Below are positions 1-46,832 of a stretch of DNA of 46,832 bases, piece by piece (within the stretch, counting starts at the first letter, position 1; each line of letters opens with the position of its first letter). A program made the position numbers and the translations under genes. Source of the stretch: a virus; the IMG/VR virus record IMGVR_UViG_3300046665_000308, positions 1 through 46,832 of that record. One strand, 5' to 3'. A model generated the notes under the pieces. That model made no database searches and was not told the origin of the DNA. It saw nothing but the letters and a program-made list of their open reading frames with translations.

Positions 1-1
1 G

Positions 2-52
2 AAGTTTGGACAAGTTATTGCTGCATTACCTGCATGGCTTGAACAAAAATAA
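2..52 (+). CDS. alaS: 3' end of host alanyl-tRNA synthetase gene (partial)
   Basis: Only the last 16 codons and the TAA stop are in the window; the peptide ends in ALPAWLEQK. The frame is open from the left edge. Its identity rests on context: in Pseudomonas and Acinetobacter alaS precedes lysC, and the start of lysC is found at attL and attR. The short hydrophobic tail with a Trp is compatible with an AlaRS C-terminus, but so few residues do not prove it. This is host DNA outside the prophage. Confidence 0.6.
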   Translation, partial: KFGQVIAALPAWLEQK

Positions 53-72
53 GACTTCACTTTTTGTGTAAC

Positions 73-98
73 TGACCCTGAAAAGCCTCTCAGGGTCA
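73..98 (+). other. Host intergenic hairpin between alaS and lysC
   Basis: TGACCCTG (73-80) and CAGGGTCA (91-98) form a perfect 8-bp stem with a 10-base loop. No T-run follows, so it is not a clear intrinsic terminator. It may be part of the native lysC leader, which the prophage insertion has now separated from lysC. Confidence 0.45.
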
Positions 99-116
99 TG
101 GCTTATATGGAAAAAC

Positions 117-137
117 TATGGCATTAATCGTTCAAAA
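117..137. other. attL: attL core: 21-bp direct repeat with attR
   Basis: These 21 bases recur exactly at 46767-46787. They contain the lysC start codon (118-120) and its first six codons. After the core the frame runs into phage DNA and stops at 142-144, leaving an 8-codon remnant (MALIVQKN). The bases just outside the core differ between the two ends (C versus A before, G versus A after), so the repeat is exactly bounded. The left core also forms an 11-bp inverted repeat with phage DNA: ATGGCATTAAT (118-128) and ATTAATGCCAT (140-150). Confidence 0.93.
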
Positions 138-160
138 GAATTAATGCCATTTAGTCACTC

Positions 161-252
161 TAAGACAGATCAAGACAAGAATTACAATAAAAGCTTTATT
201 CCTCAATATTTCCCCTACTTTTAATATAGACACACTAAGACATTTTAGGACA
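161..252. repeat. Phased arm-type integrase repeats (TAAGACA motif)
   Basis: Four copies of a (T/C)A(A/G)GACA heptamer lie between the att core and int: TAAGACA at 161-167, CAAGACA at 171-177, TAAGACA at 236-242 and TAGGACA at 246-252. They form two pairs. Copies within a pair start exactly 10 bp apart, one helical turn, and the pairs are 75 bp apart. All have the same orientation. This is the usual look of arm-type sites bound by the N-terminal domain of a tyrosine integrase, or of tandem Xis sites. Function is inferred. Confidence 0.55.
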
Positions 253-270
253 GAATAAGTCTCGTCAATT

Positions 271-329
271 ATGTACACATGCGTGTACATATTCGTACTT
301 TCCGTTTGCTCAACTAAAATTATGTACAC
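271..329. promoter_or_regulatory. Palindrome ATGTACAC-N4-GTGTACAT plus half-site upstream of int
   Basis: ATGTACAC (271-278) and GTGTACAT (283-290) form a perfect 8-bp inverted repeat with 4 bases between. A third half-site, ATGTACAC (322-329), lies just before the int ribosome-binding site (AGGTGG). The same architecture, ATGTACAT-N4-GTGTACAT, occurs at 46687-46706 beside attR. The site near each end suggests recognition by Int, Xis or a regulator; the half-site could let the protein repress int. Confidence 0.6.
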
Positions 330-338
330 AGGTGGACT

Positions 339-1541
339 ATGGCTTTAACTGAAGCGTGGCTGAAAGCTAATAATGGCAAGGTGCGAGAGAAAGTTGAAGA
401 AATAGCAGATCGTGACTCAATGGGAGTTCGGGTCTCACCTAAAGGCAAAATTGTTTTCCAACTTCGCTATAGATTTGCAGGTAAAGCTGACCGGTTAGAC
501 TTAGGCACATACCCTCACATTTCTTTAAAAGATGCTCGAATTAAAGCTGGTGAGATGCGTGCACTTTTAGACAAGGGATTAAACCCAAAACTTGAACAAC
601 GCATTCAACAACAAAAATATATTGATGCAAGTACATTTGAAGAAGTTTTTAATGATTGGTATCAAAGTTATTGTTTGAAGAAGAAAACTTCTGCTCAGCA
701 AATTAAGAATACTTTTGAGCAACATGTAATTTCTGAGATTGGTGATTTACCAATTGACCGGATCACATTGCAACAGTGGTTAGCTTTACTTGAGGAATTA
801 GCTGATAATGTGCCATCTATTGCAGATCGTGTATTAACAAATTCAAAACAGGTTCTAAAGTGGGCCAAGAAAAGACAGTTGCTTGAAGTAAATGTTTTGT
901 CTGATATCTATGCGAAAGAAGATTTAGGTATTGAGAGGAATAGAGGAACCAGATTTCTTACTGATGAAGAAATTAAAATGGTTTGGCTTGCGATTGAAGA
1001 GTCGAATATTTTACCTAAAAATAAGATCTTCTTAAAATTATGCTTAATGTTTGGTTGTCGAAATGGTGAGCTTAGAAAAGCTAAAAAGACAGATTTCGAT
1101 TTAAATAGAAAAGTCTGGATCGTGCCAGTAATAAATAATAAGACTGGTAAGAAGACTGGCCGTGAAATTATTCGCCCTATTTTGCCTGAAATGGAGGCAT
1201 TAATTGTCGAAGCTTTCGAGTACAACACTTCTGAGTATTTCTTAACAAATGATAGTGAAGAAACTCCTATGAGCCATGGTTCATCTAATTCGCTGCCTAG
1301 CTATTTAATGGAGCGCCTTAGAAGACATCATGATTACCATATGAAACATTGGTCTCTTCATGACCTAAGAAGAACAGCTCGTACCAACTTCAGCGCATTT
1401 ACATCACGTGATGTAGCTCAGCTCATGATTGGTCATGTAATGTCTGGCGAACAAGGCACTTATGATTATTACGAATACTTACCACAGCAAACTGAAGCAT
1501 ATGCAAAGTGGATTGAAAAAATTAAATCACTGACTGAATAG
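339..1541 (+). CDS. int: Tyrosine-family site-specific integrase
   Basis: The 400-residue protein catalyses integration and excision between attP and attB in lysC. The N-terminus (about 1-90) looks like the DUF4102-type arm-binding domain of P4/CP4-57-like integrases, and the middle (about 100-190) like a SAM-like core-binding domain. The catalytic C-terminal domain shows Arg241 (GCRNGELR), His341-x-x-Arg344 (HDLRR), a GH pair in LMIGHVM, and the nucleophile Tyr in the GTYDYYEYLP segment. The ATG follows AGGTGG. It lies 200 bp from attL and reads away from it. In the circular phage the gene would follow the excisionase across attP. Confidence 0.95.
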   Translation: MALTEAWLKANNGKVREKVEEIADRDSMGVRVSPKGKIVFQLRYRFAGKADRLDLGTYPHISLKDARIKAGEMRALLDKGLNPKLEQRIQQQKYIDASTFEEVFNDWYQSYCLKKKTSAQQIKNTFEQHVISEIGDLPIDRITLQQWLALLEELADNVPSIADRVLTNSKQVLKWAKKRQLLEVNVLSDIYAKEDLGIERNRGTRFLTDEEIKMVWLAIEESNILPKNKIFLKLCLMFGCRNGELRKAKKTDFDLNRKVWIVPVINNKTGKKTGREIIRPILPEMEALIVEAFEYNTSEYFLTNDSEETPMSHGSSNSLPSYLMERLRRHHDYHMKHWSLHDLRRTARTNFSAFTSRDVAQLMIGHVMSGEQGTYDYYEYLPQQTEAYAKWIEKIKSLTE

Positions 1542-1555
1542 ATGGGAAATATCAA

Positions 1556-1681
1556 ATGAGAGATTGGGTCTATTTTTACATTGAACATACTATTAAGTAT
1601 GGTGAGCCATTTTATAAAGAGATAGGATGGTCACTGGGTTTAAGGAATAATTTTATGGTAGTGAGTTTAATACATAGCTGA
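1556..1681 (+). CDS. Small hypothetical ORF (41 aa)
   Basis: A 41-codon frame opens 14 bases after int stops, with GGGAA about 5 bases before the ATG. The peptide is rich in aromatic residues (MRDWVYFYIEHTIKYGEPFY...) and has no recognisable domain. It fills most of the gap before the SRAP gene, but it could be chance or a remnant of a larger gene. Confidence 0.3.
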   Translation: MRDWVYFYIEHTIKYGEPFYKEIGWSLGLRNNFMVVSLIHS

Positions 1682-1719
1682 CATAGGATTGATTAAATAG
1701 CTTTTAGAGGGATCTAAAT

Positions 1720-2355
1720 ATGTGTGCCAATTACGAACCTATCAGTAAAGACCGTGTTCACCTTCTAGATCTCTTCGAGCCGACTTTCGAATATAAAGCC
1801 GATGTCTACCCCGGCTATGACTGCCCTCTTATTTTTTCTAAAGATGGAGATATAGAATGGAGAGAAGTCAAATTCGGGATGATTCCACCTTGGAACCATG
1901 ATCTAAAGTTTTCAAAGTACACATACAATGCTCGCACTGAGACAGTGGATAAAAAGCCAAGCTTTAGACATGCATGGGCTAAAAGTCAGTTTGCTTTAAT
2001 CCCAGTCGAAAAGATTTACGAACCAAGGTATGTAAATGGTAAAGCGGAAAGATGGGGAATTTTTCGAGAGGATGGCTTACCCTTTACAGTAGCTGCTATT
2101 TATGATTCAACTGTGATTGATGGGCAACAGGTTCGCTCAATGTCTCTGCTCACAATTAATGCTGATAACCACCCCTTCATGAGTCAGTTCCACAAGCCAG
2201 AAGATGAGAAAAGATCAATAATAGTTATACCTGAAGAATACAGGGAAGACTGGCTGAACTGTAAGAAAGAGGATGCTGATAAGTTTTTCTTTGATATGCC
2301 TTTAGGTGAATTTACCGCCGACTACTTCCCAAAACCTAAAAAATCAGCAAATTAA
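1720..2355 (+). CDS. SRAP-domain protein (YedK/HMCES family)
   Basis: The protein has the SRAP hallmarks: Met-Cys at the start (Cys2 becomes the N-terminal nucleophile that cross-links to abasic sites in single-stranded DNA), the YNARTET segment with the conserved Asn and Glu, and a C-terminal His segment (SQFHKPEDEKR) where the family has its catalytic His. The length of 211 aa is normal. The ATG follows AGAGGG. It lies between int and umuDC on the same strand, so it probably belongs to a DNA-damage tolerance cassette expressed from the prophage. Confidence 0.9.
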   Translation: MCANYEPISKDRVHLLDLFEPTFEYKADVYPGYDCPLIFSKDGDIEWREVKFGMIPPWNHDLKFSKYTYNARTETVDKKPSFRHAWAKSQFALIPVEKIYEPRYVNGKAERWGIFREDGLPFTVAAIYDSTVIDGQQVRSMSLLTINADNHPFMSQFHKPEDEKRSIIVIPEEYREDWLNCKKEDADKFFFDMPLGEFTADYFPKPKKSAN

Positions 2356-2436
2356 AATACGTATAATTTCCGACCAAATGCACTAATGAGCGCGACAAGT
2401 TACGACTAGTGCTTATTTATCCACAGTTTTTTAAAT

Positions 2437-2489
2437 TTGAATTTCTTTCTTGCTCTAGCATATCATCTTGAATACGTAACAAATTCAAG
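2437..2489 (+). promoter_or_regulatory. Promoter and SOS-type operator of umuDC
   Basis: A -35 TTGAAT (2437-2442) and -10 TATCAT (2461-2466) are 18 bp apart. Directly after the -10, CTTGAA (2467-2472) and TTCAAG (2484-2489) form a perfect inverted repeat with 11 bases between, which overlaps the predicted start of transcription and reaches the ribosome-binding site AAGGAG. Acinetobacter lacks LexA, and UmuDAb-type repressors bind TTGAA...TTCAA-like palindromes; the match is from memory of the motif type. Confidence 0.6.
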
Positions 2490-2497
2490 GAGTAACT

Positions 2498-2998
2498 ATG
2501 AGCACTTCAAGCCCGTCCATTATTGAGATTAAGCCCCACCTTAGGCAGTGTAACGCTTTGACAGAGGTTTCCTCTATAAAATTGGTTACTCCATCGACTA
2601 GAATTTCCATTCCTTTAGCAATCGAAAAGATTTCCGCGGGATTCCCTTCGCCTGCACAAGATTACATTGATAAAGCTCTCGATATGAATGAGCACTTAAT
2701 AAAAAATGAAACAGCTACTTTTATTGTAAGAGTCGCATCATTATCAATGTTAAATGCAGGAATTGATATAGATGACGAGCTTGTAGTGGATCGCAGCCTT
2801 GAGGCCAAACATAACGATATTGTTGTTGCCCTTGTAGATAATGATTTCACCGTAAAACGCCTCATCATTGATGAAGAAGAACGATGGTTAAAAGCAGAAA
2901 ATCCTGATTATGAAGATATCCACCTAAGTGATGGACAAGAATTATTAATTTGGGGCGTTGTAACTTTTATCTTAAAAAATACAAGAAAACGATCATGA
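2498..2998 (+). CDS. umuD: UmuD-like self-cleaving polymerase V subunit
   Basis: This S24 peptidase regulates polymerase V: RecA-stimulated self-cleavage gives UmuD'. Cleavage is predicted at Ala47-Gly48 in [11 protein letters not shown], which matches the E. coli UmuD segment after its cleavage site. The catalytic dyad is Ser83 (LSMLNAG) and Lys120 (FTVKRL), 37 residues apart as in E. coli UmuD (60/97). The N-terminal arm (46 residues) is longer than in E. coli (24) and has no clear helix-turn-helix. AAGGAG precedes the ATG. The stop overlaps the umuC start (ATGA), so the two are translationally coupled. Confidence 0.93.
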
Positions 2999-4293
2999 AA
3001 CATGAGGAAAAAGTCTTTTTTCTCATAGACGTTAATAACATGTATGTCTCATGTGAAAGAGTCTTTAATCCAAGTTTAAATAACAAACCTGTCATCGTCT
3101 TATCAAACAACGATGGCTGCGCTGTCGCACGCAGCAACGAATCCAAAGCCCTAAATATTAAGATGGGTGTGCCCTTATTTCAGATCAAAGAAATTGTTAA
3201 ACAGCACAATGTGATTGTTTTATCTAGTAATTATGCACTTTATGCCGAAATGTCTAGACGCTTTCATAAGATACTTGGTTCATATGTCACAGAAGAAGAA
3301 GTAGAAGGTTATTCAATTGATGAGTGTTTCGTAGATTTTACTGCCTATGAAAAGAATTTTGATTTAGAAATAGTTGGTCAAGATATGCGGGCTAAGATAT
3401 TGAAATGGATAGGTTTGCCTGTGTGCGTGGGAATAGGTCGCAGCAAGACGGAAGCAAAGCTATCCAATCATATAGCTAAGAAAAATCAAGGCTTTAATGG
3501 TGTTTGCGACCTAGTCAACATGGATCCATGCAATAAAGAATATTACTTTTCACAAATAGATGTAAGTGAAGTTTGGGGTGTTGGTCGTAAACACGCAAAG
3601 AAATTGCATTCTATGGGAGTTAAAACAGTATTGGACCTAGCCTGTACTGAAGCAAGGGAAATGCAGCGCCAATTTTCAATTGTAATGGCGCGGACTATTA
3701 ATGAGTTACAGGGCATCTCATGCATTGAGATTGAAGACACCCCACCTTCAAAAAAACAAATCATCAAGTCTTGTTCCTTTGGAGCTAAAGTAACCGAGCT
3801 AAATGATTTAAAAGAAGCTATAGCAATGCATGCACAAGAGGCATGTAAAAGACTAAGAGACGATGAATCATTATGCGGATGCCTAATTGTCTTTGTGCAA
3901 TCTAGCCCTTTTGATGAGAGTGCGCCTTTTTATAATAAATCTATTTCTTATGCATTTCCCGAACCAACCGATTGCGCTCTAGATTTTGTTAAAGCAGCTG
4001 TAGTTATGGTTAGCCATATCTTTAAAGAAGGCATTAAATTCAAGAAATGCGGTGTTATTTTGACATGTCTAGAGCCAAAGTCAGGACATACATATGACCT
4101 ACTTACCGACTTTGAAAAAATAGAAAAGAAAGAACATCTGATGCAAGCTCTTGATAATGTCCACACAAGATTTGGCAAAAAGAAGCTGGGTATTGGAACT
4201 TGCTATGTGCCTAGTAGAAATTGGGCCATGTCTCGAGATAAGTTGAGCAATAACCCGTTCAGGTGGGAATCTCTACTTGAGATAAAGAATTAA
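2995..4293 (+). CDS. umuC: UmuC-like Y-family DNA polymerase (Pol V catalytic subunit)
   Basis: The protein of 432 aa is a translesion polymerase (E. coli UmuC has 422). It opens with the [16 protein letters not shown] palm motif holding the first metal-binding Asp, then the [13 protein letters not shown] segment, and SIDECF with the second acidic cluster. The helix-hairpin-helix ([12 protein letters not shown]) and little-finger regions follow. I chose ATG 2995, which overlaps the umuD stop, over an upstream in-frame ATG at 2950 inside umuD. It ends tail-to-tail with the minus-strand lysis operon with one base between, and no terminator is visible there. Confidence 0.94.
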
Positions 4294-4294
4294 C

Positions 4295-4414
4295 CTACAA
4301 AGCCTTAACACAAATCCCAACATTTACTGAAGTATTAATAGTGTGAGCTGTGCAACCTGAGAAGATTAAGCACAGCATTGTGATGATTGATGCAACTTTA
4401 GTACGCTTACACAT
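4295..4414 (-). CDS. Small lipoprotein in spanin position (Rz1-like candidate)
   Basis: A 39-codon frame starts 5 bases after the lysozyme stop. It reads as a lipoprotein precursor: a basic N-terminus (MCKRTKVAS), a hydrophobic core (IITMLCLIF) and a lipobox-like FSGC with Cys21, leaving a mature peptide of 19 residues. Short outer-membrane lipoproteins next to the endolysin are usually o-spanins, which help break the outer membrane. The peptide is very short and lacks the proline-rich stretch typical of Rz1, and no i-spanin partner was found, so the role is tentative. Confidence 0.6.
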   Translation of the reverse strand: MCKRTKVASIITMLCLIFSGCTAHTINTSVNVGICVKAL

Positions 4415-4419
4415 ATAAG

Positions 4420-4974
4420 TTACTTCTTTAAAAATAGTGCTCGCTCAGCTTCTCGGCGACGAACTAGACCAGGTAGGACTTTGCCACCTGCCTTTTTCCA
4501 AGCTGGGAACTGATCTGCAGCGCCTTGATAGTCGCCTTTGTTAAGCAACTTCAATAAAGTCGAACCCTTAAAAGCACCAGCCCCAATGTTGTAAGTCAGT
4601 GACACCAAAGCATCAAACTGGTTTTGAGTTAATGGAACTATAACAGAACTATTTACAGCCTTTTCAAATTTAGCCAAGTCATGTTTAAAGTAGGCTTTAG
4701 CTTGATCAAGTGTACAAGTATCGCCCTGCTTAACCCTCACACCATTTGGGTAAACTGTCGTACCTGTACCAATGGTCCAAACCCCTACACCATCGTCATA
4801 AGCTTTGAATCGGGTATCTTCAAACCCTGAAATTAAATCTACACCAACATCACTTATGGTTTTTCCACTTGGTGCAAGTTTATCGACAACATTATTTAGT
4901 TCATCTACTTGTGCTTGTGTAAGCTTGCCGCCTGCGATGACACGTGCAGCATCAAAGAATGGTTTAGTGCTCAT
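4420..4974 (-). CDS. Endolysin, T4-type lysozyme (GH24)
   Basis: It cleaves the peptidoglycan glycan chain at lysis. Glu52, Asp61 and Thr67 (GFE, YDDGVGVWT) have the spacing of T4 lysozyme Glu11/Asp20/Thr26, and the family's later motifs (QNQFDALVSLTYNIG, VLPGLVRRREAER) are present. About 40 residues precede the domain; they form a helical region, not a signal peptide or SAR anchor, so export should need the holin. The start overlaps the upstream membrane gene (4971-4974, ATGA). Length 184 aa. Confidence 0.93.
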   Translation of the reverse strand: MSTKPFFDAARVIAGGKLTQAQVDELNNVVDKLAPSGKTISDVGVDLISGFEDTRFKAYDDGVGVWTIGTGTTVYPNGVRVKQGDTCTLDQAKAYFKHDLAKFEKAVNSSVIVPLTQNQFDALVSLTYNIGAGAFKGSTLLKLLNKGDYQGAADQFPAWKKAGGKVLPGLVRRREAERALFLKK

Positions 4975-5225
4975 GATTTAGATGCCTCTCTTTTATAAAG
5001 ACGCCATGTAAATAGCGCACAAACAATACTTACAGTGCCATGAAAAAGTGTGCCTGCTGGGCTTGCTACATAGGTATCTTTAACAAGAAGCGCAATGCCA
5101 AAAACAATCGACATCATCAGCATAAAATCTATGTGATGTGGCAACTTAATCTTTGGATGGAAGACCAATACAGCGAAACACAATACAAATAGAAATACGG
5201 CTGCTTTACTGATTATTAGAAGCAT
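4971..5225 (-). CDS. Small membrane protein, holin candidate
   Basis: The 84-residue protein has about three hydrophobic segments (KAAVFLFVLCFAVLVF, DFMLMMSIVFGIALLV, GTVSIVCALFTWRLY) and a charged C-terminus (KREASKS). It overlaps both neighbours: 4 bp with the lysozyme and 20 bp with the gene before it. Position and topology indicate a holin or antiholin. I do not recognise a specific holin family. Confidence 0.7.
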   Translation of the reverse strand: MLLIISKAAVFLFVLCFAVLVFHPKIKLPHHIDFMLMMSIVFGIALLVKDTYVASPAGTLFHGTVSIVCALFTWRLYKREASKS

Positions 5226-5532
5226 CCTTATCCTCCTTTTTGACTGCTCCCAATAATCGAGAGCGCATCAATGCTAAAAGAGCTTCGGCTGTGCTTTTAC
5301 CCGCTGCACCTAATGCAAAACCAAATAGCTCAGGATACTTGCCCCCTGCTAAAAAATGGCTCACCGGTTCAGCAAACACAACGCATAAAATACAGCCAGC
5401 AATAAATCCCACCCACTTATCTCGGAGAGGCTCTTTACTTAATAGGAAACCGAAAGCGGCTCCAAGGAATCCAGTAAAGAGTATGTGTGCATGAGATTTA
5501 ATGCCGACTAGAACTTGACTTAAAAAGTCCAT
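5206..5532 (-). CDS. Membrane protein, second holin candidate
   Basis: The 108-residue protein carries hydrophobic helices at about 13-32 (AHILFTGFLGAAFGFLL) and 40-60 (WVGFIAGCILCVVFAEPV), a possible weaker third, and a highly charged tail (KKEDKDASNNQ). It is the first gene of the lysis operon, after a terminator. Two adjacent small membrane genes before an endolysin are the common holin/antiholin arrangement; the sequence does not show which is which. Confidence 0.68.
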   Translation of the reverse strand: MDFLSQVLVGIKSHAHILFTGFLGAAFGFLLSKEPLRDKWVGFIAGCILCVVFAEPVSHFLAGGKYPELFGFALGAAGKSTAEALLALMRSRLLGAVKKEDKDASNNQ

Positions 5533-5554
5533 GCCTTCCCCCTAATTTCGGCAA

Positions 5555-5578
5555 TAAAAAAGCACTCTTTCGAGTGCC
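5555..5578 (-). terminator. Intrinsic terminator between tail and lysis genes
   Basis: On the minus strand GCACTC-GAAA-GAGTGC is followed by six T. It ends the tail-fibre transcript unless antitermination lets RNA polymerase read into the lysis genes. Confidence 0.85.
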
Positions 5579-6316
5579 TTAAATGGTGATTCCTTTTAGA
5601 TTCATACGTGCTTTCGCATCATTGTAGTAACTGGTTAAATCGCTATACCGGTTAATATTATCAATGACCATGTCAAAGCAATTATATTTACCTCCACCTG
5701 CTTGTGCTTGCATCGTGTTGCCAATAGAAACAGGTAAGCCTGATTCAGCCAAAGTGGTAACTGTACGTGAGCCTGTAAAAGTCTGGTCCTCTGCAACAAT
5801 CATGTAATCCAATCTCTTATTGTTCTTGTCTACAAATGCAGATACATAAATCGGCTTATTAAGTGTAGCCAGAGCAATTACCCCTACACCTGAACCACTA
5901 AACAAGACCGATAGGTTTTTGCTTGATCCATTTACATAGAATGTAAAACCTTGTGATGCACCAGATGGATTATTGAAGTTACCAAGCAACATACCTAATT
6001 GTGTAGCTGGGAACTCAGCCACAGTGAATACACCAGAAACAAAGAATCTAGATTTTTCTGGTGGAACGAATGCGGTTGCCAAGCCATTGCCGGCTGCGGC
6101 ATTTTCAAAATGCACATAAGTTGGTGTAATGCTATAAACAGAGTTAGCTTTTGGAATTAACTGATCTGATAAATCGTTTGAATATAAATTGCCTTTTAAT
6201 GGCCAATAGCGATATTCATAGTCTTTTGTTGTTACCAGTTTAGAAACATCAGATGGATTCAGTTTGACACGTGCATTGTTAGAAACAACTGGAAGTTGAA
6301 AAAATACGCTACTCAT
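5579..6316 (-). CDS. Putative tail-tip/receptor-binding protein (245 aa)
   Basis: I recognise no named family. The protein has a beta-rich look, with alternating Ser/Thr/Gly and hydrophobic strands (GFTFYVNGSSKNLSVLFSG), which suggests a LamG/concanavalin-like jelly roll. Its start overlaps the stop of the SGNH tail-fibre gene, so the two are translated together. The last gene of the tail block is usually a receptor-binding protein or a fibre-capping or assembly factor, and these diverge fast. Confidence 0.6.
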   Translation of the reverse strand: MSSVFFQLPVVSNNARVKLNPSDVSKLVTTKDYEYRYWPLKGNLYSNDLSDQLIPKANSVYSITPTYVHFENAAAGNGLATAFVPPEKSRFFVSGVFTVAEFPATQLGMLLGNFNNPSGASQGFTFYVNGSSKNLSVLFSGSGVGVIALATLNKPIYVSAFVDKNNKRLDYMIVAEDQTFTGSRTVTTLAESGLPVSIGNTMQAQAGGGKYNCFDMVIDNINRYSDLTSYYNDAKARMNLKGITI

Positions 6317-8151
6317 TAGATATTCTCACTAATAACTGATAAAGAAAAATGTGGGCAGATGTAGAACATTGGTTTAGTTGCTCCTGCTACTTCACATGTA
6401 TCTGTGCAAGAGTCGCGAAGGTTTCCACTCGCTCCTTTAAATAACTGTAATGAAGTGGCTAAGTAGTCAATTGCATAATTCACAGTAACTGCACCACTCG
6501 GTGTGCTCACTAGTTCAAGTACAACCTCATCCCCATTTTGAATATAGGGTGGTTTTGATAAAAGAATCTCCGTTGTTCCATCAAACACCGCAAAACCACC
6601 CTGAAATGTGTCAGCCAAATTCACTTTGTCAAATACAAGAGGCTTGTGAGGCACATCCAACTTCACAGTAACTTTATTACCTTTGAAAGTTGCCCCTTTT
6701 GGCATGATTGAACGCGGCTTGATTTTGTCGTGTATCGCTTGCTTATATGCGCGGCCGTAGTAACAAGATAACCACTTATAAGAAGCAGCTGCTAAATGGA
6801 GATTGTCGCTCGCAGGTGGAAATGCATAAGTTGGAGCAATGAAATAAAACTTATCTGAAGTTTGACAAGCTTGGAGCAATGCTAAAGCCACAGCAGGTTT
6901 TTTATAAATAAAAGTACTGTGTTGATAAACAAAGAATAAAACAGGGCTAGTTTGCCCAGTAATTGCTTTCGCATCTGCCTCCGCACCTGACTGTAATTGA
7001 AATAAGGCATTCACATGAACAGGAATCGTTGTATTTGAATCAGCCTCACCTTGCAGCCATGGAACCGCATGAAGGGCAATATCAGGATTAAGTGCCTTTG
7101 CCCCATTCAAATGATTAAGAAATTGTGTGTTATACCATTCTGACCCTTTGGCAAGTTGGTCTATTCGGTAGTTCCCGTGACCTGCCGTACTTGCAAAGAT
7201 CACATGGTCTTCAGGCTTAACACCATTCTCTTTGTAGGCTGCTAATGAAGCGTAATTCGCTGTACCAGAACAAATCGTTTCACCCGCATTAATCTCACCA
7301 TCTGGAGTTGGCTTTTGTGTATCTTCAACTAGTGGTTTTGTGCCGGTGAAGTCACCATTATTCCCACGCACACCACTAGCAAAGGTCTTGTTAAAGAATG
7401 GCTGTGTAAGCGATAGTGCAGTATTTTGCCCAACCCCAGTTGATAGGGATTGTCCATAAGCCAAGATTTGATTAACAGCTTTAATCTGCATGGTGAATGG
7501 CAAAGGCTCATCAGGCGAACTTGAAGAACTTGAGGTATTGCCAGGAAAAAGACCAAACAACTCATCCAATACTTCGTCGTATCCTAAGATCACACCACCA
7601 TTAAGATCAGACACAATTGGGTGTTTACCAGTGCCAGCAAAGTGATTCATTGAGCTGATGCGCTTATTATCAATTAAGCCATTTCCATACAGTTCATCAG
7701 TTGTAGTATTTAGACCAAGGATAACGCCAAGGTTATTATCCATATATAACGGGATAGTAAGATTTCCACTATAAAAATTGAAATCACGAAACTCGAAGCG
7801 AGAGTCAATAGAGTTAGCCTTAACAGTAAAATCTTTCGCTTGGTCTAGCTGACTTAAGCCCTCATTAATCCAGTTTGTACCATTCCATAGGTACATTTTC
7901 TTAGTATCAAAAGCATATCCAACCGATGGATTAACCGTAGGAACTGTTGCAAGTAACGCTGCTTCAGTTGCATAAGCCTTCCATCCCCCTGTCTCCATTA
8001 AGATTCGAATGAGCTTTGCAAGTGTTGGATATTGTTGCCCCAAGCGCGTTAACACATCCTGAATGTCTGTTCCGCTAATAAAAAGTTGAAGGCTGTCAGC
8101 ATCTAATGATGCGTCTACCAGTTGTTGGCGCGTAATGATTTCGTCAGCCAT
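6316..8151 (-). CDS. Tail fibre/spike with SGNH-hydrolase (acetylesterase-like) domain
   Basis: The 611-residue protein starts with a helical attachment region and a short phage-tail motif (KKMYLWNGTNWINEG, near 85-100). A central domain (about 225-460) has SGNH blocks: the nucleophile Ser in AYGQSLSTG (near 232), WLQGEAD (near 365), as in the sialate-O-acetylesterase group, and DNLH (near 449) with the catalytic Asp and His. This suggests deacetylation of capsule or other surface sugars. The C-terminus is beta-rich. It overlaps the next gene by one base and follows a terminator. Confidence 0.82.
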   Translation of the reverse strand: MADEIITRQQLVDASLDADSLQLFISGTDIQDVLTRLGQQYPTLAKLIRILMETGGWKAYATEAALLATVPTVNPSVGYAFDTKKMYLWNGTNWINEGLSQLDQAKDFTVKANSIDSRFEFRDFNFYSGNLTIPLYMDNNLGVILGLNTTTDELYGNGLIDNKRISSMNHFAGTGKHPIVSDLNGGVILGYDEVLDELFGLFPGNTSSSSSSPDEPLPFTMQIKAVNQILAYGQSLSTGVGQNTALSLTQPFFNKTFASGVRGNNGDFTGTKPLVEDTQKPTPDGEINAGETICSGTANYASLAAYKENGVKPEDHVIFASTAGHGNYRIDQLAKGSEWYNTQFLNHLNGAKALNPDIALHAVPWLQGEADSNTTIPVHVNALFQLQSGAEADAKAITGQTSPVLFFVYQHSTFIYKKPAVALALLQACQTSDKFYFIAPTYAFPPASDNLHLAAASYKWLSCYYGRAYKQAIHDKIKPRSIMPKGATFKGNKVTVKLDVPHKPLVFDKVNLADTFQGGFAVFDGTTEILLSKPPYIQNGDEVVLELVSTPSGAVTVNYAIDYLATSLQLFKGASGNLRDSCTDTCEVAGATKPMFYICPHFSLSVISENI

Positions 8152-8166
8152 TACTTTTCTCCAAGC

Positions 8167-8192
8167 ATAAAAAAGCCCCAGTTAAGGGGCTT
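8167..8192 (-). terminator. Intrinsic terminator after the J-like gene
   Basis: On the minus strand GCCCC-TTAACT-GGGGC precedes a run of six T, between the J-like gene and the tail-fibre gene. Confidence 0.85.
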
Positions 8193-8209
8193 GGATTTCT
8201 GTTAATTAA

Positions 8210-11032
8210 TTAAATAAAGTCATGGTCACGCTCATAGAAACGAGCATCGTAGTTAGATGCTTTCAGCGTGTTGGTCATTTGAGTTTGAGGGGTGAGTTCT
8301 TCAAGCATGAATGCCTGTGCTTCTGCTTGATCTCCGCGAACTAATGCGTAGAGTGTTTTAACGTATCGATCGTCACTTACTACAAGAGGCTGTACTGGCG
8401 GACGACTAAGTACGACATGATATTTATCAACACCAGCCGCACATGGCACCACATCTACAGTAGCATTCGAGATCTGCAAGTGAATGAAGTAATCGCTTCC
8501 AACATCAAAAGTACATGGCTGGGATGTCTGGATAATTAAGCCATCTACCGATTCAACCTCGCCATCCTGTGTATCTACAACCGTGTTGTCAGCATTCAAA
8601 ATTCGGTCATTGCGAATCAACAACTCTGACTCATCTAAAACCTCCACTTCACAAGACATGTACTTGTAGCGAAGCTTATTCCACTCTCGCCATGCCCTTA
8701 CTTTCGCTTGAGCCTCATTACAAATCCCAGTGGTAGTTATCTTCAAAGGATTTTTAGGTGTAATGTCCTCTGGAATGGTGTACTTAACACGTGCATAATC
8801 CTCACCTGAAGTGTATTCAAGCTCCACCCCGTCATAGTCTTTCTGCACACCAAATGTATAAGAGCGCTTTTCAGTTAAAGGCACTTTGTTTCGGTGATTA
8901 AAAAGTAAAACAGCGTTTTCTTGCGGCTGCTCAAACTTAAGTCTAGTTAAACTTCCGAACCGGTAAGGCTCACAGAATGCAGAACTAGCCACCATCCCTG
9001 CAATTTCTTCAAAGCTTAGATTGTCGTCATCAATGGTGTAATTGAACTCAGACATAAGATCCGAACCAAAATAGCTATTGATCTTCGCAATCTCTGCATT
9101 GATTTCATCTATATCAATTTCTGCATTTGAGCGACGCCCAATATACTCATCCAGACCTTGGCAAATTAATGCTTGCCCTGCTGATCTTGTGACTTGCAAA
9201 GGACCTGTGCCATCAAGCGGAAGCTTGCGGTTCACTAAACAGTTCAGCTTACGTTCTTTAATTGATAGTGCACCATCTGTGGCCACCGTACGGGAACGCA
9301 AGACAGTTACATTGCCATAATCACTAATCGTTGAATCTGCCATCCCATACACAGACTTAATCTTACATGTGTCTTGGGTTTTACCAGCTTGGGTTGCCGT
9401 TGTGCGACTTAAGCGGTATCTGAAAGATCCAGCTGTAGGCAAATCAATGTAAATGGTTTTACCGAACTGCGACTTATTGTTAGCTTTAATCTCTTGGTTA
9501 ATAGTAGTGATTGAGCCAACCGGATCGCTATTACTATCGATAGCCTGCAACTCAATAATGACTGTAATTTTTTCTTCCCAGACTCCACCTTTTGAGTCTT
9601 GATAAAACAAGCCATTCGGAAAGAAGAAGTTAAAGACAGCTTGTGTCGCTTCCGGCATATCAAAGTTAAACCAGCCAACATACTTGTTGCTGACAGCATC
9701 GAAACGAACTAAAACCTCTTGTCCTTGCGTGCTTTGATTCGGAAGTGTCAGCAACTTATCCCAATCGCTATTGATCGCAGAAGGGTTTACTAAAGCTATC
9801 GTATCGGCTGTAACGCTATTGATTGTGTAGGTGTCATCAAGAGTTATTGAGTTTGAATTTCGGTTTAGAACAGCGCCAGCCGTAATGGTGTAGCTGTTGT
9901 TGACGTACTGCCAGTTAGCGTTAACTTTTTCAGGATTTGATAATGTAATTTCATAATGGAAACCACCTGTAATCACTGTCTTAGTTACACCAGAAACAAC
10001 AAATTGGCCTGACAAATCACGGGTATTTGTTTCAGTGACTGGTGGCGTCCCCGAAGTAGTCTCTATATCAACTAATGCACCAGTGAGCTGCAAGCCTTTA
10101 AATAGGTTTGGATTATCAATATTGGTTGTTGACTCGATGATGACCATCTTGTCTTCATTAACCATAACTGAACCTGAAAGATTCACATCCTGAACACCAT
10201 AGACGGCACCACTCAAAGCAACTCGATCAGTCGATGCAAAGTATTGTGTAAAGTCTAATCCTGTCGCCTTAATTAGATTAGGACTTTGGAACCACACATT
10301 ACTCGACTCAAGCACTGCACTATTTGGTAATTCAATAGTCTGCCCGTTGATTGACGCTGAATTGCGTACGAACTTGGGAAGCTCCGTAAATGCCTCGCCT
10401 ACTTGGTAAATCGGCGTTCCGATAATCGAAGTAAATGGGTCATAAACTGAAACCGATGTGCCAGCAATATTTGCTACATCTGTGTCACCATCTCGCATAT
10501 CCAATATTTGATAATAGCCGCGACCAATACACATCAAGCATTCTTCAATCTCGATGCCATCTTTATAAATCATATAGGTTTGTGCGATTAGATCCGGATA
10601 AGAACGGACTCTACCGAAGATATCAGGAATACGTCCATTTAATCGCGCTTGGTTTGATCGTTGTGATAATTCGTTGTTAGATGAGCCAACTGTAGGCGAC
10701 TGCGGTTTAGGCATTGTCAAAACTGTATAGAGACTATAAGCCGCTGTGATAGCAACAATGGCATAGTAAAGGAACTGCAACCATTCAGGCTCAATTACTA
10801 CATAGAACTCACCCTCTAATGACTGTAAATGCTGTATCTGAGCATTGATAGTCCTAGGATTGTTCGGGGTAACATCACAAGACTCAGCAATATGGTTATG
10901 GTAGATCCTTGCATGTTCGGGCCAGATCGAAAATTGTTGGAAGAGATATGCAACAACATCTTCAACATAAGCCTCTGATCTTCCCTCTTCACTAAAAGGC
11001 TTAGGGATGATTACGACTTTTTTTAAGCTCAT
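8210..11032 (-). CDS. Tail tip/host-specificity protein, lambda J-like
   Basis: The 940-residue protein occupies the J position, after the M-, L- and K-like genes. A membrane-like helix (LQFLYYAIVAITAAYSLY, about 85-105) in the N-terminal part is typical of J-type tip proteins. RIPDIFGRVRSYPDLIAQ and the CIGRGYYQILDMRDGDT segment belong to the conserved hub region, and the rest is beta-rich. No separate I gene is seen between K and J. It should form the baseplate hub and carry receptor-contact domains. The start overlaps the K-like gene's stop (ATGA). Confidence 0.85.
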   Translation of the reverse strand: MSLKKVVIIPKPFSEEGRSEAYVEDVVAYLFQQFSIWPEHARIYHNHIAESCDVTPNNPRTINAQIQHLQSLEGEFYVVIEPEWLQFLYYAIVAITAAYSLYTVLTMPKPQSPTVGSSNNELSQRSNQARLNGRIPDIFGRVRSYPDLIAQTYMIYKDGIEIEECLMCIGRGYYQILDMRDGDTDVANIAGTSVSVYDPFTSIIGTPIYQVGEAFTELPKFVRNSASINGQTIELPNSAVLESSNVWFQSPNLIKATGLDFTQYFASTDRVALSGAVYGVQDVNLSGSVMVNEDKMVIIESTTNIDNPNLFKGLQLTGALVDIETTSGTPPVTETNTRDLSGQFVVSGVTKTVITGGFHYEITLSNPEKVNANWQYVNNSYTITAGAVLNRNSNSITLDDTYTINSVTADTIALVNPSAINSDWDKLLTLPNQSTQGQEVLVRFDAVSNKYVGWFNFDMPEATQAVFNFFFPNGLFYQDSKGGVWEEKITVIIELQAIDSNSDPVGSITTINQEIKANNKSQFGKTIYIDLPTAGSFRYRLSRTTATQAGKTQDTCKIKSVYGMADSTISDYGNVTVLRSRTVATDGALSIKERKLNCLVNRKLPLDGTGPLQVTRSAGQALICQGLDEYIGRRSNAEIDIDEINAEIAKINSYFGSDLMSEFNYTIDDDNLSFEEIAGMVASSAFCEPYRFGSLTRLKFEQPQENAVLLFNHRNKVPLTEKRSYTFGVQKDYDGVELEYTSGEDYARVKYTIPEDITPKNPLKITTTGICNEAQAKVRAWREWNKLRYKYMSCEVEVLDESELLIRNDRILNADNTVVDTQDGEVESVDGLIIQTSQPCTFDVGSDYFIHLQISNATVDVVPCAAGVDKYHVVLSRPPVQPLVVSDDRYVKTLYALVRGDQAEAQAFMLEELTPQTQMTNTLKASNYDARFYERDHDFI

Positions 11033-11352
11033 TTGTAGAACCTCGTAGCTTCCCTAAAATTCATATCAATCAGCTCAAGAGGTATGTATTGCACACCTCT
11101 TCCAGATAAATGCAAAACCTTGTCGCAATAAAAAAGCCCAACATGTGTTGAGCTTCTTGGTCCATTTGAGAAAAATGCAATGCAGGGAGATTCGGGGGCC
11201 TCCAACTCTGTAAATGTTCCTTTGCCATTTAGGAAAGCCATTAAGCGTTTCTTGAGCTTTTCGCCTGTGACTACCTCCCACGCTTCACAAAGGAAATCAT
11301 TGCAGGTGTAGTCTTTGGTCCAGACTCGATTATGAAGATGGTCTAGGTTCAT
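11029..11352 (-). CDS. NlpC/P60-type cysteine peptidase, tail assembly (lambda K-like)
   Basis: The 107-residue protein shows TCNDFLCEAW (Cys17 and Cys22) and STHVGLFY with His70, the NlpC/P60 order of nucleophile and base. In lambda-type tails the K protein cuts peptidoglycan during entry or processes the tip. The domain is short, and the separate JAB domain of lambda K is missing. It overlaps the L-like gene and the J-like gene by four bases each. Confidence 0.82.
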   Translation of the reverse strand: MNLDHLHNRVWTKDYTCNDFLCEAWEVVTGEKLKKRLMAFLNGKGTFTELEAPESPCIAFFSNGPRSSTHVGLFYCDKVLHLSGRGVQYIPLELIDMNFREATRFYK

Positions 11353-11855
11353 ATCATGCCCCGCAACAATGGGAATCTTTCTAGAGAATAGATTTCACCA
11401 GTCTTCACACTATTCAGTTCAGGTGCTTGAGCGTCAAATGTGCAGTTGCCTGAATTGTCTTTCGATAAGGTGGCAATCTCTAGTGTCTGCAATGAAACCA
11501 TTGGGGTTGTTAAATCATCATCACGATATAAGCGCCATCTAACAGAAGGTCGAACCTTCCAATTAGTGCCTAAACGTGCAGATACAACAGATTTAATTAA
11601 CTCGTCTTCCACATCAGCAATGGTGAGACTTAACTTCTGATCAAGGTCGTTGTTTACTGTGGACCGCTGAATAGCCATAGGTTGATATTCATAAGAAATA
11701 TCAGGCCCTGCCGACTCATGCTTCACCACAACGCCATCAGTATCGTTTTTCACAAAGCGGAATGGTTCAGTAAAGTCTGGATGCGAAATCTCAACACACT
11801 CCAACGGAACTACACCACTGCTTGAGTTTAAGAAGAAGGATGTATAGTCAGGCAT
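11349..11855 (-). CDS. Minor tail protein, DUF1833-type (lambda L-like)
   Basis: 168 aa. The sequence (VPLECVEISHPDFTEPFRFVKN... and SVRWRLYRDD) fits the DUF1833 minor tail proteins that sit in the L position of siphoviruses. Lambda L binds an iron-sulphur cluster through Cys; here only two Cys are seen, so a cluster is not supported. It starts directly after the M-like gene. Confidence 0.75.
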   Translation of the reverse strand: MPDYTSFFLNSSSGVVPLECVEISHPDFTEPFRFVKNDTDGVVVKHESAGPDISYEYQPMAIQRSTVNNDLDQKLSLTIADVEDELIKSVVSARLGTNWKVRPSVRWRLYRDDDLTTPMVSLQTLEIATLSKDNSGNCTFDAQAPELNSVKTGEIYSLERFPLLRGMI

Positions 11856-12332
11856 CTAAATACCCTCCATTGCATCTGGCAGATCCTCATTAACTAGTTT
11901 TTCAAGTGGATTGACGAGTGACGCCAAGTCGCCACCATCATTACCAGCATCCACAATGGTCCAGTTAAGCTCAGAATCTACGATTGGCTTGACTCTTAGT
12001 TGAGCTGTCACCGTATAGACTGGACCTTGCATGCTGGTTAGTTGAAAGCTGTCTTCCACAAAGTAGCATTCATAAGGCTTAAACTCTGGACCATTCACCC
12101 GAAGCGAAGCATAAAATCTTTGACCTGGTGTCTCACACCAAACGTTATAGAACGCATCAAGATATTGAAACCCAACATCAAAGACTTTCCACTGAACGCT
12201 AACTGTGTGATACCCATTTTTTAAGCCCCTTCGGTAACGTGGTGCACCGCCATCTAGTTCTTGGGAAAGCACTCCACTTTTCAAACTAGCAGAGTAGCCT
12301 TCTTGTGTTGAGCAATACTTTAATGTGTTCAT
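11856..12332 (-). CDS. Minor tail protein (lambda M-like)
   Basis: 158 aa, beta-rich and soluble (VSVQWKVFDVGFQYLDAFYNVW, then RFYASLRVNG). The order tape measure, M, L, K, J in siphoviruses points to the M role, joining the tape measure/tail tube to the tip. Family assignment rests mostly on position. The intervening small genes 12778-13203 and 12373-12522 are not part of the lambda plan. Confidence 0.7.
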   Translation of the reverse strand: MNTLKYCSTQEGYSASLKSGVLSQELDGGAPRYRRGLKNGYHTVSVQWKVFDVGFQYLDAFYNVWCETPGQRFYASLRVNGPEFKPYECYFVEDSFQLTSMQGPVYTVTAQLRVKPIVDSELNWTIVDAGNDGGDLASLVNPLEKLVNEDLPDAMEGI

Positions 12333-12343
12333 ATTGGCCTCAT

Positions 12344-12371
12344 AAAAAAACCGACCTCATTTTGGGTCGGC
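12344..12371 (-). terminator. Intrinsic terminator before the M-like gene
   Basis: On the minus strand CCGACC and GGTCGG form a 6-bp stem followed by seven T. It lies directly after the stop codon of the small membrane gene 12373-12522. Confidence 0.85.
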
Positions 12372-12372
12372 T

Positions 12373-12522
12373 TTAAGCTTTAATCGCTGCGATGATTTCT
12401 GGTAGTTTCCAAAGTACTATTGGCACAGAGAATAAAATTGCAAAGGCAATAATGGTCTGCCATAACCCGTATTTTTCAATACACACTTTCATTAACTCCA
12501 CTATTGGTTTAAAATGCTCCAT
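12373..12522 (-). CDS. Small membrane protein (49 aa)
   Basis: A 49-codon frame with AAGGAG about 12 bases before the ATG and a terminator directly after its stop. It has one hydrophobic helix (TIIAFAILFSVPIVLW, about 23-38) between charged ends. No function is evident. It lies between the tape measure block and the M-like gene, where accessory genes are common. Its ribosome-binding site lies opposite a predicted plus-strand RNA (12522-12605). Confidence 0.6.
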   Translation of the reverse strand: MEHFKPIVELMKVCIEKYGLWQTIIAFAILFSVPIVLWKLPEIIAAIKA

Positions 12523-12605
12523 ATAGATTTGTTTTCTCCTTAATCTTGCTCTGGTTAAGTTGATAAAGAACCTCAGTGCGCTAACACTGGGGTTTTTGCT
12601 TTTTT
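12522..12605 (+). ncRNA. Possible antisense RNA over the 12373-12522 gene's ribosome-binding site
   Basis: A strong plus-strand intrinsic terminator ends near 12605: CCTCAGTG (12571-12578), loop CGCTAA, CACTGGGG (12585-12592), then TTTTTGCTTTTTT. No plus-strand gene precedes it. A weak promoter, TTCATT (12488-12493), 16 bp, TAAAAT (12510-12515), would start an RNA of about 80 bases covering the minus gene's ribosome-binding site. The terminator is clear; the promoter is weak. Confidence 0.35.
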
Positions 12606-12606
12606 A
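12571..12606 (+). terminator. Orphan plus-strand intrinsic terminator
   Basis: An 8-bp stem (one U-G pair) with a 6-base loop is followed by T5-GC-T6. It faces against the late genes and has no protein-coding gene upstream on its strand. Confidence 0.75.
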
Positions 12607-12665
12607 GGATTTTAAATCCTTCCATTTTTTAGTTCATCCTGCGGTTTTTCCACATTCAGAAATAG

Positions 12666-12687
12666 AAAAAGCCGCCCTTAGGCAGCT
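12666..12687 (-). terminator. Intrinsic terminator after 12778-13203
   Basis: On the minus strand GCTGCC-TAAG-GGCGGC (one G-U pair) is followed by five T, 90 bases after the stop of gene 12778-13203. Confidence 0.75.
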
Positions 12688-12777
12688 CTTTGTTTGTTCT
12701 CTCTTATACATGTAGCTTTAAACGGTTTTATTTACATGCCGTTTACATTACTTTTCTTATATGCACGACTTTAATAA

Positions 12778-13203
12778 TTACAGCTTTTGCCAAGTACTTA
12801 GATCAGGATTCAACCCACGATAAGAAAAGGCAGAAACATCTGATATCCGCACTTGGATACTTAATCCATCTTCCTGACGACCAAAAAAGTTAACTTCCCC
12901 CAAGATGTAAGCAGCGTTCACTAAGTACAGAAAATCTTCTGAAAGATAGTCTGGAAGATCTTCGGTAGTATTCCCATTGTTAATCTGATCAATGATTCTA
13001 TTTCGTTCGTCTCTAATATGTTTGTTGAAGTTCAACTGCAACCCCAAATTATCATCAAGAGCAAAGAAAGCGTCTTCAGTAATCAATTTTCCTGTAATTA
13101 ACTGACCTCCTGCAACTACCGTTACCTCAATGTCCTCTTCAGGATTTTGTTCAATATAATCAGCAAGCAAGGCCACATTGGCGTTTGTACGACCAAAAGA
13201 CAT
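12778..13203 (-). CDS. Hypothetical phage protein (141 aa)
   Basis: An acidic soluble protein with no family I can assign firmly. The segment VTVVAGGQLITGKLITEDAFF resembles the strand pattern of GvpU-like gas-vesicle accessory proteins, but this is a weak visual match. It lies between the tape measure gene and its own terminator, with AGGAG before the ATG, so it can be a separate cistron. Confidence 0.6.
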   Translation of the reverse strand: MSFGRTNANVALLADYIEQNPEEDIEVTVVAGGQLITGKLITEDAFFALDDNLGLQLNFNKHIRDERNRIIDQINNGNTTEDLPDYLSEDFLYLVNAAYILGEVNFFGRQEDGLSIQVRISDVSAFSYRGLNPDLSTWQKL

Positions 13204-13280
13204 ATTCTCTCCTAAGTTGTTATAAAGTGAGCCATTAATCTATCATCCTGCTTATTGAATAAACAGGATGAATTTCCAAA

Positions 13281-16200
13281 TTAACGCTTTGGTGCAATGT
13301 TAAAGTTCTGCTTTGCGGCTTTGTTAATTCGGCTATTCGGATTGTTAAATCCTGCCACCATAGTCTGCTCTGCAACTTCCCCAGCAATCTGTCTGATACG
13401 AACATCCAACGACCCATCGTCATTTCTAGTCACGTCAGCCGTTTGACCTTCCATGACGTAGACATTTACGATTGGCTCTAGGACAGTGGCACTACCATTA
13501 GTAGGATTAGAGTTAATGGCGTTGTACTGGTTCATCTCACGCTGTGAAGCCAAGAAGTTTGTTAAGTCTTGGTTTTGACGTGGAGAAACAACACGTTCAC
13601 CTTTATCTAGAAGATAAGTCGCCTCTTTAGGAACATAGTCTTTACCACCATGAAAGATGCCTGATACCGACTGGATATTCGAAACAATGCTTGCAGTGCT
13701 TGCTGCGACACTTGCCATAGCAGCCAAGTTGTACGGGAAAGGATTTGCGGCTGCTTCAGCAATACCTGTCTGAATAGCCATAATTGAACGGGCAATAGCA
13801 AAAGCCTGTTCTGCTGCGAACATAATTTTATAGGCTTTAGATTGCTCTCCACCCATAGTTTTGAACATGTCTGCAACAGATCCTGTAATTTGCTGACCAT
13901 ATGACATTTGAAGGTCGAGTTTTGCTCTTTGGTACCGCTCTTCAATATCAAGAAGCTTACTCTTACCTTCTTCTTCAGTTATGAGATTGTTTTTCATGGC
14001 CTCCTCAACAACACTTGATCGAGATTCTTTGCTCTTATCAAGTTGCAGGAAGTCATTTGTCTCACTTAGTTCGCCATTCAATCCTCTAAAGTTATCCCAT
14101 GCATTTCTCCTTTTTCCTTGGACTTCGAAGTCCTCAGACCTATAAGAAGCATTCAAAAGTTGATTTTGAAGTACTGGGTCTCTAGTAGTCTTAATTATTT
14201 CTTCTCTTTCGAGTCGATACCTCTCCTTCATATACTCTATTTCATGCATATAAGACTGTTTAGCTTGTAATACTCGCTGCTCTCTAGCCAACTGAATTAA
14301 GCCTTGTTCATGCTGATATTGCTGATCTAGATATTTAATAGCCTCATCACGCTGATCTTTACTTAATTCAATATCATGAGCCGCATTAAACTTCTTGCGG
14401 TCAAAATTATCTTTAAGTAATTGCTCCTCAGTCATGTTGAACTGTTTGAAGTCATCAAGTTTGGTTTTCAGAGCTTGCTGGGCTATGGCAACATCATTGT
14501 CAGCTCGTGCTTGCAATTCTGCTTTAATTTCAGCTTTGCGTTCAGGTGTGAAGTTAGCTTTATCAACATCCTCCAATTTCTTGGCAAGATCATTTCTAAT
14601 CTTGGTCACTTCATTGGCTACATCATTTTCCAATTGAAGTCGCAACTTCGCTTGTTCTTCTGCCATTTTGGCTGAGTCTTCAAGCATTTTATTGAAATCT
14701 TTGGATGTGATGTCCCCCTCTGAATAGCCGTTCTTACCTGCCGCAAAGGACTTTACATTCGAAAGGTAGTTTCTAGTTTCCTTGAATCCATATGCCTTCC
14801 CAGTTCTTACATTTTTAGGACCAGCGTTGTAGGCCATTACAGCCTTCTCCACATCTCCCTTGAACATCTTAAGAAGATCAGAAACATACTTAATCATTCC
14901 ATTAATACTGGATTCTTCACTCTTAACATCGACACCATATTGTTTAGCAGTGCCTGGCATAAATTGCGCGAGGCCTTGTGCACCAACTGGTGAAGTTAGA
15001 AGTTTCCCTTTTCGATACGTATCTCCTCTACTCTCTTGCATAATCATGCCTTCAATCAGGCCCTGTGGTATTCCAGCAGCAGCAGCCTTTCCTGAAATAT
15101 CATATTTGTTAGATAGTGCTTGAACTTTGGCATTAACAGAAAGAACTTTTTGCTGTTTCTGTAGCTCCTTGGTGCGTTCCTTATCTTTATTTACAAGGTT
15201 TTCAAGTGCACTTTCCTGATCAACAATCCCTTTAATAACTTTCTTTTGCTCGTCAGTGACACTAGCAACACCCTTCTTCTGGTTTTCACGGTATGTCTGC
15301 AATAAGAGTTCAGCTTCTTCAGCAGATTTTCCATACTTACCAATCAACAGAGATTTAAAATCGGCATCCCATTTGCGATCTGTAAGCGATTTATTGATGT
15401 CTTTTAGCTTTTTATTAAGCTCAGTTACATCTTGAACCGCTCCCTTTGCACCTTGACTAACATCATTGAAACCTGCTTTTGCATTGGCACCTGAAGAACG
15501 AACCTGATTTAACTCAGAGTTTGTCTGTTTCACAGCTTTAGAATTCTCATCAACTTTCTTTTTACTATCAGTCAATTGATTGATCTGATCTGCATTTATA
15601 AAAGAAAGCTGATTTAATTTACTAAACGCTTGGTTAACATCAATTACACCAGTTTTTAGCTCTGCCCAGATTCGATAAGCTTCAGCACTTTGTTTGTTGT
15701 TATCGCTAATAGATTGGGTAAGTAACAAAAACTCATTCTGAGACTTCGATAATTGAGCATTTTGCAAACTTAGCTGCTTTGTCAGTTCACCTTCCGCTGC
15801 ACGCTTTTGGGCACCTTCAAGCTTCATAAGTTCATCAGCTGCCATACCAGCATAACGCGACTGCTTTTCAAGCATATCATTGGCCTTATCGCCATTGTCT
15901 CGCATCAGAAGATATCCAGCAGCTAAACTTGCAACAGTAATGCCAATACCAACAGGCCCACCAAGCAAACCTAAAAGTCGTGATCCGATCCCAACACTCG
16001 CTGCACCTGCTGCTGCTGATCTTGCTTGCGCACTTGCTAATGCACCTTCGGCCACCGCTAATTCTCTGGTAACTTGTGCTTCAATTTTCTTTAACTCAGC
16101 CATACGAGTTAAAGTCGCAGTTCTGCCTTTCTCAGTAATTTGTGATTTTAGGCGCTGTACCTCTAAAGCTTTCTCAGCAGCAATAGCAGCTAAAGTTGCT

Positions 16201-17222
16201 TGGGTATTTGTAACAACTGCTTGAGTGCTAATTACCTGTTGAGCAGCTGCTGCTCGGTCTGCCTGTAATGCTGTGTATTGTGCAAAAGTTTGTGCGGCTA
16301 ATTCTTTAGTTTTAGCAGCTACTGCCACACCTGAAGCATAAATTGCTGGTATATATGTTCCTAACCAATAAGCACCACCTACCATCATTGCAGAGGTTAA
16401 AACATCTAGGTTCCCCGCTAAAGTCTGAATAGAACCAGCTAATACCTGTGCCGCACCTGAACCCTTACCTGCCTCGCCTACAAATTTGGTAATTTCATTA
16501 TTTAAAACGGTTAGTGATTGACCAATTGTAAGATCAGTTTTTGAGAACAATTCATCAACTGACGCTTTTGCATTTGTTAGTGCTTTTACTAAAACATCAC
16601 TTGTAATTTTCCCTTCTTGGGCCATTGATCTAAGCTCACCAATGTTCACCCCCAAACCATTCGCAATGGCTTTTAAAAGACCCGGTGCTTGCTCAGCAAC
16701 CGAGTTAAATTCTTCACCTCTAAATACACCAGATGCTAATGCTTGCCCAAACTGCACAAGAGCAGCATCTGCTGAAGCGGCACTAGCTCCACTAATTGCA
16801 ACTGCCTTAGATACAGTGTCTGTTAGCTCGGCAGTTTTTGCCATGCTGATATTTAATGTTTTAGAGTTGTCTTGAAAGCGCTGGTATACCTGAATGACAC
16901 TATCCCAAGCTGAACGAGTATTTTGAGCAATACGGAAAGTATCTTCAGTTGCTTTATTTAACTCAATCTGACTGCTGGTTACTAACTTCAGACGGTTTTG
17001 AAGACCTGTATAAGTATCCATCTTAGAGATTGCTGCACTCACAGTAACCAAACCTGCCATGTATCCAGCAAGCTGACGTGTTGCTACAGACAACCCATCC
17101 ATTGATTTGGTTGCAAAGTCACCTTTACGCTCAATGCTATCCAATTCATTGCCTAGATTGCGCGCATTACGCTCTGCATTTTTAGCATCAATTACAATGA
17201 CGAGACGTGATTCTTGTGCCAT
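13281..17222 (-). CDS. Tape measure protein with lytic transglycosylase domain (lambda H position)
   Basis: The 1313-residue protein sets tail length and is injected with DNA. The N-terminus (RNLGNELDSIERKGDF, about 15-30) and the first 260 residues match the tape-measure N-terminal type. A glycine/alanine-rich hydrophobic stretch lies near 405-440 (LLGLLGGPVGIGITVASL). A transglycosylase SLT domain sits near 700-830, with catalytic Glu in MQESRGD, then GAQGLAQFMP and AYNAGPKNV; it would open the cell wall at entry. Long charged coiled-coil regions lie on both sides. It follows the immI-like module rather than the GT gene directly. Confidence 0.95.
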   Translation of the reverse strand: MAQESRLVIVIDAKNAERNARNLGNELDSIERKGDFATKSMDGLSVATRQLAGYMAGLVTVSAAISKMDTYTGLQNRLKLVTSSQIELNKATEDTFRIAQNTRSAWDSVIQVYQRFQDNSKTLNISMAKTAELTDTVSKAVAISGASAASADAALVQFGQALASGVFRGEEFNSVAEQAPGLLKAIANGLGVNIGELRSMAQEGKITSDVLVKALTNAKASVDELFSKTDLTIGQSLTVLNNEITKFVGEAGKGSGAAQVLAGSIQTLAGNLDVLTSAMMVGGAYWLGTYIPAIYASGVAVAAKTKELAAQTFAQYTALQADRAAAAQQVISTQAVVTNTQATLAAIAAEKALEVQRLKSQITEKGRTATLTRMAELKKIEAQVTRELAVAEGALASAQARSAAAGAASVGIGSRLLGLLGGPVGIGITVASLAAGYLLMRDNGDKANDMLEKQSRYAGMAADELMKLEGAQKRAAEGELTKQLSLQNAQLSKSQNEFLLLTQSISDNNKQSAEAYRIWAELKTGVIDVNQAFSKLNQLSFINADQINQLTDSKKKVDENSKAVKQTNSELNQVRSSGANAKAGFNDVSQGAKGAVQDVTELNKKLKDINKSLTDRKWDADFKSLLIGKYGKSAEEAELLLQTYRENQKKGVASVTDEQKKVIKGIVDQESALENLVNKDKERTKELQKQQKVLSVNAKVQALSNKYDISGKAAAAGIPQGLIEGMIMQESRGDTYRKGKLLTSPVGAQGLAQFMPGTAKQYGVDVKSEESSINGMIKYVSDLLKMFKGDVEKAVMAYNAGPKNVRTGKAYGFKETRNYLSNVKSFAAGKNGYSEGDITSKDFNKMLEDSAKMAEEQAKLRLQLENDVANEVTKIRNDLAKKLEDVDKANFTPERKAEIKAELQARADNDVAIAQQALKTKLDDFKQFNMTEEQLLKDNFDRKKFNAAHDIELSKDQRDEAIKYLDQQYQHEQGLIQLAREQRVLQAKQSYMHEIEYMKERYRLEREEIIKTTRDPVLQNQLLNASYRSEDFEVQGKRRNAWDNFRGLNGELSETNDFLQLDKSKESRSSVVEEAMKNNLITEEEGKSKLLDIEERYQRAKLDLQMSYGQQITGSVADMFKTMGGEQSKAYKIMFAAEQAFAIARSIMAIQTGIAEAAANPFPYNLAAMASVAASTASIVSNIQSVSGIFHGGKDYVPKEATYLLDKGERVVSPRQNQDLTNFLASQREMNQYNAINSNPTNGSATVLEPIVNVYVMEGQTADVTRNDDGSLDVRIRQIAGEVAEQTMVAGFNNPNSRINKAAKQNFNIAPKR

Positions 17223-17240
17223 CTTACTTTCCTCTAGGCA

Positions 17241-17266
17241 ATAAAAAACCCCGCAAATGCAGGGCT
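17241..17266 (-). terminator. Intrinsic terminator between the moron and the tape measure gene
   Basis: On the minus strand CCCTGC-ATTT-GCGGGG (one U-G pair) is followed by six T. It closes the transcript of the secreted-protein gene. Confidence 0.85.
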
Positions 17267-17284
17267 TTTCTTCAGTTTAGATAA

Positions 17285-17782
17285 TTAAAGGTTTGAAGTA
17301 TCTTGTTCAATTTTAGTGTTTGGGACATATCTAATAGACGTTCTAACAATAGAATTGGGAATATATGAGTGTGAAAGCTCAATTGTTGTTTCTTTAGTTT
17401 TCCATGAAACCCTATTTAATGACTTAAAAACTGGCTCACCATATTTCTGCGTTAATAGTCTATGCAACTCATTGAATTGTGATAGAGCAATAACTCTATT
17501 GTTTTGCTCATTACTAACTATATTGGTTTGAATTAAGTGATCTTTATCATCAAATATGAAATTAGCAGTATATGTTCCAGTTGAAATAGCTATACCATCA
17601 ATTTTCACCTTACCAACAGCATTAAGGTATTGAACTGGTGGGATCTCTATAGCCTTCCCTTTTTCAGCCTCAATAACTTGTGCTGGAGTCATTCCCCATT
17701 CAGTATTCCCATATGCATTACCTTTAGCAAAACTTGCTATTGGTAAAAGAATCATTGTTATAAGCAAAATAATCTTTTTCAT
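17285..17782 (-). CDS. Secreted periplasmic protein, moron candidate (165 aa)
   Basis: A Sec signal peptide is clear: MKKIILLITMILLPIASFA-KG, with cleavage after residue 19. The mature part (about 145 aa) has NTEWGMTPAQVIEAEKGKA and a beta-rich body, resembling bacterial periplasmic proteins of unknown role rather than virion parts. Terminator-like hairpins flank it on both sides (17785-17810 and 17241-17266). The ribosome-binding site GAGGG lies inside the upstream hairpin, 7 bases from the ATG, so translation may be gated. A lysogenic-conversion gene is the best guess. Confidence 0.75.
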   Translation of the reverse strand: MKKIILLITMILLPIASFAKGNAYGNTEWGMTPAQVIEAEKGKAIEIPPVQYLNAVGKVKIDGIAISTGTYTANFIFDDKDHLIQTNIVSNEQNNRVIALSQFNELHRLLTQKYGEPVFKSLNRVSWKTKETTIELSHSYIPNSIVRTSIRYVPNTKIEQDTSNL

Positions 17783-17784
17783 AA

Positions 17785-17810
17785 AAATACCCTCATATTT
17801 GAGGGTATTT
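17785..17810 (-). promoter_or_regulatory. Perfect hairpin hiding the ribosome-binding site of the moron
   Basis: AAATACCCTCA (17785-17795) and TGAGGGTATTT (17800-17810) form an 11-bp perfect stem with a 4-base loop. On the minus strand the 3' arm contains GAGGG, 7 bases before the ATG at 17782, and ends in TATTTTTAT. It can act as a terminator of the ORF6N operon, and in read-through RNA it would block the ribosome-binding site. Confidence 0.7.
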
Positions 17811-17833
17811 ATAGCATAGGTTTTGTTATATGG

Positions 17834-18631
17834 TTAAGCGGCAAAGTAGTCAGTTAGATTAATTCCATATACTGCTTTCCATGCATCTTTATGGTAAATC
17901 TTTACAGACCCATAATTAGCATCAGCAATGTCTTTAATCTTCTTACCATTTTCCGTGCACCATTTTTTCAATTCACGCCACTTAAATGATTTACCAGTTT
18001 TACTTTCAACCGCTTTAATTGATGCATAGTTCCTAGATTCACCAATCTGCTCTTTCAACTTCTCAGCTTGACGACTCTTAACAGAAGCAGTTGCCATTGC
18101 TGTAGCCGTTTTCTTGTCACTAATTTCAGCTTTTGTTGCAATTGCATGATCTCTCTCACGTGCAATCAATTCTTTTTGCTCTACACTCGCAACGAATGCT
18201 TTAAGAGCTTCAAGATATGTTTGCGGCATGAGTTCGTTAATGCCAGTGTTTGTAGATGCTTCCTTCTTATTAAAGTAGCAATCTTCCAACTGCTCGAAAA
18301 CTTCCCATGCTTGCTCGGTATCAAGAATCTTAGCGTGACGTGCTGCACCACGTTCTGTCCAAAGCATAAGACGAGCTGTTTTCTTTGGAACATAGTGACT
18401 GTCAGTCACCATGTCCTTAAATTCCTTTAATTCAGCGCCTTCAAGTTTGAAATAATGCTTGCCCTCAATAAATCGTTCACTATTTCGTGAAAAGTTCTGC
18501 TTAATATTAACTGGCTCTGTTCCATACAGATCAGCCAATTGCTCTGTTAATACAACAGGCATTGACTTGTATTCAATAATTGCTGTTTGCTTGTTGGCAA
18601 CTTCCACTAGTTGATTAACTGCTGCATTCAT
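17834..18631 (-). CDS. ORF6N-domain antirepressor-family protein
   Basis: The N-terminal part (about 15-115) is an ORF6N/KilA-N type domain: YKSMPVVLTEQLADLYGT, IKQNFSRNSERFIEGKHYF, and LMLWTERGAARHAKIL. The middle is a charged helical region (about 150-200) and the C-terminus looks like a small domain (FKWRELKKWCTENGKK), as in Ant-type proteins. Such proteins bind and inactivate phage repressors. It is the last gene of the operon below the Arc-like gene and overlaps the gene before it by 4 bp. In the P22 immI comparison it takes the antirepressor role. Confidence 0.85.
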   Translation of the reverse strand: MNAAVNQLVEVANKQTAIIEYKSMPVVLTEQLADLYGTEPVNIKQNFSRNSERFIEGKHYFKLEGAELKEFKDMVTDSHYVPKKTARLMLWTERGAARHAKILDTEQAWEVFEQLEDCYFNKKEASTNTGINELMPQTYLEALKAFVASVEQKELIARERDHAIATKAEISDKKTATAMATASVKSRQAEKLKEQIGESRNYASIKAVESKTGKSFKWRELKKWCTENGKKIKDIADANYGSVKIYHKDAWKAVYGINLTDYFAA

Positions 18632-19014
18632 GACATTAGCCCTCCATTTACCGAAGCAATTTTGATTTTTCTACTTTCAGCTAGTAGAACCTCAGCATCT
18701 TCTTTCAGTTTGCAAACTGCATTAGCTTGCACACCGAGTGAATGGATTAGCCAACCAATATCATTAATGGCTTCAATACGAACTTCATCAGTTACATGAG
18801 CAAGCAGTTCACCTATTGCACTAATACCCATTAATATTGGTGTATTTGCGTTCTCAGCAGCTTTACTCACATTTTCTAGAAAGTCCTCTTCTTCATTTGT
18901 CGCTGCAACTTTTTTACAAGCCACTTTTTCAAATAAAGCGTCTGGTGTTTGAGTGATTAGGTCTAGAAGGTCTGGAACCTTGTCACTTTTAAATTGGAAT
19001 GGTATAGTACCCAT
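18628..19014 (-). CDS. Hypothetical protein in the first Ant-operon position (128 aa)
   Basis: A helical soluble protein with two Cys in the centre and C-terminal half (CKK, VCKL). I recognise no family. It is first in a two-gene unit with the ORF6N gene (4-bp overlap), with AGAGGAC before the ATG. That ribosome-binding site lies exactly opposite the predicted antisense RNA 19015-19078, so its translation, and by coupling that of the ORF6N gene, may be the target of the RNA. Confidence 0.72.
   Translation of the reverse strand: MGTIPFQFKSDKVPDLLDLITQTPDALFEKVACKKVAATNEEEDFLENVSKAAENANTPILMGISAIGELLAHVTDEVRIEAINDIGWLIHSLGVQANAVCKLKEDAEVLLAESRKIKIASVNGGLMS
18980..19008 (+). promoter_or_regulatory. 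Strong plus-strand promoter of a sar-like antisense RNA
   Basis: TTGTCA (18980-18985), 17 bp, TATAGT (19003-19008), with TGG directly before the -10 (extended -10). Both hexamers match the sigma70 consensus at 5 of 6. It lies inside the start of the minus-strand gene 18628-19014 and points against it. Confidence 0.7.
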
Positions 19015-19078
19015 AGTTTATAGTCCTCTGTGACACAACTGAACCTTGTTTAATCTTGGCGGATGGCAAGGTTTTTTT
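19015..19078 (+). ncRNA. Predicted sar-like antisense RNA between Arc-like and Ant operon genes
   Basis: The RNA would start near 19015, just outside the start codon of the minus gene at 19014, cover that gene's ribosome-binding site (AGAGGAC, near 19026-19033), and end at a terminator: CCTTG (19044-19048), an 18-base spacer, CAAGG (19067-19071), then seven T. At about 64 bases it is close to P22 sar (68-69), which lies between arc and ant and represses ant translation. Promoter, size, place and target all fit; transcription is not shown. Confidence 0.6.
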
Positions 19079-19092
19079 GTGCCTGTTAAATT

Positions 19093-19257
19093 TCATGCTT
19101 TCGCACTCTCTTTGGTTTGTAAAAATTGTTTAATCGCTTGATTGATTAAATAATTAAGCGATCTATCTTCTTCTCGCCCTCTTTGTTTTAAAGCCTCATG
19201 ATCCTTAGCATCTAAGAATCTTAATTTATATTGCTGACCTTTCTGATTAATACTCAT
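19093..19257 (-). CDS. Arc-like ribbon-helix-helix repressor (54 aa)
   Basis: A 54-codon frame encodes MSINQKGQQYKLRFLDAKDH, then HEALKQRGREEDRSLNYLINQAI. This is the Arc/Mnt layout: a short beta strand (QYKLRF), helix A (DHEALKQRGREE) and helix B (SLNYLINQAIKQFL). AGGAGG lies before the ATG. It reads away from the plus gene 19375-19776, which belongs to the same family, and its promoter lies in their shared operator. In P22 Arc is cotranscribed with ant and limits it; the same order holds here. Confidence 0.82.
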   Translation of the reverse strand: MSINQKGQQYKLRFLDAKDHEALKQRGREEDRSLNYLINQAIKQFLQTKESAKA

Positions 19258-19278
19258 GCTTCCTCCATAACATCATTT

Positions 19279-19339
19279 AGGTACGTTTATAATGTACCTC
19301 TTTTATGTCATTGTCAACATCAAAGAGGTACTTTATGAT
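19279..19339. promoter_or_regulatory. Face-to-face overlapping promoters and operator of the Arc/Mnt-like pair
   Basis: Leftward promoter: TTGACA on the minus strand (19312-19317), 17 bp, CATTAT (19289-19294). Rightward: TTGTCA (19311-19316), 17 bp, TATGAT (19334-19339). The two -35 boxes share the same bases, so only one promoter can be used at a time. GTACCTCTTT (19294-19303) and AAAGAGGTAC (19322-19331) form a perfect 10-bp inverted repeat; another AGGTAC lies at 19279-19284. Each promoter holds half-sites, as expected for RHH dimers. Confidence 0.75.
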
Positions 19340-19374
19340 GAGTATGTTATTTTTGCGGTATATGGTTTATTTCA

Positions 19375-19776
19375 ATGAGTGAGAATCAAAAAGACCCTCA
19401 ATATAAGTTGCGTTGGAATGAAGAATTACGTGACAAAGTTATGAACTCAGCAAAAGAAAATAACAGATCAATAAATCAGGAAATCATTGCTCGTCTAGAA
19501 GAGAGCTTAGACCCAAAAGAAAAAATCGATATCAGCAATAAAGTTCATGTTACTCTTTTTATTGATCATGATATTGATGCTCCATATGGTATAGGGTTTG
19601 GTGAGTCACATTTGTATTTACAATTTGAGCCAAACAGAATCCCTGTTAAAGGGGATCTCCTAGAAGTTGATACGATGGAGGGTGGTTCAGTCATGCTTGA
19701 AGTCGCTAAAAGAATTATCAACACGCAATCTAGCAATTATTATCAAGTAATACTCAAAATGACTAAACCCCAATAA
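19375..19776 (+). CDS. Arc/Mnt-like DNA-binding protein with extra C-terminal domain (133 aa)
   Basis: The N-terminus (about 8-47: DPQYKLRWNEELRDKVMNSA, NRSINQEIIARLEESL) is an Arc-type ribbon-helix-helix. The C-terminal half (from about 55) is a beta-rich domain of unknown role (IDHDIDAPYGIGFGESHLYL). It is the only plus-strand gene between umuC and cI, so it can be expressed in the lysogen, like Mnt in P22. It ends at a bidirectional terminator that it shares with the convergent GT gene. Confidence 0.85.
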   Translation: MSENQKDPQYKLRWNEELRDKVMNSAKENNRSINQEIIARLEESLDPKEKIDISNKVHVTLFIDHDIDAPYGIGFGESHLYLQFEPNRIPVKGDLLEVDTMEGGSVMLEVAKRIINTQSSNYYQVILKMTKPQ

Positions 19777-19800
19777 AAAAGCACCTTACAGTGCTTTTTT
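19775..19800. terminator. Bidirectional intrinsic terminator
   Basis: AAAAAAGCAC (19775-19784), CTTACA, GTGCTTTTTT (19791-19800): a perfect 10-bp palindrome with A- and T-tracts on either side. It ends both the plus RHH gene and the minus GT gene, whose stop codon (19786-19788) lies within it. Confidence 0.9.
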
Positions 19801-20555
19801 TGTCGCCTTCTTATGCGCCTCATCTAAGAACATATCGTCGAGTGTAAAGATACAGTCATTAAATATGTAGCGCTCAACGGGTAGTTCGTATTGCTCAACA
19901 TAAGCATTAATTGAAGCAATATCTAACGCCAGAGGAACGCCTTGTTCATAGCGTCTAGATCTTGCAATTGTGTTGTATGCAGAAAGTATGGCGTTTGCTA
20001 CATAGGAATAGTCTGGCGCATCAGGCAGCTTTACACCGAGGGCTTCTCTTTGCTTTTTTTCGTGCTCCGTGAGCCCCGCGTATTTGTTCGCGTAGGTGTA
20101 GAGGGTTGTGACTTTCCCACAACATCATCTCGATATTGATTGGCTTCAGATTGGATCTTTTCAGATTCAGTACGGATAAATGACCAGATTGAAACGCCTA
20201 AATCACCCATATTTAGCAACTTGAAAGCATTCTCACCATTGAACGTGGGTTCTGTTTTAACTAGATCACCTTCAGGATCTTCTTCAACAAAAACTACCCC
20301 CTTCCAATCTTCAATTAGATGCGATGCTACTGCTTCTAAAACCAATTCATGAAAGAGTTTATCTTCTGCTGTAGCCTTTGTTACATCAAAACCTTTAGCA
20401 GAAATTTGATTGTTTGCTCGTTCAAGTGCTACTTGGTAAGGCTTATATCCAATGCCTCGGATCTTGAACTCAGCAAGCACATTACCTTCTTTATCTTTAT
20501 ATCCGCGCCACAAACTGACGTCTTTATTTCTTTGAATATTGACTTCAAGAGCCAT
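19786..20555 (-). CDS. Tail assembly chaperone GT, made by programmed -1 frameshift
   Basis: Ribosomes that slip at 20112-20118 leave the G frame after residue 148 (VVGK) and continue in an open frame of 108 codons (VTTLYTYANKYAGLTEHEK... to KKATKKAL), giving about 256 residues. The slippery site reads GTG GGA AAG in the G frame, so the heptamer is G GGA AAG, the site used in lambda G-GT. In lambda G and GT keep tape measure and tube protein together during tail assembly. The T part shows the usual NKYAGLT-type start. Confidence 0.88.
20031..20555 (-). CDS. Tail assembly chaperone G (lambda G-like)
   Basis: The unshifted product, 174 aa, follows the tail tube gene and precedes the tape measure as in lambda. 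It starts with a beta/alpha region (MALEVNIQRNKDVSLWRG) and ends with a low-complexity Ser/Thr/Arg/Lys tail (TPTRTNTRGSRSTKKSKEK) read from bases that encode the T domain in the other frame. The odd tail composition is explained by that double use. GGAG lies before the ATG. Confidence 0.85.
   Translation of the reverse strand: MALEVNIQRNKDVSLWRGYKDKEGNVLAEFKIRGIGYKPYQVALERANNQISAKGFDVTKATAEDKLFHELVLEAVASHLIEDWKGVVFVEEDPEGDLVKTEPTFNGENAFKLLNMGDLGVSIWSFIRTESEKIQSEANQYRDDVVGKSQPSTPTRTNTRGSRSTKKSKEKPSV
20112..20118 (-). other. -1 ribosomal frameshift site GGGAAAG
   Basis: On the minus strand the heptamer GGGAAAG is in register (GTG GGA AAG) with the G frame. Frame arithmetic confirms that a slip of one base back enters the T frame that ends at 19786-19788 with no stop in between. 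Confidence 0.88.
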
Positions 20556-20565
20556 GTTATTTCTC

Positions 20566-20593
20566 CAAAAAAGAAGGCAGCAATTAAGCTGCC
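20566..20593 (-). terminator. Intrinsic terminator between tail tube and G genes
   Basis: On the minus strand GGCAGC-TTAATT-GCTGCC is followed by TTCTTTTTT. It would reduce G/GT relative to tube protein unless antiterminated. Confidence 0.8.
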
Positions 20594-20602
20594 AAATCAG
20601 TA

Positions 20603-21532
20603 TTAAGGCGTTACCGGTGCAATTACACGGGTAATAATCGGTGACACACGAATATGGTTGTAGTTGATATCGATAGTAATCGTATCTTCACCGCCACCAT
20701 CCGGATGATTAGCTTCCGCCACTTCCAATTGTGGGAACTGGAAGGCATAACCGTTACCAGCATCATCTTCAATAGAGAATTCTAAAGGCATCGTGTCACG
20801 AGATTTGATGAAGTCGATATAAGCTGCGGATTGAGCCGAGAACATGTATTGAGTGTTAACAGTTACATCTACGATCTTTTCCAGATACAGAGTAGCAGTG
20901 AGCTTCTGAGAGCCAATACAGCGGATTGCTTCCATATTGTTGTTGATAGTCAATTCAAGCGACTGCATACAAGCAGTACCCACCACAGTTTCACCATTAA
21001 CTTTGAGGTCACCAACGTTAAGAGCTGAAACAAGGACTAATTCAGGTACTGGTAAAGGTGAAGTTACAGGGTTTGTAGTAGTTCGCTCAAATAGAGTACC
21101 CATCAAGCCAAATGTAGCTGTGATTTTTCCTGTAGTGGCAATCGACATAGTAAATTCATTGAAGCGCACACCTCGGTAAATAAATACCTGATTAATGTCT
21201 TCATATACTTTGACGAAGGTAAATGTCTTTCGAACGTTGCCGCCAAAGTTAAGAACATCACTGGCCCAGTTGTTCATTGCAACTGCTGACAAGAAGTCAT
21301 CGAACAGTCCAATTGATAGCTCTACTTCAAGAGAACCAATAATTTCTGCTTCAGTAGCCATACCACCTTGGCGGAAACGATTATCTGCCACGCTGCTTGA
21401 AGCTTCAGTAGTGACATTTTCAGTTAAACCATCAGTGACACGACGAACAGTTTTCCAAACAGGTGTAGTTGGTAATACTTCGGGGGTTTGCTCTTCAGCA
21501 TAGTAAAGACGGATCTTTGCACCACTCGACAT
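20603..21532 (-). CDS. Major tail (tube) protein, lambda V position
   Basis: 309 aa, beta-rich, with the segments SLEVELSIGLFDDFLSA and GKITATFGLMGTLFER typical of phage tail tube proteins of siphoviruses (TTP_13-like). A repeated strand pattern suggests the tube fold plus a C-terminal Ig-like or decoration part (from about 160). Its place directly before the G/GT pair supports the call. It stands between two terminators, so it is its own strongly bounded cistron. Confidence 0.88.
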   Translation of the reverse strand: MSSGAKIRLYYAEEQTPEVLPTTPVWKTVRRVTDGLTENVTTEASSSVADNRFRQGGMATEAEIIGSLEVELSIGLFDDFLSAVAMNNWASDVLNFGGNVRKTFTFVKVYEDINQVFIYRGVRFNEFTMSIATTGKITATFGLMGTLFERTTTNPVTSPLPVPELVLVSALNVGDLKVNGETVVGTACMQSLELTINNNMEAIRCIGSQKLTATLYLEKIVDVTVNTQYMFSAQSAAYIDFIKSRDTMPLEFSIEDDAGNGYAFQFPQLEVAEANHPDGGGEDTITIDINYNHIRVSPIITRVIAPVTP

Positions 21533-21557
21533 GGTTGTCTCCTTGATTTTCGGGCAT

Positions 21558-21582
21558 TAAAAAGCCCTCGAATTGAGGGCAT
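21558..21582 (-). terminator. Intrinsic terminator upstream of the tail tube gene
   Basis: On the minus strand GCCCTC-AATTC-GAGGGC is followed by TTTTTAA, after gene 21604-21903. Confidence 0.8.
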
Positions 21583-21603
21583 TGGATTTAGATAAACTTT
21601 TGT

Positions 21604-21903
21604 CTAAGTTAATTTTGAAATTGAAATTATGATCGAGAGAAAGAATAAGAAGCCCAATGCAATTGACATTTTTAGCCAGAAGTTATTTGGCTTTATCTCT
21701 TTTTTAAGTCTTGAAATTTCAATATCTTTTTTAAATATTTGCCATTCAAGATGATGTATCTCGACATCTCTTTTACTTATTGCACACCAGTTACTTAGCA
21801 TTTGATCTGATTCTCTTTTCAGAGAATTTCTTAACAACACAATTAATTCTTTTTTCTTGAATTTTTGGAATTTATCTTCGGAATTGCATTCATTATTTTT
21901 CAT
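21604..21903 (-). CDS. Small C-terminally anchored membrane protein (99 aa)
   Basis: The long frame could start upstream, but ATG 21903 is one base after the Rha stop and is the likely start. The protein is charged and coiled-coil-like for about 75 residues (KFKKKELIVLLRNSLKRESD, EIHHLEWQIFKKDIEISRLKK) and ends in one membrane helix (FWLKMSIALGFLFFLSIIISI). It is coupled to Rha and ends before a terminator. Function unknown; such accessory genes can be superinfection-exclusion factors, but nothing specific supports it here. Confidence 0.65.
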   Translation of the reverse strand: MKNNECNSEDKFQKFKKKELIVLLRNSLKRESDQMLSNWCAISKRDVEIHHLEWQIFKKDIEISRLKKEIKPNNFWLKMSIALGFLFFLSIIISISKLT

Positions 21904-21904
21904 T

Positions 21905-22462
21905 TCAAATGCCCTCACTTTCAAATAGACATGGCTGAATTTGTCGATCAACATTAGCAATAGCTGTTGTCAGGCAATCTCGTTGCTTTTTCCAAGCAGC
22001 TAGACCTTTACCACACGAACTAGCTATTTCTTTCTCACAATCAAGTTTTGCAGTTAATGCTTCACGCTGCTGAATCAAAGCAAAGTAGTCTGTTTGTAAT
22101 AGTGTTCTTGCTTCAAAGAATGATTTTACTAACGCTTTTTTGAAATCGATTACGCGTGGACTGTTACGCATCAATGTCATTAAGAAATATGCTTGCTGTT
22201 CATTTAGAATTGCATAACGAGTGTGGCGACCTTGATTTGAATTTCGGACATCAAATCCAGAATTCGCCATTTCAAATGCGGAATTCGATGATTCAAATCT
22301 GACCCTTCCAAACTCCTGAATATCAGGTAGATAAGTTCGAACCAGTTGGATAACAGACTTATGTGTTAATCCTAGACCTAGTGCAATTTGTAGAGTGGTC
22401 GTTGTTGGTTCGCCTTTTTGAACATCAACTAATTTAGTTACAGGATTAAATTTCGCATTCAT
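21905..22462 (-). CDS. Rha-family phage regulatory protein
   Basis: 185 aa from ATG 22462 (TAAGGAG before it); an upstream in-frame start at 22516 lacks a good site. The N-terminal domain (TTLQIALGLGLTHKSVIQLVRTYLPDIQEFG) and RHTRYAILNEQQAYFLMTLMRNSPRVIDFKKALVKSFFEAR match the pRha family. Some Rha proteins interfere with growth in hosts lacking IHF, and related domains occur in antirepressors. It is the second antirepressor-type gene in the late operon, inside the U-V interval. Confidence 0.87.
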   Translation of the reverse strand: MNAKFNPVTKLVDVQKGEPTTTTLQIALGLGLTHKSVIQLVRTYLPDIQEFGRVRFESSNSAFEMANSGFDVRNSNQGRHTRYAILNEQQAYFLMTLMRNSPRVIDFKKALVKSFFEARTLLQTDYFALIQQREALTAKLDCEKEIASSCGKGLAAWKKQRDCLTTAIANVDRQIQPCLFESEGI

Positions 22463-22523
22463 AGTTTTACTCCTTAGAGTTGTGTTGAGCCTGAATGGAG
22501 AATGCAAATAAAACACTCAGACA

Positions 22524-22551
22524 TAAAAAAACCTGCCACTAAGGACAGGTT
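22524..22551 (-). terminator. Intrinsic terminator upstream of rha
   Basis: On the minus strand ACCTGTCC and GGCAGGT form an imperfect stem followed by seven T, between gene 22583-22804 and rha. Confidence 0.78.
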
Positions 22552-22582
22552 CGTTTAAAAGTTAATTAGGTTTGTTGTGTGA

Positions 22583-22804
22583 TTAAGGCTTGTAATCTAT
22601 GTCTACAGATACACCAGATACGATGTATTTCTTATTCCCACCTAGTGAAGTTACATCGGCAAGATCAATGTAAATACTTTTGATTGTTAGATTATTTTCA
22701 CTCTGCCATTCGTTGACCTTGTCACTGACAAGCTGCATCAACTCTTGCTCAAGTTCTGACTTTTTCTGCTCTATTTCTTGAAGCATTTTTTGGTAGTCAT
22801 TCAT
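22583..22804 (-). CDS. Hypothetical coiled-coil protein (73 aa)
   Basis: The N-terminal half is a helix of Glu/Lys/Gln heptads (YQKMLQEIEQKKSELEQELM); the C-terminal half looks like strands (IKSIYIDLADVTSLGG). I recognise no family. It is part of the accessory group between the tail terminator and tail tube genes. Confidence 0.6.
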   Translation of the reverse strand: MNDYQKMLQEIEQKKSELEQELMQLVSDKVNEWQSENNLTIKSIYIDLADVTSLGGNKKYIVSGVSVDIDYKP

Positions 22805-22843
22805 ATCGATTCACCCCTTATGCTTGAATAAGGCTTTTAATTG

Positions 22844-23020
22844 CTAATCATTTGTTGATGGCAAATCTTGCCATTTAATAACTTTTTCACCATCGTCTAC
22901 TTTAAAAAATCCACCATTGTAGTAACTGATATCAACAATTTCATAATGAGGACCTTCAATAACGACAAGATACCGCCCTGCGCTTACAGGCTTCTCTTCT
23001 TTTAATTTTTTCCACATCAT
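22844..23020 (-). CDS. Small DUF551-like protein (57-58 aa)
   Basis: The frame opens with ATGATG one base after the tail-terminator stop. The peptide (MWKKLKEEKPVSAGRYLVVI, then EIVDISYYNGGFFKVDDGE) has the W..L.E..P..G.YLV pattern with the later YY..G.F of DUF551-type phage proteins, whose function is unknown. Tight spacing supports translation. Confidence 0.62.
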   Translation of the reverse strand: MMWKKLKEEKPVSAGRYLVVIEGPHYEIVDISYYNGGFFKVDDGEKVIKWQDLPSTND

Positions 23021-23021
23021 A

Positions 23022-23417
23022 TCAATTCACCCGATAACTTATAGAGACATTGTACTGCAAGAAATCACCGTTGTTGCCAAGGTTTTGTACTTGACCCTGT
23101 AAGCACTCTAATTGACCGACTGAGAAATATTCAAAGTGAGCTAGCCAAGCATCTGTAAGTTTTGTTATTGCCAATTCATGAGTATTTAAACGGGCCATGC
23201 AGTTGATAGAGATAATCCCTGTTCGTCTTGTGCAAGGTGTATCACCAATTGCTGCAATGATTGAACCACCCCACAACACGTTAATGTCACACCAAAGACC
23301 ATCAGCAGGAACTGTAAAATCCTTATTAGGATATTTAATTCTTGTTTGCTCAACGCCAGTAAATGCCATTGCTCTAGTGATAATGGCTTGTCGTGCTTGA
23401 TCTAAAGTCATTGCCAT
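23022..23417 (-). CDS. Tail terminator protein (lambda U-like, DUF4128 type)
   Basis: 131 aa from ATG 23417, one base after the previous stop, with GGTGG before it; the frame also extends upstream to 23441. The sequence (TLDQARQAIITRAMAF, then DGLWCDINVLWGGSIIAA and TRRTGIISINCMARL) fits the DUF4128 tail terminators that cap the tail tube. The order tail completion, terminator, tube is that of HK97 and lambda. Confidence 0.75.
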   Translation of the reverse strand: MAMTLDQARQAIITRAMAFTGVEQTRIKYPNKDFTVPADGLWCDINVLWGGSIIAAIGDTPCTRRTGIISINCMARLNTHELAITKLTDAWLAHFEYFSVGQLECLQGQVQNLGNNGDFLQYNVSISYRVN

Positions 23418-23418
23418 T

Positions 23419-23841
23419 TTAACCACCGTATTTCTGAGCAATATAATTAAAAGTTAGGCCATAGACACCTTGAGGGGCTTGTCTTGAATATCCGCCTGAA
23501 GTTTTCGTTGTTTCAGGCTTATCTGTGAAGTCGCCATACTCAATCTTAGTCGCATAAGGCGCATTTGTTTGGATGTAGACAGTTGAGTAAGGAACTAGGC
23601 GAGATAGAGCGCTTGTGCCCTTACTAATGGTTGAGCCACCACCCTTGTCTTTCTCTGATTCATTAAACGATTGGTCAGTCTGGTTAATGCTGACTCTGTG
23701 TGATGCTCTAAAAGCTCCTGTGTCTACAGGACTGGCTAATACAACCCCACCCAATGCATCAATGACAATATCTTTTTGTTTTTTTGTAAGGTCGGCTTCA
23801 ATTGTTTTAATGAAGGCACTCGGTTTGTTGTTCCAGCCCAT
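23419..23841 (-). CDS. Tail completion protein, HK97 gp10-like
   Basis: 140 aa. SPVDTGAFRASHRVSI and NAPYATKIEYG are the two signature segments of the HK97 gp10 family (minor capsid/tail completion), which binds the tail end at the connector. It overlaps the preceding gene by 35 bp and is followed by the tail terminator gene. Confidence 0.88.
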   Translation of the reverse strand: MGWNNKPSAFIKTIEADLTKKQKDIVIDALGGVVLASPVDTGAFRASHRVSINQTDQSFNESEKDKGGGSTISKGTSALSRLVPYSTVYIQTNAPYATKIEYGDFTDKPETTKTSGGYSRQAPQGVYGLTFNYIAQKYGG

Positions 23842-24097
23842 CGGTAATCACCTCTACTTTTCCAAACAGAATTTCAAATACTGCTTCACTCCCTACAGTA
23901 ACAACCCGACCATCCATAGTTGTTTTATGCCGAATTAGGTAACCCTTGTTGGTGTCAGCAAAGATAACGAACTTACATTCTTCGCCATCTAACATCACTT
24001 TTTTAGGTCCATTGTTCGATTTGCGAACTTCAACGTGATAAACGCCACCTTCATTAATGGCCTGAGTAATTAGATTTCCATCATCCAATTTAATCAT
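23807..24097 (-). CDS. Hypothetical head-tail region protein (96 aa)
   Basis: I take ATG 24097, which overlaps the upstream stop and has GAGGAAGG before it; an in-frame ATG at 24124 lies inside the upstream gene. The product is beta-rich (VYHVEVRKSNNGPKKVMLDG) and has no family I know. It overlaps the HK97 gp10-like gene. By position it could help joining head and tail. Confidence 0.6.
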   Translation of the reverse strand: MIKLDDGNLITQAINEGGVYHVEVRKSNNGPKKVMLDGEECKFVIFADTNKGYLIRHKTTMDGRVVTVGSEAVFEILFGKVEVITDGLEQQTECLH

Positions 24098-24489
24098 TAC
24101 ACCTTCCTCAATTGGGCAATCCATGTTGCGTCCGCTGGATCATGACCACAACTCATAACCCGATAATTACCACCTTCAATTACCCAAATATCATTCACAT
24201 CTGGTTCAACTAAAGTTTCAGCCGCATCTTTCACTTCATTTTGCAGTAGCACGGCTTTAGAGTCTGTTGCTCGGTAATCGATAGGCTTAACCAAATCTTT
24301 TGACCAGCTTCCAAATAAGACACCACGACCCCCATATACATATTCGGTGTATTCATCCTCACCTATGGCTGGATTAGAGCTAACAAGCTTTTTACGGGTA
24401 CATGTAAATGTATCCACCGCGTCTGCAAGCTCATCTTCTTCATTAAAAGCAACTGCCAGTTCTTGCTGAATCTCATCACGCATTCCCAT
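24097..24489 (-). CDS. Putative head closure/stopper protein (130 aa)
   Basis: The N-terminus is helical (MRDEIQQELAVAFNEEDEL) and the rest beta-rich (YVYGGRGVLFGSWSKDLV, then IWVIEGGNYRVMSC), which fits the small beta-barrel head-closure proteins found between the connector and tail completion genes. The role is from gene order; the family is not certain. Confidence 0.6.
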   Translation of the reverse strand: MGMRDEIQQELAVAFNEEDELADAVDTFTCTRKKLVSSNPAIGEDEYTEYVYGGRGVLFGSWSKDLVKPIDYRATDSKAVLLQNEVKDAAETLVEPDVNDIWVIEGGNYRVMSCGHDPADATWIAQLRKV

Positions 24490-24492
24490 GGC

Positions 24493-24879
24493 TTACTCCG
24501 TAATGACATAAGTGTTGATGTGATACTTCTCGCCCATAAAAGGCCCAAGCAGGTCAAGGATGAATTGCATATCGCCACTGATTGACTCTTCTTTGCCAGA
24601 CACATAGGTTTTGCTTACAGACGTACCTGATTGCGCTGAGACGGTTTTAGATGCAACAACACCTTCTTTTGTTGTATAGAGTTGACCAGTTGCAGCAAGT
24701 TTCGCTAAGTAAGCACCTGCTGTAAGAATTGCATCTGGAACTTCGCCTTCTGGATATTCTGGTAAATTTCTAGCATTAAGCCACGCATTAGCCTGTATTA
24801 CAGCAAGGTTAGGATCACCAGTTCCCCACCAGTTAGGCCCTAGCTTTAAAGTCACACTTTCGACTGTCACATAGTTCAT
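24493..24879 (-). CDS. Head-tail connector (phage DnaT-like family)
   Basis: 128 aa. LAVIQANAWLNARNLPEYPEG, then AILTAGAYLAKLA and a C-terminal ILDLLGPFM helix, fit the phage family annotated as DnaT-like ssDNA-binding, which is structurally a head-tail adaptor of the HK97 gp6 type. It is the first gene after the capsid genes. Confidence 0.75.
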   Translation of the reverse strand: MNYVTVESVTLKLGPNWWGTGDPNLAVIQANAWLNARNLPEYPEGEVPDAILTAGAYLAKLAATGQLYTTKEGVVASKTVSAQSGTSVSKTYVSGKEESISGDMQFILDLLGPFMGEKYHINTYVITE

Positions 24880-24907
24880 AGCTTAATCCTAAAAATCTAA
24901 TTAAGAA

Positions 24908-24927
24908 GGACGGCCCGAAAGCCGCCC
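24908..24927 (-). terminator. Weak hairpin after the small capsid-linked gene
   Basis: On the minus strand GGGCGGC and GCCGTCC form a 7-bp stem (one G-U pair), followed only by TTCTTAATT, so it may pause rather than stop polymerase. Confidence 0.5.
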
Positions 24928-24935
24928 TGCTTTAG

Positions 24936-25121
24936 TTATGCACCACCATTAAGCGGAGCTTCTGGCACTGGAACCGCTACTTCAGGGTCTGTGATGCCAT
25001 AATCTGCTGCTGTTTTGGCAGGATCGAACATTGTGCCCGCTGCTAATGTGTCAGTTGCATCATCAGCATATCGGCGGTCTGTTGGGTATTGGTATTTGTA
25101 GTCTGGTTGCTTCTCAGCCAT
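24936..25121 (-). CDS. Small acidic hypothetical protein after the capsid gene (61 aa)
   Basis: A short polar protein with Pro/Ala at the C-terminus (EVAVPVPEAPLNGGA) and YKYQYPTDRRY near the N-terminus. AAGGAG lies before its ATG. It lies 11 bases after the capsid stop, where some phages place a capsid decoration or head-fibre protein; nothing beyond position supports this. Confidence 0.6.
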   Translation of the reverse strand: MAEKQPDYKYQYPTDRRYADDATDTLAAGTMFDPAKTAADYGITDPEVAVPVPEAPLNGGA

Positions 25122-25132
25122 GACTGATCTCC

Positions 25133-26149
25133 TTAAAGGTTAGTAATTAGGAAGCGGATTGAGGTGTCTTCTGGTGACGTCACAAGATCCCAGTTTTCAG
25201 CTTTTTGTAAATCTGCCCAAGAAGCACTTAAAGATTCACGCTCAGTACCACCGGTTAAAGTGTCTTTAGGTGCAATGAAGCTAAAACCTTGTGGATGGAT
25301 CAACATATTGCGACGAGTCCAAAGGGTTTCATGACCGGCACCATTACCAGTTGATTGGGTTTCTTCAACTTTTAAGTCCTTCGCCCCAGGCACTGAGTCA
25401 TATGCAAATGCACGTGGACCAGCAAGAATAGAAATAAACTTAGCATTTGCCCCAGTGCCGATTTGCGTGTTTCGGTCTGTTTCAATGACCGCGCGGCCGT
25501 TGTAAACCTTGATTGGAGGCAAGTTGTCACTAGTGGTTACCTCTTCAAGTAATTGTTGTTTACGCATCTTTGCAGCAATACGTGAATGCACAAACATCAC
25601 ACCACGTCCACGCAAACTTGCATTCATTGTGCTTTCAGCATCGATATAAGCGTCTACTGACCAACGAGACGAATCTGTCGCGGTTGCTAAGGAAATATCA
25701 GTAGTGAATCGTTTACCGTTTGCTTGGTCATAATTACGCAAACCAATAACTGTTGCTAAAGCTCGGTTTTCAGCGGCTTGTTGCCAATACTTATTCAGCA
25801 TTCCACCGATAAGCTCAAGTGAATTGACTTTAGATAAATATTGCCCAAGAACTGACTCAAGGAAACCTTCGTTCAAAAATGCAACACGGCCTTGCATTTC
25901 ACCTGCATCGATTGAGCGAGGCATTGCAATATCGGTCAGAATGGTGTTGCCATAGTTCTGTTCAACATTGCCATCCACACCGTTGATGTATGGGACAACA
26001 AAGGTTGAAGAACCGCTTGTTAGCAATGGACGTAATGATTCATCCGAAACAAATGCACCAGATTGTACAAGTGGCGAAACTGCCACAGGGTTTGGACGCA
26101 GATAAGATAAAACTACGTCACGGTTAAATACTTCTACTAAAGAAGGCAT
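25133..26149 (-). CDS. Major capsid protein (HK97 fold)
   Basis: 338 aa, in the place after the scaffold gene. The pattern STFVVPYINGV near the start, a long spine helix region (LIGGMLNKYWQQAAENRALATVIGL cut across 130-155), and C-terminal strands (RRNMLIHPQGFSFIAP) fit the HK97-fold capsids of lambda-E-like phages. No protease gene accompanies it, so it probably uses the separate scaffold. GGAGTAACTCC surrounds its start. Confidence 0.88.
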   Translation of the reverse strand: MPSLVEVFNRDVVLSYLRPNPVAVSPLVQSGAFVSDESLRPLLTSGSSTFVVPYINGVDGNVEQNYGNTILTDIAMPRSIDAGEMQGRVAFLNEGFLESVLGQYLSKVNSLELIGGMLNKYWQQAAENRALATVIGLRNYDQANGKRFTTDISLATATDSSRWSVDAYIDAESTMNASLRGRGVMFVHSRIAAKMRKQQLLEEVTTSDNLPPIKVYNGRAVIETDRNTQIGTGANAKFISILAGPRAFAYDSVPGAKDLKVEETQSTGNGAGHETLWTRRNMLIHPQGFSFIAPKDTLTGGTERESLSASWADLQKAENWDLVTSPEDTSIRFLITNL

Positions 26150-26166
26150 GGAGTTACTCCCAATAA

Positions 26167-26892
26167 TTAATTATTAAATTCGCCATTCGCTACTGCTGTC
26201 TGGAACCCTTGAGGATCATTCTTTTGGAAATCCAAACGCTCTTGCGTGGTCATTTCACTTGGTTTCTTGGCAGCTCCACCACCTGAACCACCGCCAGAAG
26301 CCCCACTTCCTGACGCATTTGAAGCAACAATTAATGGCTTGAATGCCACATTGCCGCGAAACTCTTTTTTGAGGTCATCAATACTCAATGCACTAGGTTT
26401 GCCCTGCGAATCTAGTACACGTACTTTGACTTCACCGCTTTCAGTTGTTTCAACTTGAAGACGGTTTGTAATGTGTGGAAGCAATACTGCCTCCGAGCCT
26501 TTGATAGAAAGCTCACTTGCTAATGATTGTGCTGTTTGCCCGACAGTTAATTTGTAGACTTGGTCTTGCAGTGCTTTGGTCGCTTCTGTATGTTTAGCTT
26601 CGGCTTGCTCAAGTTTGGTTTGCCAAGATGCTTCCAATGCGGCTATATCGCCTTTCTTGCGTGCTGCTTCTTCAGTTTCTCGGCGAGCTTGATCTTCAGC
26701 CTCTTGACGTTTCTTTTGCTCAGCCTTTTTTTCAGCAAGCAATTCTTCGTTTTTCTTCTTAAGGCCTTCAATATCACTATTGTCTTGCTGCGGCAGACCT
26801 TCAATTTTTAAATAAAATGCACCATCTTTTTCTTCGTAAAGTGCTTTCATTTCTTCAGATAAGCCCTCTAGGCTATCGAGTTTGTATTTCAT
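26167..26892 (-). CDS. Scaffolding protein
   Basis: 241 aa from ATG 26892, with AGGGAG before it; an upstream in-frame start at 26946 is less likely because it falls in the terminator. The middle is a long charged coiled coil (EELLAEKKAEQKKRQEAEDQ and onward, about 50-110), followed by a Gly/Ser-rich linker (ASGSGASGGGSGG) and a C-terminal helix that would bind capsid. This layout and its place just before the capsid gene identify a phage scaffold (minor structural GP20-like). Confidence 0.85.
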   Translation of the reverse strand: MKYKLDSLEGLSEEMKALYEEKDGAFYLKIEGLPQQDNSDIEGLKKKNEELLAEKKAEQKKRQEAEDQARRETEEAARKKGDIAALEASWQTKLEQAEAKHTEATKALQDQVYKLTVGQTAQSLASELSIKGSEAVLLPHITNRLQVETTESGEVKVRVLDSQGKPSALSIDDLKKEFRGNVAFKPLIVASNASGSGASGGGSGGGAAKKPSEMTTQERLDFQKNDPQGFQTAVANGEFNN

Positions 26893-26935
26893 GTTATGCT
26901 CCCTGAGCGGTTTTGCAGTCACAAACTGCGGGCAA

Positions 26936-26959
26936 TAAAAAAGCACCCGAAGGTGCTAA
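26936..26959 (-). terminator. Strong intrinsic terminator before the scaffold gene
   Basis: On the minus strand AGCACC-TTCG-GGTGCT, a UUCG tetraloop hairpin, is followed by TTTTTTATT. It is one of the strongest in the window and stands between the head-assembly and capsid genes. Confidence 0.88.
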
Positions 26960-26967
26960 GGTTTAAT

Positions 26968-27078
26968 TTATTTGGTAGGTTTGTTAATTCTTCTAAGCCA
27001 TCGACGCAATCTGAACTTACTTCGCGTTGAAAGTCTTGAAAGCTCTAATGAGCCTTCGCCTGTTAAATCAATGATCAT
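26968..27078 (-). CDS. Small basic ORF coupled to the MuF gene (36 aa)
   Basis: The ATG overlaps the MuF stop (ATGA, 27075-27078) and a terminator follows 9 bases after its stop. The peptide ends very basic (STRSKFRLRRWLRRINKPTK). Coupling and fit between gene and terminator support translation; no function is known. Confidence 0.5.
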   Translation of the reverse strand: MIIDLTGEGSLELSRLSTRSKFRLRRWLRRINKPTK

Positions 27079-28160
27079 AATCCCAACCTCTTAAACATTT
27101 CTTCATCAAGCTTTTTGAGTTCTGCAAGTGTGAATGGCTGACCCGTTAAAGGATCGACAAACTTATCCAGAGAGTATTTACCCTCTTTGAAAAGTTTGTA
27201 TCGTGATGGCCCAAGCCAAGACTTTTGAAAAACCACATCCTGCTTATCGAACCAGCCTTTAAACGTTGTATTTGAATCAACAACGCCTATTTCGCCTTCA
27301 CCTTTCACTTTGTTGTTGAATGGACGCATACCGATTGTTTTACCTGATGGATCTACAACAGGTATTAGAATCGATCTACAGTTCGGGTGAAGTGGTGGCA
27401 CAGGATGAGGTTCATCTTTCTTGTAAACCTTGTCTGAGTAGCCCATACAGATTTTAGAAGTGCGACTATCCAGTGTTGCTATGAACTTCACATACTCAAC
27501 ACCAATGGCAGTGTATGTTTCATTCAAGGCCACATTAGATACATGACTCCGAGCAGTACGAACCATTGTAGAAATCTGGTTTCTACTCTGATCAAGCAAT
27601 CCATCTTGGTAATTAAGAGCTTTCTTTCCCTTAATTCGTTGGACAATTTGTTGATTAGTCTGGCCTTGTGATAATCCGTCTCTAAGTGTTTGCTCTACCC
27701 TGACACGAACATCATCGGCAATTCTCGCAAAGATAGAATCAAGTAACACACCACCACTTAAAGGTGCCTTCTTGGCCTTATTGATTAGTGTCTTACCATT
27801 TGGCTCTATTTTGCGATTAGCAAGGGTTTTAGCCTGATATAAAGCTTCGTATACTGCTAAAGCTGTAGCGCTTACTGTGAAGCTCTCAAGCAACCCTGAT
27901 GCAATACTTGCCTGCCAAGTCTGAACCAATGTCCTAACTTCTTTTAAAACAGGTGTTGTGTATTGCCCTGCCATCAATGCTGTCTTTTCAGCATCTGACA
28001 GTTCATCAAGCAAATCTCTCAACTTAGATAACATCTCAAATGAAAGAGAATCAAATTGAGCTAGGAGATTGTTGATTTCAGTTGATGAAAGCCGATACAG
28101 ATAAGCCTGATGTGATATTAGAGCATCAAGAAGTGCTTGTTGTGACAACTGGCTGTTCAT
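27075..28160 (-). CDS. Minor head protein, MuF domain (SPP1 gp7-like)
   Basis: 361 aa. The MuF motif is in the C-terminal half: ATLDSRTSKICMGYSDKVY, then PVPPLHPNCRSILIPV, with the conserved Cys and His. A helical N-terminal region (about 1-130) precedes it. MuF proteins bind the portal and are packed in small copy number. It overlaps the portal gene by 35 bp. Confidence 0.9.
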   Translation of the reverse strand: MNSQLSQQALLDALISHQAYLYRLSSTEINNLLAQFDSLSFEMLSKLRDLLDELSDAEKTALMAGQYTTPVLKEVRTLVQTWQASIASGLLESFTVSATALAVYEALYQAKTLANRKIEPNGKTLINKAKKAPLSGGVLLDSIFARIADDVRVRVEQTLRDGLSQGQTNQQIVQRIKGKKALNYQDGLLDQSRNQISTMVRTARSHVSNVALNETYTAIGVEYVKFIATLDSRTSKICMGYSDKVYKKDEPHPVPPLHPNCRSILIPVVDPSGKTIGMRPFNNKVKGEGEIGVVDSNTTFKGWFDKQDVVFQKSWLGPSRYKLFKEGKYSLDKFVDPLTGQPFTLAELKKLDEEMFKRLGL

Positions 28161-29583
28161 TTGTCACTCCTGGTGTATATCCGGTCATTGGTCGATTGAC
28201 CGCTTCACTTTCAACACGAAGCTGCTCATCTTCAAAACTAATCTCTGGTACTTTGCCCGTTGTTAGAATCTCATGGAATGTTTCCATACTCATGCGACCT
28301 GCAAGCACCATTTCCCAATAGAACTTAAGTGTATTAAGGTCAAGCTTACCTTTAGCAAAGTCTTGCTTAATTGTAAGTTTCGCTTTAGAACCACTTCCGT
28401 AATATGCAGCACACCACTTGATGGCATATTCCATCGCCTCATTGGTATTGGCCACACATAAAGACAGCACACTGTATTGAGCTAACTTCTCATTATTTGA
28501 TTCTGTGGCAGTCTTATTGGCTTGTTCTGTTTCAAGAATCTTCGCCCCCATTGCCTGCATGTATTTTTCTTTAGCATCCATAGCTTGCTTGGCTAAGGTG
28601 CTTTCAGTTACTTGCTTGTAATCAAATGATGAGCCTTTAGGAAGCATTAAAGGATTCTTGGAACCTAAACGAATGCCTTCCTTTTGCAACCAATCACGCC
28701 ACTCAGTATCAAGTTCATTAATAACTGGTTGGGCCTGTCCACAGATAAACACCATTTCTTCATAGCTTGCGCTGTTCTGATAATGGGCTAGATTCATAGT
28801 GACAATCGGTTCTAAAGGTATCGGGTCAATATTCCAATCATTAGCCAAAGACCCCAAAGGAATAAAAGGAATTTCATTCCATCTTTGGCCTAATGAATTT
28901 GTTGGATAGTTGATATCCCCACCCTGTAGTTCACCCGACTTATCTGAATACACCTGAACGTTATATTCATTCTTATCGTCAAGGCGAAGGACTCGGTAAG
29001 TATTGATTTCCTTCTTAGAGAACTCATCTTCTGGATCTTTTTCAGTTGACTTCTCATGCAAAACAATAAGCTCAGGTTTATAGACCGAACCAACTCGCTT
29101 TAGACTCCAGTTGATAATACTAAGAGAGTCATAGAATAGGATTGTTGGTCGAATACCTAAGTTTTCAGCTTGTTGCAAAGATACATTGCCATTTGTAGTT
29201 GGATAATCAACAAATAATCCACCACGTGCATGCTTTAATTGACCTTGTAAAGCAGATTGAGCAACTTGATATATTGACTTACCTGTACCATCTGCATCGT
29301 ATTTAAGAAAATCCATTCCATCCGGTTCGAATGTTGGATCCTCAGCAAATACCACACCGACCATCTTGGTTAATGTGTCTTTTGAAATCTCATAGAAGAC
29401 AGCACGGGTTAAATAAGCCAAGTAATATTGATCATTCTGCATTAAGTCAGACGATACATTGGGTTTCGGTAAATAAAGTTCGCCTCGTTTTTTTACTTTG
29501 GCAGAACCATCACAGACATCGTCGATAGTTTCCCAACGCTTTTTCATGTCTGCATAAGCTTGATGTTCAGTATTAACTGGCAT
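28126..29583 (-). CDS. Portal protein (DUF4055 family)
   Basis: 485 aa. It starts MPVNTEHQAYADMKKRWETI and shows GELYLPKP, the KTMVG-like segment TKMVGVVFAEDP, then HARGGLFVDYPT, all typical of DUF4055 portal-type proteins. The portal ring is the DNA gate and terminase dock. It lies between the large terminase (one-base overlap) and the MuF gene. Confidence 0.88.
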   Translation of the reverse strand: MPVNTEHQAYADMKKRWETIDDVCDGSAKVKKRGELYLPKPNVSSDLMQNDQYYLAYLTRAVFYEISKDTLTKMVGVVFAEDPTFEPDGMDFLKYDADGTGKSIYQVAQSALQGQLKHARGGLFVDYPTTNGNVSLQQAENLGIRPTILFYDSLSIINWSLKRVGSVYKPELIVLHEKSTEKDPEDEFSKKEINTYRVLRLDDKNEYNVQVYSDKSGELQGGDINYPTNSLGQRWNEIPFIPLGSLANDWNIDPIPLEPIVTMNLAHYQNSASYEEMVFICGQAQPVINELDTEWRDWLQKEGIRLGSKNPLMLPKGSSFDYKQVTESTLAKQAMDAKEKYMQAMGAKILETEQANKTATESNNEKLAQYSVLSLCVANTNEAMEYAIKWCAAYYGSGSKAKLTIKQDFAKGKLDLNTLKFYWEMVLAGRMSMETFHEILTTGKVPEISFEDEQLRVESEAVNRPMTGYTPGVTNEQPVVTTSTS

Positions 29584-30881
29584 TAGTAAACCATTCCTAT
29601 ATCTAGTGATCTTGCAGGACGAATAATCGGGAAGCGTTTAGCAAGAGGATATCCGCCTGCATCTCCAACATGGTCCAAGCCTGATTTCTTATCGGGCATT
29701 CCAAAATCGTCATAAACTTGCTGCTCAAAAGTCTCTGTAAGCCTTGGGCATTTATTTGTGTTGACTAAGAGTGTTCGCTCACCATTGCCATTTAAGATCA
29801 GAGCATTTACTGCATTAATACGGTCTTTAATGTTTGGGTTCGTCGTATTGACCTCTACCCTTAAACCCTTCTGTCTTAAAATTGCATGATCTGATTCACT
29901 ACTCTTTTTAGAGGATGTCGCTTGACCTGCCGCATCAGGGATAATCGTCATCTCATGGTTAGGAAATCTTTCAATCAGAAGGTCTGCCATTGTTGGGGTA
30001 TCACGAACACCAACCATTTCATCCAAGGCCATTGGTCTACCATTCCGAATGACATAAATCACAGCAGCCATCTTCAAGACGTTGAAGTCCATACCAATGA
30101 GTAAGGCCTCATTCGGTCTTATTTCTTCATCTGTATGGTTTAAGGTTCGATCAAAGTCTGGATATACAGCGCCACTCGTTAAATTGACAAACTGTCCTTT
30201 TAAATAGGCAGAAATCAACTGAGGTGGGTAAGACTCAAACAAGGATGCAATGTAATCATCTGGAAGATTAGCCTCATTGTCGTATGTAGAGGCTTGAATC
30301 ATTCCATATAGGGCGCGCTTAGCATCACTTAGGTTTGCTTCTTTAACGAACTGCTCATGAGTAAACTTAAAGCCTTCAGGTGTTGTTGCCACATCAATGC
30401 CGTTCAACAACCCAGCTTGCTTATAACGCATGCGAGCAATGATCTTACGCCAAGCTTGCTGAGCCTTGACCTTAGTCATCACATCTAGCTCATCAATCAG
30501 TGCATGACCAATCTTAAAACCTACAATAGTGTTGGGCTTTTCCATTGAGCGACAAATGATTGTGCTTCTGTACTGTCGCCCATAGTAGATATCAACTTCT
30601 TTGTTGGACTCGTAGATCTTAGTCTTTAAGCCCCAATCAAATGCAACCTCATCAATTGTCGGGAAGAAGATATCTCGGATCTGTGGGTAGGTTGGAGCAA
30701 AGTAACCCAAAGGTACTTTAGGAAATGCCCAAGACTTATCGCAAAGACTTGAACATCCAACCCATGTTTTACCTGAACCAAAACCTGCAACGAACGCTCT
30801 AAATTTATTTGGTAGTTGAAGAAAGTTAGCTTGAGGCACATTCAGTGTTGGATTGATGTTCGGCATCTTTTTTACTCGCAT
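29583..30881 (-). CDS. terL: Terminase large subunit
   Basis: 432 aa packaging motor. Walker A is GFGSGKTW (about 33-40); an acidic Walker B-like stretch ALIDELDVM lies near residue 128. The nuclease domain begins near LLIGMDFNVLK with the metal-binding Asp and includes IIPDAAG. It is of the PBSX/Terminase_3-like type. The start overlaps the small subunit by 56 bp; ATG 30866 (MPNINPT) is an alternative. No SD decides between them. Confidence 0.92.
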   Translation of the reverse strand: MRVKKMPNINPTLNVPQANFLQLPNKFRAFVAGFGSGKTWVGCSSLCDKSWAFPKVPLGYFAPTYPQIRDIFFPTIDEVAFDWGLKTKIYESNKEVDIYYGRQYRSTIICRSMEKPNTIVGFKIGHALIDELDVMTKVKAQQAWRKIIARMRYKQAGLLNGIDVATTPEGFKFTHEQFVKEANLSDAKRALYGMIQASTYDNEANLPDDYIASLFESYPPQLISAYLKGQFVNLTSGAVYPDFDRTLNHTDEEIRPNEALLIGMDFNVLKMAAVIYVIRNGRPMALDEMVGVRDTPTMADLLIERFPNHEMTIIPDAAGQATSSKKSSESDHAILRQKGLRVEVNTTNPNIKDRINAVNALILNGNGERTLLVNTNKCPRLTETFEQQVYDDFGMPDKKSGLDHVGDAGGYPLAKRFPIIRPARSLDIGMVY

Positions 30882-31347
30882 CTACAACATGAATAGTGAC
30901 ATTTACAGGTGTTGGATCATCCCCTGCACCATCTTCGCCATCTCTAATACGCTGAACTTCTAATTTCTTCAATTCGATATCAATAAGCTGTAAATCATGT
31001 CCATGCATTTCATCTCGAATCTGTTTGATGATGCCTTGTTTCATGATTTTATTTTTGCCCCAATCTTCATACATTTTTTGAAGTTCATTGAGCCTTACAG
31101 CTTTATTAGCTAGAGGAATATCGTAAACATTGGATTTAAATTCTTCTCTTGTTTTATAAAAAAGCTCTTTAAGCTTCTTCGCCATTTTCTCGCCTGTCAC
31201 TTTGGTTGGGTCATACCCAGCGCACTGCATGCGATCAATTTCAATGTTAAATCTGTTCTTTACAGCGTCTGCTACTTGCTGGGGTGATTCAAAGCATGCA
31301 AGAGACTGAACTATAAAGATTTTCATAGGATCAGTTAGTTTTGCCAT
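30826..31347 (-). CDS. Terminase small subunit (DUF2280 family)
   Basis: 173 aa. The N-terminus (MKIFIVQSLACFESPQQVADAVKNRF) is a helix-turn-helix-like DNA-recognition domain and the rest is coiled coil (YKTREEFKSNVYDIPLANKAVRLNELQ). DUF2280 proteins lie directly before terL in many Acinetobacter phages and should recognise the packaging site. The packaging type (cos or pac) cannot be read from the sequence. Confidence 0.85.
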   Translation of the reverse strand: MAKLTDPMKIFIVQSLACFESPQQVADAVKNRFNIEIDRMQCAGYDPTKVTGEKMAKKLKELFYKTREEFKSNVYDIPLANKAVRLNELQKMYEDWGKNKIMKQGIIKQIRDEMHGHDLQLIDIELKKLEVQRIRDGEDGAGDDPTPVNVTIHVVDASKKDAEHQSNTECASS

Positions 31348-31381
31348 AACCCCCTCGTCGTATAGATGTGTAAAGAATCTC

Positions 31382-32035
31382 CTAGGCTAGTTTCAACAAA
31401 CATGTACCACATGCGTGAGCAATGTTGGCTCTAGATATAGTTGGACCTTCATTTGCAAGATTAACCATTTTCTGAACTTCTTCTGATGCGCCATACCGTT
31501 GAACTACACCATGGAACTCCTCAACATCATGTCCACGTAAAAACAATCTAGGTTCGCCTACAGATGTATATTCAAACTCGCCAGAGTCTTTATTCTTCTT
31601 GTGTCCAATATGGTAAAGCTCATGTTCAACCAGAGCGCAAAAATCTGTATCACTCATGACCTGACATACTCGAGCATCCAGAGTAATTATGTATTTAGGA
31701 ATATCACCAAACCAATTGATCAATTGCAGTTCCTGACGCTGCTTACGCCATCCACCCACATTGATCATTACTTTCTCGGTTTGACCATATACACGTTTGT
31801 CCTTAGCCTCACATTTAGAGTAGGCCCATAAGAATGAAATCTCAGGAGGCTGAAAACTTAGAAGGTGTTCATGATCAGGGTTATGAAGCTTTCCCCACTC
31901 ATTTAAGAAGGTATCTTCTATCCAAGGCCATAAATCATTATTAGCGGGTTCAAAATGAAGTAGACCGCCACTTTCGATTAAGTCTTCATCATTTGCATAA
32001 GGACTATCTTGTTCAGGCGGATAAGGTCTTTTCAT
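31382..32035 (-). CDS. Putative phage zinc metallopeptidase
   Basis: 217 aa from ATG 32035, which has GGTGAG before it; the frame also has a GTG at 32044. HELYH (near residue 137, in LVEHELYHIGH) is an HExxH zinc site, and the family (phage metallopeptidase, PF18894-like) often sits beside the small terminase gene. Its substrate is unknown. A capsid-maturation role is possible but the capsid has its own scaffold far downstream. A terminator lies just upstream. Confidence 0.82.
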   Translation of the reverse strand: MKRPYPPEQDSPYANDEDLIESGGLLHFEPANNDLWPWIEDTFLNEWGKLHNPDHEHLLSFQPPEISFLWAYSKCEAKDKRVYGQTEKVMINVGGWRKQRQELQLINWFGDIPKYIITLDARVCQVMSDTDFCALVEHELYHIGHKKNKDSGEFEYTSVGEPRLFLRGHDVEEFHGVVQRYGASEEVQKMVNLANEGPTISRANIAHACGTCLLKLA

Positions 32036-32049
32036 AAATCTCACCCATT

Positions 32050-32071
32050 AAAAAACCCTCCGAAGAGGGCT
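32050..32071 (-). terminator. Strong intrinsic terminator upstream of the metallopeptidase gene
   Basis: On the minus strand CCCTC-TTCG-GAGGG with a UUCG loop is followed by six T. Confidence 0.88.
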
Positions 32072-32074
32072 TGT

Positions 32075-32263
32075 TTATATACTTGCTTTCAGTTCATGAA
32101 GCTTCTCGTTGAGTTTCGCATCACTCTCAAAGGATAATCTGAGGTAATCATTTTGCGAAAAGAACACATAAATAGCTTTTTCTTCTTTAGCCACATTTAA
32201 GTATTGGATTTTTTGAGGGTTGATGTAGAAGTTGGAAAGATCAGTTTTAAATTCAATTGCCAT
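32075..32263 (-). CDS. Small hypothetical protein (62 aa)
   Basis: A soluble protein (MAIEFKTDLSNFYINPQKIQY, then AIYVFFSQNDYLRLSF) with an AAGGAA ribosome-binding site. It ends four bases before a terminator. No family is recognised. Confidence 0.6.
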   Translation of the reverse strand: MAIEFKTDLSNFYINPQKIQYLNVAKEEKAIYVFFSQNDYLRLSFESDAKLNEKLHELKASI

Positions 32264-32298
32264 CTTGGTTCCTTGAGAATATTTTAGTTAAATATATA

Positions 32299-32781
32299 TC
32301 AAGCTATTACCCACTTCAAATCATCAGGCGTTTCCAAATAACACCCGTTTTTATTGCAGAATGCGTGAATGTCGTTTAGGTATTCAGTGAATTGAACTGT
32401 ACTTGCATCAGTCGTGCTCATTAGCTCACACAGGCCGTTTGCTACATCTTGGTAGAGAGGATGCTTAGAATCCTTCAGCTCTCTAACAGCCTTGAATGTT
32501 TTCTTGTATTGGCCAACATCATCACGGTCATAGATCTTTGCTAAGAAGTTCTTCTTAAAGAACAAATGCTCGTAGTCTTTATCTGTTCCCTGCTTCTTAC
32601 TCCACTGATTAAGCCACATCCAATACAAGCGATTCTGAGCCTTAGACCTGTCTTTCTCTTGAGGTGCTATCAAAACAACCAAAGGCTTCCCTTCACCTGC
32701 CGCTTTAGCATGGTTATTATTAAGATAATTTGTCACATAATTAATGTCAGAATGGTTTTTGATGACGAATCTTGGTTCCAT
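32299..32781 (-). CDS. NinB-like recombination protein
   Basis: 160 aa. EKDRSKAQNRLYWMWLNQWS is the NinB/Orf signature (KxRSxxQNRLYW), followed by HLFFKKNFLAKIYDRDDVGQ. In lambda NinB (Orf) binds single-stranded DNA at recombination and replication forks and helps the Red or RecBCD pathway. It fits with the RecT and exonuclease genes found elsewhere in this phage. Confidence 0.85.
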   Translation of the reverse strand: MEPRFVIKNHSDINYVTNYLNNNHAKAAGEGKPLVVLIAPQEKDRSKAQNRLYWMWLNQWSKKQGTDKDYEHLFFKKNFLAKIYDRDDVGQYKKTFKAVRELKDSKHPLYQDVANGLCELMSTTDASTVQFTEYLNDIHAFCNKNGCYLETPDDLKWVIA

Positions 32782-32788
32782 TTTGACC

Positions 32789-32962
32789 TCAACTTCTTGG
32801 CAAATGCTCTGTTAATTCACGCTCATCAAAAGAATTGTGGATATAAACCCCGTCCTCATAGATACAGCCACATTCACAGTCTGGCTCATACTTATGGGGC
32901 TTTAAGTCATTCTCTGGTATCACATGAACTGAGTCATGATATTCATATACAGACCAACTCAT
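32789..32962 (-). CDS. Small Cys-rich protein (57 aa)
   Basis: The frame has GAGGTAGGT before its ATG and ends 8 bases before the NinB-like gene. The peptide contains PDCECGCIYEDGVY, with four Cys counting the nearby residues, and many His/Glu, so metal binding is possible. The remaining sequence is polar. Found only by reading the gap between two larger genes. Confidence 0.6.
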   Translation of the reverse strand: MSWSVYEYHDSVHVIPENDLKPHKYEPDCECGCIYEDGVYIHNSFDERELTEHLPRS

Positions 32963-32974
32963 ACCTACCTCAAT

Positions 32975-32997
32975 AAAAAACCACCCGAGGGTGGCTT
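32975..32997 (-). terminator. Intrinsic terminator downstream of 33003-33260
   Basis: On the minus strand CCACCC-TC-GGGTGG is followed by TTTTTTATT. With the promoter at 33839-33844 it bounds a separate two-gene transcript. Confidence 0.82.
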
Positions 32998-33002
32998 ATA
33001 TT

Positions 33003-33260
33003 TTAATTTTGTTCAGCGCTCCATTTATTCAATAGATCTTGCTGCCCTTCAGTATCGAGTACTTTATTACAGTAGATTAAAAGCAAACTAGTATCTTCAT
33101 TACTTTTAAAACTGTACTGAAAAAATTCGCCACCATCAGTTGAATGATACTTATCTGGATAAAAATCTGGACTAAATGTTGCTTGTTCACTGAAGATATA
33201 TTTATCCCCATCTGCTTTTGCTCGACTCAGATGAATAATTCTTTTTGGAGTTTCAGACAC
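33003..33260 (-). CDS. Hypothetical protein (85 aa), GTG start
   Basis: The frame starts with GTG at 33260 after AGGAAAAG. The protein has KADGDKYIFSEQATFSPDFYPD and a C-terminal helix (LLIYCNKVLDTEGQQDLLNKW). No family is known to me. It is the second gene after the strong promoter at 33839. Confidence 0.6.
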   Translation of the reverse strand: MSETPKRIIHLSRAKADGDKYIFSEQATFSPDFYPDKYHSTDGGEFFQYSFKSNEDTSLLLIYCNKVLDTEGQQDLLNKWSAEQN

Positions 33261-33344
33261 AATCTTTTCCTATTTTATAAATGCATTGAAAAGCAAATAT
33301 ATCAAAAAACATCATGATCTTTAAGATGAAGCATGCGCTCTGTT

Positions 33345-33809
33345 TTAAACCTTAGCAAACTTAAAATCACTTCTTGATGTATAAACCTTTGCTATATGAC
33401 GCAAAGCAGCTTCTTCAGTATCAAACATCATTGAGAAGGTTTTGAATTGAATCTTCTTGCCATTTGAAAGGACTTGATATTTGTATTCATACTCTGAAAA
33501 TTTACGTCCTGAATACTCTCTAAAGTCCATTAAAAAGTGGCTTAATTGCTCACCAACCCACCAAATTTGATTCTCTGGAATAAAGCGCAGACGATCACGT
33601 ATTAACTCACGACAAAATGGATGTCGAACATGTTGATGGTTAGAGTTAATAATCCACTCTATCTCATCAAGGCGTTGTAGGTATTCAATTAAACGACCAA
33701 TTTCTTTAACTTCTTGGATATCGTTAAACTCACCAATTGGAGTTCTATACAATGTTGGAGTATCTACCCAATCGAACTCTGGCACATCAATTTCTAGGGT
33801 AATTTTCAT
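33345..33809 (-). CDS. Hypothetical protein under its own promoter (154 aa)
   Basis: An alpha/beta soluble protein with several Trp and Tyr (DWVDTPTLYRTPIGEF, EIEWIINSNHQHVRHPFCRE). I recognise no family. A consensus extended -10 promoter lies 30 bases before its ATG, and the start has little ribosome-binding site. It may be expressed in the lysogen, independent of the early or late operon. Confidence 0.65.
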   Translation of the reverse strand: MKITLEIDVPEFDWVDTPTLYRTPIGEFNDIQEVKEIGRLIEYLQRLDEIEWIINSNHQHVRHPFCRELIRDRLRFIPENQIWWVGEQLSHFLMDFREYSGRKFSEYEYKYQVLSNGKKIQFKTFSMMFDTEEAALRHIAKVYTSRSDFKFAKV

Positions 33810-33838
33810 TAGAATTTACCATTGATTTATAGAGTTAA

Positions 33839-33867
33839 ATTATACCATAACTACATGATTTAATTAA
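33839..33867 (-). promoter_or_regulatory. Extended -10 promoter of gene 33345-33809
   Basis: On the minus strand the -10 is TATAAT (33839-33844), the full consensus, with TGG before it (TGn element); the -35 TTAATT is weak at 17 bp. Transcription would start near 33832, 23 bases before the ATG. Confidence 0.6.
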
Positions 33868-34145
33868 AAAACACTGTCTGAATTTGTATCTATTTTTAAC
33901 ATAAATTCAGTCTTTTCTAACCACCGATCAAACATCGCTTCCGATTCTTGTCTTGTGCCTAATTGATAGGTATCGAACATATGATGGCATTTGTAGCAGA
34001 GAGGAACTGTAAACTCGTCACTCGCCTTTTTCGACCTACATTTACCATGCTTCATACTGTTTGAATGAGCTGCTTGTGAGTGAGGATAGCCGCACATAAC
34101 ACAGGGTAACTTTCTTATTGCAGCAAGTCGCTTTGCATCACGCAT
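33864..34145 (-). CDS. HNH-type nuclease (YbcO/DUF1364- or Rap-like)
   Basis: 93 aa. Two Cys pairs CVMCG and CYKC-HH flank a central AAHSNSMKHGKCRSKKASD, the beta-beta-alpha-metal fold with catalytic His in HH. The size and the SKKASDEFTVPLC order match the small phage HNH nucleases found in nin regions (YbcO) that cut branched or single-stranded DNA. It overlaps the previous small gene by 8 bp. Confidence 0.8.
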   Translation of the reverse strand: MRDAKRLAAIRKLPCVMCGYPHSQAAHSNSMKHGKCRSKKASDEFTVPLCYKCHHMFDTYQLGTRQESEAMFDRWLEKTEFMLKIDTNSDSVF

Positions 34146-34308
34146 GAAGGTTACTTCTAATATTCTTCACTTGGTCTTTGTGTCGCTTAATCTTCGCGTC
34201 AATATCAAGCATCTCTTTAGCAGTCATCAAACCACGTGAAAGATTTTGAAGCTTTTCTATTTCATTGCACAAAGCATTTAAATTCTTCTTCGCTTCGATT
34301 TTGTCCAT
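34138..34308 (-). CDS. Small coiled-coil protein (56 aa)
   Basis: A charged, almost fully helical peptide (MDKIEAKKNLNALCNEIEKL, then MLDIDAKIKRHKDQVKNI). Its end overlaps the HNH gene start by 8 bases, which supports translation. Function unknown. Confidence 0.58.
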   Translation of the reverse strand: MDKIEAKKNLNALCNEIEKLQNLSRGLMTAKEMLDIDAKIKRHKDQVKNIRSNLHA

Positions 34309-34315
34309 ACGCAGC

Positions 34316-34519
34316 TCACTTATGTTTATTTAGCCGACGAGCAATAAGGCGTTTTTTCTTTTGACTTAACTTGTTTGGTTTGCCTTTATTTTGTTTTGAC
34401 TTAAATGCAAATGGTGACACCTCTCCACCCATGGCAGAAATAGCACTCAATGTTCCAAAATTAGGTTTAAACGCCATCATTCCAGTAGCTGCTGCTAACA
34501 ACACCCGACTCATTCGCAT
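34316..34519 (-). CDS. Small basic protein (67 aa)
   Basis: A protein with a hydrophobic N-terminus (MRMSRVLLAAATGMMAFKP) and a very basic C-terminus (KQNKGKPNKLSQKKKRLIAR). It could be membrane-targeted or bind nucleic acid. It lies after the terminator at 34532-34560. No family is known to me. Confidence 0.55.
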   Translation of the reverse strand: MRMSRVLLAAATGMMAFKPNFGTLSAISAMGGEVSPFAFKSKQNKGKPNKLSQKKKRLIARRLNKHK

Positions 34520-34531
34520 TTCTTATTCTCC

Positions 34532-34560
34532 AAAAAAGAAAACCCCGCAATCGCAGGGCT
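34532..34560 (-). terminator. Intrinsic terminator after the zinc-ribbon-like gene
   Basis: On the minus strand CCCTGC-GATT-GCGGGG (one U-G pair) is followed by TTTTCTTTTTT. The stop of gene 34559-34672 lies at its edge. Confidence 0.85.
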
Positions 34561-34672
34561 ACAAACACTTAATCTTTCCACACTTTCTGCATTCTTTGAT
34601 TGGGTCTTCGTTGTAATCCAATTCATATTCCCAAACATGGAAGCAGAAGATTCGCTGAATTATTCGGAGCAT
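34559..34672 (-). CDS. Tiny zinc-ribbon-like protein (37 aa)
   Basis: A 37-codon frame between two terminators. It ends ECRKCGKIKCL, a Cys-x-x-Cys knuckle with a third Cys, and begins with a helix (MLRIIQRIFCFHVWEYE) holding Cys and His, so four ligands could bind one zinc ion. It is the first gene after the late leader. Confidence 0.5.
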   Translation of the reverse strand: MLRIIQRIFCFHVWEYELDYNEDPIKECRKCGKIKCL

Positions 34673-34682
34673 GTGAACCTCC

Positions 34683-34713
34683 AAAAAGCAAAAAGCCCAC
34701 GATTAAGTGAGCT
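34683..34713 (-). terminator. Terminator in the late leader (tR'-like)
   Basis: On the minus strand AGCTCAC-TTAATC-GTGGGCT (one U-G pair) is followed by TTTTGCTTTTT. It lies about 40 bases after the candidate late promoter start, the arrangement of lambda pR'-tR'. Confidence 0.75.
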
Positions 34714-34760
34714 TTGATGTGTTGGTCTTCGGAAATCCGTAATACGACCAGTATAGGAAA

Positions 34761-34789
34761 ACATTACCTTAAATCCGTTTAGCTGTCAA
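34761..34789 (-). promoter_or_regulatory. Candidate late promoter (pR'-like)
   Basis: On the minus strand a perfect TTGACA (34784-34789) is 17 bp from a weak -10 TAATGT (34761-34766). A second -10-like TATACT lies at 34750-34755 without a good -35. It lies at the end of the Q-position gene and before the leader terminator. Confidence 0.4.
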
Positions 34790-35322
34790 TTGTTTAGCTT
34801 TTTTCGGTATTGCCCCACATAGAAATCGATTTCATCTTCCATGTCTTTAAGAATTATATCGACCATTGCACCAAGGTATGCATAGTTCTTACTGTAAGTG
34901 TCTGCCTTAATCTCAGTAATGCCACAAAATTTTAACTGACCTTGTAGTGTTCGGTCTTCCTTAATCCATGGTCGTAGTAAAAAGAATACTTGCATGCGGG
35001 CAACCTTCGTACAAAACAATTGAAGGTCAAAGTGATGGCGCTGGCGCTCTTTACTTGCCGCCTCGTGTAGGATTTCACCGATATGCTCTACAAGCGTCTT
35101 GAATGCCTGTGTTGTATCTCGTGAATCACCCCATACCAAGATTTCGCAATATGCCTTAGTTGCCTCATCTTCAATAGAAGCAATGGCCCCGCAACGCTCT
35201 TCCCAAGTAGGCGCTTTCTCTCCTGACGATGCAGTAGTCGTTTCATAGCTTGCCGTTTTAGCTCTCATTTGCTGACCAACCCATTCAAGATTTGATAATT
35301 TTTCCGTTACTACTGCATTCAT
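34786..35322 (-). CDS. Gene in late-antiterminator (Q) position (178 aa)
   Basis: I take ATG 35322 with AAGGGGAT before it; the frame also extends to 35367. The helical protein (LSNLEWVGQQMRAKTASYET, EERCGAIASIEDEATKAYCEI, RHHFDLQLFCTKVARMQVFF) matches no family I can name. It is the last gene of the PR operon, followed by a promoter-like sequence and a terminator before the late genes, exactly where lambda has Q. The late operon's many terminators demand such a factor. The assignment is positional. Confidence 0.55.
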   Translation of the reverse strand: MNAVVTEKLSNLEWVGQQMRAKTASYETTTASSGEKAPTWEERCGAIASIEDEATKAYCEILVWGDSRDTTQAFKTLVEHIGEILHEAASKERQRHHFDLQLFCTKVARMQVFFLLRPWIKEDRTLQGQLKFCGITEIKADTYSKNYAYLGAMVDIILKDMEDEIDFYVGQYRKKLNN

Positions 35323-35332
35323 CTCTATCCCC

Positions 35333-35470
35333 TTAACCGTAAATATGCATAACTGTGATTGCTCCAAGGAGTGCTGTGATTATCAGTGCATGACCTGCAC
35401 ATGCAACCGCACCTTTAGGTGACGACCACAAGATAAAAAACACCAAAAGAACTGCTAAAAATATTTCCAT
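35333..35470 (-). CDS. Small two-helix membrane protein (45 aa)
   Basis: Start and stop are coupled: ATG 35470 overlaps the stop of the RuvC-like gene (TGATG) and its own stop is 10 bases before the next start. Two hydrophobic helices are seen (IFLAVLLVFFILW and HALIITALLGAITVM) with Cys24 between them. Function unknown. Confidence 0.62.
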   Translation of the reverse strand: MEIFLAVLLVFFILWSSPKGAVACAGHALIITALLGAITVMHIYG

Positions 35471-35922
35471 CACGCCACCTTCTTCCCGTTCATTCCCCAG
35501 ATCAACATGCCTGCATCACGCTGCTCTTGATTGGTTCGCCCTTGCCAACCAGTTATCTTGTTAAACTCATCTGCATTGAGTTTTGATTTAGTAGGCTTCA
35601 CCAGTAAAACCGCTAGTCCCAATGCTTGTGCTATTTCTGCCAATAAGATGCCTGTCGCATGATTCATTCCAACACGTCTAGCAATCTGCTCGTTCACTTG
35701 TCTTGAGTGACCACCACCTACTCGGAAGTTTGCTTTCTTATTTTCCCAACCTGCCTCAATGACAACCTTCTTAATGCTGTCCTGTTCATTTCTGAATAGC
35801 TCAATAGTTTCATGAAACGTCATATTTTTGAGTTGAAGATCATTTCCAAGAATGGCAACTCCCGACTTTTGCAAGTCAGGATCAATGCCTATGATGATTT
35901 GAGCCTCTTTGAATGTGGTCAT
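35470..35922 (-). CDS. RuvC-like Holliday-junction resolvase
   Basis: 150 aa from ATG 35922, which has AAAGGAG before it and overlaps the upstream stop (ATGA). The RNase H fold is visible: IIIGIDPDLQKSGVAI with Asp14, VVIEAG with Glu56, and the C-terminal NQEQRDAGMLIWG with an acidic residue. It would resolve recombination or replication branches before packaging, the role of RusA or Rap in other lambdoids. Confidence 0.85.
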   Translation of the reverse strand: MTTFKEAQIIIGIDPDLQKSGVAILGNDLQLKNMTFHETIELFRNEQDSIKKVVIEAGWENKKANFRVGGGHSRQVNEQIARRVGMNHATGILLAEIAQALGLAVLLVKPTKSKLNADEFNKITGWQGRTNQEQRDAGMLIWGMNGKKVA

Positions 35923-36332
35923 TGGTCGCGCTCCTTTGCAGGCCAAGAGAAACCTTTTGACTGCTTACCAATAATCTCTCGATCCCCATTAACTACAGCA
36001 TCACAGTGAAAGCATTCAGCTTTACCCTCATGGAACATCGTTGTACTGAAATGCCTGCATTCGCCTTTATCGTCTGTGTTTAGATTAGGTGCTCCTCCCC
36101 CCTTGAGCGCTTGCTCTGCCACATAAACCCACTCGTGAAATAGGCATCCGTCTTTGTAAAAACGATCTATCTTCTCTAATGCTGTATCAATCCGCTTTTG
36201 CAGCCCCTCCACTTTCGCTTGCTGGTGCTCCACTCCAACGTCATAAGCCATATTCATCTTACGTTTTGTTTGCGCAGACTGACCGCTAAATTCCCCGTAG
36301 TTCTCTTCCCACCATTTATCAAATGTATCCAT
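35919..36332 (-). CDS. Hypothetical nin-region protein (137 aa)
   Basis: I take ATG 36332 (MDTFDKWWEENYG), one base after the previous stop, with GAGGG before it. The C-terminus has CRHFSTTMFHEGKAECFHCD, three Cys and two His that could bind zinc. N-terminal sequence of this type (FxxWWEENYG) is common in Gram-negative phage early proteins. Function unknown. Confidence 0.65.
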   Translation of the reverse strand: MDTFDKWWEENYGEFSGQSAQTKRKMNMAYDVGVEHQQAKVEGLQKRIDTALEKIDRFYKDGCLFHEWVYVAEQALKGGGAPNLNTDDKGECRHFSTTMFHEGKAECFHCDAVVNGDREIIGKQSKGFSWPAKERDQ

Positions 36333-36333
36333 C

Positions 36334-36597
36334 TCAAACATCCCTCGATTTGCAGTTTGGGCTGATGTGGTTTTCTGGCTTGTCTAGGGTTTCGCAGTCA
36401 ATGCGGTGGCCTGCTGCTATTTCTTCGGGCTCTGCTTTACGGATTTTATCTAATGAAAAAATGTATCCTGTTGTTCCATCAGGGTATGAAAGCCAATGCA
36501 ATTTTAATGCCCCTTCATCTTGACCGTCGTAAGTAAGCACACAAGAACCCTGTATATCTGTGTAAACAACCTTATCCCCGACTTTAAACTCACTCAT
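36334..36597 (-). CDS. Small beta-rich protein, SH3/KOW-like (87 aa)
   Basis: ATG 36597 follows AAGGAG and overlaps the end of the previous gene by 8 bases. FKVGDKVVYTDIQGSCVLTY at the start resembles SH3- or KOW-like barrels common in small phage proteins. The rest is polar. Function unknown. Confidence 0.62.
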   Translation of the reverse strand: MSEFKVGDKVVYTDIQGSCVLTYDGQDEGALKLHWLSYPDGTTGYIFSLDKIRKAEPEEIAAGHRIDCETLDKPENHISPNCKSRDV

Positions 36598-36850
36598 GGC
36601 TAGCTCCTTTTTTCTTCTCAATCATGATCTGACGCACATGCTCTACAACTTCATCAACTGTGTAGTCCATGAATTGATGCATTAGCCCTAGCTCACAAAG
36701 CCCTAGATGTATTTTATTAATAGCTTTCTCAAATCTGTCTTTGCGTACCACGTTCCCTTTTTCATCAAATTCACACATGTCAGGTGTAATTCTGCTATCT
36801 CGAAATTCAGGCATACGGAGATCCAGTTCAGTTACTTCACGTTTACTCAC
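36590..36850 (-). CDS. Hypothetical protein (86 aa), GTG start
   Basis: GTG 36850 overlaps the previous gene's stop and has GGAGGCGG before it; an in-frame ATG at 36892 would overlap by 50 bp and lacks a site. VSKREVTELDLRMPEFRDSR and RFEKAINKIHLGLCELGL are recognisable as a common phage early protein without known role. Confidence 0.65.
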   Translation of the reverse strand: MSKREVTELDLRMPEFRDSRITPDMCEFDEKGNVVRKDRFEKAINKIHLGLCELGLMHQFMDYTVDEVVEHVRQIMIEKKKGASHE

Positions 36851-37217
36851 CCCCGCCTCCGTATATTGATTCGTGGTCGCGTACTGCCTCAATCAACTGC
36901 CACTTAAAGAATCGCTTGTCACTGCCTTTGACTTGATATGGCATGTCACTATCTAGATCATCAATCCAAGATTTAGCCTGTTCTAAGTCATCAAATTCAT
37001 TAATCAAATCCAAAGACTCCACGAGACACTTGAGGTCATTCAATTGCATCAAAGTAGGTAATTGCTTGCGAATGTTTTCACCAAGATTCTTGTTGTGCTC
37101 ATTAACCCAATGACGACCATCATCAGATACATGTGTCATTTTTGGGTGTAGATGATCGTTGATAAGCTCCTTAGCTCGTTCAACCCCGAACTCACGAATA
37201 AACTGTTCTGGTTTCAT
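36843..37217 (-). CDS. Hypothetical early protein (124 aa)
   Basis: An acidic helical protein (MKPEQFIREFGVERAKELIN, then LESLDLINEFDDLEQAKSWI) with a conserved C-terminal FFKWQLIEAVRDHESI and a Gly tail. It overlaps the upstream gene by one base. I know similar unnamed proteins from Acinetobacter and related phages. Confidence 0.65.
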   Translation of the reverse strand: MKPEQFIREFGVERAKELINDHLHPKMTHVSDDGRHWVNEHNKNLGENIRKQLPTLMQLNDLKCLVESLDLINEFDDLEQAKSWIDDLDSDMPYQVKGSDKRFFKWQLIEAVRDHESIYGGGGE

Positions 37218-38002
37218 TATTGTTCTCCGTCACGTTTAGTAATGGCATTGCAGCGTAGTCTTAGTCCTGTATGCCATCCTCGTCTAAGCATTCGTTGGTA
37301 GATAGCGTTTGCATGTTTTGTGTCTTCATTACGAAGGCCTTGTACGTACTCTTTACGCAACTTCAATATCTTTGAATAAGGAATACCATCCACTAAAGGC
37401 TCTACCGCTTTCACTTCAGGGCGAACTTCTTCCAACAACCCATGACGTCTTAAATTTCCATAAATGTTCTTTGCTAAAAGTGTTTCTTCTGTACGGATGC
37501 CCGCTGCATAGATTTGGCAATTCTGCATCATGTTGTTGTATGACATTCCACTCTTCTTAAACTGGTCTAATGCGTCTACTCGTCTCATGCTTGCAACCCC
37601 CCCTAACATCATCTTCGCTTTGCCTTTCATCAACCGGTTATAAAGATCGATGGTGCAACGTCCATTCTTTCGCATAGCTGAGATAAGACTAGAATCAAGT
37701 CCAGCAGCATCAGCCAATCGCTCAGCTCTTCCGATTTCCATTGAGACCCATTTAATTAAAGCTCTTACGTCATCACGTTTAGCTGGCATGCGTTTCTGTG
37801 CCTGACTCAAAAAGACTTCTGATTCATCTTTCTTCTCTTGCAATTGAATGCGTAAAAGACAGATCAGCTCTTCTTTCAGGATGTTGTGAGTACCATCTGC
37901 AAATGCATCTCTTACAGACTTAGCAACACAAAGGTCGTAAGGCGGGCGGTTCTTTAGACTTGCCAATTTAGTTAGGCTGTCTCTGATTTCTGATAGAGTC
38001 AT
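37217..38002 (-). CDS. Hypothetical HTH-like early protein (261 aa)
   Basis: A basic, helical protein. The centre (ERLADAAGLDSSLISAMRKNGRCTIDLYNRLMKG, residues near 95-125, cut here) reads as a helix-turn-helix of the Cro/C1 type, and two weak repeats (AKNIYGNLRRHG near 180 and ANAIYQRMLRRGW near 235) follow. It may be a DNA-binding regulator. It overlaps the methyltransferase-like gene by 4 bp. Confidence 0.6.
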   Translation of the reverse strand: MTLSEIRDSLTKLASLKNRPPYDLCVAKSVRDAFADGTHNILKEELICLLRIQLQEKKDESEVFLSQAQKRMPAKRDDVRALIKWVSMEIGRAERLADAAGLDSSLISAMRKNGRCTIDLYNRLMKGKAKMMLGGVASMRRVDALDQFKKSGMSYNNMMQNCQIYAAGIRTEETLLAKNIYGNLRRHGLLEEVRPEVKAVEPLVDGIPYSKILKLRKEYVQGLRNEDTKHANAIYQRMLRRGWHTGLRLRCNAITKRDGEQ

Positions 38003-38628
38003 GATGCTTCTCCAAATAGGTCAGCTTGCTCACCTTGGTTAATATCACCGCCCCACTGCATAGCCATAGCATCAGCAATGCCCTGGAAGGTTCTGCTTCG
38101 CTCTACCGATCTATTCCCTTTTGCATGTGCATACCACTTTGCCATTCGCTTACCACTAGATAGAGTTATAAACTCGCCCTTATCTACAATCTGGGTATGT
38201 TTTAGTTCTGGTAGACCCTTTAGCCACAAGCAAGTTGTCTTTTGAAATGAATCACCAAATTGCCAGGGCTGAATGATCTGGTCCGGCTTGCGCCAAATGC
38301 TAGACATGATGCAAACAGGGTTTTCTATTGCAATTCTTGGTATGGAACTCTTAGCTAGCATCATGAAGAAACTAATAGCTGCCTGTTGACGACCATCTTT
38401 AATTTTCTGCTCAAAATGCTTTGCCCCACTCACCGCAATATGTGTACATGGTGGATGAGCAATCATTAGGTCAAATGGATAGTCCAATAAATCACGCACA
38501 TCACCCTGGTAATGCGGCCCAAAATCAGACTCACTTGCCTGGATATCACAAGAAATTGCATCGTGCCCTAACCGGATGAATGCATCACGTACAGCACCAC
38601 TCATTTCACAAGCTACTAGTACTTTCAC
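37999..38628 (-). CDS. C5-cytosine methyltransferase-like protein, GTG start
   Basis: 209 aa. KVLVACEMSGAVRDAF resembles motif I, HPPCTH contains the catalytic Pro-Cys (Cys61), and IENP (about 101-104) is the ENV/ENP motif with the catalytic Glu. The target-recognition region is short, as in other orphan phage members. No restriction enzyme is nearby, so it may protect phage DNA from host restriction. The GTG start overlaps the P gene's stop (GTGA). Confidence 0.78.
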   Translation of the reverse strand: MKVLVACEMSGAVRDAFIRLGHDAISCDIQASESDFGPHYQGDVRDLLDYPFDLMIAHPPCTHIAVSGAKHFEQKIKDGRQQAAISFFMMLAKSSIPRIAIENPVCIMSSIWRKPDQIIQPWQFGDSFQKTTCLWLKGLPELKHTQIVDKGEFITLSSGKRMAKWYAHAKGNRSVERSRTFQGIADAMAMQWGGDINQGEQADLFGEAS

Positions 38629-39464
38629 GCTGCACCTCTCAACACCAAAGGCAACTTAAAACCATCGGCTTCTAGCATTTGTTTGAAGTCTTCTTTCTGG
38701 TCGAATGGATCAGGCCAATATTCAGTGTCGGGTTTTAGTTCCCAAGGCTGAATTTCCTTAATTTCTTCAACCATCTTGTTGACTGGCGCATGAATCTTTA
38801 GCTTTTCGCGTAACTCCGCAATTGCTTTCTGTGCAGTCGTTTTGTATCGCTGAGTGTCAGCTTCTTGTTCTTCCTTAGTTTGCTTGTGCTCAAGTTGAAG
38901 CTGTGTTTCTTGAGTAGTGAGAAAACCTGCAACTTCAGCCTGTTTGATTGCTGTAATACGTTGATCTGGATCTAAACCTAAGCTCACGTTGTAAACTGGC
39001 TTTAAGCCTTGATCTTTAGCCTCAGTCACCAATCGATCGTAGATAGACACAAAGATCTTCTTAGCTTCTGCCAACTGGAATTTGTCACCAGTAGCAACCA
39101 AGTCAGCACACTTCTCGAATGCTTTAGCGGCTTGCTCAGTCCACACCACAGTCATTTCACGACCAGTACCATATTCGATTGAGTTTTTAGCTATTGCCCA
39201 AGCTTCATGTGAATCTAACCAATCAGATGCTTTAGGCTCACACCATGAACGAAACTCTGGGATTGATGGACAGAATGTTGATTTCATCATCTTGGTTACA
39301 CCACGTTTGAAATCTTCTGCTGTTAATCCATGAAAGCACTCAACCATTGATTCAGCGATATCTTTAGGATCCACACCTGCCCATTGATCTGCGAATTTCT
39401 TCCCGTAAAACCCACGCATTTTCCCGATTAGGCGAATAGCGTCTTCAAAGGTGAACTCACGCAT
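38625..39464 (-). CDS. Replication protein P-like helicase loader
   Basis: 279 aa from ATG 39464 with GGAGGTGGG before it. The N-terminus (FTFEDAIRLIGKMRGFYGKKFADQW, cut) with CFHGLTAEDFKRGVTKM and CPSIPEFRSWC is the lambda P-type pattern. Lambda P brings DnaB to the O-origin complex. The charged C-terminal half (THKQTKEEQEADTQRY region) is coiled coil. It overlaps the O-like gene by 8 bp. Confidence 0.83.
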   Translation of the reverse strand: MREFTFEDAIRLIGKMRGFYGKKFADQWAGVDPKDIAESMVECFHGLTAEDFKRGVTKMMKSTFCPSIPEFRSWCEPKASDWLDSHEAWAIAKNSIEYGTGREMTVVWTEQAAKAFEKCADLVATGDKFQLAEAKKIFVSIYDRLVTEAKDQGLKPVYNVSLGLDPDQRITAIKQAEVAGFLTTQETQLQLEHKQTKEEQEADTQRYKTTAQKAIAELREKLKIHAPVNKMVEEIKEIQPWELKPDTEYWPDPFDQKEDFKQMLEADGFKLPLVLRGAA

Positions 39465-40356
39465 GACCCACCTCCTCAATCAGTAATGGCTTTTTTGGCG
39501 AGACATCCACAAAGTGTGAATCACCGTTTAAGAAGTCATCCCACTTCGCTTGTTCATTTGCTGTCTGTTGAGCGGCTGACTGGTAGCCTGAATTCCAGTT
39601 CTGTTGAGGTTGTTGGTCTTTCAAATACCAATCTGCTTTAAATCCTTGGTAGCCTTTCTTAGCTGACCATTGAATTGCCGTTGCTAAAGAGATATTGGCT
39701 TTGCTTGCTTGTTCAACTAAGTTCTCAATAACTGAATCTGTAAGCTCTGATCCTTTGCGAGCTACCATCCAGTCATGTGCATATTTCTCTTCACAACCAA
39801 GTTCAACAAGACGATTGATGCCAGCTTGTTTTTTAGTAATGCGTTTTACCTTAGGTTCTGCTTTAGCCTTAGGTGCATTCTCTGAATCACCCAATGATGG
39901 ATTAACAGATGGATAAATGATGGAATGATGGATAGTGTCAACCTCGCTGACTGGTTTTGTCGCCAAGTTGACTGGTGTAGTCAGCGTGGCTGACTGGTGT
40001 GGTTCGCTAGGTTGACTGGTTTGCGTAGTTGACTGGTCAACCTCGCTGACTGGTTTAGTGTATTTTTTAGGCTCATATTTAATTGATGGATTGAAGTTCG
40101 CAGGTAAAACTACATACTGATTTTGTCTTCCATTCCCACCTGCAACATTCAAAATGCCGCATTCTTTTAAGTAAGAAATGCACAAAGCAATCGTAGTTCT
40201 GCTATACCCTGTTTCTTCCATTAAGCGTGATCTAGGCGCATACCAACTGGTATTACCTTCATCATCGGCAATATCCGAAATAACCCATAAAAGCATCTTA
40301 GGTGTGCTTTCAATTGGAAGTTTTCGAATTTCATTAACGATTTTATTACTCATCAT
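39457..40356 (-). CDS. Replication initiator O-like, wHTH protein with internal origin
   Basis: The frame reads from a TTG at 40365, but ATG 40356 or 40353 with AAGGG/GGGAG is more likely. The N-terminus is a winged-helix domain (SRLMEETGYSRTTIALCISYLKECGIL). The centre (about 90-150) is a Pro/Ser/Thr linker whose coding DNA holds six TGACTGGT iterons, giving the repeated KPVSEVD. The C-terminus (about 200-300) should bind P. O protein binds the iterons to start replication, as in lambda. Confidence 0.88.
   Translation of the reverse strand: MMSNKIVNEIRKLPIESTPKMLLWVISDIADDEGNTSWYAPRSRLMEETGYSRTTIALCISYLKECGILNVAGGNGRQNQYVVLPANFNPSIKYEPKKYTKPVSEVDQSTTQTSQPSEPHQSATLTTPVNLATKPVSEVDTIHHSIIYPSVNPSLGDSENAPKAKAEPKVKRITKKQAGINRLVELGCEEKYAHDWMVARKGSELTDSVIENLVEQASKANISLATAIQWSAKKGYQGFKADWYLKDQQPQQNWNSGYQSAAQQTANEQAKWDDFLNGDSHFVDVSPKKPLLIEEVGHA
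39896..40056. other. Replication origin: iterons and purine-rich repeat inside O
   Basis: TGACTGGT occurs six times in the same orientation, starting at 39948, 39969, 39991, 40013, 40030 and 40047 (spacing 21, 22, 22, 17, 17). Two identical 21-bp blocks that include it lie at 39937-39957 and 40036-40056. On the other side, GATGGA repeats at 39896, 39908, 39919 and 39927 form an AT/purine-rich tract, a likely melting site. This is the layout of lambda ori inside O. Confidence 0.85.
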
Positions 40357-40386
40357 TTCTCCCAACCCTTAGCACTCCATTGGTGC

Positions 40387-40415
40387 TTCACCTGTCTGGA
40401 ATGATGTGTTACTAT
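40387..40415 (+). promoter_or_regulatory. Promoter of an OOP-like RNA
   Basis: TTCACC (40387-40392), 17 bp, TACTAT (40410-40415) with TGT before the -10 (TGn element). It lies between the O-like gene and cII and reads toward cII, opposite to the PR operon. Confidence 0.5.
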
Positions 40416-40420
40416 TTGAT

Positions 40421-40480
40421 TGTTCATATGACTTACCTTGTTTGAACACTGAGCCTGATTTACGAGATCAGGCTTTTTTA
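40421..40480 (+). ncRNA. OOP-like antisense RNA between O and cII
   Basis: From the promoter above, an RNA of about 60 bases would end at a clear terminator: GCCTGAT (40453-40459), a 7-base loop, ATCAGGC (40467-40473), then six T. The T-run overlaps the cII stop codon (40478-40480). In lambda OOP (77 nt) lies between O and cII, is antisense to the cII end and lowers cII expression. Here the overlap is only a few bases, so the mode of action may differ. Transcription is not shown. Confidence 0.55.
40453..40480 (+). terminator. Plus-strand terminator at the 3' end of cII
   Basis: A perfect 7-bp stem and six T on the plus strand; on the minus strand no T-run follows, so it works only for rightward RNA. 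Confidence 0.85.
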
Positions 40481-40798
40481 TTTGAATAAAATCCGCATGT
40501 ACTCTGGTGAAGTGAATGCACGCGCCAACATCACACGTGTTGCTTCTACAATTTCAGGAGCGCAATACACATCACTTTCCGGTACTACCTTCAAACCAAT
40601 GGCAGTCAACAAAAAGCTAATAAACTCAATCTCTGTCAACCCATTGTTTTTCTTATCACTTTTCATTCTTGATAAAGTACTTGCGTCTACTCCAACCATC
40701 TCTGCCACTTGTCTTTGATTGCTAGTATTTAGTGCTTGCAATATGAGCGATTCGTTATTGCTAGCGCTTGCAGGCAATTCATTTGATACTTTGCTCAT
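40478..40798 (-). CDS. cII: CII-like transcriptional activator
   Basis: 106 aa. The helix-turn-helix (RQVAEMVGVDASTLSRMKSD, about 29-48) is the phage CII type, as are the downstream helices (EIEFISFLLTAIGLKVVP). CII activates the lysogeny promoters (PRE, PI). It lies after cro in the PR operon, 9 bases away, and before O, as in lambda. Confidence 0.88.
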   Translation of the reverse strand: MSKVSNELPASASNNESLILQALNTSNQRQVAEMVGVDASTLSRMKSDKKNNGLTEIEFISFLLTAIGLKVVPESDVYCAPEIVEATRVMLARAFTSPEYMRILFK

Positions 40799-40806
40799 GG
40801 TGATTC

Positions 40807-40995
40807 CTATGCAGCGTTATGACTTTGAATATTTGGGTTTAAAAAAATGTGTGGATACTGCAATTTGATCTTTGCTGGTATTCCACGCTTCATCCAGTTC
40901 TGGACACGTTGCTTATCTTTGAAGCCAAGCAGCTCTGCCACTTTTGTAGAGCCACCAAGCTTCAAGAGAATTTCTTTGTCAGCTTCAATTGACAT
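40807..40995 (-). CDS. cro: Cro-like repressor (YdaS/Cro family)
   Basis: 62 aa. The helix-turn-helix is STKVAELLGFKDKQRVQNWM followed by KRGIPAKIKLQYP, the YdaS/Cro type. It is the first gene of the leftward PR operon, divergent from cI across the operator region, so it should be the Cro that favours lytic growth. Confidence 0.9.
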   Translation of the reverse strand: MSIEADKEILLKLGGSTKVAELLGFKDKQRVQNWMKRGIPAKIKLQYPHIFLNPNIQSHNAA

Positions 40996-41008
40996 GGTCG
41001 CCTCAAGT

Positions 41009-41094
41009 AAACATTTGTTTAGTACATGGTAAACATCATGTTTCCTATTGTCAAATCATTTGTTTAACACAAAGTGTTTACTTTTTTGGATAAT
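41009..41094. promoter_or_regulatory. OR region: PR, PRM and regularly spaced operators
   Basis: Three operators are centred about 22.5 bp apart: AAACATTTGTTT (41009-41020), AAACATCATGTTT (41031-41043) and AATCATTTGTTT (41054-41065); a fourth palindrome AACAC-AAA-GTGTT is at 41066-41078. PR (minus): TTGACA (41049-41054), 17 bp, TACCAT (41026-41031), with the second operator in its spacer. PRM (plus): -10 GATAAT (41089-41094), no good -35, so it probably needs CI for activation. Confidence 0.8.
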
Positions 41095-41101
41095 GTGTTT
41101 A

Positions 41102-41821
41102 ATGAAAACCTTGGATACTGTGATGAAAGACGAAAAGCCAGCTCACCCTTCGGTGCTAAGACTTTTAGAAGCAAGTGGTATGACACAAGAAGAAACTGCC
41201 AAGGCTATTGACGAATTCCCACAGACAATTACAAACTGGAAGAAACGTGGGGTGTCAAAGGCAGGCGCACTTAAAGCAGCTGCTATTTTTGGTGTTGGTG
41301 CTAACTGGATTCTTAAAGGGGAAGGAAGTAAATCACAGGGAAATGTAACTAAAGTAGTAGAGTGGGATTCAGACACTCCAGTAGATAATGACGAAGTGGA
41401 AATACCTTTTTATAAAGAGGTATTAGTGTCATGTGGATCGGGGTCTTTAGCTGAAATGGTCGGCAATGAAACAAGAAAATTAAGATTAAGTAAGGCGACC
41501 TTAAGGCAATATGGTGTTGAACCTTCAAACGCTTATGCGCTAACGGCATTTGGAAACTCAATGTCTCCTGTTATTAATAGCGGTGCTACCGTATATGTTG
41601 ATGTAGGCAGAACGAATATTGTTGATGGTAAAATTTATGCAATTAACCATGGGGGTTTGTTTAAATTTAAGTATTTGTACAGGCTGCCAAAAGGTGGCGT
41701 TAAGATAGTTAGCGAGAACAAGGAAGAGTACCCAGATGAATATCTTACAGCTGAGGAAGTAATAGATCAGGAATTTTGTGTAGTTGCTTACGCATTTAAC
41801 GTACAGAACTCACTTCCGTAA
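41102..41821 (+). CDS. cI: CI-type repressor with S24 self-cleavage domain
   Basis: The frame opens upstream, but ATG 41102 lies at about the +1 of PRM with no ribosome-binding site, as in leaderless lambda cI; ATG 41123 is an alternative. The N-terminal helix-turn-helix is MTQEETAKAIDEFPQTITNW. Cleavage is predicted at Cys111-Gly112 (VSCGSGS); the dyad is Ser153 (GNSMSP) and Lys190 (FKFKY), 37 apart. It represses PR and PL and should be cut after DNA damage. 239 aa. Confidence 0.93.
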   Translation: MKTLDTVMKDEKPAHPSVLRLLEASGMTQEETAKAIDEFPQTITNWKKRGVSKAGALKAAAIFGVGANWILKGEGSKSQGNVTKVVEWDSDTPVDNDEVEIPFYKEVLVSCGSGSLAEMVGNETRKLRLSKATLRQYGVEPSNAYALTAFGNSMSPVINSGATVYVDVGRTNIVDGKIYAINHGGLFKFKYLYRLPKGGVKIVSENKEEYPDEYLTAEEVIDQEFCVVAYAFNVQNSLP

Positions 41822-41827
41822 ACAAAT

Positions 41828-41955
41828 AAACATAGTGTTTCAAAAGGGCCGCTTAATGCGGTCTTTTTTTATGTCTATGTTTAGAAACAAGAAAACAAAA
41901 TAATAAACATTTGTTTGCTTTTCTTCTTGACTACAGTAAACACCACGTTTACTAT
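41828..41955 (+). promoter_or_regulatory. OL-like operators and PL-like promoter
   Basis: Three operators of the OR type: AAACATAGTGTTT (41828-41840), AAACATTTGTTT (41905-41916, identical to the first OR site) and AAACACCACGTTT (41938-41950). The promoter is TTGACT (41927-41932), 17 bp, TACTAT (41950-41955), with the third operator in its spacer. It should drive the plus-strand early operon and be repressed by CI. Confidence 0.82.
41847..41870 (+). terminator. Intrinsic terminator of cI
   Basis: GGCCGC-TTAAT-GCGGTC (one G-U pair) followed by seven T, between the first and second OL-like operators. Confidence 0.85.
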
Positions 41956-41973
41956 TATCTCACTAGATAACAA

Positions 41974-42007
41974 AAAAGCCCCTAGCTTTCGACGGAGAGG
42001 GACTTTT
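41974..42007 (+). promoter_or_regulatory. Leader hairpin of the PL operon
   Basis: AAAAGCCCCT (41974-41983) and AGGGACTTTT (41998-42007) pair with one mismatch and lie just after the predicted start of PL RNA (near 41962). The 3' arm contains the first gene's ribosome-binding site (GAGAGGG) and ends in TTTT, so it may terminate or block translation, or be an antitermination site. Function is inferred. Confidence 0.4.
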
Positions 42008-42012
42008 ACTCA

Positions 42013-42219
42013 ATGAGTGAGATAAGTATGAATCAAAGAATTGAAAAGTACAAGTTTAGCCAAGCCTTTAAGGATGGCTCGAAAGCATTCGTAGCTTTCT
42101 GGGTTATCACCTTCATTGCATTTGCATTCTTAAAAGGCTGTGCAGACGAACAAGCAGCAAACGAATTCAAAGCAAAACAGAACATGTATGTTCGCGTTCA
42201 GGTTGAGGGGGTGAAGTGA
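42013..42219 (+). CDS. Small membrane protein, first gene of the PL operon (68 aa)
   Basis: One membrane helix (AFVAFWVITFIAFAFLKGC, about 26-44) between charged ends; Met6 is a possible alternative start. It lies where lambda has N, but it is not basic or Arg-rich like N. It may be a superinfection or host-interaction protein. The end overlaps the next start (TGATG). Confidence 0.68.
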   Translation: MSEISMNQRIEKYKFSQAFKDGSKAFVAFWVITFIAFAFLKGCADEQAANEFKAKQNMYVRVQVEGVK

Positions 42220-42470
42220 TGTCAAATTTCAAACCTGGTCAATTAGCGGTTCTTGCAAATGATGACCAAAAATCAAATATTGGGAAAGTGGTTTCTTTAG
42301 TTAGATGGCATGAATCAAAACAAGATACATCAGGCAACACACACCATGATGTATGGGATGTTGATTGTAATGATGGCTTAGAAACTTCTACTGGCAACTA
42401 CTCATATACAAACGTTTTTGTTTATGCAAAGGACTTGCAACCTTTAGCTAAGGAGCCCTCTCATGGATAA
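42219..42470 (+). CDS. Hypothetical early protein (83 aa)
   Basis: ATG 42219 overlaps the previous stop and follows GAGGGGG. The sequence FKPGQLAVLANDDQKSNIGK suggests an SH3-like or KOW-type strand start. The centre has several His and Asp (THHDVWDVDCND). Function unknown. It overlaps the next gene by 8 bases. Confidence 0.65.
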   Translation: MSNFKPGQLAVLANDDQKSNIGKVVSLVRWHESKQDTSGNTHHDVWDVDCNDGLETSTGNYSYTNVFVYAKDLQPLAKEPSHG

Positions 42471-43134
42471 CTACAAAGAATACTTAGATCCTAAAGATGG
42501 ATACGCCTTAGTTAAGCAGTCAGTGAATATGCCAAGAAATCCAGACTGGATTGAGATTCCTGATGGGGCAACAACCGCTATTTATTACCCAATAATGGAA
42601 AGAGTTTATTTCTGGAAGGGTGAAGACATCCATTGGGATACTGATGAGTGGATGGACTGCAAAAAAGCAGAGTTGACAACAGTTTCAGAATTTTTAGAAG
42701 TAAATCAATCAAACATAGTATGGCAACGCCCTACAGAAGGCCCAGCCTTGATTAGCGGTGCGGATATCCCTTCACTAATCAAAAAAGGTGAATCGGTTCA
42801 ATTTCGTTCAGCATTCAACGTTCAAGGTGGTGGTGAATGGAAAGACCTTAACATTGAACGGGATGAGGAAGAGTTCTCCTTGGGTGACTTGATTAATACT
42901 CGTTTTGAATGGCGCCTCAAACCCCAAACCATCAAGGTTGAACTTGAACTGCCGAAACCTTTTGAGCCGAAGGTGGGTGATGAGGTTTTTTATATCAATG
43001 ACACAAATAGAAGTGGCTATTGCGTAGATGAGCATCAAGCACATTACAACTATAACTTTGGCGTGTGGCGCACCGAAGAAGAAATCAAGCAAGTCGTAGA
43101 GCAACTCAGAAAGATACGAGGTACTAACTCATGA
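42463..43134 (+). CDS. Hypothetical early protein (223 aa)
   Basis: A mixed alpha/beta acidic protein (NPDWIEIPDGATTAIYYP, then FEWRLKPQTIKVELELPKPF and VGDEVFYINDTNRSG). WRLKP followed by EVELPKPF is a pattern I know from many uncharacterised Gram-negative phage early proteins. AAGGAG precedes the ATG. Its stop overlaps the next gene's ATG. Confidence 0.68.
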   Translation: MDNYKEYLDPKDGYALVKQSVNMPRNPDWIEIPDGATTAIYYPIMERVYFWKGEDIHWDTDEWMDCKKAELTTVSEFLEVNQSNIVWQRPTEGPALISGADIPSLIKKGESVQFRSAFNVQGGGEWKDLNIERDEEEFSLGDLINTRFEWRLKPQTIKVELELPKPFEPKVGDEVFYINDTNRSGYCVDEHQAHYNYNFGVWRTEEEIKQVVEQLRKIRGTNS

Positions 43135-43514
43135 ATATGTTAGTTAGCAAGCCTGAGTTACTGTGCCCTTCTTTCCCAATGCTTCAAGTCTCTAGCGAGT
43201 TTGAAGTTAATGACACAACTGTTTTATTTGAATTGGAAAGCGGTTGTGCAACTTTGAAATGCAAGATTGTTGCTGATGTTGTTAAGCAAGTTCGAGTAAT
43301 TGGCTCAGTAATGAATCCAGAGGACAGTCGGGATCAGTTTTACGACCAACTCGTAGTAGATGACCGCACACATGTTGAAGTGGTTGGAACTGAATATGTG
43401 GAGACTCCTATCGGCCTTCTCTTTCAACTTACATCAACACAGGTGGCTGAACTAAATAAACAGCTTGAGTACTACGCCGAAGAATTGGCAGATGAAGAAG
43501 CAGGAGTGGTGTGA
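43131..43514 (+). CDS. Hypothetical early protein (127 aa)
   Basis: Beta-rich, acidic C-terminus (QLEYYAEELADEEAGVV), with three Cys. It starts within the previous gene's stop (ATGA). No family recognised. Confidence 0.65.
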   Translation: MNMLVSKPELLCPSFPMLQVSSEFEVNDTTVLFELESGCATLKCKIVADVVKQVRVIGSVMNPEDSRDQFYDQLVVDDRTHVEVVGTEYVETPIGLLFQLTSTQVAELNKQLEYYAEELADEEAGVV

Positions 43515-43696
43515 TGCAGGTCCAAGAAAAAAGAAAACTACTAGAAGCGGTTGATATTTTAGTGCGTCGACCCGCTGCAACAACAGAGATAACACTTGTT
43601 GAAGCAATGGCCTACTTCAAGATGCTGATTGAGGAATCTACACAGGGGCAAATAGAAGTCCATTATGCAGACACTACACAGCAGCTGCCATTTTAA
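43514..43696 (+). CDS. Small helical early protein (60 aa)
   Basis: ATG 43514 overlaps the previous stop (TGATG) with AGGAG about 9 bases before. The peptide is mostly helical (QEKRKLLEAVDILVRRP, then EITLVEAMAYFKMLIEES). No function is known. Confidence 0.62.
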   Translation: MQVQEKRKLLEAVDILVRRPAATTEITLVEAMAYFKMLIEESTQGQIEVHYADTTQQLPF

Positions 43697-43712
43697 GAAT
43701 TAGGAGAAGATT

Positions 43713-44162
43713 ATGAATGCACAACAGTTAATTAAATATCAAATTATTAAACGTGGCTTGGAAATTTACGATGAGTTTTCGGGTGTTATTGCTTCAAACT
43801 TCCCTGAAATTTTTGGTGAAGATGATAGCAACGCAGTTGTATTAAGCAAACTTACTAAAGACAACATTGATTTAATTTTTGATGAACTTGAATACGACGA
43901 TGCGATGCAAGATGGTCGTGAAGAGGTTCGAAGCTCTGGCAAGGTGGCAGATCTAAAGCCTAAAAACTGGTCTCGACATTATGAAATTGATGCTGTTGCT
44001 ATGAATATTAATGGCACTTGGGTTGCTTGGGATTACTACTATGGTGGCGGTAAACATGGCGAGCCTGAAGAGGTTGAATGGATTGGTGATGCTCGTATTG
44101 TGAATTGCGAAGAACAGCAAGTCATGAAAACAGAATACTACTTCAGTGAAGTGGAGGCTTGA
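43713..44162 (+). CDS. Hypothetical early protein (149 aa)
   Basis: An acidic protein with helical N-terminus (LIKYQIIKRGLEIYDEFSG) and an aromatic-rich C-terminal half (INGTWVAWDYYYGGGKHGEP). AGGAGA precedes the ATG. It stands just before recT, so a role linked to recombination or anti-host defence is possible, without sequence support. Confidence 0.65.
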   Translation: MNAQQLIKYQIIKRGLEIYDEFSGVIASNFPEIFGEDDSNAVVLSKLTKDNIDLIFDELEYDDAMQDGREEVRSSGKVADLKPKNWSRHYEIDAVAMNINGTWVAWDYYYGGGKHGEPEEVEWIGDARIVNCEEQQVMKTEYYFSEVEA

Positions 44163-44164
44163 TT

Positions 44165-45082
44165 ATGAATGCGCCGGTAAAAACCGAAAATCAGGTTGCC
44201 AATAATGCTCCCGTATCAATCAAACAGTATGTAAGTGATGTAAAGATTCGCCAGAAGTTTGAAGAAATTCTAGGTAAGAAAGCTCAAGGTTTCCTAGCTT
44301 CTGTAATGCAAGTTGCTAATCAACCGCACCTTAAAAATGCAGTTCCTGCAACTGTGGTGAATGCAGCAATGATGGCAGCAACGTTAGATTTGCCAATCAA
44401 TAGCAACTTAGGTTTTGCATACATTGTGCCTTACAAACGAAAGTTTAAAGATGAACAAGGCAGATGGCAGGAAAGCAATGAAGCTCAATTTCAAATGGGC
44501 TACAAGGGCTTTATTCAATTGGCTCAACGGTCTGGTCAGTTTGCACGTATTGCGGCAACACCAGTTTATGAGGGGCAACTAGTTTCGGCCAATCCTCTGC
44601 TTGGGTATGAGTTCGACTGGACGATTCCCAATGTAGGCGAGGCAATTGGTTATGTGGCTTTCTTCAAGTTATTAAATGGCTTCACTGCCGAGCTATACAT
44701 GAGTAAAGCAGATGTTTTAAAGCATGCAGGCAAATACAGCCAATCATATAAGTTTGGTAGTGGTGTTTGGAAAGATAACTTTGAAGCAATGGCATTGAAA
44801 ACAGTTACTAAGCTTTTGTTGTCAAAACAAGCCCCTCTTTCAATTGAAATGCAAACTGCACAATTAGCAGATCAATCTATTGTTCATGATGTGGCAACAA
44901 ACGACTTTGAATACATTGATCACCAAGAAAGTGTTGTTGCGATTGAGCAGAAGCCACAGCTTGATGATGATGCTTTTAATACTGCATTAAATCAGTTAAA
45001 CGCTGGTGCCATTAATAAGGATTACATCCTGAATGGCTATGAGCTTTCTGATGCTCAGCGCATAGCTGTGGAGGCTCAGTAA
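44165..45082 (+). CDS. recT: RecT-family single-strand annealing protein
   Basis: 305 aa from ATG 44165 with GGAGG before it (an in-frame TTG at 44159 is less likely). The RecT pattern is clear: TVVNAAMMAATLDLPINSNLG, FAYIVPYK, EAQFQMGYKGFIQLAQRSGQ and KADVLKHAGKYSQSYK, then FEAMALKTVTKLLLSK. RecT anneals complementary strands coated by the phage, paired with the exonuclease next to it. Its stop overlaps that gene's start (TAATG). Confidence 0.95.
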   Translation: MNAPVKTENQVANNAPVSIKQYVSDVKIRQKFEEILGKKAQGFLASVMQVANQPHLKNAVPATVVNAAMMAATLDLPINSNLGFAYIVPYKRKFKDEQGRWQESNEAQFQMGYKGFIQLAQRSGQFARIAATPVYEGQLVSANPLLGYEFDWTIPNVGEAIGYVAFFKLLNGFTAELYMSKADVLKHAGKYSQSYKFGSGVWKDNFEAMALKTVTKLLLSKQAPLSIEMQTAQLADQSIVHDVATNDFEYIDHQESVVAIEQKPQLDDDAFNTALNQLNAGAINKDYILNGYELSDAQRIAVEAQ

Positions 45083-45741
45083 TGAAACTATTCAGATGCT
45101 CAGGACTGCATAAACTTATAGGCGAACCTAAAATTAAAGGCTCAGTTCTCAGTGATGCAGCAAAGACTGAAATTAGATCGATTGTTAAAGAGGATTTAAC
45201 AACGTTCAGATCTTTCAAAGGCAATCAGTACACAGCCAAAGGCAATGCACTTGAAGATATTGCAATTGATTTGTCTGGGAAGGTTCGTTTTAAGCAGCTT
45301 CAAAAACACAGTGGTCGAGTTAGTAATGACTTAATTACAGGTGAATGTGATGTGCTCGATTCAAACAATAAGTTAATCATTGATACTAAATGTACTTGGG
45401 ATATTGGCACCCATCCATTCTTTCAGGATGAAGCCGAAGAAAAGGCAAAGAAAGCTGGTTATGACTGGCAGATGCAAGGCTACATGTGGCTTTACGACTG
45501 TGATGTTGCGGAGGTTGATTTCTGGCTATTCCCTTGCCCTATTGAGCTTACAAAGGATTGGGATGATAGAGAACAACTAATTGATTTAGTTGAGCGTATA
45601 GACCTTAGAGAGCGTTTAACAACTGTCACTTATAAACGTGACGAAGCAATGATCCAAAAGATCAAAGACAAAATTCCACATGCTCAAGAGTACTACTCAA
45701 AGTTATATCAAGAGCGTATTAAGGCAAAGGTGGCAGCATGA
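45082..45741 (+). CDS. RecE-like/YqaJ-type PD-(D/E)xK exonuclease
   Basis: 219 aa. Core residues are seen in order: GNALEDIAID (Glu), LITGECDVLD, then LIIDTKCTW (the Asp-x-Lys of PD-(D/E)xK), and YDWQMQGYMWL (Gln motif). It matches small viral-type recombination exonucleases (YqaJ or RecE C-terminal domain). It makes 3' single strands for RecT. Coupled to recT by overlap. Confidence 0.88.
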   Translation: MKLFRCSGLHKLIGEPKIKGSVLSDAAKTEIRSIVKEDLTTFRSFKGNQYTAKGNALEDIAIDLSGKVRFKQLQKHSGRVSNDLITGECDVLDSNNKLIIDTKCTWDIGTHPFFQDEAEEKAKKAGYDWQMQGYMWLYDCDVAEVDFWLFPCPIELTKDWDDREQLIDLVERIDLRERLTTVTYKRDEAMIQKIKDKIPHAQEYYSKLYQERIKAKVAA

Positions 45742-46121
45742 CAGATTTGAATAAGGAAAGAGAGCTAGAAGCTCAAATTGAAACTTTCAAGAAAGAAGCT
45801 GTGGAGCTTTGGTTTGTTCCTAATCTAGCAGACACATATAAGAATAAGGATCTATTCAGCTATTCAATTATGGATGGTGAAGTCTTCTTTATGCGTGAAC
45901 AGGCTCGACAGTTATGGAATTTTTGGAATAAAGCCAAAGCTCAGGCGGTGCCAGAGACTCATATTGTTGTACCAAGAACTAGAGAGGTTGTTGTTGCAAT
46001 TGAAAAGATGGTTGAACAGCAAGTGGAAGCTAGCGGCATTACAAGTGATGTATTACGTTTAGATGGTTGGAGAATTTTAGACGCAATTCAAGAAGCAAGC
46101 GAATCGGGAGCTGAGGGATGA
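45738..46121 (+). CDS. Hypothetical early protein (127 aa)
   Basis: The N-terminal helix is charged (KERELEAQIETFKKEAVELW) and the C-terminal half helical (REVVVAIEKMVEQQVEASG). ATG overlaps the exonuclease stop. Length and position are like uncharacterised genes that follow recombination genes in lambdoids. Function unknown. Confidence 0.65.
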   Translation: MTDLNKERELEAQIETFKKEAVELWFVPNLADTYKNKDLFSYSIMDGEVFFMREQARQLWNFWNKAKAQAVPETHIVVPRTREVVVAIEKMVEQQVEASGITSDVLRLDGWRILDAIQEASESGAEG

Positions 46122-46342
46122 GTGAATTTGATATGGCTTATTTTGATGTAAAGCTCTTTATTTCGAAGTGGACTACAGGGGTTATTTATAAAGGCTTATA
46201 TATCGAAATGGATGAGAGTAGCACCTTCGCATATAAAGTCTTTGATGATGAAAATTGTGGTGAAGAGTTGTTCGGATTTCTCAACATGAAAGATGCAATT
46301 GAATATATAGATGAAGCTAAAGCGGAAAGTAGGGAGGGGTGA
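46118..46342 (+). CDS. Small hypothetical protein (74 aa)
   Basis: A small alpha/beta protein (YFDVKLFISKWTTGVIYKGL, then FGFLNMKDAIEYIDEAKAE). It overlaps the previous stop (ATGA). Such proteins before xis are common and have no known role. Confidence 0.62.
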   Translation: MSEFDMAYFDVKLFISKWTTGVIYKGLYIEMDESSTFAYKVFDDENCGEELFGFLNMKDAIEYIDEAKAESREG

Positions 46343-46344
46343 AA

Positions 46345-46560
46345 TTGAATAAGTATCTTACATCTAACAGTGTGTGTGAGATGTTTCATATTACCAAGCG
46401 CACACTAAACCGCTGGGAAATTCGAACACCTTGGGGTATTCCATTCCCTGCTCCAGCTTTTGGTTCTGATGGCGGAACTATGAAGCGTTACCTCACTACT
46501 GATGTAATTGAGTGGGAAAATGAATGCCAAAAGAAAGAGCTTTTAAAAAAAGCTATATAA
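46345..46560 (+). CDS. Excisionase / AlpA-type winged-helix protein
   Basis: The frame opens with GTG 46339, but TTG 46345 lies at the right distance from GGAGG, so the start is uncertain; both keep the domain. YLTSNSVCEMFHITKRTLNRW is the AlpA/HTH_17 MerR-like helix-turn-helix and the wing carries FGSDGGTMKRYL. It is the last gene before attR, the usual place of xis in phages with int on the other side of attP. It would bend DNA for excision and may regulate int. Confidence 0.83.
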   Translation: MNKYLTSNSVCEMFHITKRTLNRWEIRTPWGIPFPAPAFGSDGGTMKRYLTTDVIEWENECQKKELLKKAI

Positions 46561-46571
46561 GTAGTTTAGAA

Positions 46572-46622
46572 GCTAACAATCAGTAAACTTGATTAAATTA
46601 GTCCAGATCAATGATTGTTAGC
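46572..46622. repeat. 11-bp inverted repeat after xis
   Basis: GCTAACAATCA (46572-46582) and TGATTGTTAGC (46612-46622) are perfect arms 29 bases apart, with a smaller GAT...ATC pair inside. No T-run follows, so it is not a clear terminator. The right arm overlaps the -35 of the lysC-facing promoter, so a protein bound to it could control that promoter. Confidence 0.55.
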
Positions 46623-46643
46623 ATATTTCCGTTACTATATACT
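46615..46643 (+). promoter_or_regulatory. Prophage promoter facing host lysC
   Basis: TTGTTA (46615-46620), 17 bp, TATACT (46638-46643): the -10 matches 5 of 6 and the -35 4 of 6. Transcription would start near 46650, about 118 bases before the lysC ATG at 46768. It could replace the lost native leader. Confidence 0.6.
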
Positions 46644-46686
46644 GTCCCGAATTTACGGCTTGCTAAAAATCGCAGTAATTTCATTT

Positions 46687-46706
46687 ATGTACATAACGGT
46701 GTACAT
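46687..46706. promoter_or_regulatory. Palindrome ATGTACAT-N4-GTGTACAT near attR
   Basis: The arms match the site at 271-290 near attL. It lies 60 bases before the attR core, inside the predicted leader of lysC. The shared sites suggest binding of Int, Xis or a common regulator at both ends. Confidence 0.6.
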
Positions 46707-46766
46707 AATATGAGACCAAGGAAGCAAGAACATACTTTACCTGTTTTAATACAAGGGTTTAGGCAA

Positions 46767-46787
46767 TATGGCATTAATCGTTCAAAA
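46767..46787. other. attR: attR core: 21-bp direct repeat with attL
   Basis: These bases equal 117-137 and contain the ATG (46768-46770) and first codons of lysC. Beyond the core the frame continues in host sequence (KYGGTSMGTPERILNV), so the repeat allows the full lysC coding sequence to be kept after integration. Confidence 0.93.
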
Positions 46788-46832
46788 ATATGGCGGTACT
46801 TCTATGGGTACCCCCGAGCGCATTTTAAATGT
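46768..46832 (+). CDS. lysC: Host aspartokinase, 5' end (partial), rebuilt at attR
   Basis: The first 21 codons (MALIVQKYGGTSMGTPERIL...) show the kinase start KYGGTSMG of aspartokinases, the first enzyme of lysine, threonine and methionine synthesis. The rest lies beyond the window. The coding sequence is intact here but everything upstream of the ATG is phage DNA, including a possible ribosome-binding site (AAGGGTTTAGG). Its expression in the lysogen must come from phage or read-through transcription. Confidence 0.9.
   Translation, partial: MALIVQKYGGTSMGTPERILN

Follow-up and report, generated by a model that had tools for sequence, protein, structure and literature searches.

Background

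The sar RNA of phage P22 is a textbook antisense RNA, and in phage P1 an antisense-type RNA, c4, holds the antirepressor off by way of a small upstream coding gene, icd, that is coupled to ant, with c4 arising from the same strand and the same promoter as ant. In the immI region of P22, Mnt, Arc and sar control ant, and immI itself is a moron carried in the late operon (PMC2629481). Removal of immI lowers lysogeny by P22 (PMC11016777). A precedent for immunity conferred by a prophage antisense RNA is found in the Salmonella prophage BTP1, whose antisense RNA STnc6030 brings about exclusion of the same phage (PMC7067206), although its target and sequence differ from those of the RNA considered here. 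In this report we describe a locus in a stretch of viral DNA of 46,832 nucleotides (IMG/VR virus record IMGVR_UViG_3300046665_000308, positions 1 to 46,832), the whole of which is called "the window" below. With high confidence we take this locus to be a P22 immI-type switch for secondary immunity, with a predicted antisense RNA of ~64 nt lying over the start of a gene for a 128-aa protein. A PMC search on Acinetobacter phage antisense RNA and antirepressor returned nothing on this locus, and the RNA cassette, which recurs across Acinetobacter phages, seems not to have been described before.

Gene content and placement of the module

The window derives from a temperate siphophage of the Acinetobacter type, with an integrase, a CI-like repressor, a CII-like regulator and tail genes on the minus strand. 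The genes for the tail chaperone and the tape measure are separated by a non-morphogenesis block in the order mnt-like, arc-like, 128-aa, ORF6N and 165-aa (Table 1), of which window positions 17834-19776 are the immI-like module. An initial annotation, prepared from the letters of the sequence, had proposed the leftward order arc - 128 aa - ORF6N and a pair of divergent RHH-type genes, and the ORF calls together with the Pfam and PHROG matches bear out both proposals. It had also placed the module between the GT gene (tail chaperone) and the tape measure gene, which is correct, and had counted this as a difference from P22, which it is not, since P22 immI is likewise a late-operon element (PMC2629481). 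As a separate observation, a Rha/ORF11CD3 regulator at 21905-22459 (-) among the tail genes of the window gives the late operon a second regulatory insertion; our covariance model R1 (see below) gives only weak scores around it.

Table 1. Coordinates and supporting matches of the module, its predicted control sites and the neighbouring genes, in window positions
Feature	Position	Strand	Details
Tape measure gene	13281-17222		
165-aa gene	17285-17782	-	
ORF6N-domain antirepressor gene, 265 aa	17834-18631	-	Pfam ORF6N, E 8.5e-23; phrog_1760 anti-repressor, E 6e-50
128-aa gene	18628-19014	-	phrog_14904; directly under the predicted antisense RNA
Psar-like promoter (predicted)	18980-19008	+	-35 TTGTCA 18980-18985, spacer 17, TGG 19000-19002, -10 TATAGT 19003-19008; inside codons 3-12 of the 128-aa gene
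Predicted antisense RNA, ~64 nt	19015-19078	+	complementary to leader and ribosome-binding site of the 128-aa gene
Intrinsic-terminator hairpin	19042-19078	+	arms AACCTTG 19042-19048 and CAAGGTT 19067-19073, T7 19072-19078; loop with CUUGGCGGA
arc-like RHH repressor gene, 54 aa	19093-19257	-	phrog_3180 Arc-like repressor, E 1.1e-12
Leftward (arc - 128 aa - ORF6N) promoter	19289-19317	-	promoter scan; TTGACA 19317-19312, CATTAT 19294-19289
Operator	19289-19336		inverted repeat 19289-19308 / 19317-19336; both -10 boxes covered
Rightward (mnt-like) promoter	19311-19339	+	promoter scan; TTGTCA 19311-19316, TATGAT 19334-19339
mnt-like gene, 133 aa	19375-19776	+	Arc-type RHH N-terminus, variable C-terminus; Pfam Arc, E 1.2e-13
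Tail chaperone gene	20031-20555		
CI-like repressor, primary immunity region	41048-41821	+	phrog_4 transcriptional repressor, E 7.5e-44

The predicted structure of the 128-aa protein is a helical hairpin, disordered at its N-terminus (mean pLDDT 78); the protein had no Pfam, PDB or fold match, and the fold and PDB searches with the predicted model gave no informative relative. The ORF6N gene starts within the stop of the 128-aa gene (a 4-nt overlap, ATGA), and the two genes are therefore probably translationally coupled; in relatives the coupled slot is occupied by Bro-N, Rha or AntA proteins instead of ORF6N. The initial annotation found no obvious Ant homologue in this region, and the P22_AR_N domain is in fact absent, but the module does not lack an antirepressor candidate, because ORF6N proteins belong to PHROG anti-repressor families. 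The protein of the window combines an N-terminal ORF6N domain with an anti-repressor family match, as expected of an antirepressor of the ORF6N class.

The two RHH genes are divided by an operator region in which, as had been noticed at the outset, the bases of the -35 boxes are common to both promoters. An inverted repeat extends over both promoters, as was also noticed; its arms are 20 bp long with two mismatches rather than 10 bp. Similar anatomy is widespread among relatives, where a divergent ORF lies on the other side of arc in 94 of 97 loci and is nearly always an RHH gene. The -35 boxes of divergent promoters overlap in 44 of 81 related intergenic regions, as compared to 13% of shuffles, and strong inverted repeats occur in 49% of these 81 regions and in 2% of shuffles.

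A predicted antisense promoter inside the start of the controlled gene

Inside the start of the 128-aa gene lies a plus-strand promoter, TTGTCA-17-TATAGT, whose TGn element reads TGG, and the RNA predicted from it would cover the ribosome-binding site over about 64 bases; at the sequence level, both features are as the initial annotation described them. A promoter scan confined to the window does not rise above chance (8 sites found, 11.6 expected), and the significance of this site comes from the comparison of ~100 modules, in which there is one site per allele and always in the same place. In all six families of first gene that we found behind the element, the opposite strand carries a -10 hexamer (TA-N-A-N-T or a close variant) at 3 nt from the start codon, and this hexamer is mostly TGN-extended; some P22_AR_N genes begin three codons earlier and have the same -10. 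For background, 683 other ORF starts in the same loci carry the hexamer in 8.3% of cases and the extended form in 2.6%. Most of these background hits are supplied by a gene starting MNMM[TS], seen in viral-contig loci such as L046, L071 and L148, in which an extended hexamer resembling a -10 falls at the corresponding place on the antisense strand. The -35 boxes are poor in the KilA-N-like and P22_AR_N members (2-4 of 6 bases), so that the promoter of these members may rest on the extended -10.

The -10 box falls in codons 3-4, and for this reason otherwise unrelated proteins share the N-terminus M-x-[SNT]-[IL], to which P22 Ant (MNSI) also conforms, with TGCTATACT ATT CAT at the corresponding place. 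The constraint can be seen in codon usage as well. Among 19 distinct alleles of the 128-aa gene there are 48 degenerate codons for invariant residues, 39 of which vary synonymously; the four promoter codons (I4 ATA, P5 CCA, D11 GAC and K12 AAG) are invariant in all 19, and our own arithmetic puts the probability of this by chance at ~6e-4. Only 9% of the isoleucine codons in the window phage are ATA.

The plus-strand terminator that the initial annotation placed near 19044-19078 is present, with a T run that ends in the gap between the arc-like and 128-aa genes, just short of the arc stop at 19093. It could be argued that this hairpin acts in the mRNA instead, adjusting from the 5' leader how well the 128-aa gene is translated or how stable arc mRNA is, and that the plus-strand promoter is incidental; the sense leader does fold well (z -2.63), and its ribosome-binding site lies outside the main stem. 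Such an explanation is very unlikely, however, as it leaves unexplained both the frozen codons and the fixed place of the -10 box in six unrelated genes, and as the U tract accompanies the hairpin on the plus-strand side only, the sense side having no T run.

Stem covariation and loop exchange

The stem of the hairpin varies between alleles and remains paired. Pairing was counted from the hairpin ends, because a MAFFT alignment of all stem classes misaligns the arms by one base, and by this count the first six stem positions are paired in 186 of 186 cells across 31 hairpins, the maximum among 2000 column shuffles being 170. The exchanges comprise G-C to C-G at position 3, C-G to T-G to T-A at position 5 and C-G to T-A at position 6; within the second stem class alone the covariation is weak. 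We also considered, and dropped, the possibility that the hairpin is read through as a conserved leader peptide, as the frame changes between alleles.

The loops differ among alleles. Antisense loops of the AACC class, to which the window belongs, read CUUGGCGGA or UUGGUAG, and those of the AAGC classes read the reverse complement UCCGCCAAG or one of the variants CGUCCAAAG, CGUCGAAAG, CCUGCAAG and UUUCCAGAC. Since the loops are reverse-complementary between classes, the UUGG-type face belongs to the antisense RNA of one class and to the mRNA of the other. UUGG agrees with the YUNR U-turn rule of known kissing systems (PMC6562991), as a short motif that provides a lead rather than a test. The likeness to the plasmid copy-number and hok/Sok antisense systems with YUNR loops, namely a UUGG-type loop in one of two complementary strands, is likewise one of a short motif only.

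The covariance model R1, which was built from AAGC-class stems only and without the AACC class of the window, places the window element first in the window (19000-19077, 34.2 bits, E 3.5e-5). The same model gives 17 bits (E 0.14) to another sar-like hairpin with a U tract at window 41972-42061 (-), whose loop CCGTCGAAAG is that of alleles L113 and L153. This second hairpin is antisense to the leader of a gene for a small membrane protein of 68 aa (42013-42219 +, phrog_11843), beside the CI-like repressor, and the region around it is similar in ~30 phages.

Recurrence and reassortment in related phages

The 128-aa gene is present in 36 viral contigs and in 17 named Acinetobacter phages (including TCUAN1, Ab105-2phi, phi5013-M1 and Acba_1), with the same arc and mnt neighbours, and the block lies between the tail chaperone and tape measure genes in four of the four named phages whose annotation was read. 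In Ab105-2phi and Acba_1 some members are annotated as Mnt or antirepressor, and the RNA is absent from the annotation. A first scan of genome contigs with the 128-aa profile, which used overly strict patterns, gave no match. At least 119 stretches of viral contigs contain a 19-bp anchor located at the arc stop, and after removal of duplicates there are 88 distinct loci in which the element is flanked by an arc-like gene and by a first gene that varies widely in kind. With genomes added, the collection reaches 99 distinct modules, 21 arc clusters and 52 hairpins, in which the alleles counted are related to one another and are not independent events; nearly all of the modules are in Acinetobacter phages. 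The anchor occurs 21 times in genome contigs, and the element accompanies it in 15 of 15 Acinetobacter occurrences and in none of the other six, which are chance hits.

Six unrelated families of first gene stand behind the element: 128-aa, P22_AR_N, KilA-N-like, Bro-N, 96-aa and AntA-like. Sixteen of the 52 hairpins occur with two or more antirepressor families. The 128-aa gene is paired with 10 arc clusters and 14 hairpins, as would be expected from an exchange of the specificity-determining parts. The 96-aa proteins (MSNITH/MNNITQ; L048, L069, L071, L073 and others) take the place of an antirepressor in the sar-controlled slot and may form a further family of small antirepressor-like proteins.

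Searches with R1 extend this distribution. Matches were obtained in 28 of 119 Acinetobacter genomes, and the strong ones that lack the anchor precede antirepressor genes and are new loci; five low-scoring matches (L209, L210, L211, L213 and L219) proved to be ordinary terminators. Across 195 genomes of the order, R1 gave no match outside its reference genome. Among 22 genomes of a second, non-Acinetobacter genus of the Moraxellaceae there are two sar-like elements, one of which (L220:1501-1589) precedes a P22_AR_N gene and the other (L225:1501-1585) has a CI-like HTH gene on one side and an AntA antirepressor on the other (E 0.003). In four loci (L202, L221, L188 and L203) the order is mnt, arc, a first antirepressor, the element, and then a second antirepressor or small gene, with the element guarding the second gene; the cassette is therefore not tied to arc.

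These tandem loci bear on the suggestion that the terminator merely stops stray rightward transcription from entering the repressor genes, with no regulatory RNA being made. Terminator-like hairpins are indeed common between phage genes (2.4 are expected by chance in this stretch), but no plus-strand gene lies upstream of the terminator, a promoter immediately precedes it in every allele, and in the tandem loci the element travels with the second antirepressor gene and does not stay at arc. This suggestion appears highly improbable to us. We assign the same very small likelihood to the idea that the conservation reflects only the recent spread of one recombination junction, consisting of the 3' end of arc and the leader, and not the function of an RNA. 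A 15-bp stretch at the arc stop is common to most loci, and the parts have plainly been shuffled, as such a spread would have it; yet the changes in the stem are compensatory and the loops diversify while the promoter, its spacing from the start codon and the U tract stay, and there are elements without the 19-bp anchor, two of them in the other Moraxellaceae genus. The initial annotation had also allowed that the locus might be an independent version of immI, which does not hold in the sense of an isolated one: the window carries one among many alleles of a large element family in Moraxellaceae phages, in which the repressor pair, the antisense hairpin and the antirepressor are swapped by recombination.

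Comparison with P22 immI, Rfam sar and P1 c4

The resemblance to P22 immI is extensive. In both, divergent genes for the mnt and arc RHH repressors have overlapping promoters and arc is first in the controlled operon; in both, an antisense promoter overlaps the opening codons of the next gene and has its -10 in codons 3-4, and its RNA, as predicted here, covers the ribosome-binding site, is terminated before arc and fills the gap between the two genes. Both are late-operon elements secondary to a separate primary immunity region, which is of the CI type here, and P22 and one Acinetobacter stem class even have the same AAGCCC/GGGCTT stem. The proposal of a second, P22 immI-like switch with a sar-like RNA is thus supported in its layout, in the place of its promoter, in the cover of the ribosome-binding site and in the terminator of the arc-gene gap. 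The differences are that the gene under the RNA in the window encodes the new 128-aa protein, followed by ORF6N, rather than P22 Ant (homologues with P22_AR_N stand behind the element in Acinetobacter relatives such as L160 and L054), that the window RNA ends in a strong U tract and is not recognised by the model of P22 sar, and that the module here belongs to a large multi-allele family in Moraxellaceae siphophages.

Rfam RF00262 (sar; gathering cut-off 43 bits) served as a measure of the relationship between the RNAs. In P22, the positive control, its match spans exactly the interval from the arc stop to the ant start (L163 532-599, minus strand, 97.8 bits). The RNA of the window has the same place, a similar size (68 nt in P22 and ~64 nt here) and the same strand opposite the antirepressor leader, but the model gave no match at the window element or at one tested relative, a scan of the window at a lax threshold gave only chance hits, and in ten Acinetobacter genomes there was none above the cut-off and the inspected matches were not at antirepressors. 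The best match in those ten genomes, L226 (G096:C8:2171385-2171449), scores 33.3 bits, below the cut-off, and is not beside a recognised antirepressor. The element would work like immI but is outside the sar family as Rfam defines sar, and its controlled gene in the window is not P22 Ant. It also differs from P1 c4-icd-ant, as the window RNA would be made from a separate promoter, opposite in strand to the antirepressor gene, and as RHH repressors are present.

A model for the switch and its implications

From these features we infer a bistable switch that controls an active antirepressor. In a lysogen the mnt-like protein would probably be made and would repress the leftward promoter through the shared operator, and after infection the arc-like protein, as the first product of that promoter, would probably limit its own operon. 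The promoter within the opening codons of the 128-aa gene would give rise to the antisense RNA ending at the 19042-19078 terminator, whose apical loop (CUUGGCGGA) may kiss the complementary loop of the mRNA leader before the two RNAs pair across the ribosome-binding site. By analogy with P22, such pairing should block translation from the 128-aa start and, by coupling, that of the ORF6N antirepressor, which, if unblocked, would disarm a repressor; the CI-like repressor of the primary immunity region is its likely target. A lysogen would make the RNA in trans, and so the matching of alleles could decide which superinfecting phage is silenced.

We read the locus as a member of a widespread sar-like antisense family that guards swappable antirepressor genes and whose loops are probably allele-specific. 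A broader proposal, which we offer tentatively and as slightly short of an even chance, is that Moraxellaceae phages share hypervariable, exchangeable antisense-RNA cassettes that serve as allele-specific immunity determinants. The stem class and the kissing loop, some loops being exact reverse complements of others, would set which incoming antirepressor mRNA a prophage silences, in the manner of plasmid incompatibility groups; the cassette would have moved between at least six unrelated antirepressor families, the N-termini of which would have converged on a common form because of the -10 box in their codons; and the 128-aa protein would either be an antirepressor of a new sort or act as the coupled partner of ORF6N, Bro-N, Rha or AntA proteins.

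The N-terminal signature and the leader together provide a simple means of finding further members of the family. With ~100 natural alleles that differ by swapped stems, loops and targets, what had been a single example would become a system in which antisense specificity, heteroimmunity and the cross-talk between prophages can be compared, and the family has a bearing on how the prophages of Acinetobacter, including those of A. baumannii, are kept quiet or induced.
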